Positions 1 to 64,000 of a stretch of 64,000 nt of DNA are shown here, in pieces. A program made the position numbers and the translations under genes. Source of the stretch: Kangiella sediminilitoris (GTDB taxonomy: Bacteria; Pseudomonadota; Gammaproteobacteria; Enterobacterales; Kangiellaceae); assembly GCF_001708405.1 (NCBI RefSeq), contig NZ_CP012418.1:186001-250000 (forward strand). The letters are read 5' to 3'. Each line of letters begins with the position of its first letter. Position 1 is the first letter of the stretch. The notes below the pieces were generated by a model. The model was not told the origin of the DNA. It saw only the letters and a list, made by a program, of their open reading frames with translations, and ran no database searches.

Positions 1-945
1 AGCTGCGACTAATGTCTTACCGGCACCAACATCCCCTTGCAATAAACGCAGCATGGGTTCGCTTGTTTGAAGGTCGTGAATGATCTCACTGGTAACGCGG
101 GTTTGAGCCTGGGTCAGAGTAAAGGGCAGTAGCGAAATAAGTTGTTGCTGAAGCGCTCCGTTCGCCTTGAAGGCAGGAGCATTTTGTTCTTTTTGTTTAT
201 AGCGTTGAAGCATCATGCTTAATTGATGTGCTAATAACTCTTCACAGATCAGTCGTTTCGCCGAAGGTGAACTGAATTCCTGTAAGGCTTCTGGTTTGGC
301 ATCTTTCGGCGGAGTATGAATCCAGGTCAGAGCCTGGTTGATATCGGGCAAGTTGAACTGTTTCTGAATGGGTTCGGGTAGAAGGTTATCAATTGGATGC
401 TTTGCCAGTAAAGCTACTGCCTGTCGTGTCAGCTGGCGCAAACTATTTTGATGCAGTCCTTCGGTGGTGGGGTAGACAGGCGTTAAACTATCAAGGAGAG
501 GTGCCGCATTGTTGGAGTCCACCGCCGTTAACTCGGGATGAACCATGGTGCACTGATAACCAAATCGACGAACTTCACCGAATGCGTAAAATTCGGCACC
601 TTTTTGTAAACGTTGCTGCTGGCTTTTATTAAAGTAAAAAAATCTGAAATCAATACTGGCACTCTGATCACTGGCTCGACATACAAGCGAACGTCTTTTT
701 CCGTACTGAACCTGCGCCAGTTCAACCTGAACCTTTATCAGAGCCCGATCACCATCCTGTAGGCTGGCAATCGGCTTTATCTGGGTACGGTCTTCATAAC
801 GCAGCGGTAAATGTAACAATAAGTCGAGCACATTCCGTACATGGATGCGTTGTAGCTTTTCAGCGAGCTTAGGGCCAACCCCTTTAAGACTGGTACAGTC
901 AAGGTTAGCCAGGTTGACGTTTGAAGCGAGTTTGGAAATAGCCAT
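1..945 (-). CDS. recG: ATP-dependent DNA helicase RecG, N-terminal part (cut by window edge)
   Basis: This is the first 315 codons of RecG, the branched-DNA translocase that reverses stalled forks and processes Holliday junctions; E. coli RecG is about 690 aa, so roughly half is present. The frame is open to position 1. The N-terminal wedge/OB region is visible, with a helix-hairpin-like LKGVGPKLAEKL near residue 20 and LPLRYEDRT near residue 50, and the Walker A motif GDVGAGKT lies close to the window edge. The ATG overlaps the oxyR stop codon by one base (TAATG), which points to translational coupling as the last gene seen of this minus-strand series. The oxyR-recG adjacency also occurs in Pseudomonas. 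Identity is secure; only the end is missing. Confidence 0.95.
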   Translation of the reverse strand, partial: MAISKLASNVNLANLDCTSLKGVGPKLAEKLQRIHVRNVLDLLLHLPLRYEDRTQIKPIASLQDGDRALIKVQVELAQVQYGKRRSLVCRASDQSASIDFRFFYFNKSQQQRLQKGAEFYAFGEVRRFGYQCTMVHPELTAVDSNNAAPLLDSLTPVYPTTEGLHQNSLRQLTRQAVALLAKHPIDNLLPEPIQKQFNLPDINQALTWIHTPPKDAKPEALQEFSSPSAKRLICEELLAHQLSMMLQRYKQKEQNAPAFKANGALQQQLISLLPFTLTQAQTRVTSEIIHDLQTSEPMLRLLQGDVGAGKTLVAA

Positions 946-1862
946 TAGCTGTTAATTGGTGTACCGGGAACCTCGATGGTATTGAGAGCCTGTTTGATCA
1001 GATCCAAAGCCTGCTTACGCGGGAAGCTGCGGCGATAGGCCAGTGCTACTTGACGACTGGGTTTAGGTTCATCGAACTCACGGGTGACCAAGCCGAGTTT
1101 CTCGTTGTGGAAATCGGCAGCAGATTTTGGAATCACACTGATGCCGAGTCCGCTGGCTACCATCTGACGAATGGTTTCAATTGAGCTTCCCGTAATCCAG
1201 TCTTTTTGTGGGTTGAGGCTACTGTCTTTGCATTGCGGACACGCTTCTAATACCTGGTCGCGGAAACAGTGACCCGCGCCAAGCATGATCATGACTTCAT
1301 CGGCAATGTCCACAATACGCAAACTGTCGCGTTTAACCCACGGATGTTTTTCTGGTAGCAGTGCAATAAAGTCTTCCTGATATAAAGGAACGACCTCAAC
1401 TTCTGGCTCATCGAAAGGGAGAGCCACAATAATTGCATCCAGTTCGCCGTGACGGAGCTTAGTGCGCAGATTGTGTGTGTAGTCTTCATCAATATGAAGC
1501 GGCATTTTTGGTGCCAGCTCACGAAGCTGGGGGATAAGCGATGGCAGCAAATAGGGACCGATAGTAAAAATAGCCCCTATCTTTAAAGGACCATCCAGCT
1601 GATCAGAATTTTGCTTGGCCAGCTGTTTCAGTAGACTGACCTGCTCTAGAATTCGTTGCGCTTGCTCGACTACAGCCTCACCCTGAGGTGTGGTTCTCAC
1701 GTCGGACTTACTCCGCTCAAAGAGGGTAATCCCCAGTTGTTCTTCCAGTTTTTTTACACCAACGCTGAGTGTCGGTTGGCTGACGAAGCATGCCTCAGCT
1801 GCTCGCCCAAAATGTCTTTCACGGGCAACAGCTACAATATATCTAAACTCTGTTAATGTCAT
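945..1862 (-). CDS. oxyR: Hydrogen peroxide-sensing LysR-family regulator OxyR
   Basis: A LysR-type activator of 305 aa, the same length as E. coli OxyR. Residues 1-60 form the winged helix-turn-helix (FGRAAEACFVSQPTLSVGVK) and the rest is the substrate-binding-like effector domain. The redox pair is visible at exactly the E. coli numbering: Cys199 in GAGHCF and Cys208 in LEACPQ, which form the disulfide on peroxide exposure. This separates it from generic LysR proteins such as CysB or CbbR. It lies 81 bp downstream of the rhodanese-methyltransferase gene and overlaps recG by one base. OxyR normally activates catalase, alkyl hydroperoxide reductase and its own control region; none of those targets is in this window. 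Confidence 0.95.
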   Translation of the reverse strand: MTLTEFRYIVAVARERHFGRAAEACFVSQPTLSVGVKKLEEQLGITLFERSKSDVRTTPQGEAVVEQAQRILEQVSLLKQLAKQNSDQLDGPLKIGAIFTIGPYLLPSLIPQLRELAPKMPLHIDEDYTHNLRTKLRHGELDAIIVALPFDEPEVEVVPLYQEDFIALLPEKHPWVKRDSLRIVDIADEVMIMLGAGHCFRDQVLEACPQCKDSSLNPQKDWITGSSIETIRQMVASGLGISVIPKSAADFHNEKLGLVTREFDEPKPSRQVALAYRRSFPRKQALDLIKQALNTIEVPGTPINS

Positions 1863-1943
1863 AATTGATAGCCTCTCTCTATCTATGATCTAGTGCTGAG
1901 AGGGATAAGTCAATCCTTAATCACTGCTTTTTGTCATGTCGGA

Positions 1944-2768
1944 TTACTCGTCCTGAGTGTTTTGGGCTATGAACATAGACAGCGGGCGTCCATCCCCCAG
2001 CCTGTGCTCTTGATTGAGTAAGACCTTCCAGTCTGAAAAGCGTTCAGGAAGTTCTTCGTTTTTGAGTAAAAAGTCTGCTTTTTTAGGTTTTCCATACTTG
2101 GCCGCACCCTCAAGGAAAGTATGTATGGCTAGTTTGCAACCTGACGGTAAATAGTTTTCATAAAGGTCAAACAAGGGGCGGTGAAGAAAGCGGCTTTGCA
2201 TTATCAATTGAGGCGAGTGCTCCTCAAACAATTCAATCATTGCTTCGGGCTGCTGTCGACAATCAAGCTGAAGAGTAATGACATCAAGCGCCCACCGTCG
2301 AGCTGAACGTTCTACTCTAGCCAACGCTTCATCAAAAACATCCAGGGCGATAACCTTATAGCCAAGTAATCCCATCAGAATAACGTCTCGACCTGAGCCA
2401 CAACCAATATCAATGGCTACAGGACTTGTACCCAGTTCTGGAGAGAGCAGATGAGTATATTTCTCCAGCAAAGGATTCCCTTTCCATACTCGATTATTGG
2501 TGCTACCGATTTCCAGTGAAAACTGACCTAATTGAGAGTGCAAAATAACGGTCTCTACATCAAATTGACGATCAGCCATCATTGCCATCACCGTCTCCCT
2601 GTCATCCTCGTAAAGGCAGAGTTGAACTTTTGAGCCTTTGGAGGGTAGTTCATGCCACAAACCATCCAGCTGGTCGAGTGGTAGGTGTACCGCTCCCATA
2701 ATGTGACCAGCAATATAGTCAGATGGAGACCGAAGGTCGATGATTGGCGATTGTTTTATAAGAGTCAT
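1944..2768 (-). CDS. Rhodanese-like domain fused to SAM-dependent methyltransferase
   Basis: The 274-aa protein has two parts. Residues about 8-90 look like a rhodanese domain: an IDLRSPSDY motif and AGHIMGAVHLP are typical, and the loop VQLCLYEDDRE has a Cys where the catalytic Cys sits, but Arg follows after five residues instead of the usual four. Residues about 110-270 are a class I methyltransferase, with motif I AIDIGCGSGRD and an acidic VIALDVFDEAL after strand 2. The start is 3 bp from the end of the DUF418 gene, so the two are probably co-transcribed. No substrate can be read from the sequence; a thiol, sulfide, selenium or tellurite-type small-molecule methyltransferase is conceivable. 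The rhodanese domain may be catalytic or only a docking module. Confidence 0.7.
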   Translation of the reverse strand: MTLIKQSPIIDLRSPSDYIAGHIMGAVHLPLDQLDGLWHELPSKGSKVQLCLYEDDRETVMAMMADRQFDVETVILHSQLGQFSLEIGSTNNRVWKGNPLLEKYTHLLSPELGTSPVAIDIGCGSGRDVILMGLLGYKVIALDVFDEALARVERSARRWALDVITLQLDCRQQPEAMIELFEEHSPQLIMQSRFLHRPLFDLYENYLPSGCKLAIHTFLEGAAKYGKPKKADFLLKNEELPERFSDWKVLLNQEHRLGDGRPLSMFIAQNTQDE

Positions 2769-2770
2769 GC

Positions 2771-4003
2771 TTAGCGCTTAAAGGGTTGGATTTTAAAATA
2801 GCTTAAGCTTCTCCAAAGCCACTCAAGTGGACCGAATTTGAAGTGTTTAAGCCACCAGGGAGACCACAGTAATTGCGCTGTAAAAATAATAAATACAATC
2901 ATCAATAATTCGAACCGCGAGAGTTGGGCGAATAGACCGAAACCGTGGCTGTAGAAGAGTGTAGTACAAATCAGGCTCTGCGCAATGTAATTCGAAAAAG
3001 CCATTTTCCCAACTGCTTCGAGGCGAGCTCTGAATCCTTGCCACACATTTGATTGAACCCATAAACAAAAAAGACCAATATAACCTAGTGCCATGAATAG
3101 GGCGGCAAGACTGTTAAGGGCCATAAATGAGAACATAGCCGTAGCAAAGTCGAACTGAGAAGTGAGCAGCGCATAGGTGTCATACAGGGTAAGTGATAGC
3201 CCAGAAATCAGACCAAAAGCTGTCAGTTTTATATAAAAAGAACGCGAACGTTGAGCGGTTAAAACGCCAAGTTGGTAAAGACCCATACCGATAAGCATGG
3301 AACCACCGATCCGGAAAAAACCAAAGAAGAATGCTGCCATCGGCAGGTTGGCTAAAAAGAATTGGATACGATGCTCTAGTTGGGCCCCGTAGGTTGAAAT
3401 ATAGGGCTCGGTTTCCCGCTGAATCAACTCCGGTGAAGGAATTAGCATATCGATCATATCGATTTTGTCTTTTTCAGGAATCTGCTCGGCGGATAGAGCA
3501 AAGCCTGCCATGAGTATTAAGATAATTGTAATGAAGATACTGCCGACTATTAGCTTAGTTCTAGCCTCCGTGCGCAGGGCAAACAGAAATACCCAAAGAC
3601 CTGCGATCGCATAAGTCACAAGGATGTCACCATACCAGATAAAAATAGCATGAATAACACCGAACACCAGTAGCCAGAACATTCTTTTGTAATGTAGCTT
3701 CGCAGGCGATATCTGGCTGTCTCTAGCGCGTTCGGCCATCAGTAAAATTCCAGCACCGAATAGCATTGAAAATAATGTATAGAATTTTTGGTCAGCAAAG
3801 ATATGAGTAAAGGCCCAGGTTCCTAAGTCCAATGTGGTAGGCTCTTCAATAGCATAGGGATTCAAGTAGTAAGCAAAAATATTAGCAAAGGCGTAGATAT
3901 TCATGATTAGAATGCCTGCTACCGCAATTCCTCTAATCAAGTCGAGAGAATGGAACCGTTCATTTCCTGTGGTGGGTGATAACTGAGTTGTTGTAATGAT
4001 CAT
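2771..4003 (-). CDS. DUF418 / YeiB-family multipass membrane protein
   Basis: A 410-aa inner-membrane protein with about ten predicted hydrophobic segments. It begins with the family-typical SLDLIRGIAVAGILIMNIYAF and contains FYTLFSMLFGAGILLM, the conserved block of the YeiB/DUF418 family. The C-terminal half, with GKMAFSNYIAQSLICTTLFY and GPLEWLWRSLSY, matches the DUF418 domain proper. Biochemical function is unknown for the family; it is remotely related to membrane acyltransferases. The gene ends 3 bp before the methyltransferase gene and is 183 bp downstream of trmH. That gap (4004-4185) probably holds its promoter, but I see no convincing hexamers there. Confidence 0.8.
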   Translation of the reverse strand: MIITTTQLSPTTGNERFHSLDLIRGIAVAGILIMNIYAFANIFAYYLNPYAIEEPTTLDLGTWAFTHIFADQKFYTLFSMLFGAGILLMAERARDSQISPAKLHYKRMFWLLVFGVIHAIFIWYGDILVTYAIAGLWVFLFALRTEARTKLIVGSIFITIILILMAGFALSAEQIPEKDKIDMIDMLIPSPELIQRETEPYISTYGAQLEHRIQFFLANLPMAAFFFGFFRIGGSMLIGMGLYQLGVLTAQRSRSFYIKLTAFGLISGLSLTLYDTYALLTSQFDFATAMFSFMALNSLAALFMALGYIGLFCLWVQSNVWQGFRARLEAVGKMAFSNYIAQSLICTTLFYSHGFGLFAQLSRFELLMIVFIIFTAQLLWSPWWLKHFKFGPLEWLWRSLSYFKIQPFKR

Positions 4004-4185
4004 TGACGTCCTTGAGCAATTATTTTTCGCAGTATAGCCAGTTTGGACTTAATGACACAACATGAGTTAACAGGAAATAGGGTAAACGAGTGATGCCCAG
4101 CTAGATTTATCAGTTTATGCCAGGAGGCCGGACTAAGATCTATTAACTCTTTGGGCTGCTCTATGGGTCATGAACATTAGTACAA

Positions 4186-4872
4186 TTAAATTTTGCGCCT
4201 TAGTTGATCCCACTCTGGATCGTCGATTTCACCTTGATCGTCAAGCTTAGGGTAGCGCATCTGGTGTTTATCGCAGTACTTTTTAATAGTGGGATGAAGC
4301 GCATTAAATAAAATATAGTCAACTTCTTCCTGTGGTACCTTCATCTCACCGTACATGCCAGCCTCATCGCGTTGGCTCTGTGCTTCGTAGAGGATTAAAG
4401 CAGTCGCAACGGAAACATTGAGTGATTGCACCATTCCTACCATTGGAATAATGACATGCTTATCAGCCAGCTCGGCGGCTTCGTCGGACACCCCAACCAG
4501 CTCAGAACCAACCAGGATACAAGTTGGTTTGGTGTAGTCTATGCTTCGAAAATCAACGGCTTTATCAGAGAAGTGTGCGGCGAGAACTTGCATTCCCTGT
4601 GATTTAACTTCCTTGATTCCTGTCTGTAAGTCGGGATGCTTATGGGTTGTTACCCAACGCTTACTACCGCTGGAAGTGTGGTGACCTGAATAACTTACTT
4701 CGGGTGGAAAAACAGCATGAACATGACCGATACCAACCGCATCGGCGGTCCGTACAATGGCAGCGAGATTGTGTGGCTTATGGACTTCATCCATAAAAAC
4801 AGTCAGGTCGGGCTGACGGTTAGAAAGAAGCTCGATAATTTTTTGGTATCGAGTAGGGCTACGGTCTAGCAA
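4186..4872 (-). CDS. trmH: tRNA (guanosine-18-2'-O)-methyltransferase TrmH
   Basis: A 228-aa SPOUT-class RNA methyltransferase, against 229 aa in E. coli TrmH (SpoU). It methylates the ribose of G18 in the tRNA D-loop using SAM. Family motifs are clear: VHKPHNLAAIVRTADAVG (motif 1, with the conserved N and R), ILVGSELVGVSDE (motif 2) and IPMVGMVQSLNVSVATALILYEA (motif 3, the knotted SAM site). The start MLDRSPTRYQKI aligns with the E. coli N-terminus. It lies 3 bp after ridA in the spoT-ridA-trmH run; spoT-trmH-recG is also the E. coli order, here interrupted by three genes. Confidence 0.93.
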   Translation of the reverse strand: MLDRSPTRYQKIIELLSNRQPDLTVFMDEVHKPHNLAAIVRTADAVGIGHVHAVFPPEVSYSGHHTSSGSKRWVTTHKHPDLQTGIKEVKSQGMQVLAAHFSDKAVDFRSIDYTKPTCILVGSELVGVSDEAAELADKHVIIPMVGMVQSLNVSVATALILYEAQSQRDEAGMYGEMKVPQEEVDYILFNALHPTIKKYCDKHQMRYPKLDDQGEIDDPEWDQLRRKI

Positions 4873-4875
4873 TGA

Positions 4876-5262
4876 TTAGCCCTCATTTAAAGTCATGATA
4901 GCATCCATTTCGATGTCAGCGCCTTTTGGAAGCTCCTTTACACCGATGGCAGCACGAGCGGGGTAGGGCTCGGTGAAATATTGTGACATGATTTCATTCA
5001 CCGTAGCGAAGTGTCCAAGGTCGAGCATAAAAATATTCAATTTGGATATTTCATCCAGAGAGCCGCCAGAGGCTTCACAAACAGCGCTAAGATTTTTAAA
5101 TACCTGATGAACCTGCTCTTCAAAAGACTCAACAAGTTCCATTGTTGCAGGGATTAAAGGAATCTGTCCTGAAAGGTAAACCACGTTACCTGCTTTAACA
5201 GCCTGAGAATAAGTACCGATAGCAGCTGGGGCTTTATCGGTATTAATGACTTTCTTCGTCAC
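4876..5262 (-). CDS. ridA: RidA/YjgF-family reactive imine/enamine deaminase
   Basis: A 128-aa RidA protein, which hydrolyses reactive 2-aminoacrylate and related enamines from threonine/serine dehydratases. Typical elements are [26 protein letters not shown] near the N-terminus and [23 protein letters not shown] near the C-terminus, where the Arg of PAR is at the position of the substrate-binding Arg105 of E. coli RidA. It is a cytosolic homotrimer in the family. The start overlaps the end of spoT by 20 bp, and the stop is 3 bp from trmH, so it is part of the gmk-rpoZ-spoT-ridA-trmH operon, an order also found in Pseudomonas. Confidence 0.93.
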
Positions 5263-7399
5263 GTTTATGTCCTTTCGGTTGAATATCAGGGTAGCGATAC
5301 ACTTTATTAACGAAAGGTATCACACGCAATTTTTTTATGATGTTGGCAAGATGCACACGATTTTTAACGCCCATCAGGAACGTAATAATATTAACATCAC
5401 CATCCAGCTCGTTGATATCAACGTTAACAATATTACCGTCTTGGTTAGCGATAATATTAGTTACCTGGGCCAACACTCCCCGCTGGTTGAATACATGCAA
5501 TCTAAGCTCTGTGGCGAATTCACTTTCCAGTTCATCTGCCCACTGTACCGGAACATAGTGATCGTTCTGTTTGTGAGCACGCTGAATATTAGGGCAGTTC
5601 TCTCGGTGAACGTTAAAGCCTCGACCGGGACTGACATAAGCCATAATTGGATCCCCGGGAATTGGTCGGCAGCATTTTGCATACTTGATAACCAGACCTT
5701 CGGTACCTTTGATTGCAAGGGGGGAGCGTTCTTCCGAGGGTTGGGACTTGTCTTTAACTTCTTTTATCTCTGCTTCATCACTAGTCAGGCGGTGAGCCAC
5801 CAGTGCACTGGCAATTTTACCAAGACCAATTCCGGCAAGAAGATCATCCAGGCTACTGTAGCGGGTGACTTCGGTAATTTGTTCCAGTTGGTCTTCACGG
5901 AACTCATCTAAAGACTTTTTAAGTGACTGCTCAAGCAGTCTTCTACCAAGATGCACTGCTTCGTCGTGACGCATGTTTTTAACGAAGTTTCTTATATTTG
6001 TACGAGCCTTACCGGTAACTGCATAACTCAGCCACGCTGGATTAGGTCGGGAACCGGGAGCTGTAATAATCTCTACAGTACGGCCATTGACCAGCGGTGT
6101 GCTCAAGGGAGAGAACTGTTTGTCAATTTTACAGGCAATACAGGTATTTCCGATATCCGTATGTATAGCATAGGCAAAATCAACCGGTGTTGCCCCTTTG
6201 GGCAGCTCAATAATTTTACCCTTGGGTGTAAATACATACACTTCGTCCGGGTAGAGATCGATTTTTACGTTCTCAATAAATTCGATGGAGTCTCCAACAT
6301 TCTGCTGTAACTCCACAAGGCTCTGTAGCCATTCTCGTGCTTTGGTTTCGGCCGGATGGTGCGATGTTCCAGTTTTATACAACCAGTGAGCGGCCACACC
6401 ATGCTCGGCCATTTGATCCATTAACTCAGTACGAATTTGGACCTCAATGTGCATTCCGGATTTACTACGCAAAACGGTATGCAGAGATTGATAGCCGTTA
6501 GCTTTTGGGATCGCAATATAATCTTTGAATCGTCCAGGAATGGGTTTGAATAAATTATGGATTTGGCCTAAGACCCGGTAACAGGAATCTTCAGTATCTG
6601 TGATGACTCGAAAGGCGTAAATATCCATGACCTCATGGAAGTTACCGACTTTATCACGCATCTTTTTATAGATACTGTAAAGACTTTTTTCTCGACCAAT
6701 GACCTGACACTTCAGGCCACTTTCATTCAGCCGTTCTCTTAACTGTTTAGTGATCCGCTCGACAACTTCTTTACGGTGTCCACGAACCTTTTTGACTGAA
6801 TTTTTTAAGATTTTGTAACGCAGAGGATACAGGTTAGCAAACCCCAGTAACTCGAGTTGCTCTTTTATGCGGTGTATACCCAGTCGGTTAGCAATCGGGG
6901 CATAGATCTCCAGAGTTTCACGGGCTATACGTCGGCGCTTATCGGGACGTAAAGCTCCTAAAGTCTGCATGTTATGCAGCCTGTCAGCAAGCTTAATGAG
7001 AATAACGCGGATATCCTGCGTCATGGCCATCATCATCTTGCGAAAGTTTTCGGCCTGGGCTTCCTCTTTTGATTGGAAATCAATCTGCGTCAGCTTACTG
7101 ACTCCTTCCACAAGATCTGCAACCGTATCGCCAAACTGCTCAGTCAAGTCTTGCTTGGTAACATCGCAGTCTTCAATCACATCATGCATTAGAGCAGCCA
7201 TAATGGTCTGGTGATCAAGCTTCAGCTCGGCCAGAATATTTGCTGCTGCAACGGGATGAGTGATGTAGGGGTCGCCGCTGGAGCGCATTTGTCCGTCATG
7301 TGCACACTCAGCGACTTGATAAGCACGCTCTGCATCCGCGACCTGTTTAGGTTCTAGATAGCTCTCAAGAACATTTTTTAGATCTGCAAAATAAGGCAT
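5243..7399 (-). CDS. spoT: Bifunctional (p)ppGpp synthetase/hydrolase SpoT
   Basis: A 718-aa Rel/SpoT protein (E. coli SpoT is 702 aa). In order: HD hydrolase domain (about residues 20-180) with intact His72-Asp73 in ALMHDVIED; synthetase domain (about 230-350) with DIYAFRVI and [22 protein letters not shown] domain (about 385-450) starting [24 protein letters not shown]; a zinc-finger-like region with [11 protein letters not shown]; and a C-terminal ACT domain ending near VNKVYRYPD. Hydrolase residues are intact, so it should at least degrade (p)ppGpp; synthetase activity is likely but not provable here. It lies 22 bp downstream of rpoZ. No separate RelA is in the window. Confidence 0.95.
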
Positions 7400-7421
7400 G
7401 CGATTAACTATCTAAAATTTC

Positions 7422-7670
7422 TTAGAATAAAACCGGACGAGATTCCTGCTCTTGCTCGGCTGCACGTTCATCAGCTGCTACTGTTTCAGCCGTGGTAAGG
7501 CCTTCTTCAATTTCACGTAAAGCAACTACCGTTGGCTTGTCATTATCCCATTCAACTTTAGGGTCGTGCGTACCGTCAGCGATTTGACGCGCGCGCTTCG
7601 CTGCCAACATGATTAAATCAAAGCGGTTACCAACCACTTCTACTGCGTCTTGAACTGTTACTCGTGCCAT
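7422..7670 (-). CDS. rpoZ: RNA polymerase omega subunit
   Basis: An 82-aa protein with the omega signature: [30 protein letters not shown], then [13 protein letters not shown]. Omega assists folding and assembly of the beta' subunit and forms part of a ppGpp-binding site in proteobacterial RNA polymerase. That fits its fixed position directly before spoT. It is slightly shorter than E. coli omega (91 aa), with a Gln/Glu-rich tail. An 81-bp gap separates it from gmk; it could hold a secondary promoter. Confidence 0.95.
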
Positions 7671-7751
7671 AACTTACCTCTATACTACCTTGCGGAGAAT
7701 CCGCTTTAACAATCTTCTATAACACCATTAAAAACAGTGTATCCAAAAAAA

Positions 7752-8390
<639 letters not shown>

Positions 8391-8401
8391 TCAAATATTG
8401 C

Positions 8402-8430
8402 TATATCTAAATCAAGAAACCAAAATTCAA
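8402..8430 (-). promoter_or_regulatory. Candidate sigma70 promoter of gmk
   Basis: On the minus strand a TTGAAT hexamer (8430-8425) is followed by a 17-bp spacer and GATATA (8407-8402). This is a good spacing for a sigma70 promoter and leaves a leader of about 10-15 nt before the gmk ATG at 8384. It is judged by eye only. The rest of the 225-bp gap (8385-8609) between gmk and dabA shows no further gene. Confidence 0.5.
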
Positions 8431-8609
8431 CCAAGCCTAGCCTTGATAGCAAAGGCTTTGAAATATAATAGGACCTGGAGAGTCAACCGAGAAGCGTAAA
8501 GCTTAAATGATAACACATTAAAAACCTTACGCGGTATACAAAGTAAGCATTAAATCGTGATTTCTCTCGGTTTCTGGCTTTATATTTGGCGTAGAAGCCA
8601 GTGTTACCC

Positions 8610-11060
8610 TCAAGAAGTCGCGCAGGTTACCCAGTCACCTTGCTGATAGAAAGTTACCTGGCCGTTTTCAATGCGAGCAAGGTGAAGCCATTGATTATTG
8701 ACCAATGAGGATACGACCGGCTGTTCCTGGAGTACTTTTTCAATGGTGTCTTCAGGTGCATCGATTACTACGGTTATGCGTAAAGGGGTGTGCTGCCACT
8801 CTTTACCATCGTGGACAGACTGTTTTGCCAAGCCAATCCTTAAGTCACCACCATTACCTTCGAATACGCCAATTCTACCCCCAACTACATTGTGAAGTGT
8901 TTTGTTACCGCTTCCATAGCGCAGAGTGTCAACGGTTGAAGCGAAGTACTGCATATTAATCCAGTTCGTGACCACCATTGGCGCCGTCATAATCTGGCTG
9001 AGCTGGGTCGCCTCTGGATCCTGGCTGTGATCGTACTCATGTAAAAAGGCACGCCCTTCGAAATCGAGACCTCTTGTTAGTGAGCGCGAACCAATGATAA
9101 ACGCGGCATTATTTGCCAAGCCCCACTCTGGTCGAGTCTGAGCCCAGTCACTAGCTCTTTTAAAAATTGCTTTTTTCAAAGATTCAGGACGTTGCTTTAA
9201 TTTTTCAAGACCCAGCGCAGGAGCTCGCTCAGCTCGCGCTGCTTCTCCCGCTTGTTTCAACGCATTGTTAATAATAGGAAGTAACTCAGCCGCTTTGCCT
9301 TGTAAATCATCAATATCAAATAGCGTCACCTGATCAGTCGTCGTATTATGCAGAGCAGCGACAAATCGGGTGGCTTCGGGGAGCACAACTCCACGTTCGG
9401 CTAGTCCTTCTCTTACCAGGGGATCATTTAGAATATCAGCAAGCGCTCGGGCGTTAACTTCACCTGTTTGACCGCAACAGGCACCACAATCTAAACCGGC
9501 TTTCTGTGGGTTATTTTCGGTCTGACTGCCATGGCCGACCAATAACACCAGCGGCGCGATATCGCTAGTCAAGTTCATTCCTTCAAGTACGCTGAATGCC
9601 AGCTCAATACGTTGAGAGACACCAGCCTGTAATATTGGGCGTAAGGCATGAGTCTGTTGTCGGGATAATCCTTTTGTTTCTTTATCACGGCCAGTGTTGC
9701 GGGTAAGTGAGCGTTTAATCAATTTACCGAGGTAACTTAGCCCCATGGTTTCAACCATGCTAAAGGTAGAGCCGGGAAGTGACTTAAAGTTAAACCAGTC
9801 TGCATCTTTACTGAGTTCTGACTGACGTTTTTCTATGACAGCCTGATCTAATGCTGGCTTACCAGTTGTATCCGTTACCGTCATGATAGGGGCGAGCAAA
9901 CCAGGAAGTTGTGGTCGAGTAGCCGAAGTGCCTAGCGGAGTGTAGCTAATAGGGAGGCCGAAAAAACCAGCAAAGCCCAGGGTTGTAATCTGTTCTGATT
10001 GGTTTTCTAGATGGCGACGGAACACTTCAGAACGAACGTCAATACAAAAGGCGGCCTGGACCCGTGCGTTACTGGTACCTGGCTTGGTAGAAGTACCGGC
10101 CTTACTTAAAGTTTGAGCTAATTGTCTTTGATAACTGTGCTCGTGCGCTCGTTGCCAGATATGCTTTATCTGAATCAGCTGGCTATCATACTGCTCGAAA
10201 TGGTTTTTCCATCTGGAGCGCCAGTCATGCCATGCCGAGCCATTATCTCTATCCGCATCATCAATCAACAGTTCCCAGCTCAGACGGATTGCCAGCAAAT
10301 GAACCAGCGACTCATCATCGTCATTATTAAGATCCGCTTGCCACTTGAGATAGGAGCACCATGAAGCCCAGCCGCTAACTCGGTAAATATTGGCCTGCAA
10401 ATAATCTGGCCAGTCGTGCTCGGGTATTTCAAGGTGAAGCAGAGCCTTGAGAATCTGCTGTCGAGGTGTGGGTTCAAGCTGAGAGGCTAAAGAAGGAATA
10501 TCGTGAGCATTCATTAATAAGCTCACGCTATGGTCTTTAGTTAATGTTTTGCGCCAGCTCTGGTAAAGACTGTTAATTCGTTGTGGGTTCCAGTCAGACT
10601 GATGCTTATCGTAATAGGAGGCACAAAATTGAGAAATCTGGTGAGTAATGGTGTCACACCATGCAGGTTCATGCTGAAGATCGCGGCGGCTGTCGAGGCA
10701 GTCGCTCAACAGAGGAGCAGGCGTTAAAATTTTATCGGTTTGAGTCAGGGCATCTACGACCTCTTCGGGAGTTAATTGCGATGCCATAAGATCAAGTGAT
10801 TGTTTGACGTCAACCATGCTTATTTCGCCATCCGCCCAAAGTTTCTGATAATAGGATAGCGACATTGTCATAGGGGAGCCTGCGAGGGCAGCCAGATGAT
10901 GTGCAACGTCTGTAAATGGTTGCGAAATATGCGACCAGTACGGATTAACCGCAATCAGTTTATCCATTGGCCATGATGGTGCTATGCAACTTGAAGCATT
11001 CTGGATCGCTTCATCTACCTTTATACGTAAGGCTTCATCATGTTGGTGCAACGCATTCAT
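8610..11060 (-). CDS. dabA: DabA (DUF2309), carbonic-anhydrase-like subunit of DAB inorganic carbon pump
   Basis: An 816-aa DUF2309 protein. DabA is a beta-carbonic-anhydrase-like zinc protein that, with the membrane partner DabB, takes up inorganic carbon as bicarbonate using membrane energy. The zinc/active-site set described for the Halothiobacillus enzyme is intact: Cys339 and Asp341 in AAFCIDVRSE, His510 in LLVGHGSQ and Cys525 in LDCGACCG. The 15-residue spacing between the last two also matches my memory of that enzyme. It overlaps the end of dabB by 4 bp, so the two are co-translated. The likely role in a heterotroph is supplying bicarbonate to carboxylases; this is an inference. Confidence 0.9.
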   Translation of the reverse strand: MNALHQHDEALRIKVDEAIQNASSCIAPSWPMDKLIAVNPYWSHISQPFTDVAHHLAALAGSPMTMSLSYYQKLWADGEISMVDVKQSLDLMASQLTPEEVVDALTQTDKILTPAPLLSDCLDSRRDLQHEPAWCDTITHQISQFCASYYDKHQSDWNPQRINSLYQSWRKTLTKDHSVSLLMNAHDIPSLASQLEPTPRQQILKALLHLEIPEHDWPDYLQANIYRVSGWASWCSYLKWQADLNNDDDESLVHLLAIRLSWELLIDDADRDNGSAWHDWRSRWKNHFEQYDSQLIQIKHIWQRAHEHSYQRQLAQTLSKAGTSTKPGTSNARVQAAFCIDVRSEVFRRHLENQSEQITTLGFAGFFGLPISYTPLGTSATRPQLPGLLAPIMTVTDTTGKPALDQAVIEKRQSELSKDADWFNFKSLPGSTFSMVETMGLSYLGKLIKRSLTRNTGRDKETKGLSRQQTHALRPILQAGVSQRIELAFSVLEGMNLTSDIAPLVLLVGHGSQTENNPQKAGLDCGACCGQTGEVNARALADILNDPLVREGLAERGVVLPEATRFVAALHNTTTDQVTLFDIDDLQGKAAELLPIINNALKQAGEAARAERAPALGLEKLKQRPESLKKAIFKRASDWAQTRPEWGLANNAAFIIGSRSLTRGLDFEGRAFLHEYDHSQDPEATQLSQIMTAPMVVTNWINMQYFASTVDTLRYGSGNKTLHNVVGGRIGVFEGNGGDLRIGLAKQSVHDGKEWQHTPLRITVVIDAPEDTIEKVLQEQPVVSSLVNNQWLHLARIENGQVTFYQQGDWVTCATS

Positions 11061-12592
11061 GCTGTATCTCCTGATGTATGAGAGCGACGATTTACCTTTG
11101 TTTCCGCCTGCACAGGACTCAATTTAAGAGGCCAGATTTTGAAGGTTAACCGGGTAAAGGTTTCATCAAGATAAAAGCCATAATAAATCCAGGGGTAGAT
11201 ACGCTTGAGCAAACGGCCATCTGGATATTTCACAATGGCTACCTGGACTGCGTACAGTAACCCAAAGCAGATCACGATCCACAAAAGTTGCAGGTAACTA
11301 TCAGTCACCGTAGTAGGTGTTACTGCGCTGAACAATGTGTGCCAGACGAAATAGAGGTTGGTAAGTGCAAGAATTCTAAAAACTCCAACTGTGAAGAGTG
11401 GTGTAGAGAAAAATCCCTGGTACCAAACCAAAGGAGCGAGGCCGAGAGTTAAAATAACAATAACTTCTTTGGCCAGGTAGAAACTGTCTAACCAGAACTG
11501 CCATAGTATTAAAGATGCAAATACGATTACGGCAGATACCAGCACTGACATGATTATGCCCTTAGGGACTGTCCCTCGATTGGTATAGTCCTTGGATTGA
11601 GCTTGCTTAACAGCATCACCGGCTGCCAGAAAGGCGTGCGCTTTATACAGGGAGTGAGCGACCAGATGCAAGAAGGCCAGTTCGTAAAGCCCAAGGCCAA
11701 TTTCCATCAACATAAAACCCATCTGGGCACAGGTCGACCAGGCTAGTCGGACTTTAATACTGACTCGGGTCATCATGACCCATCCTGCCAGTACGGCACT
11801 TATCGCTCCGAAAACTACCAGTAGTGTTTGTGCTGGGGCTGACATCTCGATGAGGGTTGCCATGAAGATAAGAATATACCCTCCCATGTTGACAACACCC
11901 GCATGGAGCAAAGCCGAGACTGGGGTTGGAGCTTCCATAACCTGAATAAGCCAGCCATGTAACGGAAGTAGCGCTGACTTTAAAATAGCGGCAAGAGCAA
12001 AAAGTGCTGCAGCGAATTGAAGCGGGGCATTCAGGTTACCCATTTCGGCAAGAGCTTTGTTGATATCAGTTATTGAGAGGCTGCCAATGTCCCGATAAAG
12101 TAAAATCAGAGCAACCAGTAAGCACAGCTCCGCCAAGCGGTTGACTATAAACTTTTTATGGGCAACGACTTGTCCTTCTTTACGTTCATTATAGTAGGTC
12201 AATAAATAATGCAGACTAATACTGCTACCGCTCCATGCCAGAGCGAGGAATAGAACGTTGGTTGTCGATATTAATGTTAAAACTGAACCGATAGTGAAGA
12301 TCATCGATCTTATAAAAAGAGCCTCCCGCGGTTCGCCTTCAAGGTATCGGGCTGAATAGTTGATGATGACCCAGCCAAGCACCGAGACCAGCGCGCCCAT
12401 GATGACAGATGCCAAGGGGCCCATCGAGCCAGTGGTGATCCATTGCACCAGAGGGAAAAGAAAACTAATTAAAAGTGCTAACAGAGCGGTAATCTTGGCG
12501 ATTTGCCAATGGTATCTGGTTGACATGAAGTTGAGAACAAAGCCTACTAAATACACCGTGGCGAGTATCAGACCGCTGCCCACAAAATACAT
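11057..12592 (-). CDS. dabB: DabB, NuoL/MrpA-like membrane subunit of DAB inorganic carbon pump
   Basis: A 511-aa multipass protein of the proton-conducting membrane transporter (NADH dehydrogenase subunit 5-like) family, with about 13 hydrophobic segments. The conserved antiporter core is visible: STTNVLFLALAWSGSSISLHYLLTYY, ALLPLHGWLIQVMEAPTPVSALLHAGVVNMGGYIL, and LVAHSLYKAHAFLAAGDAV. It lacks the long C-terminal arm of NuoL. Direct 4-bp overlap with dabA identifies it as DabB rather than a respiratory or Mrp subunit. It starts 113 bp from the divergent LysR regulator. Confidence 0.88.
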   Translation of the reverse strand: MYFVGSGLILATVYLVGFVLNFMSTRYHWQIAKITALLALLISFLFPLVQWITTGSMGPLASVIMGALVSVLGWVIINYSARYLEGEPREALFIRSMIFTIGSVLTLISTTNVLFLALAWSGSSISLHYLLTYYNERKEGQVVAHKKFIVNRLAELCLLVALILLYRDIGSLSITDINKALAEMGNLNAPLQFAAALFALAAILKSALLPLHGWLIQVMEAPTPVSALLHAGVVNMGGYILIFMATLIEMSAPAQTLLVVFGAISAVLAGWVMMTRVSIKVRLAWSTCAQMGFMLMEIGLGLYELAFLHLVAHSLYKAHAFLAAGDAVKQAQSKDYTNRGTVPKGIIMSVLVSAVIVFASLILWQFWLDSFYLAKEVIVILTLGLAPLVWYQGFFSTPLFTVGVFRILALTNLYFVWHTLFSAVTPTTVTDSYLQLLWIVICFGLLYAVQVAIVKYPDGRLLKRIYPWIYYGFYLDETFTRLTFKIWPLKLSPVQAETKVNRRSHTSGDTA

Positions 12593-12704
12593 AAAGACTC
12601 TCTTATTTAATTAGTTAACTCGACAGGCGCCATATTGCATCTGTTTTAATGTTTTGTAAAATATATAGATGTGATTTAAATGTTCTATAAAAGAGAACGA
12701 TTAT
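12593..12704. promoter_or_regulatory. Shared divergent control region dabB | lysR
   Basis: This 112-bp AT-rich gap separates divergent dabB and the LysR gene, the usual place for LysR-family operators. It contains short palindromes (AGTTAACT near 12613 and ATTTAAAT near 12677) and TATAAA (12684-12689) upstream of the LysR ATG. On the minus strand TTTACA followed after 17 bp by CAATAT is a weak promoter candidate for dabB. No operator can be assigned with certainty. Confidence 0.45.
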
Positions 12705-13589
12705 ATGCGTAACCTCAACTTCCACCATCTGCACTATTTCTGGACAGTCGCTAAAGAAGGACATCTGACACGCGCTGCTGAAAAGCTTAATGTCTCTCAG
12801 TCGGCATTATCCTCGCAAATACGCCAATTAGAGAATCAGCTTGATCATGATCTATTTCTGCGACAGGGAAGAAGTCTGGTGTTAACAGAAGTTGGGCATA
12901 TCGTCCTTCAGTATGCAGAAAGTATTTTTAATTTAGGCAGCGAACTACTGTCAGTCATGGAAAATGGTGAGCACCAAAAGGTGCAGCGTATCAAGGTCGG
13001 TGCTGTTGCTACGCTGTCACGTAATTTCCAGGAAAACTTTCTGCGGCCGGTATTTGGAAATACAGATATTAAGCTGGTGCTGAAGTCATCAAATCTTGAA
13101 GACCTTCTCAGTAAACTCGAGGTACATAAACTGGATCTGATTTTATCTAATCGGCCTGTGGTTTCCGACTCAGCTACTCCTTGGCGATGTAAATTGATTG
13201 CTGAGCAACGGGTATGCTTAGTAGGACCTAAGGATAAATTTTTGGAAAGCCTGTCCTTTCCGCAGGATTTGGATAAGGTCAAAGTATTAGTTCCCGGACC
13301 GGATAGCGAGATCCGAACGCAGTTTGATCTGTATTGTGAAGAGCATGGTGTTGTCGTTACGCCTTATGCGGAAGTGGACGATATGGCGATGATGAGGCTT
13401 TTGGCCCGAGACTCAGGAGGGGTGTCGGTAGTGCCGGAGGTTGTTGTTCAAGATGAGATTATCAGTGGTGTCCTGAAGAAATACACTACCTTTTCATCAG
13501 TCATTGAGAGCTTCTATGCTATTACGGCAAAGCGTCATTTTGACCTGCCAATAATAAAATCATTATTGAATTATCCTGAAGAGGCTTAG
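12705..13589 (+). CDS. LysR-family regulator (NhaR-like), probable regulator of dabBA
   Basis: A 294-aa LysR regulator. The N-terminal winged HTH reads HLHYFWTVAKEGHLTRAAEKLNVSQSALSSQIRQLE. The HxHYFWxVxKEG opening and the overall length resemble the NhaR branch more than CbbR or OxyR. Residues about 90-290 form the effector-binding domain. Its position divergent to dabB and the short shared control region suggest that it regulates the DAB pump, perhaps in response to CO2, pH or Na+. LysR genes next to dab operons are known in other bacteria. The ligand cannot be inferred. Confidence 0.8.
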   Translation: MRNLNFHHLHYFWTVAKEGHLTRAAEKLNVSQSALSSQIRQLENQLDHDLFLRQGRSLVLTEVGHIVLQYAESIFNLGSELLSVMENGEHQKVQRIKVGAVATLSRNFQENFLRPVFGNTDIKLVLKSSNLEDLLSKLEVHKLDLILSNRPVVSDSATPWRCKLIAEQRVCLVGPKDKFLESLSFPQDLDKVKVLVPGPDSEIRTQFDLYCEEHGVVVTPYAEVDDMAMMRLLARDSGGVSVVPEVVVQDEIISGVLKKYTTFSSVIESFYAITAKRHFDLPIIKSLLNYPEEA

Positions 13590-13610
13590 AGTGCAGTGGT
13601 GTTGAAATCA

Positions 13611-13637
13611 GAAGGCCCTGGTAGAGACAGAGCCTTC
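13611..13637. terminator. Weak hairpin between convergent lysR and yicC
   Basis: GAAGGC (13611-13616) pairs with GCCTTC (13632-13637), with an additional inner CTG/CAG pairing. It lies in the 63-bp gap between the convergent lysR and yicC stop codons, where a bidirectional terminator is expected. There is no T-tract on either strand, so termination is only suggested. Confidence 0.3.
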
Positions 13638-13652
13638 ATAGTCCTGATGATG

Positions 13653-14519
13653 TTATTCAATATTTTGAACTTGTTCGCGCATCTGCTCTATGAGGACTTT
13701 AATTTCAACAGAGCTACTGGTGATATCAGCATTTATTGACTTGGATCCTAAGGTATTGGCTTCGCGGTTAAATTCTTGCATCAGGAAGTCAAGTCGACGG
13801 CCGACAGGTCCTTTGTCCTTTAGCAGACGTAAGCATTCAGTGACATGAGTATTTAAACGATCCAGTTCTTCAGCAACATCCAGTTTTTGTGCCAGGAACA
13901 CCATTTCTTGCTCCAGTCTATCTGGATCAAGCTCAACTTGAGCATCTTCAAAACGGTTAATTAGACGTTCTCGTTGCCACTTCATTACTTCAGGCATCTG
14001 TTTTTCAACTTTACTGACTTCTGAGGATATGCCTGTCAAACGCTGCTCAATGATTTCGGCTAATGCTTCTCCTTCACGTTGTCTAACCTCGATTAACTGA
14101 TCGACTGCCTGAGAAAAAGCCTGTTTAACATCTTTCTCCATAGTGTCAGTATCAGCTTCTTCCTGTTGTAACAAACCTGGCCATCGCATCATCTGAACAA
14201 GATCGGGCGATTGATTATCCTGCGCAAGTACCTGTAGTTCCTCGTGGGCTGTAAGTAGCTGTTGAGCCATTTCCTGATCGAGCTTCATGCGGCCCGAATG
14301 TTTTGGATTCATCTCGATACGTAATGTGCAATCCAGCTTGCCGCGGTTAAGTCGTTTCCGCAGAAGGTTTCTTAGCTCGAACTCAAGATGACGGAATGAT
14401 TCAGGCATTCTGAAGTTCGGTTCAAGAAAACGTTGGTTTACAGATTTTATTTCCCAGGTAACGTTGCCCCATTCTGCAGCGAATTGCTGTCGAGCAAAGG
14501 CGGTCATGCTTTTTAACAT
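13653..14519 (-). CDS. yicC: YicC-family endoribonuclease
   Basis: YicC proteins (E. coli 287 aa) have an N-terminal YicC_N domain and a C-terminal DUF1732. This one begins MLKSMTAFARQ, the conserved family N-terminus, and gives 288 aa. A TTG 18 bp further upstream (14537) is in frame but would add residues not seen in the family, so ATG 14519 is preferred; a GGAG lies a little far upstream. C-terminal hallmarks are DRLNTHV, GPVGRRLDFLMQEFNREANTLGSKS and VEIKVLIEQMREQVQNIE. E. coli YicC is reported to be an RNase acting on small RNA such as RyhB. In Pseudomonas the order is rph-yicC-gmk; here that trio is split by insertions. Confidence 0.9.
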   Translation of the reverse strand: MLKSMTAFARQQFAAEWGNVTWEIKSVNQRFLEPNFRMPESFRHLEFELRNLLRKRLNRGKLDCTLRIEMNPKHSGRMKLDQEMAQQLLTAHEELQVLAQDNQSPDLVQMMRWPGLLQQEEADTDTMEKDVKQAFSQAVDQLIEVRQREGEALAEIIEQRLTGISSEVSKVEKQMPEVMKWQRERLINRFEDAQVELDPDRLEQEMVFLAQKLDVAEELDRLNTHVTECLRLLKDKGPVGRRLDFLMQEFNREANTLGSKSINADITSSSVEIKVLIEQMREQVQNIE

Positions 14520-14721
14520 ACGTAAAGTGTGCTCCAAACTGCTTCGATTTAGCGAGAAATATTGTCAGGTTTTCTCGCGGTAAGAAAATAGACACCGAAA
14601 GCCCTAGATTGTACCTATATTTGCAGGTATTGGCGATAGTTGAGTCATGGCACTAAAAAAAGCAAATGTATCATGCCTGAAAGTGGTTTTGTTTAAAGCT
14701 TGGAATATTTCTAGATTATAC

Positions 14722-15543
14722 CTATGCCCATCGACGTAATGCTTTAACATGGAAGCGTTTCTGATCTTCCAGTCGGAGCGCAGTGAGTTTGTTACCCCAT
14801 ACGCAGCCTGTATCAATAGCATAGATATTTTTCGCATTGGCCTTACCTTCAAGAGCAGCCCAATGACCAAACACAACTCTGGTTTCCTGTCCGATATTAC
14901 TTAACTCGTACCAAGGACTAAGCCCCTTATCCTGTTTCCCAGGGGTGGATTTACTCTTAAAGTCTAGAGCTCCATGTTGATGGCAAAATCGCATTCGAGT
15001 GAGTGCGTTAGTAATAAAACGAAGTCTATCAATTCCTTTGAGTTTTTTGTCCCAGTGGCTAGGCTTGTTGCCATACATATGCTGGAAAAAGTCCTTGGCA
15101 GTATCTTTGGCAGACAGTACCTCCTCTAACTCATAGGCACAGGCAAGAGTGAGATTCAGATCCCACTCAGGGGGGACGCCCGCATGAGTCATCAGGAAGT
15201 CGTGAGACTTATCATAAACAGCAAGATTCTGGCGACGGAGCCATTTCATTAATGTTTTACAATTATCTGCCTTGAGAATACGGTTGAGGTCATCTTTTTT
15301 CGGTAGTTTTGCTTCGGTATAGTACACCGCTAACAGGTGGAGATCGTGATTTCCCAATACAATGTCCATAACGTCCTGATGGTCATAGGCATAATTCAGA
15401 ACTTCTAGTGATTTGGGGCCTCGATTAACCAGGTCTCCGGCCAGCCAGAGTCTGTCATGAGTAGGATTGAAGTTGATTTTTGAGAGTAACAGACGAAATT
15501 CGTCGTAACAGCCTTGAATATCTCCAATCGCGTATGTTGCCAT
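14722..15543 (-). CDS. apaH: Symmetrical bis(5'-nucleosyl)-tetraphosphatase ApaH
   Basis: A 273-aa metallophosphatase (E. coli 280 aa) that cleaves Ap4A symmetrically to two ADP and also removes Np4 caps from RNA. The metallophosphoesterase motifs are all present: GDIQGCYDEF (residues 7-16), GDLVNRGPKSLEVL, LGNHDLHLLA, THAGVPP and VVFGHWAALEG. It starts 3 bp after apaG, the standard apaG-apaH pair. The 202-bp gap to yicC (14520-14721) is AT-rich and shows no gene. Confidence 0.95.
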   Translation of the reverse strand: MATYAIGDIQGCYDEFRLLLSKINFNPTHDRLWLAGDLVNRGPKSLEVLNYAYDHQDVMDIVLGNHDLHLLAVYYTEAKLPKKDDLNRILKADNCKTLMKWLRRQNLAVYDKSHDFLMTHAGVPPEWDLNLTLACAYELEEVLSAKDTAKDFFQHMYGNKPSHWDKKLKGIDRLRFITNALTRMRFCHQHGALDFKSKSTPGKQDKGLSPWYELSNIGQETRVVFGHWAALEGKANAKNIYAIDTGCVWGNKLTALRLEDQKRFHVKALRRWA

Positions 15544-15546
15544 AGG

Positions 15547-15924
15547 TTAGTGCAGTACTCCGGGGGTGGTAAGACTGAAAACAGGGATTGGTGCTTTGAA
15601 CTCAGCACCGTTCTGGCCAATCATGCTGTAATCACCTTCCATTGTCCCAATAGGAGTAGCGATGACTGCTCCGCTGGAATATTGATAACTTTTACCGGGC
15701 TCGATAAAGGGTTGCTCGCCAATGACACCCTGGCCCTGAACCTCAGTTACTTCGCCGTTAGCATCAGTAATAACCCAGTGCCTTGAGTCTAGTTTGGCAC
15801 CTAGTTCGCCGGTATTTTCTATGGTTACTGTATAGGCGAAAACGTAACGCTCATTTTCAGGCTCTGACTGTTCTTCAATATATTCTGTTTTAACGCTAAT
15901 TTGAAACTGATAATCTTCAGACAT
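15547..15924 (-). CDS. apaG: ApaG, fibronectin type III-like protein
   Basis: A 125-aa protein, exactly the length of E. coli ApaG. Family motifs include YVFAYTVTIENTG, ARLDSRHW-like LDSRHWVITDANG, VQGQGVIGEQPFIEPGKSYQYSSGAVI and GTMEGDYSM. ApaG is a beta-sandwich protein; the gene is coupled to apaH in many proteobacteria, but its molecular role is unsettled. The domain also occurs in eukaryotic F-box proteins and PDIP38. The gene is divergent from the SDR gene, with 123 bp between them. Confidence 0.93.
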   Translation of the reverse strand: MSEDYQFQISVKTEYIEEQSEPENERYVFAYTVTIENTGELGAKLDSRHWVITDANGEVTEVQGQGVIGEQPFIEPGKSYQYSSGAVIATPIGTMEGDYSMIGQNGAEFKAPIPVFSLTTPGVLH

Positions 15925-16047
15925 ATAAATAAAAGGCTTACCTTTAGGTCGGTCTTATGAATTAACGATCATTGTCTAATGTAACTGTGTCAGGCGCAAG
16001 CCTGTGGTAGTATTTAGCTACTTTCGATTGAACCCTGGTGTATTTAC

Positions 16048-16839
16048 ATGTCATCAACAACATCATCAGCTGTAAAAACGGTCATGGTTACCGGAGCGAG
16101 CTCAGGTTTTGGTTTGGAAACTGCGAGGCGTTTCGCTGGTAAAGGTTATAAAGTTATCGTTGCTGCAAGACGTAAAGAGCGTTTGGACGAGTTGAAACAA
16201 AGTCTTGAGCAAGAATTCGGAGAAGGGAAAATCCATGTGCTGGAGCTGGATGTCACTTCTGAAGAGCAAGTTGACAGAATATTCAGAGAGCTACCGGAGG
16301 AGTTTTCACAGGTAGATATTCTGGTGAATAATGCCGGCCTTGCACTGGGACTGGAGCCGGCACAGGAAGCAAACCTTGAGGACTGGCACCGAATGGTCGA
16401 TACCAATATTAAGGGTTTGTATTTGATGACACGAAAGATTCTGCCGGGTATGGTTGAGCGTAAAAGTGGCCATATCATAAATATTGGCTCAATAGCGGGA
16501 AACTACGCTTATCCGGGGGGTAATGCCTACGGCGCGACCAAGGCTTTCGTTAAGCAGTTTACCCGTAATCTGCGAGCAGACTTGTTGGGAACGCAGATAC
16601 GCGTAACAAATATTGAGCCAGGACTTGCTGAGACAGAATTCTCTTTGGTCCGTTTTGGTGGTGATCAGGAGAAGGCTGAGAATGTCTATAAGGGAACCAA
16701 CCCTCTGACAGCAGAAGACGTAGCTGAGGCTGTCGTTTGGGCCGCAGATCAGCCGCAGCATGTAAATATTAACAGTATAGAGCTAATGCCAACGTCACAG
16801 GCATGGGCGGCACTTGCCGTCGATAAAGTTCAAGGCTAG
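16048..16839 (+). CDS. Short-chain dehydrogenase/reductase (YdfG-like)
   Basis: A 263-aa classical SDR. The cofactor motif TGASSGFG is at residues about 15-22, NNAGLALG follows near 91, and the catalytic Ser-Tyr-Lys triad appears as NIGSIAG and YGATK. An Arg-Arg-Lys after strand 2 (VAARRKERL) favours NADPH. Overall layout and the C-terminal PGLAETEFSLVRFGGD strongly resemble E. coli YdfG (3-hydroxy acid / malonic semialdehyde reductase). It is the first of three plus-strand genes (SDR, MAPEG, SlyD) with 12-15 bp spacing. Confidence 0.85.
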   Translation: MSSTTSSAVKTVMVTGASSGFGLETARRFAGKGYKVIVAARRKERLDELKQSLEQEFGEGKIHVLELDVTSEEQVDRIFRELPEEFSQVDILVNNAGLALGLEPAQEANLEDWHRMVDTNIKGLYLMTRKILPGMVERKSGHIINIGSIAGNYAYPGGNAYGATKAFVKQFTRNLRADLLGTQIRVTNIEPGLAETEFSLVRFGGDQEKAENVYKGTNPLTAEDVAEAVVWAADQPQHVNINSIELMPTSQAWAALAVDKVQG

Positions 16840-16854
16840 CCAACAGGAGTCAAT

Positions 16855-17277
16855 ATGTCTTTTCAACCAATTCTAATTCCAGTTTTTGTAATGGTTCTGT
16901 TAACTTTTTCTGTTGCGGTGGTCATGGCTCGGCGTCGTTTTAGGTTTTATCGCCAACAAAGGTTGCACCCTCAGAAAACAGCCTCGAGAGAGGATATGAG
17001 CCGCCTGATGGAAGATAACCGAGCTCCAGACCACTTTATGAATCTGTTTGAAATGCCGGTTCTGTTCTATTTAGCTGTAGTCATCGCGCTGATTACCAGT
17101 AGTACCTCTGATTGGTTGTTAGGGCTGTCATGGCTCTATGTTTTATGTAGAATTGCTCATGCCTATATCCACTGCACCTATAACAACGTATTTCATCGCT
17201 TTAAAGCGTTTATCTCCAGCTACTTTGTTCTATTGGCGATGTGGGTTGTATTGATTGTAGATATTGTTTGGATTTGA
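16855..17277 (+). CDS. MAPEG-family membrane protein
   Basis: A 140-aa protein with four hydrophobic segments. The MAPEG-family signature is visible: NLFEMPVLFYLAVV in helix 2 and CRIAHAYIHCTYNNVFHRF in the loop-helix 3 region. Eukaryotic relatives are glutathione-dependent membrane enzymes (leukotriene C4 and prostaglandin E synthases); roles of the bacterial members are mostly unknown. It begins 15 bp after the SDR gene and ends 14 bp before the SlyD ATG, so it is likely in the same transcript. Confidence 0.8.
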   Translation: MSFQPILIPVFVMVLLTFSVAVVMARRRFRFYRQQRLHPQKTASREDMSRLMEDNRAPDHFMNLFEMPVLFYLAVVIALITSSTSDWLLGLSWLYVLCRIAHAYIHCTYNNVFHRFKAFISSYFVLLAMWVVLIVDIVWI

Positions 17278-17291
17278 AAGAAAGTATTAGC

Positions 17292-17780
17292 ATGAAGATT
17301 GAAAAAGATAGCGTTGTAGAACTGGATTATAAATTAATGGATCTTGATGGGAATGTCTGGGAGAGTTCTGATGAGGGCGGTCCCTGGGTTTATCTGCATG
17401 GTCATGGTGAAGTGATGCCGGGCCTCGAAGATAAGCTAATTGGAAAATCTATTGGACAGAAAATCAAGGTAGAATTCGGGCCAGAAGAAGCTTATGGTCC
17501 TTATGAAGAAGAATTGAAAACAGAAGTGCCGAGAGAAGCATTTGCCGATGTAGAAAATTTGACTGAGGGTATGCGCCTGGCTGCTGAAAGCAGTGATGGT
17601 GTCCATGCGGTCATGGTGCGTGAAGTCAGAGATGACGTGGTAGTGATTGATGCGAATCACCCTCTGGCTGGACAGGCGGTTAAAGTTGAGGTGAAGGTTT
17701 TATCAGTTCGCCCGGGTACTGCCGAAGAGATTTCTCATGGTCATGTCCACAAGAGTGGTACCTGCGAGCATAGGCACTAG
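17292..17780 (+). CDS. slyD: FKBP-type peptidyl-prolyl cis-trans isomerase, SlyD-like
   Basis: The preferred start is ATG 17292, giving MKIEKDSVVELDYKLMD and 162 aa; an upstream in-frame ATG at 17241 lies inside the MAPEG gene and adds non-family sequence. FKBP halves flank the insert-in-flap chaperone domain (about residues 70-125), as in SlyD: GPWVYLHGHGEVMPGLEDKLIGK, then GPEEAYGPYEEEL. A short His/Cys-bearing tail (SHGHVHKSGTCEHRH) echoes the metal-binding tail of E. coli SlyD, which delivers nickel for hydrogenase maturation. It may be a cytosolic folding helper here. Confidence 0.85.
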   Translation: MKIEKDSVVELDYKLMDLDGNVWESSDEGGPWVYLHGHGEVMPGLEDKLIGKSIGQKIKVEFGPEEAYGPYEEELKTEVPREAFADVENLTEGMRLAAESSDGVHAVMVREVRDDVVVIDANHPLAGQAVKVEVKVLSVRPGTAEEISHGHVHKSGTCEHRH

Positions 17781-17796
17781 TAGTTCTTAAGTTAAA

Positions 17797-17819
17797 AGCA
17801 GCTCACTTCTTGAGCTGCT
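17797..17819 (-). terminator. Intrinsic terminator overlapping the hydrolase stop region
   Basis: AGCAGCTC (17797-17804) and GAGCTGCT (17812-17819) form a perfect 8-bp stem with a 7-nt loop. On the minus strand the right arm is followed by TTTT, so it best suits the hydrolase gene, whose stop codon it overlaps. It may also slow transcription from slyD. Confidence 0.55.
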
Positions 17820-18504
17820 CAATCATTCGCTCATAGATGGTTGTTACCACTTGCGCAGATTCCTGTGGTTTGGTGTATAACAAAAAGTGACTCCCTTGCA
17901 TCGGATATTTTTCCGCCTGTGGGAAAACCTCTTCAATACTGTCTAACGCTCTTTGATTTAGCACCCGATCATTGCTGGCTTCAACATAAGCAACGGGTAT
18001 ATCAGGTTGCCTTGGAAATGATTTCAGTTCTGCCAGTGCTTTTGTTCTCTGTTTGAGAATATCATCCGGAATATCGTGAATGACCTGTTTTACATGCTGA
18101 ACCTGCTCTGGATTGGCATCGTTATTAAGGAAGGTTCTGCTCAGGGTTCTATCAATAAAAGGTAGCTTTAAAATAGTTTTAGCAGAAACTAGTTGCGATA
18201 GGGCAAGTAGTGGTTTGCTTGGTGTTGCTAGTAAACTTACAAAGAAGATCAAACCCTGTAGGGGGATATCATTATTTTTCAGCAAGTTGGGGCCAATGGA
18301 ACCGGCAAATGACTCAAGCAAAAGTATGAAGGGCTCTTGTGGCAATAGCGGTGTGACTGACTCGGCAATAGATTCATGATCCTGGGGACAGTCTTCAGGA
18401 AGAGGAATAAACTTAACGTCCATGGGCAGACTATCCAGGAACTCACGACAGAGAAGGTCATTACCATTGAGGCCGGGAATCATAACCAGTTTAGGTTGCT
18501 TCAT
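17803..18504 (-). CDS. Small alpha/beta hydrolase
   Basis: A 233-aa alpha/beta-hydrolase-fold protein without a signal peptide. VMIPGLNGNDLLCREF gives the oxyanion region, LLLESFAGSIG is the nucleophile elbow with Ser in an E-S-F-A context rather than the standard G-x-S-x-G, and GSHFLLYTKP supplies the likely catalytic His. A late Asp in ASNDRVL would complete the triad. The substrate is unknown. It lies 41 bp downstream of rph on the same strand, so co-transcription is likely. Confidence 0.75.
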   Translation of the reverse strand: MKQPKLVMIPGLNGNDLLCREFLDSLPMDVKFIPLPEDCPQDHESIAESVTPLLPQEPFILLLESFAGSIGPNLLKNNDIPLQGLIFFVSLLATPSKPLLALSQLVSAKTILKLPFIDRTLSRTFLNNDANPEQVQHVKQVIHDIPDDILKQRTKALAELKSFPRQPDIPVAYVEASNDRVLNQRALDSIEEVFPQAEKYPMQGSHFLLYTKPQESAQVVTTIYERMIEQLKK

Positions 18505-18545
18505 AATAGTTATTGAAGAGGGGCGGTGCCCCTCAGCTCCTGCTG

Positions 18546-19262
18546 TTAAGCACCGATTGCTTTGTGCTGGATGTCGAATATCTCGCGGATACCCTGCTTT
18601 CCGAGCTCTAGCATTTGCATAAGTTCTTCACCGCTGAATGTTTCGCCCTCAGCAGTACCCTGAATTTCAATAAAGCCTCCATTCTCATCCATTACCAGGT
18701 TCATGTCAGTCTCAGCGCTGGAGTCTTCATCATAGTCCAAATCAAGAACGGGTGTTCCTTTGTAGATGCCGACGGATACAGAGCCAATCATGTGCTTTAG
18801 GGGATTGGTTTTAAGAGCGCCTTTTTGACGCATGGCAAAAAGTGCATCGTGCAATGCCACGCTGGCACCACTAATAGAAGCTGTTCGGGTACCGCCGTCA
18901 GCCTGGATAACATCACAGTCAAGATATATGGTGTGTTCACCGAGCTGCTTTAAATCCACAGCAGCACGTAAAGAGCGTCCAATTAAACGTTGAATTTCAA
19001 GTGTACGACCTCCCTGCTTACCACGGGAAGCCTCACGATCCATGCGACTGTGTGTAGAGCGCGGTAACATCCCATACTCAGCGGTGAGCCAACCCTGCCC
19101 CTTACCTTTGAGGAAGCGAGGAACGTTATCGACCACACTGGCGTTACATAGTACTTTGGTTTCGCCAAATTCTACAAGAACCGAGCCTTCTGCATGTTTG
19201 GTGTAATTGCGTGTAATAGTGATAGGTCGTAACTGGTTACTGCTTCGTCCGCTAGGTCGCAT
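18546..19262 (-). CDS. rph: Ribonuclease PH
   Basis: A 238-aa phosphorolytic 3'-to-5' exoribonuclease that trims tRNA 3' ends. Family blocks are [20 protein letters not shown] at the start, [58 protein letters not shown] (phosphate-binding Arg), [20 protein letters not shown], and a C-terminal [20 protein letters not shown]. Length and motifs match intact RNase PH, unlike the frameshifted E. coli K-12 allele. It is preceded by a 259-bp AT-rich gap shared with the divergent DUF4382 gene. Confidence 0.95.
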
Positions 19263-19521
19263 AAGTACTCCCGCTGCTGCTGATAGTAAAATCTTTGGGC
19301 AAATTATACGTAAACTGAAGCTTGATTCCTATGAAAGCTTTTTCGTGCGCTGTAATTAATTGAAATCGAATGTAAAAATTAAAAAAATCAGTGAAATTTG
19401 TGAAGGAGATCGAATTTTTCAGGAAAAAAATGGAATTGTGTCGGAATAAAGCAATAACTTGAAACGTCGAATATATAGATGTGGTATTTTCCATAACGAT
19501 TAAAAACCAACTGGAGGCAAA

Positions 19522-20394
19522 ATGAAAACTATATTGAAAACAAGCCTGATTGTAGCTGGTGTTGCTTTAGCTTTAACTGCTTGTAGGGATGACGACCCTG
19601 ATAATGGTAAATTATCAGTAGCTGTGACGGATGCGCCGATAGATGATGCAGAAGCGGTAGTAGTGCAGTTTACAGGCATTGAAATACAAGGCCCTGGCGG
19701 ACAACAAAGCTTTGATTTCGATACAGCGAAAACCATTGATTTATTACAGTTGACAGGCGATGAGTCACTGGAGCTTTTGCCAGAGACTGAGTTGACAGCT
19801 GGCCAATATCAATGGATGCGCCTGAAGGTTAATGCTGAGCGAGGCGTTACAGATTCGTATATCGACATTAATAGCGCGCGTTACTCACTATTCATCCCAA
19901 GCGGCAGCGAAACTGGATTGAAGTTAAACCGTCCGTTTGTGATCGCTGCTGGTGGTATCACTGACTTGACCGTAGATTTTGATTTGCGTAAGTCTGTTCA
20001 TGAGCCTCAGGATGCTGCACAGGATTACTACTTACGCCCAACTTTACGTGTCGTTGATAACCTGGAAGTAGGTCATATTACGGGTATGGTTGATGCAAAC
20101 CTGATCGATGCAGAAGGCTGTACTGACTCAAGTGCGGTATATCTGTTTGATGGTGCTGATGCTGAGACAGATGATGTTGATGCTAATGAACCAGAGCCGA
20201 TTACTACAGGATTAGTCGAAGTAAATAACAACGGTGACTACGTTTATGAAATTGGCTTTGTAGTTGCAGGCGAATACACCCTTGGCTTTACTTGTGAAGC
20301 AGCGAATGACGATCCTGAAACGGATGACGTGATTAACTTTACAACTCAAAACGTAACGGTTAACGCCAATGAGACAGTAACTGTAGATTTCTAA
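19522..20394 (+). CDS. DUF4382-domain lipoprotein
   Basis: A 290-aa exported protein. Residues 1-21 are a lipoprotein signal peptide ending in the lipobox LTAC, followed by an Asp-rich RDDDPDNG linker. Residues about 30-190 match the DUF4382 pattern: LSVAVTDAPIDDAEAVVVQFTGIEI, IDLLQLTGD, LTAGQYQWMRLKV and FVIAAGGITDLTVDFDLRKSV. The C-terminal 90 residues look like a carboxypeptidase-regulatory-like beta domain (VYLFDGADAE, GDYVYEIGFVVAGEYTLGFTCE). A strong GGAGG lies before the ATG. Function is unknown; it is probably an outer-membrane-anchored beta-sandwich protein. A weak TTGAAA-17-TGGTAT promoter candidate lies at 19459-19487. Confidence 0.82.
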   Translation: MKTILKTSLIVAGVALALTACRDDDPDNGKLSVAVTDAPIDDAEAVVVQFTGIEIQGPGGQQSFDFDTAKTIDLLQLTGDESLELLPETELTAGQYQWMRLKVNAERGVTDSYIDINSARYSLFIPSGSETGLKLNRPFVIAAGGITDLTVDFDLRKSVHEPQDAAQDYYLRPTLRVVDNLEVGHITGMVDANLIDAEGCTDSSAVYLFDGADAETDDVDANEPEPITTGLVEVNNNGDYVYEIGFVVAGEYTLGFTCEAANDDPETDDVINFTTQNVTVNANETVTVDF

Positions 20395-20417
20395 TAATCG
20401 TAGTTTACTGACTGATT

Positions 20418-20447
20418 AAAAAGGCACTCTATACAGGGTGCCTTTTT
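20418..20447. terminator. Bidirectional intrinsic terminator
   Basis: AAAAAGGCACTC (20418-20429) pairs with GGGTGCCTTTTT (20436-20447) with one G-T wobble and a 6-nt loop. T-runs follow on both strands. It separates the convergent DUF4382 gene and the minus-strand membrane protein gene, whose stop codon overlaps the hairpin. Confidence 0.85.
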
Positions 20448-21268
20448 TTGATCAGACCGCGTCCTATTTTGATGGCTAGCCATAAGAAGATAAGCGGGAA
20501 GAGGATGGTCTGGACGATAAAGATGGTGATAAGTTTTATCACACTCTGACTGGCTTGCTCAGCTGCTTGTTGGTAAGCCGCAATTTGCTTTTTAACGTCT
20601 AGCTGGCTTGCCGCATCGCTTAACCAACGCTGGGTTTTTTCAAATGCAGAAAGGTCTTCTTCTGCTAGCTCCTGATCCTCTGGAGTATTTTGGCGGATAG
20701 TATTTTCGGTTTGCTCTAAACCCTGGCTAGCCTGTTGGTAATCAGTGACCATAAACGCCTGATATAATCCCTCAGAGGTTAAGGCCATCACTGGAACGGT
20801 AAAGCGGACAAGCACCAAAAATGCTGCAACTTTAAGAGTAAAACTCGGGAACTTGCGGTGCTTATACTGACAATAAAGAAGATAAACAATAGTAAAGATC
20901 CAGAAAGCTATGAGCGTATAGTTAAAGAATGCCCAGGCGCTTAGAGTCAGCATCAGTTTTTGTACGCCGATAGCACTTGCCGTGATAAGCATGACGACAG
21001 AAAAACGCTCTATCAGGTCATTTATAGGATCAAGAATTTCGCCTGGGGACAGAGTAAGCCCAACCCCTGCTGGTTGCATGGCAATCTCAGCTTCTTGTGC
21101 CACAGAGATTAAACCATTGAGTCCTCTTGCCACAGCAAAAGCTACCAGACTCCTTTTTAATACCTGGTCGGTGTATTGTTCTCCATGAAAGTCCAGAGCT
21201 TTGCTGCCTGCCAGCAGGCTGGCTATTGCCAGGCTGATGATGATGAGCCATGTATTTATTTGTTTCAT
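20429..21268 (-). CDS. Uncharacterised membrane protein with periplasmic-type central region
   Basis: I do not recognise this 279-aa protein. It starts with a hydrophobic segment (WLIIISLAIASLLAGSKAL), has further segments around residues 88-135 (FSVVMLITASAIGVQKLMLTL, YTLIAFWIFTIVYLLY) and 145-170. A charged, helical Gln/Glu-rich stretch (about 180-240: LEQTENTIRQNTPEDQELAEEDLSAFEKTQRWL) follows, then a last membrane segment (ITIFIVQTILFPLIFLWLAIKIG) with a short basic tail. It may be a scaffold or stress-related membrane protein. It lies 60 bp downstream of the choice-of-anchor-B gene on the same strand and may share its transcript. Confidence 0.6.
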   Translation of the reverse strand: MKQINTWLIIISLAIASLLAGSKALDFHGEQYTDQVLKRSLVAFAVARGLNGLISVAQEAEIAMQPAGVGLTLSPGEILDPINDLIERFSVVMLITASAIGVQKLMLTLSAWAFFNYTLIAFWIFTIVYLLYCQYKHRKFPSFTLKVAAFLVLVRFTVPVMALTSEGLYQAFMVTDYQQASQGLEQTENTIRQNTPEDQELAEEDLSAFEKTQRWLSDAASQLDVKKQIAAYQQAAEQASQSVIKLITIFIVQTILFPLIFLWLAIKIGRGLIKKRHPV

Positions 21269-21328
21269 AGATATGCAAGCCTGTTATTTGTTTGCCCGGA
21301 TAGATAATTCCGGGCAAAAGTTATATGT

Positions 21329-23107
21329 TTAAGGGGTTATGCGTCTGATAGAACATACCAGCAGCAATAGTAGTGTCATCAGCGGCACTGAGCCTCCGCC
21401 TGAGCTTGTTGACCTAGGCGGCTCTATGGCAGGAGGGCCCTCGTCACCGATATTACTGTTATCTTTAAGAACAAATAAGCCGTTGGATATGTCACTGACG
21501 AGAATATTGCCACTGGGTAAATAAGGAAAAGTACCCCAGGCGCCATCAAATTGTGAGTCATTTGCTTCTGGAACCGGGTAGCTATCGAAGTAAGCAATTT
21601 CTTTTGGGCTGCTTGGAGTAGAAACATCCAGTATAGTCAATCCCCGCTTGTAGTTAGACATGTAGTATTTATCACCAAGGGTAAAACCGTTATGATCAAT
21701 CGCTGGAGTTTGGCCAACATAGGAACCAACAACTCGTGGAGCTGTCAGGTCGCTAATATCCATAACGTATAGTGTTGTATTGACACCAAGATTACGTTCA
21801 TCCAGTTCATCCTGAATGAAAATATAATTTTTGTCTTTGGAGTACCAACCGGAATGTGTATAGCTGGCACCGTCATAAGGGGTGCTGCTGATGCGAACCG
21901 GAGTAGATTTATCAGTTGTATCCCAGATATCTACAGTATTTTCATTAAAATCAATAAACAGTTCACAGGGATTATGGCCATCAGCACACTGTCCTGTGCG
22001 ATTATCTGTAATCAGCATATTGGTAGCATCATGAACATAACCTGTTGAGTCAGGAGTTGTGACGAGGCTAGGGCTTTCAGGATCGGTAAGATCAAAAACT
22101 CGATATGAACCATTCCCAAGATTCGAGCCGGCGATATAGAGGTATGGTTTCTGGCCAGACAAAGCAGTGCCGTTAGTGTAGTCAATATTGCCCAGATAAA
22201 CGTTATGCGCGGTACGGAATACATCGATGGTATTGACTAACTCAATACTGTCCGGGGCATTGCTGAGGTTGATAACTTGCAGTCCTCCCTGGCCCTCGGT
22301 AGTGACATAGGCATAAGCCTTATATTGACCAGTGGCATTATCGAGATATTGGTAAACTTTTATATCACGCCAGGTACTAATGGCACCGGAAATAGTTCCG
22401 ACTTCTACGGGGGTTTGTGGATCAGTCACATCAATGACAGAGGTACCATTATAAACACCCATAACAGCGTATTCTTTGTTGTTATTTAAATCGATATATC
22501 CCCAGATATCGTTAGCGCTAGTTGGGTTACTGCTGAGTTGATTGAGTGCAAGTTGTGACAATAAATCAACCTGATAACAGGGGAAGTCATCTGCCATGCC
22601 GTTAACACATGAGATGCTGGATTTGTTAGTAGAGTTTACTTTTTGGTACCGATTAAGGAGCTCAAGATACTCCGGTTTCTGACGAAACTGCTTGTTACCT
22701 TTTTCGTCACGCAGCAGGTTAAAGCCTTTATCTGTGAGAGTATCACGGTATTTTGCAGGTAGCCCCACAATGGTGGTGACATTTTCATCAGGAGACTGGT
22801 TTGCGTAGTTATCATCTGTGGAAAAGCCACCCAGAACCGAAACCATATCGTTTAACAGGTAGAAGATATCCATTTCCTGTGCGTAGTAGGTCCCAGAAGC
22901 AACGTATATCTTGTCACCTTTACTGGACTGGTTAACAGCATAGCTGATGGAGGCGCAGGGTTTTGATGGAGTAGCACAATTCCCTTCATTAACACCATTC
23001 TCGGCTACGTAGCGCACGGGATGGGCTCCGCTGTGAGCATGAGCCTGCAGTGGAATCAGTAATGATAGGGCTATCAGCTTAAGACCAGATAAAACTAGTT
23101 TGGACAT
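21329..23107 (-). CDS. Secreted choice-of-anchor B family protein with GlyGly-CTERM-like tail
   Basis: A 592-aa secreted protein. It has a signal peptide (about residues 1-24, ending AHA), then YVAENGVNEGNCATPSKPCASISYAV, which starts a pectate-lyase-like repeat segment. From about residue 190 come LVIVD-type beta-propeller repeats (VIDVTDPQTPVEVGTISGAIS, VFDLTDPESPSLVTTP, YVMDISDLTAPRVVGSYVG, LTILDVSTPSSPKEIAYF), the choice-of-anchor B core. The C-terminus has SGGGSVPLMTLLLLLVCSIRR: a Gly-rich stretch, a hydrophobic helix and basic residues, the layout of the GlyGly-CTERM sorting signal cleaved by rhombosortase. It is probably exposed at the cell surface. The enzymatic role is unknown. Confidence 0.8.
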   Translation of the reverse strand: MSKLVLSGLKLIALSLLIPLQAHAHSGAHPVRYVAENGVNEGNCATPSKPCASISYAVNQSSKGDKIYVASGTYYAQEMDIFYLLNDMVSVLGGFSTDDNYANQSPDENVTTIVGLPAKYRDTLTDKGFNLLRDEKGNKQFRQKPEYLELLNRYQKVNSTNKSSISCVNGMADDFPCYQVDLLSQLALNQLSSNPTSANDIWGYIDLNNNKEYAVMGVYNGTSVIDVTDPQTPVEVGTISGAISTWRDIKVYQYLDNATGQYKAYAYVTTEGQGGLQVINLSNAPDSIELVNTIDVFRTAHNVYLGNIDYTNGTALSGQKPYLYIAGSNLGNGSYRVFDLTDPESPSLVTTPDSTGYVHDATNMLITDNRTGQCADGHNPCELFIDFNENTVDIWDTTDKSTPVRISSTPYDGASYTHSGWYSKDKNYIFIQDELDERNLGVNTTLYVMDISDLTAPRVVGSYVGQTPAIDHNGFTLGDKYYMSNYKRGLTILDVSTPSSPKEIAYFDSYPVPEANDSQFDGAWGTFPYLPSGNILVSDISNGLFVLKDNSNIGDEGPPAIEPPRSTSSGGGSVPLMTLLLLLVCSIRRITP

Positions 23108-23233
23108 AGTGGGCTCCTGATAAATTAGTGTATTCAGCCTATAACAACAAAATTATCATTTCCATGAAAAAGACCCGATGTTCAGGTATAAAAGTGATTA
23201 AGTAATAAGTTGATGGTAGATGGGATAATAGTG

Positions 23234-24277
23234 ATGAAGAAGTTTCTGAGGGGCTTAATGGTGGTATTACCATTAGTTGTTAGTGTGAACATTGGATTGG
23301 CAAAGCAGCAGCTCCCGGCTCTACCTGATAGCAGTCGTCTCGAGATGGTTCATGACCATCAGTTACATATACGAGAAACGACTGCAGTAACTCGAGGGCC
23401 GACCTTAGTATTATTGTCAGGGCCAACTGATAATTGGCACAGCGATTCGGCATGGTGGGTTTTGGCGCAAAATTATTTAGCCCAGAAGTATCATACGGTA
23501 TTAATTGATCGCGCGGGTCAAGGTTGGTCTGAAATGATTAAATTACCCTCATACAGCCATTTTGCATCGGACCTTTCAATGCTAATAAAATCCGACGCGT
23601 TAAATTCATCAGGCGAAGAGGTAGTAATCGTGGCTTTTGCCAGTGCAAATCTTGCGGTACGGCAAGCGCTTCAGGAAGAAGCTGTTAGGCAAAAGGTTAG
23701 AGGCGTAGTGCTGATCGACCCCGATGTTTTAACGGAATTCTCGATTAAGCATTATACCAGTGAAACTGAAAAGTACAGACTAGAGTGGGATGCATTAGAG
23801 GCTTTCATCCAGTCTGGTAAATATGACTCGAGAGTCAAAGCCAAGCTGAGGGATGAGCTAAAGCATGTAAAAGAGATTATTCCTGAGGAGTTTCGTCAGC
23901 TTATGGATTGGGGATATTATGACGCCATCGAAACTATTCGTAGTACCCGTGAATACCAGATACATAAATTTTTAGAGACTACAGCTTATTTAAAAGATTT
24001 AAACAACGCTCAGGCACAGCCGATTCCACAAAGCATACCTCTAATCATCATCGATACAGACTTTGAGGCCGTATATTTGAAGCAGTTGACGGACGAAGCC
24101 GCGAAGCTCTCGGTTGCTGAGTGGAGAAAAGAGGGTAGTGCCTGGTATCGTAGTTTGACTGAAAAAAGCCACTGTGGAACTTATTGGGCTGTTGAGACTG
24201 AGGAACACTTGTTGATGTTTTCAGATCCTGAAGTGATAGAGCAGGCCATCGAAAAATTGCTGACCTGCTCCATTTAG
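23234..24277 (+). CDS. Exported alpha/beta hydrolase-fold protein
   Basis: The preferred start ATG 23234 gives MKKFLRGLMVVLPLVVSV, a good signal peptide, and 347 aa; an in-frame TTG at 23210 would add eight residues. The hydrolase fold is suggested by PTLVLLSGPTDNWHSDSAWW (oxyanion region), TVLIDRAGQGWSE and VVIVAFASANLAVRQAL, where Ser sits in an F-A-S-A-N elbow instead of G-x-S-x-G. An Asp (IIIDTDFEAV) and a late His (EKSHCGTYW) could complete a triad. The atypical elbow leaves doubt about activity. It stands alone between the choice-of-anchor gene and the convergent malic enzyme gene. Confidence 0.7.
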   Translation: MKKFLRGLMVVLPLVVSVNIGLAKQQLPALPDSSRLEMVHDHQLHIRETTAVTRGPTLVLLSGPTDNWHSDSAWWVLAQNYLAQKYHTVLIDRAGQGWSEMIKLPSYSHFASDLSMLIKSDALNSSGEEVVIVAFASANLAVRQALQEEAVRQKVRGVVLIDPDVLTEFSIKHYTSETEKYRLEWDALEAFIQSGKYDSRVKAKLRDELKHVKEIIPEEFRQLMDWGYYDAIETIRSTREYQIHKFLETTAYLKDLNNAQAQPIPQSIPLIIIDTDFEAVYLKQLTDEAAKLSVAEWRKEGSAWYRSLTEKSHCGTYWAVETEEHLLMFSDPEVIEQAIEKLLTCSI

Positions 24278-24300
24278 TTCACATTGTATGTAAATACTAT

Positions 24301-25494
24301 TTATAGTGGCCGCTGAACGTTATCTTTTATTGCTTGTTCTCGAACAGCTTCGGCGACCTTTTGTGCAACATTTCGGTTCAGAGGATCCGGAAGAACGTGG
24401 TCGGCAGAGATATGGTTAACTGCTTCTGCTAAAGCATTTGCAGCTGCAATCTTCATGGCCTCTGTGATACGGGTAGCTCGTGCTTCGAGAGCACCGCGGA
24501 AGATACCAGGGAAAGCCAACACGTTATTAACCTGGTTCGGGAAATCGCTACGACCTGTTCCCACCACTGAAGCTCCAGCTGCTTTGGCTTCATCTGGCAT
24601 AATCTCAGGGATTGGGTTAGCCATGGCCAGAATGATCGGGTCCTTATTCATCAACTTAATGTCATCACCGTTAAGTAAATTACCCTTTGAAACACCAATG
24701 AAAACATCGGCATCACGCAGCGCATCCTTTAAGTCTCCATTGCGACTATGGCGATTGGTGTAAGCCAGCACTTTTTTCTTTTCGTGGTTCAGGTTATCGC
24801 GATCAGAAGATATGATTCCTTTAGAATCACAAACCAGTACGTCTGCAACAGGGATGCAGGCTGCTTCGTCATGCCCAACACAGCGTAGTAACTTCGCAAT
24901 GGCTGTACCAGCAGCTCCTGCCCCATTAATAACCACTTTCAATTCCTGAATATTTTTGCCGGTCACTTTGCAGGCATTAATAAGTGCGGCTAGAAGGACA
25001 ATTGCAGTACCATGCTGGTCATCGTGGAAAACCGGGATACCAATATCCTGTAATGCTTCTTCAATCTCAAAGCATTTAGGTGCTGCGATATCCTCTAGAT
25101 TTATGCCACCAAAAGTTGGAGCAATAGCCTTGACTGTCGTAACAATCTCTTCAACAGACTCAGCGTCAATGACCAAAGGGACACCATCAATATCTGCAAA
25201 CTCTTTGAATAATATAGCCTTACCTTCCATTACAGGCAGGGCTGCTTCTGGGCCAATGTCACCAAGACCAAGCACGGCAGAGCCATCAGAAACAATCGCC
25301 ACTGAGTTGCCCTTCATAGTATAGAGATAGCTTGAATTTTTATCTTTTGCGATGTGGTTAGAGACAGCAGCTACACCAGGGGTGTATGCCACAGAAAGAT
25401 CATCGCGGTTTTGAAGAGGAACTTTGCTTTTAATTCCCCATTTGCCGCGAAGATATTTATGAATGTCTAAGGATTTTTTGAAAAATTCACTCAT
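24301..25494 (-). CDS. NAD(P)-dependent malic enzyme, short form
   Basis: Oxidative decarboxylation of malate to pyruvate and CO2. From ATG 25494 (MSEFFKKSLDIHKYLRGKWGI, the family N-terminus) the protein has 397 aa; an in-frame GTG at 25566 adds 24 residues unlike the family, and neither start has a good ribosome-binding site. Motifs: SVAYTPGVAAVS (N-terminal), GDIGPEAALPVMEGKA, DDQHGTAIV (metal-binding Asp), VINGAGAAGTAIAK (dinucleotide fold). It lacks the phosphotransacetylase-like domain of long MaeB, so it is the roughly 400-aa form. Its upstream region carries interlocked inverted repeats (separate entry). Confidence 0.9.
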   Translation of the reverse strand: MSEFFKKSLDIHKYLRGKWGIKSKVPLQNRDDLSVAYTPGVAAVSNHIAKDKNSSYLYTMKGNSVAIVSDGSAVLGLGDIGPEAALPVMEGKAILFKEFADIDGVPLVIDAESVEEIVTTVKAIAPTFGGINLEDIAAPKCFEIEEALQDIGIPVFHDDQHGTAIVLLAALINACKVTGKNIQELKVVINGAGAAGTAIAKLLRCVGHDEAACIPVADVLVCDSKGIISSDRDNLNHEKKKVLAYTNRHSRNGDLKDALRDADVFIGVSKGNLLNGDDIKLMNKDPIILAMANPIPEIMPDEAKAAGASVVGTGRSDFPNQVNNVLAFPGIFRGALEARATRITEAMKIAAANALAEAVNHISADHVLPDPLNRNVAQKVAEAVREQAIKDNVQRPL

Positions 25495-25621
25495 GATTTT
25501 TGATTTCGGGGATTTGTGCGACCTAATGATACTCTTATTGTAAGGTATTTGTGGTCGGATTAGCACCGTAAAACCGGGCTATTTGATAAAAAATGAGGAC
25601 TAATTGAATTTAAACGAGCTA

Positions 25622-25671
25622 TTCAAGGCTCCGTTGCCCCTTTTCTTGCCTTGAAGGAAAGCCGGCAACGG
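25622..25671. promoter_or_regulatory. Interlocked inverted repeats (pseudoknot-like) upstream of malic enzyme
   Basis: Two perfect 8-bp inverted repeats interleave: TTCAAGGC (25622-25629) with GCCTTGAA (25648-25655), and CCGTTGCC (25631-25638) with GGCAACGG (25664-25671). The A-B-A'-B' order means the stems either form an H-type pseudoknot or compete as alternative hairpins. The element lies in the gap between doxX and malic enzyme, both on the minus strand, so it is in the 3' region of the first or the leader of the second. No long T-run follows directly, which argues against a plain terminator. Confidence 0.5.
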
Positions 25672-25696
25672 AATGAAGTAGTGTTTTAAACGCTGT

Positions 25697-26359
25697 TTAA
25701 TCTGCCTGCGAGGGTTTATTTGAAGCAAAGAACTGGTAAATGATTGCTGCTAAACCAAGCCCAATCAGAATAAGTCCTGTGGTTGGCATGACAAACACCA
25801 GCGTCAAGCCGAAAACGGTGAAGGCTGCGCCAATGGTAGCAATATCACATACTGTTTTGTTTTCAGGCTGTTTTAAATATTTACTGATAAGGTGATCGAG
25901 GCTGATTTTGCCAGCACCGTTAAAGACGAGTGGCAAAGCCATGACGATAAATATCAGTGGTAGTTTGAAATTACCGTTACCGTCATTACTAATCGCATAA
26001 CCCTGCCATAACTCGGACAATGAGCCCCAGCTTTCGGGCCAGTGAACCGCTGCGGTCGCTACTGCGGTAATAATGATAAGAGACAGAGCCGCAAAGCGTG
26101 TGAAAAGGCCGAATAATATCAGTAGAGCAAAAATCACTTCTCCATAAGCTGCAAGAACCCAGTTGGTATCGGCGGAGAACATGCTAAAGGGGAAGGGGAA
26201 GTTGTCCTGAACATTACTGAACCAATTATTACCCTTGAGTTTTGTTGTCCCCGCTTCCCAGAACTCCCACGCAAGTATTAACCTTAATCCCAGGTAGGCG
26301 AAAAAAGCACCAGCAGAATTAAGTCTGGGTATGATGTGGTCGGTTATAAAACGAGTCAT
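25697..26359 (-). CDS. DoxX-family membrane protein
   Basis: A 220-aa multipass membrane protein. ATG 26359 is the better start because AGGAG lies 8 nt upstream; an upstream in-frame TTG overlaps the preceding gene. The DoxX core is seen in GLRLILAWEFWEAGTTKLKGNNWF, FALLILFGLFTRFAALSLIIITAVA and LPLIFIVMALPLVFNGAGKISLDHL. A C-terminal extension adds two membrane segments. DoxX proteins are linked to thiosulfate oxidation in archaea and to redox protection in bacteria. Its stop-start closeness to the FMN-binding glutamate-synthase-like gene (12 bp gap) suggests joint function. Confidence 0.82.
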   Translation of the reverse strand: MTRFITDHIIPRLNSAGAFFAYLGLRLILAWEFWEAGTTKLKGNNWFSNVQDNFPFPFSMFSADTNWVLAAYGEVIFALLILFGLFTRFAALSLIIITAVATAAVHWPESWGSLSELWQGYAISNDGNGNFKLPLIFIVMALPLVFNGAGKISLDHLISKYLKQPENKTVCDIATIGAAFTVFGLTLVFVMPTTGLILIGLGLAAIIYQFFASNKPSQAD

Positions 26360-26370
26360 TACTTTGCTCC

Positions 26371-27903
26371 TCAAAGTTTTTTGGTTGGAATACTGTTCTC
26401 TTGATAAGGGTGTATCTTATCTAAAGGAGTCGATAAACCTGTTTCTGTTACAATGCGTACGTGATGTCTTTTTAATTCTCGAGGTTCGGGAACGCCACAG
26501 GAATGCGCAATCATACCGACAGCTTTGAGCATATTTTTGTGATAATGGTAAACCCTCTCGGCTTTATTCGGTACGACAAGCCCTTTTTGCAGGTCAGTGT
26601 TGTGAGTAGTGACGCCCGTTGGACAGGTGTTTTTATTACACTGCAAGGCCTGAATACAGCCTAAAGCAAACATAAAGCCCCTGGCCGAAAGAGCGAAGTC
26701 AGCACCCATTGCCAAAGCCCAGGCAACGCCCGATGGGTTTATCATTTTACCTGAACAGATAACCTTGATTCGATCACGCAGGCCCTGGTTCTCGAGAACG
26801 TTTAGTACCATGGGTAAACTCTCTTTGATAGTCAGTCCAACATAATCAAATAGTGGCTGAGGCGCCGCACCTGAACCGCCATCTGCACTGTCAATGGTGA
26901 TGAAATCGGGTGCAGACTCAATGCCCCGTTTATGGATCTCTTCACATAGCTGGTAAAGGAAAGTATCGTTACCGATAACAGTTTTAAACCCAACGGGTTT
27001 GCCACTGATATCTCGGATGTGATTGATCATGTCTAGCAAGTCACAGACGTTACGGATTTCAGGATGACCATTGGGACTGATGGACGGTTCGCCAGCAGGT
27101 ATGCCTCTGATCTGGGCAATTTCTTCAGTGACCTTTTCGGCGGGTAATAAACCGCCTTTACCGGGTTTCGCACCTTGGGCCAACTTGAGCTCAATCATTT
27201 TTACCTGTTGGTGTGAGCTGACTTCCTTGAGTTTGTCATCATTGAGGCTACCATCATCGTTTCTTACGCCATACTTTGCTGTACCAATTTGAAAAACAAT
27301 ATCGCCTCCACCAGTAAGGTGGTAAGGCGAAAGACCTCCCTCTCCTGTATTGATCCAGCATCCGGCTTTTGCAGCACCGCGAGATAATGCCTCAACGGCA
27401 ACTTTTGACAGTGCGCCATAGCTCATACCTGAAATATTAAAAAAACTTTTTGCCAAATAGGGGGTGCGGCAATATGGACCAATCAGAAGCGGTGGTGACT
27501 CTACGGCATTTTTTTCAAGTGTAGGGAACTGGTCATTAAGGAACATTACTGTCCCTGTCGGGGTGAGGTTGCGTGTGGAGCCAAAAGCCAGTGTTCTACT
27601 GACATTCTTAGCCGCGCGATATACCCAGCTTCTTTCCGCCCGATTGAAAGGCATTTCCTCACGATCCAGAGTGAAGAAATACTGTCTGAAAAACTCTCCG
27701 AGATGCTCGAACCAATAGCGCAAATGACCTATGACTGGAAAATTACGGCGAATGGCATGCTTTTTCTGAGTACGGTCAATGACGTAAACGATAAGTATGG
27801 TCAGTAACAGTAGCAACAGGGCCAGCACAAAAATAAGACCTACCCAGTTCAGTATTGTTTTGACCAATGCCATAAAACCAGACTCCATGGAGAAACCCCT
27901 CAT
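26371..27903 (-). CDS. FMN-binding glutamate synthase-family membrane-anchored protein
   Basis: A 510-aa protein: an N-terminal membrane helix (about residues 11-42), then the FMN-binding (alpha/beta)8 domain of the glutamate synthase large subunit. Motifs include FNISGMSYGALSKVAVEALSRGA, NTGEGGLSPYH, KPGKGGLLPAEKV, DFITIDSADGGSGAAPQPLFDYVG and the [3Fe-4S]-type Cys cluster ALQCNKNTCPTG. There is no amidotransferase domain, so it is not a complete GOGAT; such stand-alone proteins have no agreed role. Three in-frame ATGs (27903, 27888, 27873) are possible; the second has the best Shine-Dalgarno (AGGGG). It pairs with doxX. Confidence 0.85.
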   Translation of the reverse strand: MRGFSMESGFMALVKTILNWVGLIFVLALLLLLLTILIVYVIDRTQKKHAIRRNFPVIGHLRYWFEHLGEFFRQYFFTLDREEMPFNRAERSWVYRAAKNVSRTLAFGSTRNLTPTGTVMFLNDQFPTLEKNAVESPPLLIGPYCRTPYLAKSFFNISGMSYGALSKVAVEALSRGAAKAGCWINTGEGGLSPYHLTGGGDIVFQIGTAKYGVRNDDGSLNDDKLKEVSSHQQVKMIELKLAQGAKPGKGGLLPAEKVTEEIAQIRGIPAGEPSISPNGHPEIRNVCDLLDMINHIRDISGKPVGFKTVIGNDTFLYQLCEEIHKRGIESAPDFITIDSADGGSGAAPQPLFDYVGLTIKESLPMVLNVLENQGLRDRIKVICSGKMINPSGVAWALAMGADFALSARGFMFALGCIQALQCNKNTCPTGVTTHNTDLQKGLVVPNKAERVYHYHKNMLKAVGMIAHSCGVPEPRELKRHHVRIVTETGLSTPLDKIHPYQENSIPTKKL

Positions 27904-28033
27904 TTACACTTCTATAAAGACTTGTTGATAGAAATAGCGCTAAACTAGTTTATAAGACTAAAGCTATCGTTATGCTAAGATTAATCGAGGTTTTACTAGC
28001 AAGTCAAAATAAACCTCCATGCTAGGGAGTAAT

Positions 28034-28648
28034 ATGAAAAACCAAAATCTGCCGCCTGAAGCAGAGCTGGTAAAACGTTTAAAGAATAATGACGTTGCTC
28101 TGTTTGAACAGGTGGTGAAAACTTACCATTCTTCGATGTACGCTGTGGCTCATGCTATTGCAGGGCCGGCCATTGCTGATGAAGTGTTGCAAGAGGCATG
28201 GGTTTCTGCCATTAATGGCATTCAAAAGTTTGAAGGCCGCTCAGCCTTAAAGTCGTGGCTAATTCGTATTGTGGCCAATGAGGCAAAAACGAGACTAAGA
28301 AAAGAATCAAGGTCTGTGTCGCTTGAGGCTATCGATGAGCAATGGTCTACAGACAGTCGGTTTACACCAAATGGTCACTGGGCGCAGGCTAATCCTGAAT
28401 GGGACATATCATCCCCGGACGAGTTGTTGGCAGCCGATGAACTACAAGAGTGTGTTAAGAAGCAAATCAGTAACTTACCCGAAAATCAGCAGCAAATTTT
28501 GAATTTAAGAGATGTGGGTGGTATGGATATGGGCACAATCTGTAACATCTTAGAGATCTCTGCATCTAATGGCCGGGTACTGTTACACCGGGCTAGAGAT
28601 AAAATGCAACAGGTGGTAGCGAGATTTCAGAGGACAGGAAAATGTTAA
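28034..28648 (+). CDS. ECF-type RNA polymerase sigma factor
   Basis: A 204-aa group 4 sigma factor. The second ATG (28034) is chosen because AGGGAG sits 7 nt upstream; another ATG is at 28019. Region 2 is FEQVVKTYHSSMYAVAHAIAGPAIADEVLQEAWVSAI and KFEGRSALKSWLIRIVANEAKTRLRK; region 4 is LPENQQQILNLRDVGGMDMGTICNILEISASNGRVLLHRARDKM. The two are joined by a linker that contains Trp residues. It overlaps the next gene, a zinc anti-sigma factor, by 7 bp, so the pair is translationally coupled. No cognate ECF promoter could be assigned by eye; the usual first target would be its own promoter at 27904-28018. Confidence 0.92.
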   Translation: MKNQNLPPEAELVKRLKNNDVALFEQVVKTYHSSMYAVAHAIAGPAIADEVLQEAWVSAINGIQKFEGRSALKSWLIRIVANEAKTRLRKESRSVSLEAIDEQWSTDSRFTPNGHWAQANPEWDISSPDELLAADELQECVKKQISNLPENQQQILNLRDVGGMDMGTICNILEISASNGRVLLHRARDKMQQVVARFQRTGKC

Positions 28649-28881
28649 GTTGTAAGCACGTAGTAGAGCAGGGTTCTGATTACATAGATAATGAACTAAG
28701 TATCTGGCGTAAGCTAGAGATGAGATTGCATCTGGTTATCTGTGTTCACTGTCGCCGATATATAAAGCAACTGCATCGTACTGTCATAATGCTGTCTAGG
28801 GGGCACTATAATGATCCTGGTGAACAGCAGCTTGAGAATTTAAAGCAAGAGTATAAAAAAATGAGTAAGGCCCAATCTTAA
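28642..28881 (+). CDS. Small soluble zinc-binding anti-sigma factor
   Basis: A 79-aa protein with the ZAS signature: His30-x3-Cys34-x2-Cys37 in LHLVICVHC, plus Cys4 and His6 near the N-terminus as possible further ligands. There is no transmembrane segment, so it is a cytosolic anti-sigma factor and could be a thiol-redox sensor like RsrA or ChrR's N-terminal domain. ATG 28642 lies inside the last codons of the sigma gene. The C-terminal half is helical and charged. The sensed signal is unknown. Confidence 0.82.
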   Translation: MLSCKHVVEQGSDYIDNELSIWRKLEMRLHLVICVHCRRYIKQLHRTVIMLSRGHYNDPGEQQLENLKQEYKKMSKAQS

Positions 28882-28882
28882 G

Positions 28883-28909
28883 AGGTTCCCCCCGTGAGCG
28901 AGGGGGCCT
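28883..28909. terminator. GC-rich hairpin after sigma/anti-sigma genes
   Basis: CCCCC(C) at 28888-28893 pairs with GGGGG at 28902-28906, with an outer AGG/CCT extension and a two-base bulge. It lies in the 41-bp gap between the convergent anti-sigma and bamE stops. No clear T-tract follows, so it is a probable but imperfect terminator. Confidence 0.45.
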
Positions 28910-28922
28910 ATCGGATATTTTC

Positions 28923-29234
28923 TTACTCTTTTTCAGGCTTAACGGTACCTTCCAGGCTATCCAGTTTGTCGTCAACAAAATGTAGAATCAGACGGTCTGA
29001 GCGAGACTCACCGCTCGAGGGTTCAAGATAATACAAATAGTACCAGGTATTATTGTCCAGATTAGTGTTAAGGGCTGGTTTGCCTAAAATGTAGGCAATC
29101 TGGGATTTGCTCATTCCGAGCTCTATTTTATTGATTTCTTCCTGTTGTAGGATGTTTCCTTGTTGAACAGAAGGCGTGTAAACGCAAGCAGAAACTGATG
29201 CAGCTAATAATATTAATAAAAACAGTTTTTTCAT
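28923..29234 (-). CDS. bamE: BamE outer membrane assembly lipoprotein
   Basis: BamE (SmpA/OmlA) is a lipoprotein of the BAM complex that inserts beta-barrel proteins in the outer membrane. From ATG 29234 the protein has 103 aa with signal peptide MKKLFLLILLAASVSAC and lipobox Cys17; an upstream in-frame ATG (29252) adds six residues. The family core is QQEEINKIELGMSKSQIAYILGKPAL, WYYLYYLEPSSGE and LILHFVDDKLDSLEG. AGG lies 9 nt before the chosen start. It is divergent from fur, the classical bamE|fur arrangement. Confidence 0.92.
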   Translation of the reverse strand: MKKLFLLILLAASVSACVYTPSVQQGNILQQEEINKIELGMSKSQIAYILGKPALNTNLDNNTWYYLYYLEPSSGESRSDRLILHFVDDKLDSLEGTVKPEKE

Positions 29235-29360
29235 GTATGACCTAATATTCATTAATTTTGTGAGTAAGGGTGACTAAATTTAACTTTCCCAATCACTTTA
29301 TATACAATCTGGGCACTAGTATAATCATTTTGTCGCGCAAATCTATCGGAGGATGTATTT

Positions 29361-29762
29361 TTGGACAGTCAGCAGCTTAAAAAAGCGGGCCTTAAAGTAA
29401 CTCTGCCTAGAGTTAAGATTTTACAAATATTAGAAAGTTCCGAGGAACGTCATCTAAGTGCAGAAGATGTCTATAAAATGCTGCTTGATGCCGGTGATGA
29501 TGTAGGGTTGGCGACGGTATATCGGGTACTGACACAATTCGAGTCTGCTGGTCTGATTACGCGACATAACTTCGAAGGCGGACATTCTGTTTTTGAGCTG
29601 GATGATGGCGACCACCACGATCACATGGTTGATGTGGATGATGGCACGGTTATTGAGTTCATGAATGATGAAATCGAGCGCCTGCAGCACGTCATTGCAG
29701 AAGAGCATGGCTTTGAGATTGTAGACCATAGCTTAGTTCTGTACGTTCGCAAGAAAAAATAA
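29361..29762 (+). CDS. fur: Ferric uptake regulator Fur, cysteine-free
   Basis: A 133-aa Fur repressor. The start is TTG 29361 with a perfect GGAGG (29349-29353) seven bases upstream; the nearby ATG 29353 is out of frame. The N-terminus MDSQQLKKAGLKVTLPRVKILQIL aligns with E. coli Fur, the DNA-recognition helix is in VGLATVYRVLTQFESAGLI, and the metal-binding HHDHMV and EEHGFEIVDHSLVLYVRKKK follow. The CxxC of E. coli Fur is replaced by DVDD; the whole protein has no Cys. Pseudomonas Fur also lacks the pair, so a lost structural zinc site is tolerated. It represses iron uptake when Fe2+ is bound. Confidence 0.95.
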   Translation: MDSQQLKKAGLKVTLPRVKILQILESSEERHLSAEDVYKMLLDAGDDVGLATVYRVLTQFESAGLITRHNFEGGHSVFELDDGDHHDHMVDVDDGTVIEFMNDEIERLQHVIAEEHGFEIVDHSLVLYVRKKK

Positions 29763-29782
29763 TCTCCCCTGATTGCCTAAAT

Positions 29783-29812
29783 GGACTGGGAATGTACGTG
29801 AGTTTCCAGTCC
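29783..29812. terminator. Hairpin downstream of fur
   Basis: GGACTGGGAA (29783-29792) pairs with TTTCCAGTCC (29803-29812) with one wobble, and a second small CGCCA/TGGCG hairpin follows directly. No T-run is present. It may be a processing or termination structure for the fur transcript. The rest of 29763-29998 shows no gene. Confidence 0.4.
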
Positions 29813-29900
29813 GCCAGTGATTGGCGAACGTTATCAATCTCATTCCTTCCCCAGTTTACCGTCTGTAAAAAATACTGACTGTTTATATTTTGTACAGCTG

Positions 29901-29912
29901 AGAGTATACTCT
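29901..29912. promoter_or_regulatory. 12-bp perfect palindrome upstream of secreted protein gene
   Basis: AGAGTATACTCT is a perfect palindrome 87 bp upstream of the ATG at 29999, near TATATT/TGTACA-like promoter sequence (29884-29895). It could be an operator for a dimeric repressor. The binding protein is unknown. Confidence 0.35.
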
Positions 29913-29998
29913 TTTGCAGTTTGAAATCCTTTTTTGATTTCTGCGCGCTTGCGTTTGTTCGGGGCAAAGTCCCAAGTTAACAAAAAGGAGTTAGCACT

Positions 29999-30769
29999 AT
30001 GTACAAACGTATAAAACAATATTGCCTGTTAATGGCAACCTGTTCTCTTATTTTCTTATTCTCCTCACAAGCATTTTCAGCGGAAGAGAAACCAGCTGCT
30101 ATGGCCGAGATGTGGCATTTTGTCATCGACCCTGCTGATGGTCAGGCTTTTGAAAAAGCTTTTAAAGAGCATGTTGAGTTCAGGAAAAATAATGGGGATA
30201 CACGTGACTGGTGGGTTTACACGCCACACACGGGTGTATTAGGACGGGACTATTATGTACGCCACTGTTGCTTTAAATGGGGACAGCACCAAAAGTATGT
30301 GGACATGGAAGGGATGGATAAGCTATCTCAGGATTGGTATGACGGACCTGCTAAATATGTGAAAAAGACAAAGCACTTTTACTCTTGGGTTGATCGTGAA
30401 AACAATCACTGGCCAAAGGATACAAAAAGTAACTTTTTAAGGTTAGCTCACTATAAGCTCAAAGTAGATTCAGATATGGGGCCTGTGGTGAAAGAAATTT
30501 CTGACCTTGCTAAAAAAATTGGGTGGAAGCGCGCCTGGGGCTGGAGTTATGAAAATAATATGGATGGTACCTATCTAACTTTAGCTATGCCAAGTGCGGA
30601 CTTTGCTGGATTTGAATCGCCTAATCCTAATTTCGAAGAAGCTGCAATAAAAGAAATAGGTGAAGAAAAGTATAAAAACCTATTTGATCGATTTGACTCC
30701 AATGTCGAAAGTCGGCATTTCAGGATCATGCGATACAGACCTGGTCTGTCACTGATTCGTGAGCAGTAA
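29999..30769 (+). CDS. Exported protein with two related alpha/beta (dimeric-barrel-like) repeats
   Basis: A 256-aa protein with a signal peptide (about residues 1-28, ending in AFSA) and a strong AAGGAG ribosome-binding site. Two parts appear related: residues about 36-130 (EMWHFVIDPADGQAFEKAFKEHVEFRK ... YVRHCCFKW) and 145-250 (LAHYKLKVDSDMGPVVKEISDLAKKIGWKR ... TYLTLAMPSADFAGFES). Each has the beta-alpha-beta-beta pattern of the ABM/NIPSNAP-like dimeric alpha/beta barrel. The family cannot be named with confidence. It is a single gene with its own upstream palindrome; the role is unknown. Confidence 0.6.
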   Translation: MYKRIKQYCLLMATCSLIFLFSSQAFSAEEKPAAMAEMWHFVIDPADGQAFEKAFKEHVEFRKNNGDTRDWWVYTPHTGVLGRDYYVRHCCFKWGQHQKYVDMEGMDKLSQDWYDGPAKYVKKTKHFYSWVDRENNHWPKDTKSNFLRLAHYKLKVDSDMGPVVKEISDLAKKIGWKRAWGWSYENNMDGTYLTLAMPSADFAGFESPNPNFEEAAIKEIGEEKYKNLFDRFDSNVESRHFRIMRYRPGLSLIREQ

Positions 30770-30791
30770 GGCTGGGATAATGCCTATAAAA

Positions 30792-30811
30792 GCGCGGCAA
30801 AAATGCCGCGC
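30792..30811. terminator. Hairpin between convergent genes
   Basis: GCGCGGCA (30792-30799) and TGCCGCGC (30804-30811) form a perfect GC-rich 8-bp stem with an AAAA loop. It lies 22 bp after the exported-protein gene and 33 bp beyond the stop of the convergent S4-domain gene. There is no strong T-tract, but the stem is very stable. Confidence 0.55.
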
Positions 30812-30843
30812 GGGCATTCAAGTTTATTAAGGTGCCTCTGAAG

Positions 30844-31056
30844 TCAGTTTAAAGTAACTTCATACGTTTGTTCCATAAACTCAATGATATCACCCGAAAC
30901 GATCTTCTTGCGTTTCTGGGTCTCAACAGAGCCGTTGACCTTCACCATCCCCTGGCTAATCACCATTTTTGCTTCACCACCGCTAGACACAATCCCCTCA
31001 AACTTGAGAATCTTGAATAGCTCTATGGGTTCTCTGTTAATAATGATTTTGCTCAT
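30844..31056 (-). CDS. Small S4-domain RNA-binding protein (YbcJ-like)
   Basis: A 70-aa protein consisting of one S4 RNA-binding domain: IELFKILKFEGIVSSGGEAKMVISQGMVKVNGSVETQKRKKIVSGDIIEF. Length and layout match YbcJ / YaaA-type stand-alone S4 proteins, which bind structured RNA and may act in ribosome maturation. It is 90 bp downstream of recN on the same strand and ends before the hairpin at 30792. Confidence 0.85.
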   Translation of the reverse strand: MSKIIINREPIELFKILKFEGIVSSGGEAKMVISQGMVKVNGSVETQKRKKIVSGDIIEFMEQTYEVTLN

Positions 31057-31146
31057 AGATGACCTTGATGTTGTTTAGGAATACTATTAATAAAATTTCA
31101 AGACAGTAGCGTTATTAGCTAAGGCTGCCATAGCGCCTTTTAATGA

Positions 31147-32798
31147 TTAATTTAATAATTCCCTGGCATGACTGCGGATTGTTTCTGTGATTTCCACACC
31201 ACCAATCATGCGAGCGAGTTCTTCGACACGTTGGTTGTTGTTAAGTTGATGTAGCTCAGTCTGTGTACTTTTCTTGTCTTGTGCTTTGGATACCATCAGA
31301 TGCTGGTGTCCTTGAGCAGCAACTTGAGCCTGATGCGTCACACAGAGGATTTGCGCACTTTTACCAAGGTCAGCGAGTAGTTTGCCGACAATTTCGGCGG
31401 TACCCCCCCAATGCCAACGTCAACTTCATCAAATATGAGCGTTGGTAGCTGAATGGTCTGCGCATTGATAACCTGGAGAGCCAGACTGATACGAGATAGT
31501 TCACCGCCCGAAGCAACCTTACGTAGGGGCTGTGCTTTTTGTCCCGGGTTGGTGCTAACCATGAACTCGACAGTTTCAAGCCCATTCGGTTTAAAACTGG
31601 ACTCCGGGCTCGCCGTCAGCGCAACTTCAAAAACACCGTTGCCAAGCCCCAGGCTCTTCATCAACTCAATGACCTGCTTTTCAAGTTTTCCGGAGGCCTT
31701 TTTACGTTCTTTGGAAATCTTTGCCGCCAGCTTCTGGTAATTATCCTGCTGTGTCTCAAGCTCTTTCTCTAAATCATCGAAGGTTTGCTCATCACCGGAT
31801 AATTGTTCAAGCTCCTGCTCAATACTTTGTTTGGTTTCAGGAAGAGCATCGATGGTTACTTGATGTTTTCGTGCTAAGTCATGCAAGAGGCTTAGCTCCT
31901 GATCAAGTTGTTCAAACTCTGCTGGATCAATATCCAGGCGTTCCAGGTAGTCACGTAGTTCATGACTGGCTTCTTCAATTTCTACTAAGGCGGACTGTAA
32001 CAGATCATGGGTTCCGCTGACGTCTCCATCCATATTCTGCATCTCACTGATAGTATGGATAATACGCCCGAGTTGGCTGACCAGGTTTTCTTCATTGTCA
32101 TTCAGAGCCATAAGGCTTTGCTGACCCTGCTCTAAAAGCTTGCTGGCATTAGCCGCGCGTTTGTGGTCATTTTCAATGTCTGCCGAACGATCAATGGGTG
32201 CTTTGTCTAGTTCTTCTAATTGGAAAGTTAGTAAATCTTTACGGTCATTCTTATCCTTCAGTGCTTCCTGGTAGGACGTTAATTTTGTTGATATCTGTGA
32301 AATAGTCTTGGCAATTTGTGTGAGCTGCTGAGTCTCTGCGGAAAGCTCAGCATAGCGATCCAAAAGCTGTAAATGTGTTTGCGGTTTGAACAGTGACTGG
32401 TGTTCATGTTGACCATGAATATCCACCAGGAGATCGCCAAGTTCACTTAACTGGGTCAAGTTTACCGGTTGGCCATTAATAAATGCTCTGGAGCGACCAT
32501 CGTGATTAATGACCCGGCGAAGTATGCAGTCCTGTTCCTCATCAAGCATCTGTTCCTCCAGCCACTCTTGCACGGCTGGTAATTTGGTGATATCAAAAAA
32601 GGCACTGATCTCAGCGCGTTTAGCTTCATGACGGACGACACCGCTATCTGCGCGTGCACCAAGGGCAAATGAAAGGGCGTCCACCATAATGGATTTACCA
32701 GCGCCGGTTTCCCCAGTGATCACTGTCATACCCGACTGAAGATCCAGGTCTAGCTGGTCAATGATGGCAAAATCTTTGATATGGATACTAGCAAGCAT
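31147..32798 (-). pseudogene. recN: DNA repair protein RecN, interrupted by a one-base frameshift
   Basis: RecN is an SMC-like ATPase for double-strand-break repair. Here the N-terminal frame runs from ATG 32798 with Walker A TGETGAGKSIMVDAL, the coiled-coil arms and Walker B LIFDEVDVGIGG, then shifts at a run of seven C on the plus strand (31403-31409; G on the coding strand). One extra G restores TAEIVGKLLADLGKSAQILCVTHQAQVAAQ and the normal C-terminus to 31147, about 552 aa in total (E. coli 553). The untreated frame ends at 31338 with an aberrant tail. A sequencing error, a true mutation or slippage-based phase variation are all possible. The lesion follows Walker B and removes the conserved His switch. 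Confidence 0.88.
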
Positions 32799-32816
32799 GA
32801 TGATTGTCGTTTGTGA

Positions 32817-33701
32817 TTATAGTTTTGAGCCCCAGCCAAGCTTGGTACGCAATATTCGGAAATAGTCATAATCCTCAGGATGTAGCAACCATAAATCTTC
32901 TTTGCGTTTACGGATACAGATTTTTTCACCCGGTGCTACCGGGAATCTTACCTGCCCGTCACAGCTGAGGCGAGCCTCATTTTGATTGTCCTGGCTGAAT
33001 ACGATATCAACTTTACTGTCAGCGTCAATCATAATAGGTCGGCTGGATAGGGTATGTGGGAACATTGGAACCAGCGAGATGGCGTTGATCGATGGAGATA
33101 CTATCGGTCCGCCAGCAGAAAGCGAATACGCAGTTGAACCTGTCGGCGTCGAAATGATCAAGCCGTCACCGCGGAGGCTATAAACGAAGGAGTCATTAAT
33201 GTAGACCTCAAATTCAATCATACGAGATACTTCACCGGGGTAAAGCACGATATCATTTAATGCATCGCTGTACCGATCTTTTTCGGTTTCACCATCGATA
33301 TTAGCTTCAAGTAGAAAGCGGCGCTCTTCTTTATATTCTCCAGCCAATACTTCGCTGACTTTTTCTGTAACCTGTTGTGGCTGTATGTCTGTCAGGAAAC
33401 CGAGATAGCCACGATTCACTCCCAAAAGAGGAATATTATAGCTGGCCATTAGGCGGGCTGAATACAGCATAGAGCCATCACCGCCGACGACAATAACCAA
33501 ATCAGCGTTGTCGCCAATAGTTTCCCAGGTCGCTGAGTGATCATCAGCAACATCAATACCAACAGCAACAGACTCTTCGACCAGGACTTGATATCCTGAA
33601 TTGAGTATATGGTGGTAAAGGGACATAATGGTTTCACCGACTTCTTGATGCTTCGGTTTACCCATTATTCCGATGGTTTTAAATCGTAAAGCTGGAGACA
33701 C
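32817..33701 (-). CDS. nadK: NAD kinase
   Basis: A 294-aa NAD kinase (E. coli 292 aa), making NADP from NAD and ATP. GGDGS is at residues 73-77 (VVGGDGSMLYSAR), and GVNRGYLGFLTD, RGDGLIISTPTGSTAYSLSAGGPIV and the late PHTLSSRPIM block are typical. The start is GTG 33701, with AGGCGA upstream, and the N-terminus FKTIGIMGKPKHQEV matches the family. It lies 18 bp upstream of recN in the same direction and is divergent from hrcA, an arrangement found in many gammaproteobacteria. Confidence 0.94.
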   Translation of the reverse strand: MSPALRFKTIGIMGKPKHQEVGETIMSLYHHILNSGYQVLVEESVAVGIDVADDHSATWETIGDNADLVIVVGGDGSMLYSARLMASYNIPLLGVNRGYLGFLTDIQPQQVTEKVSEVLAGEYKEERRFLLEANIDGETEKDRYSDALNDIVLYPGEVSRMIEFEVYINDSFVYSLRGDGLIISTPTGSTAYSLSAGGPIVSPSINAISLVPMFPHTLSSRPIMIDADSKVDIVFSQDNQNEARLSCDGQVRFPVAPGEKICIRKRKEDLWLLHPEDYDYFRILRTKLGWGSKL

Positions 33702-33823
33702 GTCTCGCCTGATTCCCTTGTAATTGCATTATTGACCCACATTTAAGAATATATACAGCCAATAGGCAAGGGTTTTACTGAATAGTTATGGTCCTGTATG
33801 AACGATCGGAGTAACACAACGAC

Positions 33824-34852
33824 ATGAGTAAGTTTGACCAACGCGCACAGATATTAATGAAAACACTGGTAGAAACCTATATTTCTAGCGGACAGCCAGT
33901 GGGTTCGAAAACCTTGCTGGAAAACTCGCAACTGAGTGTTAGTCCAGCAACGGTGCGTAATGTCATGCAGGATCTTGAGAGTATGGGTCTTTTAACAGCA
34001 CCATACACCTCTGCAGGTCGCATCCCGACCTCGCAGGGGGTAAGACTATTTGTTGATCAGTTGCTTACCGTTTCAGACGTTGAAGATATTTACCTGAAAC
34101 AGCTACAGAAACACCTTGGCAGTATTTCTGAAACAGGAGAAATGTTGTCGGGTGTTAGTAATATGTTATCGCAGGTAACCCGGATGGCAGGGCTCATTCG
34201 GGTGCCTCGCCGGGACGTGACCTGCGTGAAACAGGTACAGTTCGTACCACTGACACAGAATAAGGTGCTGGTGGTATTGGTTCTTAGCGATGGTGAAGTA
34301 CAAAATCGCGTTATACAGCTGGATAGTGATGTTTCAAGAGCGGAATTAGAGCAGGCGACTAATTATGTAAACCATCACTTTGCTGGGAAAGAACTGGATA
34401 CGGTTCGTCGTGAACTATTACAGGAGTTGAAAGATGACCGTGAAACGATGGATCAGATGATGGCATCGATGATGAAAGTCGCTGAGAAAGGGTTTGCGGC
34501 TAATGATGATGAAATTCAAGTTACAGGAAAGTCACAACTACTCAACTATGCTAATACAGGCGATATTTCAGATTTACAATCAGTATTTGAGGCTTTTGCA
34601 GAAAAAACTCAGATGCTAACACTGCTGGACAAGTGTCTCAGTGCCGATGGAGTGCAGCTATTTATTGGAGAGGAGTCTGGATACGACGTCTTATCACAGT
34701 GTAGCGTGGTCGGCGCACCTTATAGTGTGGACGGTCAGGCTGTGGGCGTGCTGGCTGTGGTTGGACCTACACGAATGGCCTATGACAAAGTCATACCGAT
34801 GGTTGATATAACGGCAAAATTAATTTCGGCGGCCTTGAATAATGAAGAGTAA
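33824..34852 (+). CDS. hrcA: Heat-inducible transcription repressor HrcA
   Basis: A 342-aa HrcA, which represses chaperone genes by binding CIRCE (TTAGCACTC-N9-GAGTGCTAA) and needs GroEL to fold. The N-terminal winged HTH (LVETYISSGQPVGSKTLLENSQLSVSPATVRNVMQDLESMGLL) and the GRIPTSQGVRLFVDQLL block are family hallmarks; the GAF-like C-terminal part includes IGEESGYDVLSQCSVVGAPYSVDGQAVGVLAVVGPTRMAYDKVI. It is the first gene of a hrcA-grpE run, with grpE 94 bp downstream. I see no complete CIRCE near hrcA, grpE or dnaK. Confidence 0.95.
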   Translation: MSKFDQRAQILMKTLVETYISSGQPVGSKTLLENSQLSVSPATVRNVMQDLESMGLLTAPYTSAGRIPTSQGVRLFVDQLLTVSDVEDIYLKQLQKHLGSISETGEMLSGVSNMLSQVTRMAGLIRVPRRDVTCVKQVQFVPLTQNKVLVVLVLSDGEVQNRVIQLDSDVSRAELEQATNYVNHHFAGKELDTVRRELLQELKDDRETMDQMMASMMKVAEKGFAANDDEIQVTGKSQLLNYANTGDISDLQSVFEAFAEKTQMLTLLDKCLSADGVQLFIGEESGYDVLSQCSVVGAPYSVDGQAVGVLAVVGPTRMAYDKVIPMVDITAKLISAALNNEE

Positions 34853-34946
34853 ACCTCATATTCAGAGGCAAAGATAGAAACTAGTACGTTAACTGGGTAC
34901 TTAAAAGCACTCAGGGCGTTTTATTTGATGATGTTGGAGAGCAAGT

Positions 34947-35567
34947 ATGTCTGATAAAGACAAGCAAAATCAAACCAGTAATGAACAAGAAGAGTTAAGC
35001 GAAGCGCAGAAGAAAGCGGTGGAAAAAGAAGTGGAAAATGCTGTTGATGAGGCATTGGAAGACGCGGCTGAAGCTGCTGAGAACTTAACTGATGAAGAAA
35101 AGAAAATTCTTGAGCTGGAAAAATCGCTGGAAGAAGCAGAAGCGAAGGCCGCTGAAAATATGGATTTAGCATTACGTACTAAAGCTGAAGCCGAGAACAT
35201 TCGTCGACGTTCAGAAAATGATGTTGCCAACGCTCGTAAGTATGCCATTGAAAAGTTTGCAGAAGAGCTTCTAGCTGTCGTTGACAGTATTGAGCAGGGT
35301 TTACAGGCAAAAGCGGAAAGCGAAGAGTCAAAAGCATTGAAAGAGGGTATGGAATTAACCCTTAAAATGACACTTTCTACCCTAAACAAATTCGGTGTGG
35401 AGCAACTGGATCCAATCGAAGAAATCTTTGACCCTCAATTACACGAAGCAATGACCATGGTGCCTAGCCCAGATCATGAGAAAAACACGATTATCGACGT
35501 ATTCCAGAAAGGGTATTTGTTGAATGGTCGTGTCATTCGTCCGGCAAGAGTCGTCGTTGCTCAATAG
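34947..35567 (+). CDS. grpE: GrpE nucleotide exchange factor
   Basis: A 206-aa GrpE (E. coli 197 aa), which releases ADP from DnaK. Residues 1-60 are acidic and helical; the long coiled coil (about 50-110) includes AEAKAAENMDLALRTKAEAENIRRR, and the C-terminal beta-domain ends in FDPQLHEAMTMVPSPDHEKNTIIDVFQKGYLLNGRVIRPARVVVA. A GGAGA lies before the ATG. Upstream, a half CIRCE-like AGCACTC occurs at 34906-34912 without a matching right arm, and AGTAC-N9-GTACT at 34883-34901 is a short inverted repeat. A good terminator follows, so dnaK is expressed separately. Confidence 0.95.
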   Translation: MSDKDKQNQTSNEQEELSEAQKKAVEKEVENAVDEALEDAAEAAENLTDEEKKILELEKSLEEAEAKAAENMDLALRTKAEAENIRRRSENDVANARKYAIEKFAEELLAVVDSIEQGLQAKAESEESKALKEGMELTLKMTLSTLNKFGVEQLDPIEEIFDPQLHEAMTMVPSPDHEKNTIIDVFQKGYLLNGRVIRPARVVVAQ

Positions 35568-35597
35568 TTCGTGAGATGCTGCCATCGTCAACTGAAT

Positions 35598-35630
35598 AAA
35601 GCCGTTGGGTTCGATCCAGACGGCTTTTTT
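35598..35630 (+). terminator. Intrinsic terminator after grpE
   Basis: AAAGCCGT (35598-35605) pairs with ACGGCTTT (35620-35627) around a 14-nt loop, with a run of T ending at 35630. It closes the hrcA-grpE transcript. Confidence 0.8.
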
Positions 35631-35715
35631 ATTTTCGTAGCTTATTAATGACCACATTCTAAGCATTTCGTAATACAATATCCCAACTTTAAAAACAGCA
35701 TGTAGAGAGAAGAAA

Positions 35716-36432
35716 ATGGGTCGTGCCTTTCAAAATCGTAAAGAGTCCATGGCGAAAACATCAGATCAAAACGCCAAGGTATATAGTAAATACAGCCGTG
35801 AAATCTATGTTTGTGCTAAGCAAGGAGGCTCAGAACCGGAGAGTAACCTTGCTTTGAGAAGCTTGTTGGATAGAGCCAAGCGCGATCAGGTTCCGGCCCA
35901 TGTTATCCAAAAAGCCATAGATAAAGCAGAAGGTGGTGCTGGAGAGGACTTTGCGGTAGCTCGTTACGAGGGCTATGCACCTGGAAATGTTATGGTTATC
36001 GTAGACTGCCTGACGGATAATCCCAATCGTACTTTTGGTGAGGTTCGACAGTGTTTTGTCAAAACAAAATCGAAAATTGGAACAGAAGGTAGTGTGATGC
36101 ATATGTTTGATCATAGTGCTATTTTTGTTTTCAAAAGTGATGATGAAGAAGGTGCGCTGGAAGCTCTGATGATGGCAGATGTGGATGTCACTGATATAGA
36201 GCATGAGGACGGTAAAATTACAGTTTTCGCACCGCAAACCGAGTACTTTAAGGCAAAGCAATCTTTGCAGGAACACTTTGATGGAATAGAGTTTGAGGTG
36301 GATGAGATTCAGTTTGTACCAAAAGTGATGACTCAGATTGAAGGTGAGGATTTGGAGTTATTCAAGAAGTTTCTTGAGATGGCGGATGATCAGGATGATG
36401 TACAAAATGTTTACCACAATGCCGAATTTTGA
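35716..36432 (+). CDS. YebC/PmpR-family protein of the YeeN subgroup
   Basis: A 238-aa YebC-family protein, the same length as E. coli YeeN. It begins [38 protein letters not shown], and has the family's ERAK-like [48 protein letters not shown] and C-terminal [15 protein letters not shown]. YebC-family proteins are DNA-binding regulators (PmpR, controlling quorum sensing in Pseudomonas) or ribosome-associated factors for proline stretches. It is monocistronic, flanked by terminators on both sides; the usual yebC-ruvC context is absent, so this is probably a second paralogue. Confidence 0.85.
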
Positions 36433-36453
36433 TAATTGAAGCATCGCTAACTC

Positions 36454-36482
36454 AAAAAAGGGGGCATCAAGCCTCCTTTTTT
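36454..36482. terminator. Bidirectional terminator between YebC-like gene and BTRD1-like gene
   Basis: AAAAAAGGGGGC (36454-36465) pairs with GCCTCCTTTTTT (36471-36482), 12 bp with one G-T wobble and a 5-nt loop. T-runs follow on both strands, serving the convergent neighbours. Confidence 0.85.
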
Positions 36483-36494
36483 GTGGCCCGCGGG

Positions 36495-37424
36495 CTAACC
36501 CTCGTAAAGCTTATTCGCTGTTTGTAAATGCTTCCAGCTTGCCTTACTTTTATCATTCTCAATCCAGATCCCGGAGTAACGGGTACCACCTTCACTACTG
36601 TAAACTTCCACATCTTCCAGGCGGTAACCAGCGTCCCGAAACTTCGCCCAAAAATCATGAAAAGTTTTGCTGTTCATATCTCTAGATGCGACCCATTTCA
36701 ATGGACGGTTTTCTTTAACCCAGATTGCAGCAAAGAAAACTTCAGAGTCAACGCTGTAAGGGTTTGAATCATACAGACGATAACCTTTTCGGGTCATTTC
36801 ATTGAAGTGTTTTGAGAAATCTTCCTGTTTGATTCGGTGTCGAGCAGACCAGCTTATGTCACTCGAATTCGATACAAAAATAGCTGAATATACTAACTGT
36901 CCATAGAGTTGGTAGCCATCGATATCAATAGGAATAAACCCTTGATCCTTGTTATCTTTCATGACTCGATTAAGATCCTTACTGGAAAGATTGAGATGAA
37001 TTTTTGAGGATGTCTCTGAATCCTTCACCCAAATTCCGGCGTAGAACTGCATCCGTTTTTGTCGGTATGACTCAAAATCAATTGGGCGAAAACCATTATT
37101 TGTGTAATAGCGGTTTTTCTGAAGGAATCCTTCATGAGTAAGTCGAATATGTATGGCCCAATCAGACTTCAATTTGTCTCGTCTCATGATTAGGGAATAT
37201 GGTCGCTTATTGTCATCATTTATCTCGATATCAATCGGTCGATAACCTTTGGCTTTGAAGTTTTTCAGTATTCTGTTGTACTCAAGTTCGGAGAGATTAA
37301 CCAAGGAGCCCCAGCTAAGAGGGCCATCTGGCTGATCTAGTGTATCGGAAAAAGCCGTAACGGGGATGAGGGGCAGATATATGGAAAATGCCACAGTTGT
37401 AATAAATCGCGATGTTAAAGACAT
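36495..37424 (-). CDS. Exported repeat protein, bacterial tandem repeat domain 1-like
   Basis: A 309-aa protein with a signal peptide (about residues 1-25). The mature part has about five repeats of around 45-50 residues, each with a GYRPIDIE/GFIPIDID/GYRLYD motif followed by a Tyr-rich strand and Y-(A/S)-(A/G)-I-(W/F)-V. Examples are GFRPIDFESYRQKRMQFYAGIWV, GFIPIDIDGYQLYGQLVYSAIFV and GYRLEDVEVYSSEGGTRYSGIWI. This fits BTRD1 (beta-propeller-like repeats seen in polyglycine hydrolases and serine-type secreted enzymes), without a catalytic domain. The function is unknown; it may bind substrate or partner proteins. Confidence 0.65.
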   Translation of the reverse strand: MSLTSRFITTVAFSIYLPLIPVTAFSDTLDQPDGPLSWGSLVNLSELEYNRILKNFKAKGYRPIDIEINDDNKRPYSLIMRRDKLKSDWAIHIRLTHEGFLQKNRYYTNNGFRPIDFESYRQKRMQFYAGIWVKDSETSSKIHLNLSSKDLNRVMKDNKDQGFIPIDIDGYQLYGQLVYSAIFVSNSSDISWSARHRIKQEDFSKHFNEMTRKGYRLYDSNPYSVDSEVFFAAIWVKENRPLKWVASRDMNSKTFHDFWAKFRDAGYRLEDVEVYSSEGGTRYSGIWIENDKSKASWKHLQTANKLYEG

Positions 37425-37775
37425 ATCTTACTCCTTGAAAGATCTTTAACGATTATTCAGTATATAACTTGGTTAAAAAGTGCACAATCAGATCATCCTG
37501 AAAATCGGAACCGGTATGCAAAAGAAATCAAAACTAGCATGAGAATTGGATGGCGCCAGGTAATACTGTCAAAGGATTTAACAGAAGGATAGGGCTTCTG
37601 GTAAATAGGTCTTTCTGCAAGACTGGCTTCTGCAAGGTCTGGCTTTAGAGAAGGCTACTGAGAAAAGTTTGGATAAATAAAATAATGTTGGTGCCTTGAA
37701 ATTTAAATGCTTGTACCAATATAGCTGAACATCGGAACGGGGTTGCTAGAAAGTTAAGTATCCACAAAAAAAGTA

Positions 37776-37801
37776 GGTTTTAGGGGTTGATCTCCTAAAC
37801 C
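37776..37801. promoter_or_regulatory. Inverted repeat with CIRCE-like spacing in dnaK promoter region
   Basis: TTTAGG (37779-37784) and CCTAAA (37794-37799) are inverted with exactly 9 bp between them; GG/CC extend the stem after one bulged T. CIRCE also has 9-bp arms and a 9-bp spacer, but the sequence here is different. The element overlaps the candidate dnaK promoter. Confidence 0.4.
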
Positions 37802-37814
37802 CAGCCCCCACATA
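37786..37814 (+). promoter_or_regulatory. Candidate sigma32-type promoter of dnaK
   Basis: GTTGATC (37786-37792) resembles the -35 CTTGAA element, and after 12 bp CCCCCACATA (37805-37814) resembles the -10 CCCCATNT element of heat-shock sigma factor promoters. The leader to the dnaK ATG would be about 30 nt. Judged by eye only. Confidence 0.45.
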
Positions 37815-37853
37815 AGCTACAAGCAAGATTTAAAGACCTTTTGGAGTGAAAAC

Positions 37854-39788
37854 ATGGCCAAAATTATCGGAATTGATTTAGGTACGACAAACTCATGTGT
37901 TGCCGTAATGGACGGTGACAAGCCTCGCGTTATTGAGAATGCGGAAGGCGCACGTACGACCCCATCGATCATCGCCTACACAGATGGTGAGACGTTGGTA
38001 GGTCAGTCTGCGAAACGCCAGGCGGTAACTAACCCAGAAAATACCTTATTTGCGATCAAGCGTTTAATAGGTCGTAAATTCAAAGACAAGGTTGTTCAAA
38101 AAGATAAAGGCATGGTGCCTTACAAAATTATCGAAGCGGACAATGGTGATGCCTGGGTGCAGGTAAACGACAAGAAAATGGCACCACCACAGGTTTCTGC
38201 TGAAATCTTGAAAAAGATGAAGAAAACGGCAGAAGATTTCTTGGGTGAAGAAGTGAAAGAAGCCGTTATCACGGTTCCTGCATACTTCAACGATTCACAG
38301 CGTCAGGCGACTAAAGATGCTGGCCGTATCGCTGGTTTAGATGTTAAGCGAATCATCAACGAGCCAACTGCGGCAGCGTTAGCTTACGGTATGGATAAAG
38401 AGCGTGGTGATCGCACTATCGCGGTTTATGACCTTGGTGGTGGTACCTTCGATATCTCTATTATCGAAATCGCTGAAGTTGATGGTGAGCACACCTTCGA
38501 AGTACTTTCTACTAACGGTGATACATTCCTTGGTGGTGAAGACTTCGATATGCGCGTTATCGAGTACTTGGCTGAAGAGTTCAAGAAAGAGTCAGGTATC
38601 GATTTGAAAGGCGACGCATTAGCGATGCAACGATTAAAAGAAGCTGGTGAGAAAGCGAAGATTGAGTTGTCTTCAAGCAGCCAGACAGAAGTTAACCTGC
38701 CATACATCACGGCTGATGCTACAGGTCCTAAGCACCTAAATATCAAGCTAACTCGTGCTAAATTGGAAGCACTGGTTGAAGATTTGGTTGAGCGTACGCT
38801 TGAGCCTGTGAAGCAAGCTCTAAAAGATGCTGGCGTGTCTAACTCAGAAATTGATGACGTGATTCTAGTCGGTGGTCAAACCCGTATGCCTAAAGTTCAG
38901 GAAGCAGTTTCTGGCTTCTTCGGCAAAGATGCACGTAAAGACGTTAACCCTGATGAAGCGGTAGCAGTTGGTGCTGCGATTCAAGGTGCGGTACTTGGTG
39001 GTGACGTGAAAGACGTACTTCTATTGGACGTAACGCCTCTGACACTAGGTATTGAGACAATGGGTCAGGTTATGACTCCGCTGATTGATAAGAATACAAC
39101 GATTCCAACCAAGGCATCGCAAACCTTCTCAACAGCAGAAGATAACCAGACCGCGGTAACGGTACACGTCCTTCAGGGTGAGCGTAAAATGGCTGCACAG
39201 AATAAGTCACTGGGTCGTTTCGACTTGGCGGATATTCCACCTGCACCACGCGGTACGCCACAAATCGAAGTGACGTTTGACATTGACGCGAACGGTATCA
39301 TGCACGTTTCTGCGAAAGACAAAGCGACGGGCAAAGAGCAGTCAATTCAGATTAAAGCCTCATCTGGTTTGAGCGATGAAGAAATCGATCAAATGATTAA
39401 AGATGCAGAGGCTCACGCTGAAGAAGATAAAAAGTTCCAAGAGCTGGTCGAAGCGCGCAACCAAGCTGATGGCTTAGTTCATGCAACTCGTAAATCTTTA
39501 GACGATGAAAATATGCAGTTTGAAGATGGTGAGAAAGAAGCGATTGAAGCGGCTGCTAAAGAACTTGAAGAAGCGATTAAAGGCGATGACTTAGAAGATA
39601 TCAAAGCTAAGACAGAAGCCTTGAGCCAAGCCTCTTCGAAAATGGCTGAGCGTATGTATGCGCAAGCTCAGCAGCAAGCTGAAGCTGGCCAGCAAGCTGG
39701 TGGCGAGCAGGCTTCAGACAATAACGATGCAGGCGACGATGTTGTCGATGCAGAGTTTGAAGAAGTCGACGATAAGGATAAAAAGTAA
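37854..39788 (+). CDS. dnaK: Chaperone DnaK (Hsp70)
   Basis: A 644-aa Hsp70 (E. coli 638 aa). The N-terminal ATPase starts [21 protein letters not shown] and includes [14 protein letters not shown] and [14 protein letters not shown]. The hydrophobic linker [16 protein letters not shown] follows, then the substrate-binding domain, and the C-terminus is an Asp/Glu-rich tail ([20 protein letters not shown]) that recruits co-chaperones. It works with the GrpE and DnaJ encoded nearby. It is separated from dnaJ by 127 bp containing a small hairpin. Confidence 0.98.
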
Positions 39789-39859
39789 GATTGTCCTTGG
39801 TAGCGAGCTTCGTTGACTGAGTCACGGAGCTCCTGCAGTCTAAGCTTGGAAATGGTAAG

Positions 39860-39879
39860 CGCAGGATTTAGTTCCTGCG
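39860..39879 (+). terminator. Hairpin between dnaK and dnaJ
   Basis: CGCAGGA (39860-39866) pairs with TCCTGCG (39873-39879) around a 6-nt loop; only three T follow. It may act as a partial terminator or mRNA-processing site that lowers dnaJ relative to dnaK. Confidence 0.45.
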
Positions 39880-39915
39880 TTTGCGTAAAGAAGGTTAAAG
39901 AAAAGTAGCAAAGTT

Positions 39916-41055
39916 ATGTCGAAACGCGATTATTACGAAGTGCTGGGTGTTTCTAAAGGTGCTGATAAAGCCGAACTAAAAAAGGCTTATCGTCGTCTTG
40001 CAATGAAAAATCACCCAGATCGTAATCCCGATGATAAAGAAGCCGAACACCGCTTTAAAGAAGCGAAAGAAGCTTACGAAGTACTCAGCGATCCGCAAAA
40101 GCGCCAAATGTATGATCAATACGGTCATGCTGGTGTCGATCCTAATATGGGTGGTGGCGCTGGTGGCTTTGGTGGCGGCGAAGACTTCAATGATATCTTT
40201 GGTGATATTTTCGGTGACATCTTTGGTGGTGGTGGCCGTCGAGGCGGTGGCCGTCGTCAGGCTCGCGGCAATGACCTGCAATATAATTTGGAAATAAGCC
40301 TGGAAGAAGCGGTTCGTGGCATAGAAAAGACCATTAAAGTTCCAACTTATGTTGATTGCGATACCTGTGGTGGTGACGGTGCTAAACCGGGTTCTGGTAC
40401 AACTACGTGTACTACCTGTGGCGGTCAGGGCGCAGTACGCATGAGTCAAGGCTTCTTCTCTGTGCAGCAAACTTGCCCAGATTGTCAGGGAACAGGCCAA
40501 ATGATAAAAGACCCATGTGGTGACTGTAATGGTCAGGGTCGAGTTCATAAGACTAAAGAACTGAAGGTGACTATTCCTGCGGGCATTGATGACGGCATGC
40601 GTGTTCGTTTACCGGGAGAAGGTGAAGCCGGCGGTCCAGGTGCAGTGGCGGGTGATCTTTATGTACAGGTTTATGTTAAAGAGCACCCTATCTTTAAGCG
40701 TGATGGCGTCAATCTTTACTGTGAAATGCCATTAAGTTTTGTTACTGCAGCACTTGGCGGAAAGCTCGATGTGCCGACTCTAGATGGAAAGGTTTCTCTG
40801 ACCATTCCTGCTGAAACACAAACTGGCCGTTTATTCCGTATGAAAGGAAAAGGTGTTAAGGGTGTTCGCAGTAGCATGGTGGGAGATCTATTATGTCGAG
40901 TCATTGTTGAAACTCCGGTTAAGTTAAGCAAAAAACAGAAAGAGTTGCTTCAGGAGTTTCAGGAAACTGTCGATGAATCCGGCGGAAAAAATAGCCCAAA
41001 GCAGAAAAACTGGTTTGACGGCGTTAAAAAATTCTGGGATGCAATGACCAGTTAG
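39916..41055 (+). CDS. dnaJ: Chaperone DnaJ (Hsp40)
   Basis: A 379-aa class I Hsp40 (E. coli 376 aa). The J-domain (residues 1-70) has the HPD tripeptide in NHPDRNP, the Gly/Phe region follows ([29 protein letters not shown]), then four zinc-binding CxxCxGxG motifs: [27 protein letters not shown] and CGDCNGQGR. The C-terminal substrate-binding domain ends near WDAMTS. It stimulates DnaK's ATPase. Confidence 0.97.
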
Positions 41056-41072
41056 CAGTAACCGTAAGAAAT

Positions 41073-41101
41073 AAAAAAGCCCGCTTAGTGCGGGCTTTTT
41101 T
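41073..41101. terminator. Bidirectional intrinsic terminator between dnaJ and purK
   Basis: AAAAAAGCCCGC (41073-41084) and GCGGGCTTTTTT (41090-41101) form a perfect 12-bp stem with a TTAGT loop. It serves convergent dnaJ and purK. Confidence 0.92.
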
Positions 41102-41130
41102 GTAAGAAGGATAACTTCCCGGATTTTAGA

Positions 41131-42261
41131 CTATTGTTGATAGTCCTTTAAAGTTTGCTCTAATTTAACCATAAGCGATTCAATGTCCGATAGGGACATA
41201 TTGATATGGCCAACCTTCCGGTTAGCTTTAATCGTTTTATTATACCAATGAACATGGAGCGCACTATCTATCATGTGCTTCTTTAGCGGTGCCTGGCCAA
41301 GAAGGTTTATCATGGCAGCCGGTCCAAAGCGTTCTGTACTGGCAACTTCCTGTCCACTGATGGCTCTGACGTGGTTGAGAAATTGGGAGGTTCGAGCTCC
41401 TTGCTGAGTCCAATGTCCGCTATTATGTACCCTTGGCGCAAACTCATTCACCATAAGGTCATCACCCACTACAAAGAATTCTATGGAAAGTACCCCGATA
41501 TACTCAAGTCCTGTCAACATAGCTTCTGCTATCTTCTTCGCTTTGTTCTGCGTTTCAGTCTTAATGTTACGCGCTGGGACTATGCTGTAATGGAGGATGC
41601 CATTGCTATGAATATTCTCACTGATGTCATAGTGGACGATATTCCCATGTTGATCCCTTGCACAAACGATAGAGACTTCTTTTGAAAAAGAAATGGGCTG
41701 TTCAGCAATAAATTCAATATCCGATGATACTTCTTCAAGTACTTTGCTGCCTTCTTCCAAGCTATTCAAAAACCACTGGCCTTTACCGTCATAACCTTCC
41801 GAGCAGGTTTTCAAAATTACAGGCCAGCCTAATCTGGTTCCTGCTTCTGTTAGCGAGTCGATGTCGTTAACAGGGTGCCATGGTGCGACTTCAATTCCCT
41901 GACTCTGAATAAACTCTTTTTCAGATTTACGGTTCTGGCTGATGCGGATAGCTTTAATACTTGGGTAAACAGGGCAAAACTGATTAAGGCCTTCAAGCAT
42001 TCCTGCGTCTACATGCTCTTTCTCAACGGTAACAACATCTGGCTTGCCCAGTAAGGTATATATTTGTTCTGCACTATGTTGTTTCACGTCTACTGTAACG
42101 ATGTGACCCAAATCTAAAACTGCGGACTTGTCTTCACCTTCTTCATGTAAAAAGGTGAAGTGGTAGCCCATAGAGATACCCTCAAGTGCCATCATTCTTG
42201 CTAGTTGACCACTGCCGATAATGGCAATAGTTAGGCTACTGAAGTTGCCCTCAGGTTTCAT
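41131..42261 (-). CDS. purK: N5-carboxyaminoimidazole ribonucleotide synthase PurK
   Basis: A 376-aa ATP-grasp enzyme (E. coli 355 aa). It carboxylates AIR with bicarbonate and ATP to N5-CAIR in purine synthesis. Motifs: [18 protein letters not shown] at the N-terminus, [34 protein letters not shown] (ATP-grasp), and the metal-binding [32 protein letters not shown]. It overlaps the end of purE by 4 bp (ATGA), so it is translated from the purEK operon. It is a bicarbonate consumer, as is carAB in this window. Confidence 0.95.
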
Positions 42262-42743
42262 TTTACGATCTCCTCAGTCACAGAGGCAGTCTGATTTTCA
42301 CGCCATTGCTGAAGTGCCTGGCTTAACTCAGGGTCGTTTAGAGCGAGGATCTGACTCGCCATCAAACCGGCATTGAAAGCACCTGCATCGCCAATTGCCT
42401 GACAGGCAACGGCGACGCCTTTTGGCATTTGTACCATAGAAAGTAGGCTGTCCATTCCTTTCAACTGTTTACTCGCCATTGGAACTGCAATTACTGGGAG
42501 GTGAGTCATTGCTGCTGCCATACCCGCAAGATGGGCTGCACCACCGGCACCTGCGATAATGACTTTTACGCCGCGTGTGTGTGCCTGTTCGCAATGCTCA
42601 TAAAGTCTTTTAGGAGTACGGTGTGCTGAGACGATTTTGGTTTCATACTCGATGCAAAGGTCATCAAGAACCTGGGTGGCATTTTTCATGCTGTTCCAGT
42701 CAGACTGAGATCCCATAATAATGCTGACAACTGGCTGGGCCAT
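42258..42743 (-). CDS. purE: N5-carboxyaminoimidazole ribonucleotide mutase PurE
   Basis: A 161-aa class I PurE (E. coli 169 aa), which converts N5-CAIR to CAIR. The active-site signature is [15 protein letters not shown], with [12 protein letters not shown] and [25 protein letters not shown]. It is the first gene of purE-purK. The 263-bp upstream gap (42744-43006) shows no gene; a weak PurR-like ACGC-x-AACG sequence is near 42862. Confidence 0.96.
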
Positions 42744-43060
42744 AGTAAGCTCCTAAGCGGAAAATTGGTTTATTAGGCTGTAGTATACGGAATTCCCATC
42801 AAAAAGTTGAATGAGAACGTTAAACCTAGTGATGCTGAAAGGAGCGCATTTTAGCAGATTTTGACGCTAACGTGCATCAATTAAGGATATTGTCATTAAG
42901 AATAAAATGATTGGGTTTTGCGGGGGAAACTTGGTGGGTATGGTAAAGGGAGTGAAGTGTATGTAGCACTAAGGTCAGGCATCATTATAATCTCAAGGAA
43001 AAAGTCTTGGACACAGTAAAAGTCTGCTTGTACCTTGGTTGGCCTAAGCCGAATAATTGT

Positions 43061-43687
43061 ATGAACTTCAAAGTTATGACTGGATACTTATATCGAATTA
43101 TTATCAGCCTTGTCTGTGTAACACTGGTTGCCTGTAGTGATAGCCAAAAATTAGAACCATTGGTAAGCACCGACGTGGTAGTCGCATTTGGTGACAGTCT
43201 TACTCAGGGGGTTGGGGCAGCAGATGGGAAGGCATACCCGGAAGTATTATCAGGGCTGATTAAGCTCGATGTGGTGAATGCCGGTGTTTCTGGGGAAACG
43301 ACTGCAGAGGGCTTACAGAGACTGCCCTTGGTTCTTGAAACCCACAACCCAAAACTAGTCATTTTGATGGAAGGTGGGAATGATATCCTTAGAAACATGA
43401 GTCATGTCCAGGCTAAGGAGAATCTGGCGGAAATGATTCAAATGATACGATTGAGCGGAGCTCAGGTAGTGATGTTGGGAGTCCCTGAAAAAAATTTGTT
43501 CTCGGACTCAGCGGACTTTTATGATGAGTTAGCCAATGAGTATAACCTGGTCTATGATGGTGAGGTTATGTCAGATTTATTAAAATCTCGAGATATGAAG
43601 TCTGATAGCATACATTTAAATAACATAGGTTATAGAAAACTTGCGGAGCACATAAGGTCAATGTTGCAAGAGCACGGTGCTTTATAG
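43061..43687 (+). CDS. tesA: GDSL-type acyl hydrolase / thioesterase I-like lipoprotein
   Basis: A SGNH hydrolase of about 208 aa with the four blocks: VVAFGDSLTQGVGA (Ser), VNAGVSGETTAEGLQRL (Gly), VILMEGGNDILRN (Asn) and SDSIHLNNIGYRKLAEHI (Asp/His). The N-terminus has a hydrophobic segment ending LVACSD, a lipobox, so this TesA-like enzyme is probably membrane-anchored rather than soluble in the periplasm. The start is uncertain: ATG 43061 and 43076 lack a Shine-Dalgarno, while TTG 43007 has AAGGAA but would give an unusually long n-region. TesA cleaves acyl-CoA and lysophospholipids. It is followed 21 bp later by dapB. Confidence 0.8.
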   Translation: MNFKVMTGYLYRIIISLVCVTLVACSDSQKLEPLVSTDVVVAFGDSLTQGVGAADGKAYPEVLSGLIKLDVVNAGVSGETTAEGLQRLPLVLETHNPKLVILMEGGNDILRNMSHVQAKENLAEMIQMIRLSGAQVVMLGVPEKNLFSDSADFYDELANEYNLVYDGEVMSDLLKSRDMKSDSIHLNNIGYRKLAEHIRSMLQEHGAL

Positions 43688-43708
43688 GCAGTTAAGAAGA
43701 TAAAAAGT

Positions 43709-44512
43709 ATGAGTAAAACAAAAGTAATTATTAATGCTGCTACTGGTCGTATGGGGAAAGAGCTTCTGAAGGCAGCCATCGACGATCGAGGAGCTGAGTT
43801 GATATCGGCGATAGCAAGAGCCGGGCATCCTTTGGTTGGAACGGATATTGCTATTTTAACTGGCAGCGAACCGATAGGAGTGGTAGTTGATGACGATCTT
43901 CATAAAGCTTTATCGAAAAAAGGTGTCGTGATTGATTTTAGTCTTCCGGACTATTCAATCGAGTGCCTGAATCAGGCTGTGCCAGCTAAGAGTCCGATGG
44001 TAATTGGAACGACAGGTTATAGTCAGGAGCAATTAGACCAGATCGAGAAGGCTTCAAAATATATCCCAATTGTTCTTGCAGCAAATTACTCGGTTGGTGT
44101 AAATAGTTTAATCGGTCTGGTAAAGCAGGCGACGAGGCTACTCGGCGATAAGGCTGACGTAGAAATTTTTGAAGCGCACCATAAGCATAAAAAGGATGCG
44201 CCATCAGGGACTGCTTTAGCCTTGGGTGAAGCGGTTGCTAAAGAGAGGGGTGTTAACTTGTCAGATGTTGCCGAGTGGACAAGGTATGGCGAAGCTCCAA
44301 GACAGAAAGGCGATATAGGCTTTTCCGTAATGCGAGCAGGTGATATTGTCGGCACTCATGATGTGGTATTCGCCCTCAATGGAGAAATGGTCACAATACG
44401 CCACGAGGCTCAGTCCAGACAATGCTTTGCCAGTGGAGCTGTGACAGCTGCACATTGGGTAAAAAGTCAAAAGCCTGGTCTCTACGATATGCAGGATGTG
44501 CTTGGATTGTGA
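43709..44512 (+). CDS. dapB: 4-hydroxy-tetrahydrodipicolinate reductase
   Basis: A 267-aa enzyme of lysine/diaminopimelate synthesis (E. coli 273 aa). The dinucleotide-binding loop is near the N-terminus (INAATGRMGKELLKA), VVIDFSLPDYSIECL and GTTGYSQEQLD follow, and the active site is EAHHKHKKDAPSGTAL. dapB next to carA is a conserved gammaproteobacterial neighbourhood; here the two are separated by 557 bp that hold the candidate small RNA. Confidence 0.96.
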   Translation: MSKTKVIINAATGRMGKELLKAAIDDRGAELISAIARAGHPLVGTDIAILTGSEPIGVVVDDDLHKALSKKGVVIDFSLPDYSIECLNQAVPAKSPMVIGTTGYSQEQLDQIEKASKYIPIVLAANYSVGVNSLIGLVKQATRLLGDKADVEIFEAHHKHKKDAPSGTALALGEAVAKERGVNLSDVAEWTRYGEAPRQKGDIGFSVMRAGDIVGTHDVVFALNGEMVTIRHEAQSRQCFASGAVTAAHWVKSQKPGLYDMQDVLGL

Positions 44513-44649
44513 GCTTTGATTAGGAATCGAGGTCAGAGTTTGAGAGATTCGCCATAAAGCTTGTGCGAGATCTCTCAAAATACTGTAATCCACAGCTAAA
44601 TATGACCGCAGATATTAGTGTTTTTAGTCTATAAAAAATAACCAACCTA

Positions 44650-44679
44650 TTGTTTTAATGGGGTTTTGTGAGTTAATAC
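44650..44679 (+). promoter_or_regulatory. Candidate sigma70 promoter of the small RNA
   Basis: TTGTTT (44650-44655) and TTAATA (44673-44678) are separated by 17 bp; TAATAC one base further is an alternative -10. Transcription would start near 44686, immediately before the first hairpin of the RNA. The stretch between dapB and here (44513-44649) shows nothing else. Confidence 0.5.
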
Positions 44680-44685
44680 TTTGTG

Positions 44686-44866
44686 GTGTTAAGCACACAA
44701 TGTGCTTGCTAAACCACAGCAAAGGAGTAGATTAAAAGTTGTGCAAGGGACGCACACAAGGAAAACTAGCCGAGGGACTTGGTGAAACAAGGAAGTAGCA
44801 GGGAGCACGTTAATTAGGGCATGAGGCCACTCGAAAATGGGCGGGATTACCGCCCTTTTTCTTTTT
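44686..44866 (+). ncRNA. Candidate CsrB/RsmZ-type CsrA-sequestering small RNA
   Basis: A roughly 180-nt untranslated transcript between dapB and carA. It starts with a strong hairpin (AAGCACA 44691-44697 with TGTGCTT 44701-44707, extended by TGTGGT/ACCACA). Then follow GGA motifs at 44724, 44748, 44760, 44775, 44791 and 44802, and a seventh in the terminator loop. Two are in hairpin loops: TGTGC-AAGGGAC-GCACA (44742-44758) and CCGAG-GGA-CTTGG (44770-44782). GGA in loops is the CsrA recognition pattern. The RNA ends in a textbook terminator. The motif density is several times that expected by chance. No primary-sequence family match could be tested, and a leader of carA is the alternative. Confidence 0.55.
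44839..44866 (+). terminator. Intrinsic terminator of the small RNA
   Basis: GGGCGG (44839-44844) pairs with CCGCCC (44850-44855) around GATTA, followed by TTTTTCTTTTT (44856-44866). It lies about 200 bp before carA. Confidence 0.9.
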
Positions 44867-45016
44867 ATACCTACCGTTTTGTTTTTTCAGCAAAATATTT
44901 TTAAGAATGCGAAGCTAAAATGATGTCCGCAAAGCAACTCTTCGTGGACATGAATTTAGTGATCCCTTACAATACACGGAATTTGCCAAATTTTTGTCTA
45001 TCTTGTAAAAAATGTG

Positions 45017-45046
45017 CGGAATCATAAGCATGAGTCCGATTTTTTT
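45017..45046 (+). promoter_or_regulatory. Terminator-like hairpin before carA start (possible attenuator)
   Basis: CGGA-A-TCAT (45017-45025) pairs with ATGA-G-TCCG (45030-45038) with one A-G mismatch and an AAGC loop, followed by seven T (45040-45046). It sits only 14 bp upstream of the carA Shine-Dalgarno (GGAGG at 45060). In E. coli and Pseudomonas, carAB is controlled by pyrimidines and arginine; in some species by attenuation. No clear leader peptide with regulatory codons is seen. Confidence 0.45.
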
Positions 45047-45069
45047 GCGCTCAAAAAACGGAGGTTTCT

Positions 45070-46230
45070 TTGCCAACACAAGAGTCTCAGCAGCTACTTT
45101 CAAGTCTGCAACCCGCCATTTTAGTTCTCGAAGACGGTAGTGTCTTTCATGGTTCATCAATTGGTTATGATGGTCATGCTGTCGGAGAGGTAGTTTTTAA
45201 CACAGCCATGACTGGCTACCAAGAGATATTAACTGACCCTTCATACGCTAAACAACTGGTCACGCTGACCTACCCCCACATTGGTAATACTGGAGTTAAT
45301 AGCGAAGACGTCGAAGCCGATCAGGTTTGGGCTGAAGGTCTTATTATTCGAGACTTACCATTGCTTCATAGTAATTGGCGTAGTGAGGAGTCACTGACTG
45401 ATTACCTTAAGCGTACCAACCGTGTCGCAATTGCCGATATCGACACTCGTCGTCTTACTCGTATCTTGCGCGATAAAGGTGCGCAGAATGGCTGCATCAT
45501 TGCGGGTGATATTGATGAGACTAAAGCGCTAGAACTAGCAAAAGAATTCCCTGGCTTGAAAGGCATGGACCTGGCCAAGGAAGTTTCTACCAAAGAAAAA
45601 TATACGTGGAACCAAACAACCTGGGATGTCGTTGAAGGTTATGGCGAGCGCCAGGAAAATAAGTTCAAAGTTGTGGCTTATGACTATGGCGTTAAGAAGA
45701 ATATTTTGAGAATGTTGGCAGATCGCGGTTGTGATTTAACCGTAGTGCCGGCTCAGACACCAGCTAAGGATGTGTTGGCGATGAATCCTGATGGTGTCTT
45801 CTTATCTAATGGCCCAGGTGATCCGGAGCCATGTGATTATGCTATTAAGGCTATTCAGGAACTGCTAGAAACTGAGATTCCAGTCTTTGGTATATGCTTG
45901 GGGCACCAGCTACTTGCTCTGGCTAGTGGTGCCAAGAGTATCAAAATGAAATTTGGTCATCATGGTGCAAACCATCCAGTGCAAATACTGGAAGACGGAC
46001 ACGTTATGATTACCAGTCAAAACCACGGTTTTGCAGTAGACGAGAGTACGCTGCCTGATAATTTGAAAGCAACGCATCGCTCGTTGTTTGATGATTCTCT
46101 ACAAGGTATCCATCATACGGATAAACCTGCGTTCAGCTTCCAGGGACATCCTGAAGCCAGCCCGGGTCCGAATGATGCTGCACCACTATTTGATCATTTT
46201 ATTGAGCTAATGGAACAAGCAAAAGCCTAG
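45070..46230 (+). CDS. carA: Carbamoyl-phosphate synthase small (glutaminase) subunit
   Basis: A 386-aa glutamine amidotransferase subunit (E. coli 382 aa). The start is TTG 45070, five bases after GGAGG; E. coli carA is also reported to start at TTG. The N-terminal domain has [18 protein letters not shown] and [23 protein letters not shown]; the class I amidotransferase has [18 protein letters not shown] with the nucleophilic Cys near residue 275, and [10 protein letters not shown] with the catalytic His-Glu. It supplies ammonia to CarB for pyrimidine and arginine synthesis. It is 15 bp upstream of carB. Confidence 0.97.
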
Positions 46231-46245
46231 GAGAGAAAACAGAAT

Positions 46246-49200
46246 ATGCCAAAACGTAATGACATAGAAAGCATCTTAATTTTAGGCGCTGGCCCAATTA
46301 TTATCGGTCAGGCTTGTGAGTTCGATTACTCAGGTGCTCAAGCGTGTAAAGCGCTAAAAGAAGAGGGTTATCGGGTTATTTTAGTTAACTCAAACCCGGC
46401 AACCATTATGACCGACCCCAACATGGCCGATGCAACCTATATCGAACCGATCGAATGGGAAGTCGTCTCTAAGATTATTGAAAAAGAAAAGCCTGACGCG
46501 ATTCTTCCTACCATGGGTGGTCAGACAGCATTGAACTGTGCGCTGGATCTGGCTTCTCGAGGTGTGCTGGAAATTCACGGTGTTGAAATGATTGGCGCCA
46601 ACCGCGAAGCAATTGATAAAGCGGAGGACCGAGAGTTATTTGCTAAGGCCATGGCTAAAATCGGGCTCGACCAGCCCCGTCAAGATATTGCTCGTAGTTT
46701 AGAAGATGCCTGGAGAGTGCAAAAAGAAGTTGGATTCCCATGTATTATTCGTCCATCTTTTACTATGGGCGGAACCGGTGGTGGTATTGCCTATAACAAA
46801 GAAGAATTTGAAGAGCTTTGTTATCGTGGTCTTGATTTATCGCCCACAAATGAGCTTCTAATCGATGAGTCTTTAATCGGCTGGAAAGAATATGAGATGG
46901 AAGTTGTTCGTGATAAAAACGATAACTGCATTATCATCTGTTCGATTGAAAACTTTGACCCAATGGGGGTCCACACTGGTGACTCGATTACAGTTGCACC
47001 AGCACAGACACTGACGGATAAAGAATACCAGCGCATGCGTGATGCATCACTTGCAGTATTGCGTGAGATTGGTGTTGAAACCGGTGGCTCGAACGTACAG
47101 TTCGCAATTAATCCGGACAATGGCCGTATGACCATTATTGAGATGAACCCACGTGTATCTCGCTCTTCGGCATTAGCATCTAAAGCAACGGGTTTCCCGA
47201 TTGCAAAGGTTGCTGCAAAATTAGCTGTGGGTTATACCCTGGATGAGCTGCAGAATGAAATAACGGGTGGAAAAACACCAGCTTCTTTCGAGCCAAGCAT
47301 CGATTACGTTGTAACAAAAATACCTCGTTTTAACTTCGAAAAGTTCCCTAATACTGACGCGACACTAACTACACAGATGAAGTCTGTTGGTGAGGTTATG
47401 GCGATTGGCCGAACTTTCCAGGAATCAATGCAAAAAGCGTTACGAGGTCTTGAAGTCGGCTCAAGCGGTTTTGAGCCAAAGCTTGAGGAAGATAACGAGG
47501 AATGGGTCGACACTTTACGTCAGAATTTACGTGTGCCGGGTACGGATCGAATCTGGTATATCGGCGATGCTTTCCGTAAGGGATGGACGATTGACGATGT
47601 ATTTGATCTTACCGGCATTGATCGCTGGTTCCTGATTCAGATCGAAGAAATCATCAAGATAGAGCAAATGCTACATGGCAAATCATTGTCAGACTTGGAT
47701 GAGCATCTACTGCGTCAGGTAAAGCGAAAAGGTTTCTCTGATGAACGTTTAGCAGAAATCTTTGCCTGCCGTGAGAAAGAAATTCGCAAATTACGCAAGA
47801 AGCTGGGTGTGTTGCCTGTCTTTAAACGCGTTGATACATGCGCTGCGGAATTCGCTACCAGCACAGCCTATATGTACTCGACCTATGAAGAAGAGTGTGA
47901 AGCCGATCCGTCTGATCGTGAAAAAATCATGATCCTGGGTGGCGGACCAAACCGCATTGGACAGGGTATTGAGTTTGATTATTGCTGTGTACATGCTGCT
48001 TTTGCGATGCGTGATGATGGCTATGAAACGATCATGGTTAATTGCAACCCTGAAACTGTATCAACAGACTTCGATACCTCGGATCGCTTGTACTTCGAGC
48101 CATTAACTCTGGAAGATGTGCTGGCAATTGTAGACACCGAACAACCAAAGGGCGTCATTGTGCACTATGGTGGTCAAACGCCACTGAAGCTAGCGCGTGA
48201 TCTGGAAGCCGCTGGTGTACCTATTATCGGTACGTCACCGGATGCGATTGACCGTGCGGAAGATCGTGAACGATTCCAGCGTGCGATTGATCGTCTAGGT
48301 CTGTTGCAGCCACCTAACCGTACTGCACGTAACCTTGAAGAAGGAGTACGTCTGGCTGAAGAAATCGGTTATCCGCTGGTGGTTCGCCCATCTTATGTAC
48401 TGGGTGGTCGCGCTATGGAGATTGTCTATAACGAGGACGAGCTTCGTCGTTACATGAATGATGCGGTTAGCGTATCGAATGAGTCGCCAGTACTGCTGGA
48501 CCGGTTCCTTGACGATGCGATTGAGGTCGATGTGGATGCTATCTTTGATGGAGAGCAAATTCTGATTGGCGGTGTCATGGAGCACATTGAGCAAGCGGGT
48601 GTTCACTCAGGTGACTCGGCGTGCTCTATTCCTCCATTCAGTCTGAGCAAAGAAGTTCAGGATGAAATGCGTCATCAGATGCTGAAGATGGCGAAAGAAC
48701 TTCAGGTACGTGGATTAATGAATACACAGTTCGCAATCCAGGGCGACAAAATATTCATTCTTGAGGTCAACCCACGTGCTTCACGTACGGTACCATTTGT
48801 ATCTAAGGCTACGGGAACACCACTGGCAAAAGTTGCTGCCTCGGTAATGGCAGGAAAAACGTTAAAAGAGATTGGTTATACCCAAGAAGTTATCCCAACT
48901 TATTTCTCGGTTAAAGAGCCAGTCTTCCCGTTCAATAAGTTCCCAGGCTCTGACCCGATTCTAGGGCCAGAAATGAAGTCTACGGGTGAAGCGATGGGCG
49001 TTGGTAAAACGTTTGGTGATGCTTTCTATAAAGCGAAGCTCGGTGGTGCCAGCGGTCAGATCGTGCCATTAGGCGGACGAGCCATTATCAGTGTCCGCGA
49101 AGCGGATCGAGCCGGCTTGGTCGATGTTGCCAAAAAATTAGTAGATCAAGGTTTCGAACTGATGGCCACCAGTGGTACAGCACGCGCTATTCGCGAAGCC

Positions 49201-49476
49201 GGGATTCCGTGTCAGCGTATTAATAAAATGTTTGAAGGTCGCCCACATATTGTGGACTACATCAAGAATGGTGAGGTAGACTACATTATTAATACGACAG
49301 AAGGTAAGCAGGCGATTGCCGATTCTTACCTGATTCGTCGTAGTGCTCTTCAACACAAGGTTTCATATACTACAACCTTGGCTGGCGCTGTGGCATCTTG
49401 CGCGGCAATGAAAGAGCATACTCGTAGCACAATTAATTCTGTTCAGGAATTACATAAACAGGTAAAAGCAGTATGA
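46246..49476 (+). CDS. carB: Carbamoyl-phosphate synthase large subunit
   Basis: A 1076-aa enzyme (E. coli 1073 aa) with two homologous ATP-grasp halves. The first (about 1-400) phosphorylates bicarbonate; the second (about 550-935) phosphorylates carbamate. Blocks seen are [60 protein letters not shown] and [18 protein letters not shown]. The C-terminal MGS-like allosteric domain, with [18 protein letters not shown], binds UMP/ornithine. It overlaps greA by 4 bp, so carA-carB-greA are co-transcribed. Confidence 0.98.
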
Positions 49477-49955
49477 GTAGAGTTCCAATGACTGCGGCTG
49501 GCGCAGAGCAGCTGCAGGAAGAATTGAATGACTTAAAAAAAGTACAGCGTCCCAAAGTGGTCGCTGCTATTGCTGAAGCTCGTGAGCATGGTGACTTGAA
49601 AGAAAATGCAGAGTACCACGCGGCTCGAGAGCAGCAGGGCTTTATTGAAGGTCGTATTCAAGAAATTGAAGCAAAACTTTCAAATGCACAAATTGTCGAT
49701 ATCACAAAAATTACCAATACTGGTAAAGTTATCTTTGGCGCGACAGTTGTGTTGATTAACCTGGAAGACGGTAAAGATACTGAAGTTCGTTACCAGATTG
49801 TGGGTGATGATGAAGCCGACATTAAGCAAAATAAGATCTCAATTAACTCACCGATTGCTCGAGGCCTGATTGGTAAAGAAGAAGGCGATATTGCTGATAT
49901 TCAAACACCAGGCGGTAAGGTTGAATATGAAGTAGGTGAAGTACTTTATATCTAA
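49473..49955 (+). CDS. greA: Transcription elongation factor GreA
   Basis: A 160-aa factor (E. coli 158 aa) that rescues backtracked RNA polymerase by stimulating transcript cleavage. Its N-terminal coiled coil carries the acidic tip within [27 protein letters not shown], the family signature, and the C-terminal FKBP-like domain includes [24 protein letters not shown]. Its ATG overlaps the carB stop (ATGA). It is followed by a strong terminator. In many gammaproteobacteria the next genes are yhbY and rlmE-ftsH; here yhbY is 13.7 kb away. Confidence 0.97.
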
Positions 49956-49972
49956 TTGCTATCTATGGTAAT

Positions 49973-50001
49973 AAAAAAGGCTCCTTTACGGAGCCTTTTT
50001 T
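49973..50001. terminator. Bidirectional intrinsic terminator after greA
   Basis: AAAAAAGGCTCC (49973-49984) and GGAGCCTTTTTT (49990-50001) form a perfect 12-bp stem with a TTTAC loop. It serves greA and the convergent DUF4397 gene. Confidence 0.92.
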
Positions 50002-50013
50002 ATAGGGGGTTAA

Positions 50014-51372
50014 CTATTGCGGTTGAATAAAGTCATCGGCAAGGACAACTCCAAGTGGAGTTCCGCCTCCGGCATTATCTCTGGCAATAATAGTGTAAAT
50101 ACCACCATTGCTTAATGAGATTGCTGCCGGACCAATAGCCGGTGTATTTGAGCCGGCAGGTGTAACCACAACATCATAAGATCCTTCTGCTACTGATAAG
50201 TAACCAGTTTCAGCCTTAAAGGCGACATTAGAAAGATTTGGCTCAACAGTAGAAATATCAGTGCCGGGAGCTACCAGATATAGATCTACCGGACCTGCTG
50301 CTGGTGAACCATGGATAATACGAAGCTGCGCTTCTGTGGAAATAGAGCGTCTGTTGTTTTCTAGTACCAGGGGTTCAATGTTAGCAAGATTATCTACTGC
50401 TAAAACCGAGTATGAAACACCAGCTGCTAAATCAAGATCGGCATCAATAACGACAGGACTATTTGCACCTGTGGGCACTACCTTGGCATTGTAAAGATCA
50501 GCCGTTACAGACAGGTACCCTGTAAAATCAGGGTAGGCTAAGTCAATAACTGCAGGAGTGGCAAAGTTATCATTAATTACAACGTCAACATTGGGAGCAT
50601 CTGGCGATAAGTGAAAGACACGGAGGTTGCTAGGAGTGTCAGCATCCAGAATTTCAGTTGCGCCATCAGGTCCAATAGCCAATAGACTGATAGGACTGTC
50701 ACCTGTTCCGGTTGTGTTTGTAACCGCAGCAAGGTTCAGTATCGCCCCTGCGTCCAGCGAGAGAGTACCGCTATCGTAAACGACATCTTTACTGCCGGTT
50801 GGGGTTACACGGATTTGATAATCGCCACTCAAAATATCAGTAGCGCCCAGAGAGTCAGTATAAGCCAGGGTGACAGTCGGTGATATCGAAGAAATATCAT
50901 CGCCCGGAGCGGTTAGATAAATATCAACGGTAGGTGCTTCTGATGCCGCATGTATTGCGTTAATAGTTAACTCTCCAGCTGGGGGCTCTATGTCAGATTG
51001 AGTTACTATAATAGGCTCGATGGATGCAGTTTGGTTTGCTGCAATGATGGTATAAATTTGATCTGAGGAGAAGCCAATATCGGTAGGGCCAATCACGGTG
51101 ACTTCACCATCTGGAGTAAGACCATCGACGGAGATCGTATAGGTGTCTTCATCAAGAGTCAGACGTCCACTGCCTTGTTTGTAGGCTACGTCAGAAACTG
51201 CAACATTGCCGTTAACTGAAACATTAACATTGGGTGAGTCTTGAGAAGCATGTACTACTTGAAGCTTAAAGTTTTGTGCCCTCGGTTCGAGAGTGAACTC
51301 ATTGTCATCATCATCACAAGCCGAAAGTAGCGAAAGTGAGAGAAGACCTAATACAGGTAACTTGTATTTCAT
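50014..51372 (-). CDS. DUF4397 repeat lipoprotein
   Basis: From ATG 51372, with a perfect AGGAGG upstream, the protein has 452 aa; an upstream in-frame start at 51456 lacks this. Residues 1-19 are a lipoprotein signal peptide ending LLSAC, then DDDDNEF. Four DUF4397 repeats of about 100 residues follow, each beginning with an H-x-S/A-x2-x-P-x-V-(D/N)-(V/I)-x-(V/L) motif: VVHASQDSPNVNVSV, AIHAASEAPTVDIYL, VFHLSPDAPNVDVVI and IIHGSPAAGPVDLYL. The domain is common in cell-surface proteins with unknown binding roles. Asp directly after the lipid Cys would retain it in the inner membrane under the E. coli +2 rule. Confidence 0.88.
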   Translation of the reverse strand: MKYKLPVLGLLSLSLLSACDDDDNEFTLEPRAQNFKLQVVHASQDSPNVNVSVNGNVAVSDVAYKQGSGRLTLDEDTYTISVDGLTPDGEVTVIGPTDIGFSSDQIYTIIAANQTASIEPIIVTQSDIEPPAGELTINAIHAASEAPTVDIYLTAPGDDISSISPTVTLAYTDSLGATDILSGDYQIRVTPTGSKDVVYDSGTLSLDAGAILNLAAVTNTTGTGDSPISLLAIGPDGATEILDADTPSNLRVFHLSPDAPNVDVVINDNFATPAVIDLAYPDFTGYLSVTADLYNAKVVPTGANSPVVIDADLDLAAGVSYSVLAVDNLANIEPLVLENNRRSISTEAQLRIIHGSPAAGPVDLYLVAPGTDISTVEPNLSNVAFKAETGYLSVAEGSYDVVVTPAGSNTPAIGPAAISLSNGGIYTIIARDNAGGGTPLGVVLADDFIQPQ

Positions 51373-51486
51373 GATAACCTCCTTATAAATGGAAGATATT
51401 AATTTACGGAGAACTTTGTGAACAAAACGTTGAGGTGTAGTTAGAAATTCACGCACTTTTCACGACGATGTCACAATAATTACCAT

Positions 51487-52434
51487 ATGAAAAAGATACC
51501 TATAGCTATTAGCTCGTGCCTGCTTGGTAACGAAGTCCGCTATGATGGTGGGCACAAACAATCGAAATACTGCCTAAATACATTGAGCGACTGGTTTGAT
51601 TACAAACCTATTTGTCCTGAAATGGGCATAGGTATGCCTTCGCCACGCCCTCCAATTCACCTGGTCGAAAAAGGGGATAGCATTCGCGTCGTTCAAGTTG
51701 ATGATCACGATGTTGATGTTACGGAAGAACTGAAAGGTTTTGCGCGCAAGCGGATCCCAGAACTGGACCGGATCAGCGGCTATATAGTGATAAGGAACTC
51801 TCCAAGTTGTGGCATGGAAAGAGTCAAGGTTTATCATGAAAACGGCAATCCGGCGGGAAAATCTACGCGTGGGGTTTATATCGGAGAGATAATGAAGCAA
51901 CGCCCTGAGCTACCTGTCGAGGAAGAGGGGCGCCTACAGGATCCCAAGTTAAGAGAAAACTTTATTACTCGAGTATTTGCTTACGAAGATTTCCAAGAGA
52001 ATGTTAAGGCTAATCCAACCATCGATAAGCTGGTTAAATTTCATAGTCGTTATAAATATCTGGTAATGGCTCATTGTTATGAGGATTACAAGGAACTAGG
52101 TCGACTGGTAGCAAACCAGGATGGGTTAGCTACCGCTGAAATAATTGATAAGTATGAACTAGGCCTGATGACGAGTTTAAAAAAAATCGCTAATCCAAAG
52201 TCCCATAGTAATGTTCTGTATCACATTATGGGTTATTTAAAGGACAGCCTGACCAGTGAGGCCAAGCAGGAGCTGGTTAACGTGATAGAACAGTATCGTA
52301 AAGGAATGGTGACGTTGATAGCCCCGGTTACTTTAATCAACCATTACATAAAACAGTTCGGAAATGATTATATAGCTAGTCAGGCTTATCTGGACCCCCA
52401 TCCCATTGAGTTAGGATTAAGAAATTATATATGA
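51487..52434 (+). CDS. DUF523-DUF1722 (YbgA-type) protein
   Basis: A 315-aa two-domain protein. The DUF523 domain (about 1-150) starts IPIAISSCLLGNEVRYDGGHK and has YKPICPEMGIGMPSPRPPIHL and RNSPSCGMERVKVY with conserved Cys. The DUF1722 / YbgA domain (about 190-305) has LVKFHSRYKYLVMAHCYEDYKELGRLVA and PVTLINHYIKQFGNDYIASQAYLDPHP. It overlaps the photolyase gene by 4 bp. E. coli ybgA also precedes phrB, so the two probably share a function; DUF523 proteins have been implicated in 2-thiouracil desulfuration and the domain may act on modified pyrimidines. Confidence 0.88.
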   Translation: MKKIPIAISSCLLGNEVRYDGGHKQSKYCLNTLSDWFDYKPICPEMGIGMPSPRPPIHLVEKGDSIRVVQVDDHDVDVTEELKGFARKRIPELDRISGYIVIRNSPSCGMERVKVYHENGNPAGKSTRGVYIGEIMKQRPELPVEEEGRLQDPKLRENFITRVFAYEDFQENVKANPTIDKLVKFHSRYKYLVMAHCYEDYKELGRLVANQDGLATAEIIDKYELGLMTSLKKIANPKSHSNVLYHIMGYLKDSLTSEAKQELVNVIEQYRKGMVTLIAPVTLINHYIKQFGNDYIASQAYLDPHPIELGLRNYI

Positions 52435-53804
52435 CGGTTTCAATTGTATGGTTTAGACAAGATATAAGAGTAGAAGATAATCCTGCATTACATTACGCAG
52501 CCAAAAATGGGAATGTAATCGGGCTATATATAGAAGCGGAAGAACAACGTAAGGAACATGATGAGTCCGATGCCAAAGTGGGCTTAATCTATGATTCTCT
52601 ACTGAAGCTAAGAGAGCAGTTGAATAAGCTCAATATTCCACTGCATATTGTCAAAGTAGAGACCTTTAAAGATCAAATAAAAACCTTAGAGAATTGGGTA
52701 GACGAAGTTTCTGCTGAGGGCCTGTATTTTAATAATGAGTACCCCTTGAATGAAAAAAAACGAGATAACGACGTCGAATCTAGGATTACAAAAAAAGGGT
52801 GCCGGGTGGAGCGTTATGATGGCGATCTAGCAGTCGAGCCCAGCGTCATCAAAAATAAGCAGGGTGAACCCTATAAAGTATTTACACCTTATAAAAAAGC
52901 GTGGGTCGAGCAGCATAAAACAAGCCGTTTGAAACCACTGGATGCCCCACAAAAGCAACAGTATTCAATAGAAAAACAGGTAACCGATGACTTTTCCAAA
53001 AACTATCGGGATGATATTTGGCATCCTGGTCCGATTGCAGCTATGGAAAGATTGCAGAGATTTCTGGGTAAAGTTGAAGAGTATAAAGCCAACAGGGATA
53101 TACCGTCGCTATCTGGAACAAGTTTATTATCACCTTACCTGGCGATCGGGGCAATATCTGTCCGTCAGTGCATCTTTGAACTGTACCAGCATTATAATCA
53201 GGATGAGGGAAAACTCTACGGTGACAAATGGCTGTCGGAGTTAGTGTGGAGAGAATTTTATCGGCAGATATTGATCGATCAACCTGAAATAACAAGGCAT
53301 AAACCGTTTAATCCAGATGCAAAGGAAGTATGGGTCGATAATCAGGAGGCCTTTGAGGCGTGGAAGAAAGGCAAAACGGGTTTTCCTATTATTGATGCAG
53401 CCATGAGGCAGCTCAATCAGACCGGATGGATGCATAATCGATTAAGAATGAATGCTGCCATGTTCCTCAATAAGCTATGTCTTGTCGATTGGCGCTGGGG
53501 TGAGAAGTACTTTATGCAGCAGCTAATTGATGGGGACTTTGCATCGAATAATGGTGGATGGCAGTGGTGTTCATCGACAGGAGCTGATGGTGCTCCTTAT
53601 TTCAGAATAATGAGCCCGTTGTCACAGTCAAAGCGGTTTGATCCCGAGGGAGACTTTATCCGAAAATTCGTACCGGAACTAGAGTCATTGGATAAACACT
53701 CGATACATGAGCCAAGTGACGAGCAACGAACTGAATTGGATTACCCAGCACCAGTTATCGATTATAAAGAGTCCAGGAAGAGGGCACTGGAGCTACTAAG
53801 CTAA
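52431..53804 (+). CDS. phrB: Deoxyribodipyrimidine photolyase (class I CPD photolyase)
   Basis: A 457-aa photolyase (E. coli 472 aa) that repairs cyclobutane pyrimidine dimers with blue light. The antenna-chromophore domain (about 1-130) opens SIVWFRQDIRVEDNPALHYAA. The FAD domain (about 190-457) has LSGTSLLSPYLAIGAISVRQ, the substrate-binding ELVWREFYRQIL, KTGFPIIDAAMRQLNQTGWMHNRLRMNAAMFL, and the ending NNGGWQWCSSTGADGAPYFRIMSPLSQSKRFDPEG. It is coupled to the YbgA gene and lies next to lipid-modification genes, a combination seen in light-stress regulons. Confidence 0.95.
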   Translation: MTVSIVWFRQDIRVEDNPALHYAAKNGNVIGLYIEAEEQRKEHDESDAKVGLIYDSLLKLREQLNKLNIPLHIVKVETFKDQIKTLENWVDEVSAEGLYFNNEYPLNEKKRDNDVESRITKKGCRVERYDGDLAVEPSVIKNKQGEPYKVFTPYKKAWVEQHKTSRLKPLDAPQKQQYSIEKQVTDDFSKNYRDDIWHPGPIAAMERLQRFLGKVEEYKANRDIPSLSGTSLLSPYLAIGAISVRQCIFELYQHYNQDEGKLYGDKWLSELVWREFYRQILIDQPEITRHKPFNPDAKEVWVDNQEAFEAWKKGKTGFPIIDAAMRQLNQTGWMHNRLRMNAAMFLNKLCLVDWRWGEKYFMQQLIDGDFASNNGGWQWCSSTGADGAPYFRIMSPLSQSKRFDPEGDFIRKFVPELESLDKHSIHEPSDEQRTELDYPAPVIDYKESRKRALELLS

Positions 53805-53809
53805 GAGTA

Positions 53810-54367
53810 TTAGTCAGTTAAAGACTGATTAGATTTTAATTTTTCGTGTAGTTCCTGGAACTGGCTATCCATTGATTCCTTGCCAAACCAGACTTTCAGA
53901 TACTCTGAATCACAGCTGGTATCGGTCATTTCTGTGATGTACTGATTATTTAGATAAAGCTTTAACCCTTCATCCTTAATCAGGTACAGGTCGTAATAAT
54001 CACCATCACTAACGTCTTTGTAGGAATTGTTGAGTTGACTATAACGGTCAAAGCAGCGCTGCTTCTCTTCCGGGCTCAGGTTTTCTTCAAGGTATTCAAT
54101 CGCACCCTCGGTAAACTGCTGTCCTTCGACCTCTCGAAGGTAAGCAAATCTGAGCAGCTTGGTTTCATCGTCAAATATACCGCCCACTGAACCACAGTTT
54201 TTGTAATAGATACCGACATTGACTATGTCGAAGAAAATGCCTTTGGTTACTTTTTCTTGGGCGCACAGTTCAAAGGTTTGATTATTGTGATTAATGCTGG
54301 CGGGCAGCTCTGCGAACACAGCAGAGCTGAAGAGTAAACCAGTTACTATAAAAAGCTTATAAATCAT
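53810..54367 (-). CDS. Periplasmic chalcone isomerase-like protein
   Basis: A 185-aa protein with a signal peptide (about residues 1-18, ending VFA). The mature part has the chalcone-isomerase-like pattern: FELCAQEKVTKGIFFDIVNVGIYYKN (the first strands), LLRFAYLREVEGQQFTEGAIEYLEENL and a C-terminal WFGKESMDSQF. Bacterial chalcone-isomerase-like proteins are thought to bind fatty acids or other lipids, which fits the neighbouring lipid genes. Its ATG overlaps the stop of the NTF2-like gene by 4 bp, and its stop is 6 bp from the convergent photolyase. Confidence 0.72.
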   Translation of the reverse strand: MIYKLFIVTGLLFSSAVFAELPASINHNNQTFELCAQEKVTKGIFFDIVNVGIYYKNCGSVGGIFDDETKLLRFAYLREVEGQQFTEGAIEYLEENLSPEEKQRCFDRYSQLNNSYKDVSDGDYYDLYLIKDEGLKLYLNNQYITEMTDTSCDSEYLKVWFGKESMDSQFQELHEKLKSNQSLTD

Positions 54368-54927
54368 AGACTGTCTCTAACCTTACGGACGAAATAGCCA
54401 ATGTAAGGCAGGTGCTGGTAAAAGCCTTCTGCACCGTCCCAATAGTCTTGGTGAAGGATGATCTTGCCATCTTCATTAAAACGTAACTGGGTCATGCCGA
54501 TCGAAACTGAGTTGATATCACGACCTTTCGCGGTAAATTTCATAACCATTTTCCAACGAAGGTAGTAATCGGTATCACTTTTACTGACATCCAGTATTTC
54601 CACAGTGGTAGTTTCTACATTTTCTGCAGTTTCTTCCATGTAAGGAATGAGCTCTTCAATATCAGTAAAAGTTTTAAAGGTGTCGTTAAAGTAAAACTCT
54701 TTGGCGTATACATCCCTAATCACTTCTTCTCTGGCATCTTTATGAAAATTTTTGAAAAGATGACCGAAATGTTCTGCTGGATCCTTGTGATCTGAGGTGG
54801 CAGGAATGGTCTTAATAACATCTAGAAAATTATTAACGCGATCGTTATACATACGCTCCTCGGTTGTTGAGCAACTGGCTAGAAACAACGAAAATATGAC
54901 GACTACTGTAATATGTATTGCTTTCAT
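54364..54927 (-). CDS. NTF2-like (SnoaL-type) lipoprotein
   Basis: A 187-aa lipoprotein. The signal peptide ends LFLASC (Cys19). The mature domain has the NTF2/SnoaL cone-like layout: an N-terminal helical pair, REEVIRDVYAKEFYFNDTFKTFTDIEELIPYMEETAENVETTTVEILDVSKSD, YYLRWKMVMKF and IGMTQLRFNEDGKIILHQDYWDGAEGFYQHLP. No catalytic residues are obvious; it may be a lipid- or steroid-like ligand binder. It is 4 bp ahead of the chalcone-isomerase-like gene and divergent from the desaturase operon, across a 125-bp region with repeats. Confidence 0.75.
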   Translation of the reverse strand: MKAIHITVVVIFSLFLASCSTTEERMYNDRVNNFLDVIKTIPATSDHKDPAEHFGHLFKNFHKDAREEVIRDVYAKEFYFNDTFKTFTDIEELIPYMEETAENVETTTVEILDVSKSDTDYYLRWKMVMKFTAKGRDINSVSIGMTQLRFNEDGKIILHQDYWDGAEGFYQHLPYIGYFVRKVRDSL

Positions 54928-54987
54928 ATTGAACCATAATCAGTTTATGATGTTACAAATAATATAAAAGGGACTATGTCAAATATT

Positions 54988-55018
54988 TGTGAAGTCAGCT
55001 TTTCACAGTAAATTCACA
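54988..55018. promoter_or_regulatory. TGTGAA / TTCACA repeats in divergent lipid-operon control region
   Basis: TGTGAA (54988-54993) is inverted as TTCACA (55002-55007) with 8 bp between, and a second TTCACA follows at 55013-55018. The repeats lie between the divergent NTF2-like and desaturase genes. They are not a CRP site (spacing too wide). They could be bound by the OmpR-type regulator at 62921, which is a guess. Confidence 0.4.
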
Positions 55019-55052
55019 ATTCCAGTCTTAGTCTATAGGGAAGGTTCAACAA

Positions 55053-55946
55053 GTGTTAAAACAATTGAAACAGTGGTTTGATAACAGTGCTTTCCAGGGG
55101 ATGTCTGAAGACGTCGTCGACTGGCCTCGAGTAATACCTTACATCCTTTTACACTTATCCTGTCTACTTGTGTTCGTAGTGGGAGTAAGCTGGATTGCTG
55201 TAGTCATTTGTTTGGCAAGCTACTTTATCCGAATGTTTGCTATAACAGCGTTTTACCATCGATATTTTTCCCACAAAAGCTTTAAAACCAGCAGGCTAAT
55301 GCAGGCTGTATTCGGGTTTCTAGGAGCTACAGCCACGCAGCGAGGACCTCTTTGGTGGGCAGCTCATCACCGCCATCACCACAAGCATGCAGATACTGAA
55401 GAAGACGCCCACTCACCGAAGCATGGCTTTCTCAGGAGCCATACACTGTGGTTCTTAACAAAGAAAAACTTTCCTACCAGAGAAGAACGGGTAAAGGATT
55501 TACTGAAGTTTAAGGAACTGAGGTGGTTAGATCGGTTTGATGTATTGCCCCCTGTTATCTATGCAGCGTTGATTTTAGGTCTGGGCGCTATTGTTGAGAG
55601 CGTTTATCCCGAGCTGGGTGCTACTAAATGGCAAATTTTAATTTGGGGTTACTTCATTTCTACCGTTTTATTATCACATGTGACGTTTTTAATTAATTCC
55701 CTGGCGCACAGGTGGGGCTATAGGAGTTATGAAACTGAAGATGATAGTCGTAACAATCCTTTGCTGGCATTACTGACATTAGGAGAAGGGTGGCATAACA
55801 ATCACCACAAATTTCCGGCGTTAGCACGACAAGGCCTCAAATGGTGGGAAATAGACATCAGTTATTACATCCTGTTAAGTATGGAGAAGCTTGGTTTGGT
55901 ATGGGACTTAAAGAAAACAAATAAAAAACTCTCTCAGGAGTCATAG
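55053..55946 (+). CDS. Membrane fatty acid desaturase (delta-9-like)
   Basis: A 297-aa integral membrane di-iron desaturase. Three histidine boxes are intact: HRYFSH (residues 69-74), HHRHH (105-109) and HNNHH (248-252), and hydrophobic pairs flank them. Box 3 in GEGWHNNHHKFP resembles acyl-CoA delta-9 desaturases. The start is GTG 55053 with GGGAAGG upstream. It would introduce a cis double bond in acyl chains, creating substrates for the downstream Cfa-like enzymes. It is the first gene of a packed plus-strand operon; the next starts 2 bp later. Confidence 0.88.
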   Translation: MLKQLKQWFDNSAFQGMSEDVVDWPRVIPYILLHLSCLLVFVVGVSWIAVVICLASYFIRMFAITAFYHRYFSHKSFKTSRLMQAVFGFLGATATQRGPLWWAAHHRHHHKHADTEEDAHSPKHGFLRSHTLWFLTKKNFPTREERVKDLLKFKELRWLDRFDVLPPVIYAALILGLGAIVESVYPELGATKWQILIWGYFISTVLLSHVTFLINSLAHRWGYRSYETEDDSRNNPLLALLTLGEGWHNNHHKFPALARQGLKWWEIDISYYILLSMEKLGLVWDLKKTNKKLSQES

Positions 55947-55948
55947 CA

Positions 55949-57211
55949 TTGAAGGTTGCAGTTATAGGCGCTGGTATCTCTGGGATATCAGCCGCAGAAT
56001 ACTTGAGTGAACACTGTGAAGTAACCCTGTTCGATAAAGAAGACCGAGTGGGCGGCCACGCCGATACCCAGACCATTGAGATAGATGGGGATACTATCAA
56101 TGTTGATACTGGTTTCATTGTATTTAACCCAGAGAATTACCCCCGTTTCTATGAACTAATCAATAAGTACAATGTGAACTATCAAGATAGCGATATGAGC
56201 TTCGCTGTCAGCAACAGACTATCAGGGCTGGAGTATAACGCTACCAGCATAAAACAACTTTTTTGTCAGAAAAAGAATCTGCTTAACCCAAAGTTCTATC
56301 GAATGATTATGGATATTACTCGGTTTTATCGCGAGGCAGGCGAGTTACTCAAGCCGGAATATCCAACACCAGAAATAAGCCTTGGTGATTATCTGGCTCA
56401 AAATCATTACGGTGATTATTTTATTCATGAACATATTATTCCTATGGCTAGTGCCCTCTGGTCTGGTGAAGCAGATTTAATCATGGAGTTTCCAGCAAAA
56501 TATCTTGTTTCTTTTATGAATAATCACAAGATGATGCAGGTCAGTGAACGTCCGGTATGGAAAACCATCACCGGTGGCTCTAAGCAGTATCTAAAAGCTA
56601 TTACCAAGCAGGCTGCTTTCAAAGTAAGGCTAGGAGCCGTAATAAAAACGATAAAACGTAAAGACGATACTGTAACGCTTGTCCTTGATAGCAGTGAAGA
56701 ACGTTTTGATGCAGTTATTTTGGCTTGTCACAGCGATCAGGCACTCAAATTACTGGAGCAGCCGAGCACGTTGGAAGATGAAGTATTGTCGGCCATTCGC
56801 TACCAGAAAAATGAGATTTGTCTGCACTGGGATGAGAGGTGTCTACCAAAAAATAGACAAGCCTGGGCAAGCTGGAATGTGATCAAAGACGGTAAGCATA
56901 CAGATAAGTGTACGGTCAGCTATTACATGAATCTATTACAGTCTTTGCCTACAGAAATACCAGTCATTGTCAGTTTGAATATGAATGAAGATATAGATCC
57001 TTCAAAGGTTTGGAAATATATTGAGTATGACCACCCCGTTTATACACAGGCGACCATTGATGCACAACGTAAAAGAAGTTTGATTCAGGGTCAAAATAAC
57101 ACCTATTTCTGTGGTGCTTACTGGGGATGGGGTTTCCATGAGGATGGGGCTAGAAGTGGACTGGAGGCTGCAAAGGAGCTATTGAGCAGCATTAATCATG
57201 TTACAGAATAG
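55949..57211 (+). CDS. FAD-dependent flavin amine oxidase-like oxidoreductase
   Basis: A 420-aa protein. The N-terminal Rossmann motif VIGAGISGISAAEYL is at residues about 4-18, then VGGHADTQTIEIDG and the FAD-binding end FCGAYWGWGFHEDGARSGLEAAKELL. It belongs to the flavin-containing amine oxidoreductase superfamily with phytoene-desaturase-like proteins. In DUF1365- and Cfa-containing clusters these proteins are thought to oxidise or reduce lipid acyl chains; no amine substrate is implied. It overlaps the next gene by 14 bp. Confidence 0.82.
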   Translation: MKVAVIGAGISGISAAEYLSEHCEVTLFDKEDRVGGHADTQTIEIDGDTINVDTGFIVFNPENYPRFYELINKYNVNYQDSDMSFAVSNRLSGLEYNATSIKQLFCQKKNLLNPKFYRMIMDITRFYREAGELLKPEYPTPEISLGDYLAQNHYGDYFIHEHIIPMASALWSGEADLIMEFPAKYLVSFMNNHKMMQVSERPVWKTITGGSKQYLKAITKQAAFKVRLGAVIKTIKRKDDTVTLVLDSSEERFDAVILACHSDQALKLLEQPSTLEDEVLSAIRYQKNEICLHWDERCLPKNRQAWASWNVIKDGKHTDKCTVSYYMNLLQSLPTEIPVIVSLNMNEDIDPSKVWKYIEYDHPVYTQATIDAQRKRSLIQGQNNTYFCGAYWGWGFHEDGARSGLEAAKELLSSINHVTE

Positions 57212-57992
57212 TTTAGTCGAAGGTTGGATTCGACATAGGCGATATCAGCCAAAGCGTCACGAATTTAATTACGGTATGCATTGGACATTACTGGATCTGG
57301 ATACAGTACAGGAGCAGTTCAAAAATTCGGCATTATGGTCAGTGGAGCGCTTTAATCTAGTGTCTTACCGAGCCGGAGATTTTCATTACGGACTATCAAA
57401 AGAAGCTGCCCCCGCGGTAAAAGAACCAATAGCCAATAAGCTGGCCGTTTATAACAGCATCAAAAAGAAAACTGGAAAAACTTTTTCAGGCAAAGTGTAC
57501 ATGCTGTCCCACCTGAGAAGTTATGGCTATAACTTCAATTCAGCGTGCTTTTATTTTTGTTATGAAGAGGAAACACTGAAGTTTATTATTTGCGAAATAA
57601 CCAATACCCCTTGGGGAGAGCGTCATAGCTATGTCTTAGATTGTGAAAAGAGTAAGCGTGGACACGTAAGGGATCTTTATCAATTTGAATTTGATAAGCA
57701 ATTCCATGTGTCACCGTATATCAGTATGGATATGCTTTACCGTTGGACTTTTAAAATTAATAAAAGTGGGCTAAGAGTTCATATGGTGGTTCTTAATCAG
57801 GCAAAAGCAAAATACTTTGACGCCACCTTCACAGGAAAGTTTGTATCTTTAAACAAGAAAACTATGAACAAATTGGCAACTCGATATGCGCTACAGCCTT
57901 TAAAAATGAGCTTAGCGATTTATTGGCAAGCAATGAAATTATGGCTGAAACGAGTGAAGTTTTACGATCATCCGAAACATAATGAGCAATAG
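57198..57992 (+). CDS. DUF1365-family protein
   Basis: A 264-aa DUF1365 protein. Typical blocks are GWIRHRRYQPKRHEFNYGMHWTLLDLD at the start, VYMLSHLRSYGYNFNSACFYFCYEE, NTPWGERHSYVLDCE, QFHVSPYISMDMLYRWTFKI and the C-terminal PLKMSLAIYWQAMKLWLKRVKFYDHP. The family's function is unknown, but it is nearly always beside a Cfa-like methyltransferase and a flavin amine-oxidase-like gene. A role in handling the modified acyl chain is an inference. It overlaps the upstream gene by 14 bp and precedes cfa by 9 bp. Confidence 0.85.
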   Translation: MLQNSLVEGWIRHRRYQPKRHEFNYGMHWTLLDLDTVQEQFKNSALWSVERFNLVSYRAGDFHYGLSKEAAPAVKEPIANKLAVYNSIKKKTGKTFSGKVYMLSHLRSYGYNFNSACFYFCYEEETLKFIICEITNTPWGERHSYVLDCEKSKRGHVRDLYQFEFDKQFHVSPYISMDMLYRWTFKINKSGLRVHMVVLNQAKAKYFDATFTGKFVSLNKKTMNKLATRYALQPLKMSLAIYWQAMKLWLKRVKFYDHPKHNEQ

Positions 57993-58001
57993 GAGTAAGC
58001 G

Positions 58002-59285
58002 ATGCCTGAAGCATCTCGCGCAAAGAAAATGACATCAGTGGCTGGTAAGACTGGCAAGCCAGAGCTGACCGGCATGCTTAAAACCATTCGAAAGCAGGTT
58101 AAAAGCCATTTAAATAACATTGAAGATGGCTTCCTGACAATAACCGATCCGCTTGAGACTTACGCTTGTGGAGCACAGCAGGCTGATTTATCAGTTAATA
58201 TTTCTATCCGAGACATGGATTTCTACCGTGCGGTAGCGCTAGAAGGTAGCAATGGTGCTGCTCAGGCCTACATTGATGGAAAATGGACGGTCGATGATCT
58301 AACTTCCCTGGTACGAATACTGGTTCGCAACATCGAGGTACTAGATGATATGGAAGGCGGACTGGCCTGGCTGAAAAACAGCATTCTGAAAATTTGGCAT
58401 TACTTCAACAAGAACAGTAAAGAGGGCAGTAAAAATAATATTGCTGCGCATTATGACCTGGGTAATGACTTTTTTAAGTTATTTCTGGATAGCCATATGA
58501 TGTACTCCTCAGCTATCTTCTCTGACAATACTGCTAGCCTGGAAGAAGCTTCAGATCTGAAGCTTAAAACCATATGTGAAAAATTAGCATTGAAGCCAGA
58601 AGACCACCTGATTGAAATAGGGACCGGCTGGGGCGGCATGGCTATTTACGCTGCCAAAAATTATGGCTGTAGCGTGACCACTACAACGATTTCTGAAGAG
58701 CAGTTTCAATATGCTAAGGCTCGTGTCGAGGAAGAAGGACTAACTGATAAGGTCACTGTTATTAAACAAGATTACCGTGATTTAAAAGGTCATTACGATA
58801 AGCTGGTATCGATTGAAATGATTGAGGCGGTTGGTCATCAATATTTAGATACTTATACCCAGCAATGCAGCAGGCTGTTAAAACCTGATGGAATAGCATT
58901 AATTCAGGCTATTACTATTCAGGATGAGCGTTATGAACAAGCATTGAAATCAGTCGACTTTATCAAACGATACATTTTTCCTGGTAGTTTTATTCCATGC
59001 GTATCAGCGGTGGTATCAAGTGCAGCAAAAAATACTGACTTGCGTTTAATCAATTTGGAAGATTTTGGCGAAAGTTATGCTAAAACTTTAAATCATTGGC
59101 GAGAGCGATTCTTACATTCTCTAGATTCAGTTCGAGAGCAGGGTTTTAGTGAAGAGTTTATTCGTATGTGGGATTTTTACCTTTGCTATTGTGAGGGTGG
59201 CTTTATCGAAAAATCGATCAGTGACACTCATATGTTATTCGCCAAGAGTAAGAACATGAGGCAGCAATGGCTCGCATTAAACTAA
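58002..59285 (+). CDS. Cfa-like SAM-dependent lipid methyltransferase 1 (non-canonical active site)
   Basis: A 427-aa cyclopropane-fatty-acid-synthase-family enzyme. The N-terminal lipid-binding part is followed by HYDLGNDFFKLFL, the SAM motif LIEIGTGWGGMAIYAA (about 203-218) and SEEQFQYA. Compared with E. coli Cfa, the bicarbonate-binding residues are changed: Cys139 is Ser170 (MYSSAIF) and His266 is Gln302 (IQAITIQDER), while Glu239 (Glu275), Ile268 (Ile304) and Tyr317 appear kept. The IQAITI-DER form recalls plant and methyl-branched-acid (BfaB-like) enzymes. So cyclopropane, methylene or methyl-branched products are all possible. It overlaps DUF2878 by 19 bp. Confidence 0.85.
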   Translation: MPEASRAKKMTSVAGKTGKPELTGMLKTIRKQVKSHLNNIEDGFLTITDPLETYACGAQQADLSVNISIRDMDFYRAVALEGSNGAAQAYIDGKWTVDDLTSLVRILVRNIEVLDDMEGGLAWLKNSILKIWHYFNKNSKEGSKNNIAAHYDLGNDFFKLFLDSHMMYSSAIFSDNTASLEEASDLKLKTICEKLALKPEDHLIEIGTGWGGMAIYAAKNYGCSVTTTTISEEQFQYAKARVEEEGLTDKVTVIKQDYRDLKGHYDKLVSIEMIEAVGHQYLDTYTQQCSRLLKPDGIALIQAITIQDERYEQALKSVDFIKRYIFPGSFIPCVSAVVSSAAKNTDLRLINLEDFGESYAKTLNHWRERFLHSLDSVREQGFSEEFIRMWDFYLCYCEGGFIEKSISDTHMLFAKSKNMRQQWLALN

Positions 59286-59821
59286 CTAACAATCTGGTTA
59301 ACTTTGTACTGTTTCAGGCAGTTTGGGTGGGCTTTGTTGTTGGTGGATCCCATGACATGATTTGGTGGGGAGTTATTGTGCTGACGGGCATGCTGTTGTG
59401 GCAGCTATGGCCGTCGAGACGAGCTGACAACGATATTAAACTTATTCTTACCAGCATGGCCGCAGGCACTGTTACAGGTACTATCTGGTCCGTGACCGGC
59501 CTGATTGATTTTAAGAGTCACTGGCCAATAGACTATTTATCTCCTTGGTGGATTATTGCACTGTGGGCTTCTTTTGGAGCCGCATTAAATCATTCTCTTT
59601 CCTGGCTACAGAAAACACCTTGGCTAGCAGCTATTTTTGGAGCTATAGGTGGGCCAACTTCATATGCAGCAGCGAATCGGTTGGGAGCTATAGAAATTAA
59701 CAATTTTTGGTTCACACTAGGTTTGATGTCGGTAGTCTGGTTTGTGGCTGTTTTTATTTTGATGAAAGTTGCTTTAGCGGACCCCTCCACAAAAAGCAGG
59801 GGGCTGGCCGATGTCTGGTAG
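59267..59821 (+). CDS. DUF2878 membrane protein
   Basis: A 184-aa protein with about five hydrophobic segments (NFVLFQAVWVGFVVGGSHDMIWWGVIVLTGMLLW, IIALWASFGAALNHSLSWL, IFGAIGGPTSYAAANRLGAI, VWFVAVFILMKVAL). These blocks and the length match DUF2878, a family of unknown function found beside Cfa and DUF1295 genes in Vibrio- and Shewanella-type clusters. The start ATG 59267 lies inside the cfa1 gene with AGG upstream, and it overlaps DUF1295 by 11 bp. Confidence 0.8.
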   Translation: MARIKLTNNLVNFVLFQAVWVGFVVGGSHDMIWWGVIVLTGMLLWQLWPSRRADNDIKLILTSMAAGTVTGTIWSVTGLIDFKSHWPIDYLSPWWIIALWASFGAALNHSLSWLQKTPWLAAIFGAIGGPTSYAAANRLGAIEINNFWFTLGLMSVVWFVAVFILMKVALADPSTKSRGLADVW

Positions 59822-60599
59822 TGAGTTACTATGGCTGATGCTTGGCATCAATATTGTCGCACAGCTCTTAGCATGGATGTGGCAGGTAAAAACAAGGCAT
59901 GCTGATATTGCCGATATAGTATGGTCAGGGATGTTGGCTTTTAACGGTATAGTCTTTTTTATACTGAGTGATGCCAATGCTATCCACCGATATGCCTTGT
60001 TAGTGATTCCCGTTGCCTGGTATCTGAGACTCTTCTTTCACTTAGTGTCCCGTTATGACTTGCAGCATGAGGACGGACGCTATCAGCATTTAAGAAGCCA
60101 CTGGAATGAAAATACACAGGTAAAATTTCTGGGTTTCTTTATTGGACAGGGATTACTGATTAGCTTGTTCAGTATTCCGGCATGGGCGCTATCTTATGAG
60201 AATGCACCTTTTGATACTTTTGATGTTATTGGGATAGCCCTGGTGGCTATTTCATATCTTGGGGTGTGGCTATCAGATAAACAACTAGCGGAGTTTAAAA
60301 AAAATAAAGCGGAAAGTGAGACAGTTTGTCGCAAGGGTCTATGGCGATATTCGCGACACCCAAATTACTTTTTTGAATGGCTGCATTGGTTTGCATATCC
60401 ATTGTTTGCCTTGAATAGTGACTGGGTATGGTTACTTTGGATTTACCCGTTCTTAATGCTGTGGTTTTTAATCAAGCTCACAGGTATTCCATTTAATGAA
60501 CAACAAAATTTACGCAGCAAAGGTGAAGACTATCGTCAATACCAAAAAGAGACGAGTATGTTTTTTCCAATGCCAGTTAAGAACTCTGATAAGGAGTAA
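59811..60599 (+). CDS. DUF1295 (steroid 5-alpha-reductase-like) membrane protein
   Basis: A 262-aa membrane protein with about six helices. The DUF1295 core is SRYDLQHEDGRYQHLRSHW, then LGVWLSDKQLAEFKKNK and the C-terminal cofactor-binding signature CRKGLWRYSRHPNYFFEWLHWF with GEDYRQYQKETSMFFP. The family is related to steroid 5-alpha reductase and isoprenylcysteine methyltransferase; the H-P-N-Y motif suggests an NADPH-dependent reductase. In this cluster it could reduce an unsaturated intermediate, for example a methylene group made by a Cfa-like enzyme; that is inference. Confidence 0.83.
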   Translation: MSGSELLWLMLGINIVAQLLAWMWQVKTRHADIADIVWSGMLAFNGIVFFILSDANAIHRYALLVIPVAWYLRLFFHLVSRYDLQHEDGRYQHLRSHWNENTQVKFLGFFIGQGLLISLFSIPAWALSYENAPFDTFDVIGIALVAISYLGVWLSDKQLAEFKKNKAESETVCRKGLWRYSRHPNYFFEWLHWFAYPLFALNSDWVWLLWIYPFLMLWFLIKLTGIPFNEQQNLRSKGEDYRQYQKETSMFFPMPVKNSDKE

Positions 60600-60602
60600 G
60601 AA

Positions 60603-61637
60603 GTGATAAAAACGTTAATAAAAATGATGGAATCAGGGAAGCTTCCGGATTCAATAATAAGAGCGGGAATCAGAAAGCTGTGCGAACAGCGGTTAGATGA
60701 AGAGCATGTTAACGATATTGAAAAACAAAGTGAGCAATATCAAAGATTCTTAACTGAGTTACGGAAAAGCCAACTGGCGATCAAAACGGATAAAGCCAAT
60801 GAGCAACATTATGAGGTGCCCGCTGAGTTTTATCTGAAAGCTCTTGGTAAGCACCTGAAATACAGTGGTTGCTTATGGACGGAACAGACAAAAAATCTGG
60901 ATGAAGCCGAAGCTGAAATGCTGGAGCTTTACACTCAGCGCGGAGAGTTTGAAGACGGTCAGGAGATTTTAGAACTTGGATGTGGATGGGGTTCTCTGAC
61001 ATTATATTTGGCCGCAAAGTATCCGGAAAGTAAAATCACGACGCTCTCGAACTCTAACTCCCAGAGAGAGTACATTGAGGCTACTGCGAAAGAACGAGGT
61101 TTAAATAACATTACCGTTATTACTGTCGATATCAATGATTTTGACACAGAAGAGCGGTTTGATCGGATTGTTTCGATAGAAATGTTCGAACACATCAGAA
61201 ACTATCAGCACCTCTTTGATAATGTATCAAAATGGCTGAAAGACTCTGGGAAGGTGTTTATACATATATTCTGTCATCGTTATTTAATGTACCCGTTCGA
61301 AGAGGAAGGGGACGATAACTGGATGGGTAAGTACTTTTTCAGTGGGGGCCAAATGCCGGCTGCTGATACGTTTTTGAATTTTCAGCAAAGCTTGTGTCTT
61401 GATGAACGGTGGCTTTTGAGTGGTCAGCACTACGAAAAAACCTCAAATGCATGGCTTGAAAATATGGATAAACACACCGCTGAGATAATCACGTTATTTA
61501 AAACAGTGTACGGTGAAAGTGAGGCAAAAATTTGGTTGCAGAGATGGCGTATTTTCTTTATGGCGTGCGCTGAGTTATTTGGTTATCGTAATGGTAATGA
61601 GTGGTTGATCGCACATTATCGATTTGTAAAAAAATAG
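60603..61637 (+). CDS. Cfa-like SAM-dependent methyltransferase 2
   Basis: A 344-aa second member of the Cfa/mycolic-acid/coclaurine-N-methyltransferase superfamily. It has HYEVPAEFYLKALG, ILELGCGWGSLTLYLA (SAM motif, residues 122-137), SNSNSQREYIE and SIEMFEHI. Unlike enzyme 1 it keeps Cys90 (YSGCLW), Glu196 and His221 (FIHIFCH) at the positions of E. coli Cfa Cys139, Glu239 and His266. It lacks the usual N-terminal lipid-binding domain and resembles short coclaurine-N-methyltransferase-like proteins, so an amine or other substrate is also possible. It starts 3 bp after DUF1295. Confidence 0.83.
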   Translation: MIKTLIKMMESGKLPDSIIRAGIRKLCEQRLDEEHVNDIEKQSEQYQRFLTELRKSQLAIKTDKANEQHYEVPAEFYLKALGKHLKYSGCLWTEQTKNLDEAEAEMLELYTQRGEFEDGQEILELGCGWGSLTLYLAAKYPESKITTLSNSNSQREYIEATAKERGLNNITVITVDINDFDTEERFDRIVSIEMFEHIRNYQHLFDNVSKWLKDSGKVFIHIFCHRYLMYPFEEEGDDNWMGKYFFSGGQMPAADTFLNFQQSLCLDERWLLSGQHYEKTSNAWLENMDKHTAEIITLFKTVYGESEAKIWLQRWRIFFMACAELFGYRNGNEWLIAHYRFVKK

Positions 61638-61646
61638 TAGGCCATT

Positions 61647-62924
61647 ATGGGAAAAAAGCAACGAGGTATACATCATAAACTGATTAGAGCTATGGCGATT
61701 CAGCTGGTTCTGATTAGCGGAGTTACTTTGTTGAGTGTATATGGAGCAGGTAAGGTTGTTGAAAAGGTGCTGATAAAAGAAGCGCTGGACGGTGAAGCTG
61801 AGTTTTACTGGAGTCACTACAAGGAAAATCCAGATTTTAATTTGCCCAGCACACTGAATTTAACAGGATATATGGAGAGTGCTGACAACCCTGACTCAGT
61901 CCCAGAAGATATCGCCCGGTTACCGATAGGGTATCAGCGGCTTGAAACCAGAGAAAAGAGACCGCTGGTTCATGTATCCGAAAAATATGGCAAAAGATTA
62001 TATCTTGTATTTGAAGAAGGGCAGGTTGCTAGATTAGCCCTCTTTTTTGGTATAACACCGTTGGCTTTAGTTTTAATGATCATTTATTTGCCAGCATGGA
62101 TAAGCTACCTGATGGCAAAAAGAGCTGTGTCTCCAGTAATTAAGTTATCGCGTAAAATGGAAACGGTCGATGGTGATCATGGTTTTGAAATAGACTTTTC
62201 TGATATTGAAGAAAACGCGGACGCAGAAGTAAAAGTATTGTTGGACGCATTCAGGCAATATGCTCATAAAGTCTCAGAGTACATTGAAAGAGAGAAAAAC
62301 TTTACTCGCTACGCCAGTCATGAACTGAGAACACCTCTTGCCGTCTTAAAGGGATCTTTAGCTGTATTAGACCGTCAATCATTAGAGTCCAGGCAGCAGG
62401 CTGTGGTAGATAGAATGCGGCCTATGATTAAAGAAATGGAAGATTTGCTGGAAGCACTGTTGCTACTTTCACGGGAGCAGAAGCCTGAGGTATCAAAGGA
62501 ACCCATTGTTTTGAATGAATTGGTTAGCCAGCAGGTAAGACAAATTCAAAAACTCAATGCACACAAACAGATTACGGTATTGACTGACTATAAGAATAGT
62601 ATTGAGCGAGTATTACCCGAACGTTTATTCTGTATTTGCATTAATAATATTATCAGTAATGCCTTTAACTATACTGAAAACGGTACTATTAAAATTACCA
62701 TAGAGGACAGTTCTATCATCATCGAAGACACTGGCTGTGGCATACCTTCCACAGCACTGAAGCGGATCTATGAGCCTTTTTATAGAGTCAATCGCGACAG
62801 CAGTAAAGTGAAGGGTTTCGGTCTGGGGCTTTCGATTGTCTACCGAATTTGTGAGCAGATGGACTGGAAGCTGACAATCGAAAGTGTGCCGGAGGAAGGT
62901 ACTAAGGTTAGTTTGGTGCTTTAG
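61647..62924 (+). CDS. Sensor histidine kinase
   Basis: A 425-aa HK. Two transmembrane segments (about 15-38 and 131-155) flank a short periplasmic sensor domain of roughly 90 residues with a YWSHYKENPDFNLPSTLNLTGY segment. The HAMP-like region precedes the HisKA box RYASHELRTPLAVLKGSL with phospho-acceptor His225. The HATPase domain has NNIISNAFNYTENGT, IEDTGCGIP and GFGLGLSIVYRI. The sensor part is of an unfamiliar small type. It begins 9 bp after Cfa-like gene 2 and is probably transcribed with the lipid operon. Confidence 0.9.
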   Translation: MGKKQRGIHHKLIRAMAIQLVLISGVTLLSVYGAGKVVEKVLIKEALDGEAEFYWSHYKENPDFNLPSTLNLTGYMESADNPDSVPEDIARLPIGYQRLETREKRPLVHVSEKYGKRLYLVFEEGQVARLALFFGITPLALVLMIIYLPAWISYLMAKRAVSPVIKLSRKMETVDGDHGFEIDFSDIEENADAEVKVLLDAFRQYAHKVSEYIEREKNFTRYASHELRTPLAVLKGSLAVLDRQSLESRQQAVVDRMRPMIKEMEDLLEALLLLSREQKPEVSKEPIVLNELVSQQVRQIQKLNAHKQITVLTDYKNSIERVLPERLFCICINNIISNAFNYTENGTIKITIEDSSIIIEDTGCGIPSTALKRIYEPFYRVNRDSSKVKGFGLGLSIVYRICEQMDWKLTIESVPEEGTKVSLVL

Positions 62925-63613
62925 CTTTGTTCCTCGGGCGCTACTATTTTGATTCCTATACTGGGCACAGTTTCTAGTAAAGAGCAGTCAAAAGGTTTAT
63001 CAATGACTTTCCTTAGATTATAAAGGTGGCTACGTAAAACGTCGCTGTTCGGAACGATATCACCCCACAATTCCCGCTCAAGCTCTTCTCGAGTAACCAG
63101 CTCAGGAGAGCGACGCATAAGCATCTTGAGAATTTGTAACCCTGTAGGCGACAGCTTTAGCTTCTGACCAGCCCGGGTAACCTGCATGGTTTTAGGGTTT
63201 AGTTCTAAATCGTGTATTTTGAGAGGCTTACTGCTGAACTCACCTTTATGGCGCTTTATAATCGACTGCAGCCGGGCGTTAAGCTCTTCGAAGTCAAAGG
63301 GCTTAACCAGATAGTCATCGGCCCCGGTGTCAAAACCTTCCAGCTTATCTTTCAATTGATCTCTAGCAGTCAGCATGAGAATTGGGATATCAGACTCTTC
63401 TTCTTCTCTTATTTTGCGGCATATTTCATAGCCATTCAGACCCGGTAGCATGATGTCCAGAATCAAGGCATCGTAATCGTTCGATTTGGCCAGGTTCAGT
63501 CCAGAGGGACCATCGCTGGCATAATCAACAATATAACCGCACAGTTCTAAAAACTCGCCTGTGGTTGCTGCCAGCTCGGCATGATCTTCTACCAGGAGTA
63601 TGCTGTATGCCAC
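62921..63613 (-). CDS. OmpR/PhoB-family response regulator
   Basis: A 230-aa response regulator. The receiver domain (1-120) has the acidic pair in LLVEDHAE, phospho-acceptor Asp53 in ALILDIMLPG, the Thr in MLTARD and Lys in YLVKPFDFEEL. The C-terminal winged helix (about 130-225) has LTREELERELWGDIV-like VTREELERELWGD, and SDVLRSHLYNLRKVID. It is convergent with the histidine kinase and the stop codons interlock in four bases (62921-62924). It is 16 bp downstream of yhbY and may be transcribed with it. The kinase is its obvious partner. Confidence 0.9.
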   Translation of the reverse strand: MAYSILLVEDHAELAATTGEFLELCGYIVDYASDGPSGLNLAKSNDYDALILDIMLPGLNGYEICRKIREEEESDIPILMLTARDQLKDKLEGFDTGADDYLVKPFDFEELNARLQSIIKRHKGEFSSKPLKIHDLELNPKTMQVTRAGQKLKLSPTGLQILKMLMRRSPELVTREELERELWGDIVPNSDVLRSHLYNLRKVIDKPFDCSLLETVPSIGIKIVAPEEQS

Positions 63614-63629
63614 AAAAAGACCTTATTCG

Positions 63630-63926
63630 TTATTTGGGTAGAACGATTTTTACATCATCTGAGCGACGGTACAAGGCTAAAATGTGCCCAATGACCTGCA
63701 CTTGATGTGCATTACATTGCTTGCAGATGGCTTCAATCATTGCCTTTTTATCATCACGCTCTTCGGTACGGATGCGTACTTTGATGAGTTCGTGGTGATT
63801 TAAGGCGTTATTGATCTCTTCGATAACGTTTTCCGTTAAGCCTTTATCACCAACCATAACAACGGGTTTTAACTTGTGTGCTTTACTGCGTAAGAATTTA
63901 ATCTGTGATTTGCTAAGTTGAGACAT
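63630..63926 (-). CDS. yhbY: YhbY/CRS1-CRM-domain RNA-binding protein
   Basis: A 98-aa protein made of one CRM domain: LSKSQIKFLRSKAHKLKPVVMVGDKGLTENVIEEINNALNHHELIKVRI and ICKQCNAHQVQVIGHILALYRRS. YhbY associates with pre-50S ribosomal subunits. In E. coli and Pseudomonas yhbY is divergent from rlmE-ftsH and near greA; the last 74 bases here (63927-64000), AT-rich with TTGAAG and TACAAT elements, are probably that divergent promoter region. It marks the right edge of the insertion between greA and yhbY. Confidence 0.92.
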   Translation of the reverse strand: MSQLSKSQIKFLRSKAHKLKPVVMVGDKGLTENVIEEINNALNHHELIKVRIRTEERDDKKAMIEAICKQCNAHQVQVIGHILALYRRSDDVKIVLPK

Positions 63927-64000
63927 TTAATTAACTTAATAGTGAGAATTGAAGTTATTTTAACGTAAAAAAGGTACAATAGAGACCTTATTTTATTGAA

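Follow-up and report, generated by a model that had tools for sequence, protein, structure and literature searches.

A conserved small RNA gene between dapB and carA of Kangiella very probably titrates the global regulator CsrA

Introduction

RsmZ RNAs have a GGA-bearing 5' hairpin and a terminator. The covariance model for RsmZ and PrrB of Pseudomonas is 133 positions long. CsrB has 369 nt and 22 GGA. In Escherichia coli and Salmonella, csrB and csrC stand out by their UvrY-type boxes as the strongest targets, according to the account in PMC4682653, which also describes a further half-box in csrB, 5 bp after the inverted repeat, and FliW and BarA-UvrY as mutually exclusive. Marine gammaproteobacterial Csr RNAs are represented by Pf1, Pf2 and Pf3 of Pseudoalteromonas fuliginea, which were likewise recognized by their GGA, promoter and terminator. 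They carry 25, 21 and 9 GGA, respectively, Pf2 and Pf3 bound CsrA in gel shifts, and neither dapB nor carA appears in the main text on them (PMC11882849). For Kangiella with CsrA or small RNA, the literature matches listed were incidental by title and included no Csr work.

We analysed a window of 64,000 nucleotides (C1:186001-250000) of a 2.5-Mb Kangiella-type genome. Among the matches listed for its CarA protein, the nearest named relatives belong to Kangiella, with 84% identity. The gap between dapB and carA holds a conserved small RNA gene whose product very probably titrates the global regulator CsrA. An initial annotation of this DNA had proposed a CsrB/RsmZ-type RNA here, a reading now supported by paired UvrY/GacA-type boxes, by the cognate UvrY and BarA and by a second GGA-rich RNA to which nothing but the box had led.

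Results

Gene boundaries and conservation in Kangiella

In the window, dapB (43709-44512) and carA (from 45070) bound a gap of 557 bp. The GGA triplets, the two named hairpins and the terminator first described in this gap are all present (Table 1).

Table 1. Predicted features of the dapB-carA gap (positions in the window)
Feature	Position	Strand	Evidence
Box A, csrC-type, UvrY/GacA-like (TTTGAGAGATTCGCCATA)	44539..44556	+	13/18 vs Salmonella csrC box, ties best of 200 shuffles
Box B, UvrY/GacA-like inverted repeat of csrB type (TGTGCGAGATCTCTCAAA), centred at ~-170	44562..44579	+	15/18 vs E. coli csrB box (200 shuffles reached 13)
IHF-like site (CAACCTATTGTTT)	44643..44655	+	one mismatch to consensus; weak evidence
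-35 hexamer TTGCTA	44706..44711	+	TTG invariant in 19/19 aligned sequences
-10 hexamer TAGATT	44728..44733	+	TARAKT in 19/19, always 19 nt after TTG
Predicted small RNA, ~123 nt	44740..44863, ends approximate	+	promoter-to-terminator block conserved in 19 genomes; 5' end inferred from -10
Hairpin 1, TGTGC-AAGGGAC-GCACA, loop GGA 1 (44748)	44740..44756	+	98.9% of cells paired
GGA 2 (AAGGAA, linker)	44760..44762	+	GGA here in all 19 sequences; a few A1 rows misaligned
Hairpin 2 (GCCGAGGGACTTGGT), GGA 3 (44775)	44769..44783	+	all cells paired; double-sided change in one pair
GGA 4 (CAAGGAAGT)	44791..44793	+	invariant columns
Two-pair mini hairpin GC-AGGGA-GC, GGA 5 (44802)	44798..44806	+	pairs invariant, so without covariation evidence
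Hairpin GGC-ATGAG-GCC, no GGA	44818..44828	+	all cells paired; a single compensatory change, G-C to A-U
Intrinsic terminator	44839..44865 (stem 44839-44855, then T-rich tail)	+	terminator scan; stem kept in 19/19

A DNA search with 44660-44870 gave a match in 19 of the 20 same-genus genomes, the source genome included; the sole miss was G022, which is 55% complete. All 19 loci have carA downstream. In 18 of them dapB precedes the RNA, and the remaining locus begins near a contig end. The 19 sequences make up alignment A1, whose block runs from just past the -10 hexamer through the terminator.

A fixed-consensus promoter scan did not list the promoter at 44706-44733, which was called from its conservation. 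Based on the conserved -10 hexamer at 44728-44733, the RNA would start near 44740, at the base of hairpin 1, so the GGA at 44724 would be promoter DNA, not transcribed from this promoter. The 5' end and the length of about 180 nt initially given to the RNA were misplaced; it is likely to have ~123 nt and to begin at ~44740. A 5' hairpin at 44685-44718 that had been counted as part of the RNA was rejected as well: it differs in relatives, overlaps the conserved -35 hexamer and belongs to the promoter. At the other end, two sequences have A-U in place of G-C at one pair of the terminator stem. Judged by sequence and conservation, this is a free-standing gene with its own promoter and terminator.

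GGA motifs and RNA structure

The GGA triplets are found at 44724, 44748, 44760, 44775, 44791 and 44802, and at 44844 in the terminator loop. All of those reported initially, six plus the one in the loop, are present, but the first is promoter DNA and the terminator-loop GGA, found in seven of the 19 sequences, was rejected as a conserved site. The body of the RNA contains exactly five GGA in every sequence of A1, with five ANGGA in 18 of them and four in one. Several conserved GGA, some of them in loops or single strands, as seen here, are a mark of Csr/Rsm RNAs.

The 181 nt first delimited contain seven GGA against a mean of 4.1 in dinucleotide shuffles (p=0.048; p=0.13 with mononucleotide shuffles), and the likely 124-nt transcript contains six against 4.2 (p=0.17). 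Window-wide averages per 124 nt are 1.6 on the plus strand and 1.1 on the minus strand. The initial estimate of about two GGA expected by chance fits the window average but fails for a stretch this rich in G. For such a composition the GGA count of the transcript is within chance, and we rejected it as proof on its own. The ANGGA motif is more distinctive: the transcript has five copies, whereas the window averages 0.45 per 124 nt. This density is reached at 86 of ~63,900 start positions on the plus strand and at none on the minus strand. At least one other place in the window, a plus-strand stretch starting at 30297 that may be coding, also has five ANGGA.

Of 200 shuffles of 44680-44866, 199 fold less stably than the native sequence (z -2.94), but this stretch takes in both the promoter hairpin and the terminator. 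In hairpin 1, one pair is changed on both sides, from G-C to A-U, in two sequences, and the mean unpaired probability of GGA 1 is at least 0.76 in all 19. Hairpin 2 has a stem of three to four pairs common to the relatives. Across the GGA bases the mean unpaired probability is 0.69, versus 0.49 for other bases of the body, and the predicted folds place between zero and three GGA per sequence in hairpin loops. According to these models, GGA 1 alone has a firm place in a hairpin loop, and the loop placement of the others is weak.

In the consensus structure of A1, 99.3% of the cells are paired. Four of the 24 pairs are changed on both sides, which none of 500 shuffles reached (slid controls gave 0 or 1); as these changes amount to six cells, the structure comes from the same alignment and GGA 2 is misplaced in a few rows, we regard the covariation as support, not proof. 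The comparison of relatives proposed with the initial annotation has thus come out in its favour, with five GGA and the hairpins kept and compensatory changes in four pairs.

Upstream boxes and protein partners

To compare positions, +1 was set about seven bases after the -10 hexamer in the 18 loci with enough upstream DNA. In the window, box A is near -193 and box B near -170, 23 bp apart. By best match, 15 of these loci have the centre of the csrB-type box between -167.5 and -170.5, and 17 have that of the csrC-type box between -190.5 and -193.5; both are in place with the 23-bp step in 14. Two loci, L096 and L101, have a csrC-type box identical to that of Salmonella csrC (18/18). Taken singly, only four csrB-type and eight csrC-type boxes among the 18 loci score above the best of 200 shuffles. 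As a control, the 250 nt beyond the terminator reached at most 13 for the csrB box, a value seen in the window, and 12 for the csrC box. The constant position of the boxes is a stronger argument than the scores of single boxes. The consensus for IHF is YAANNNNTTGATW; it occurs exactly at -96/-97 in four of 18 relatives and imperfectly in the window.

The same script placed the E. coli csrB box at -182.5, which is also its published position in the account of PMC4682653. By simple arithmetic, the csrB repeat and the half-box that follows it are spaced by the same 23-bp step. The dapB-carA gene shares with CsrB/CsrC of E. coli and Salmonella the type of UvrY box and a similar distance, and with csrB also this step (PMC4682653).

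The genome encodes CsrA, and the initial concern that a csrA gene might be absent was not borne out. Aligned over 58 residues, one of its copies has 86% identity to E. coli CsrA. csrA is present as a tandem duplicate about 500 bp apart on the minus strand (C1:1322444-1322599 and 1322945-1323100), with differing protein tails; G021 also has two copies, and the other 18 same-genus genomes have one. CsrA was found in 39 of 40 family genomes, the miss being G015, which is 73% complete and carries RNAs of this type. A UvrY ortholog (55% to E. coli) is encoded before a frame recognized as uvrC-like from its sequence and location, an order also found in E. coli, and the BarA counterpart shows 39% identity over residues 1-910 of 918. 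A far-upstream UvrY/GacA-type box in a genome with UvrY and BarA, another mark of Csr/Rsm RNAs, thus appears to be present. No FliW was found in the 40 family genomes, and two of 14 controls gave a match as they should.

A second predicted RNA identified by its box

The genome contains two exact copies of the box core TGTNNGAGATCTCNCA and none of its reversed control. One site belongs to the dapB-carA gene; the other is at C1:888102-888119. About 180 nt beyond the perfect box at the latter lies a second GGA-rich RNA (~C1:888290-888440; L148:1190-1345) with eight GGA per 130 nt, preceded by a TAAAGT hexamer and followed by a terminator-like hairpin. Its neighbours are a gene for an NAD-kinase-domain protein and one for a flavodoxin-fold protein. 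In sequence it differs from the dapB-carA RNA, with which it shares little but GGA-richness. The DNA of this locus has a match in 18 of the 20 same-genus genomes, over at least 50 bases in 14 and over only 25 bases at the 3' end in four. A one-mismatch box at C1:135229 was discarded; by eye it looks coding, with no GGA-rich stretch in the sequence read.

We extended the search to the family, where the perfect 18-mer box was present in 21 of the 40 genomes and the control in none. These loci were counted as one per genome, leaving two further sites in G011 outside the count; the imperfect dapB-carA box is not among them. Nineteen of the 21 boxes are followed within 420 nt, on one side only, by at least four ANGGA and seven GGA per 130 nt. 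Fourteen of the 21 loci are in Kangiella and mostly represent the orthologous second RNA gene, and are not independent. Outside Kangiella, five of the seven loci have an RNA and two do not: at those of G004 and G011:C146, nothing GGA-rich lies within 1.2 kb.

These data bear on whether the dapB-carA RNA is a small RNA of another kind, for instance a base-pairing one, in which the GGA would be incidental. The modest GGA count for its composition is compatible with that, and GGAAGT.GCA.GGAGCA, among the invariant stretches that extend beyond the GGA, could be a pairing site. We nevertheless consider it improbable, given the five GGA in all 19 sequences and a second genomic box that led to an RNA with little else in common than GGA-richness. 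UvrY-type boxes at a fixed distance, the mark of csrB and csrC in E. coli and Salmonella as PMC4682653 presents it, also argue against it.

Related RNAs beyond the genus and their genomic position

Outside Kangiella, one comparable RNA is found between dapB and carA in Pleionea (G014). G015 has two tandem Csr-type RNAs after dapB, each behind a box-like sequence (G015:C123; L151:1100-1240 and 1554-1684), with ten and seven GGA; carA follows ~4.2 kb beyond them. Six genomes of other genera (G001, G006 and G010-G013) have GGA-rich RNAs with five to eight GGA in the match, and no dapB or carA was present in the ~3 kb around them. By eye, boxes precede the RNAs in five of these six genomes. Two similar GGA-rich copies were seen by eye in succession in G011:C280 (L153), and a box precedes the first of the tandem copies in G011 (by eye). 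Among the covariance-model matches listed, those in G003, G007, G026 and G037 were taken as false: they contain zero to two GGA and by eye correspond to ends of reading frames or bare terminators.

This distribution informs two further explanations. A cis-acting leader or attenuator of carAB would fit the location of the RNA upstream of carA and in the same direction in all 19 loci. Its terminator, however, is followed by a promoter-like site (44945-44973, a simple consensus match) before carA; in G021 a reading frame intervenes between RNA and carA (gap 1563), in G015 carA is kilobases away, and the comparable RNAs of the six other-genus genomes have neither gene in the ~3 kb around them. The RNA is thus not tied to carA, which answers the initial caveat that it might simply read through as the carA leader, and we regard that explanation as highly improbable. 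Even less credible is a processed 3' end of the dapB mRNA, despite dapB being directly upstream in all 18 Kangiella loci that reach that far and in G015 and G014. Such an origin does not agree with a conserved promoter and far-upstream boxes, with the GC-rich hairpin seen by eye between dapB and the RNA in L090-L093, or with comparable RNAs of the family having no dapB in the ~3 kb around them.

We also surveyed the gap itself in 80 carA loci among the matches listed, 60 of which have dapB upstream. Four of these 60 gaps have at least five ANGGA per 130 nt: L003 and L004 (Kangiella), L010 (Pleionea) and L038, among the loci listed. L003, L004 and L010 appear identical to records G027, G016 and G014 and were not double-counted in the 19. 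L038, from an unclassified gammaproteobacterium, has a 622-bp gap with five ANGGA and seven GGA per 130 nt. The 2.2-kb gap of L006, which has four ANGGA and looks coding, was left uncounted. Among the loci listed, 48 of the other 56 gaps measure 147-318 bp, and all 14 gaps measured in Pseudoalteromonas have 182-185 bp and no GGA cluster. With a GGA-rich insert in four of 60 gaps, the dapB-carA site looks like a lineage-specific home for the RNA gene.

Comparison with Rfam families

The Rfam check proposed at the outset did not recognize the RNA, as no match reached a gathering threshold in the window or in 11 related loci; with the same tool, E. coli csrB, the positive control, scored 380.4 bits. 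The PrrB_RsmZ model (RF00166) gave 19.3 bits against a cut-off of 44, with an E value of 0.03 in a search of 581 bases. This match covers the whole model in one piece, from 44740 to 44863, and the two have in common their length class, the GGA-bearing 5' hairpin and the terminator. The 71-bit cut-off of CsrB (RF00018) was not reached in the window. The search that gave the PrrB_RsmZ match set aside one lower-scoring match of the same clan. The second RNA scored 17.2 bits with PrrB_RsmZ (cut-off 44). Elsewhere in the genome, C1:1948381 gave a weak covariance match (17.8 bits, E 0.05).

With ~123 nt and five GGA, the dapB-carA RNA is far smaller than CsrB, and it also has fewer GGA than Pf1, Pf2 and Pf3 as given in PMC11882849. 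It appears to resemble RsmZ and CsrB in every genomic sign, yet falls outside both Rfam families as they are modelled.

Discussion

Our preferred explanation of the dapB-carA element is a CsrB/RsmZ-type small RNA gene whose product would titrate CsrA, to which we assign a probability of roughly nine in ten. Conservation carries the case for an RNA of the Csr type, together with the boxes and where they lie, the genes for the partners and the second locus. The conserved gene body, promoter, terminator and boxes were established computationally, as was the presence of csrA, uvrY and barA.

From these we infer transcription, binding of UvrY and CsrA and an effect on CsrA targets. BarA would sense a signal and phosphorylate UvrY, which would bind the two boxes ~170 and ~193 bp upstream, with a possible contribution of IHF through DNA bending. 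UvrY would then activate the promoter at 44706-44733, giving an RNA of ~123 nt that ends at its own terminator. The five conserved GGA might bind a few CsrA dimers and so keep them off mRNAs. The first has a firm hairpin loop at the 5' end, and the other four lie in weak hairpins or single-stranded stretches. The second RNA (~C1:888290-888440), behind the same kind of box, may act in parallel.

More broadly, the Kangiellaceae may have their own Csr system, comprising a short RNA with five GGA in a widened dapB-carA gap and a second RNA of different sequence, both behind UvrY-type boxes. The tandem csrC-type and csrB-type boxes of the dapB-carA gene, with a fixed step of 23 bp (about two helical turns) that is also found in E. 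coli csrB, could be an ancestral enhancer unit behind which RNAs arise, duplicate, as in G015 and G011, and move. We hold the chances for and against this scenario to be about even.

Two RNAs in one genome that score below the Rfam cut-offs indicate that Csr RNAs diverge fast. The upstream box led to the second of them without a model, which suggests a simple route to Csr RNAs in unstudied Gammaproteobacteria. Kangiella, for its part, gains a defined and testable global regulatory circuit.
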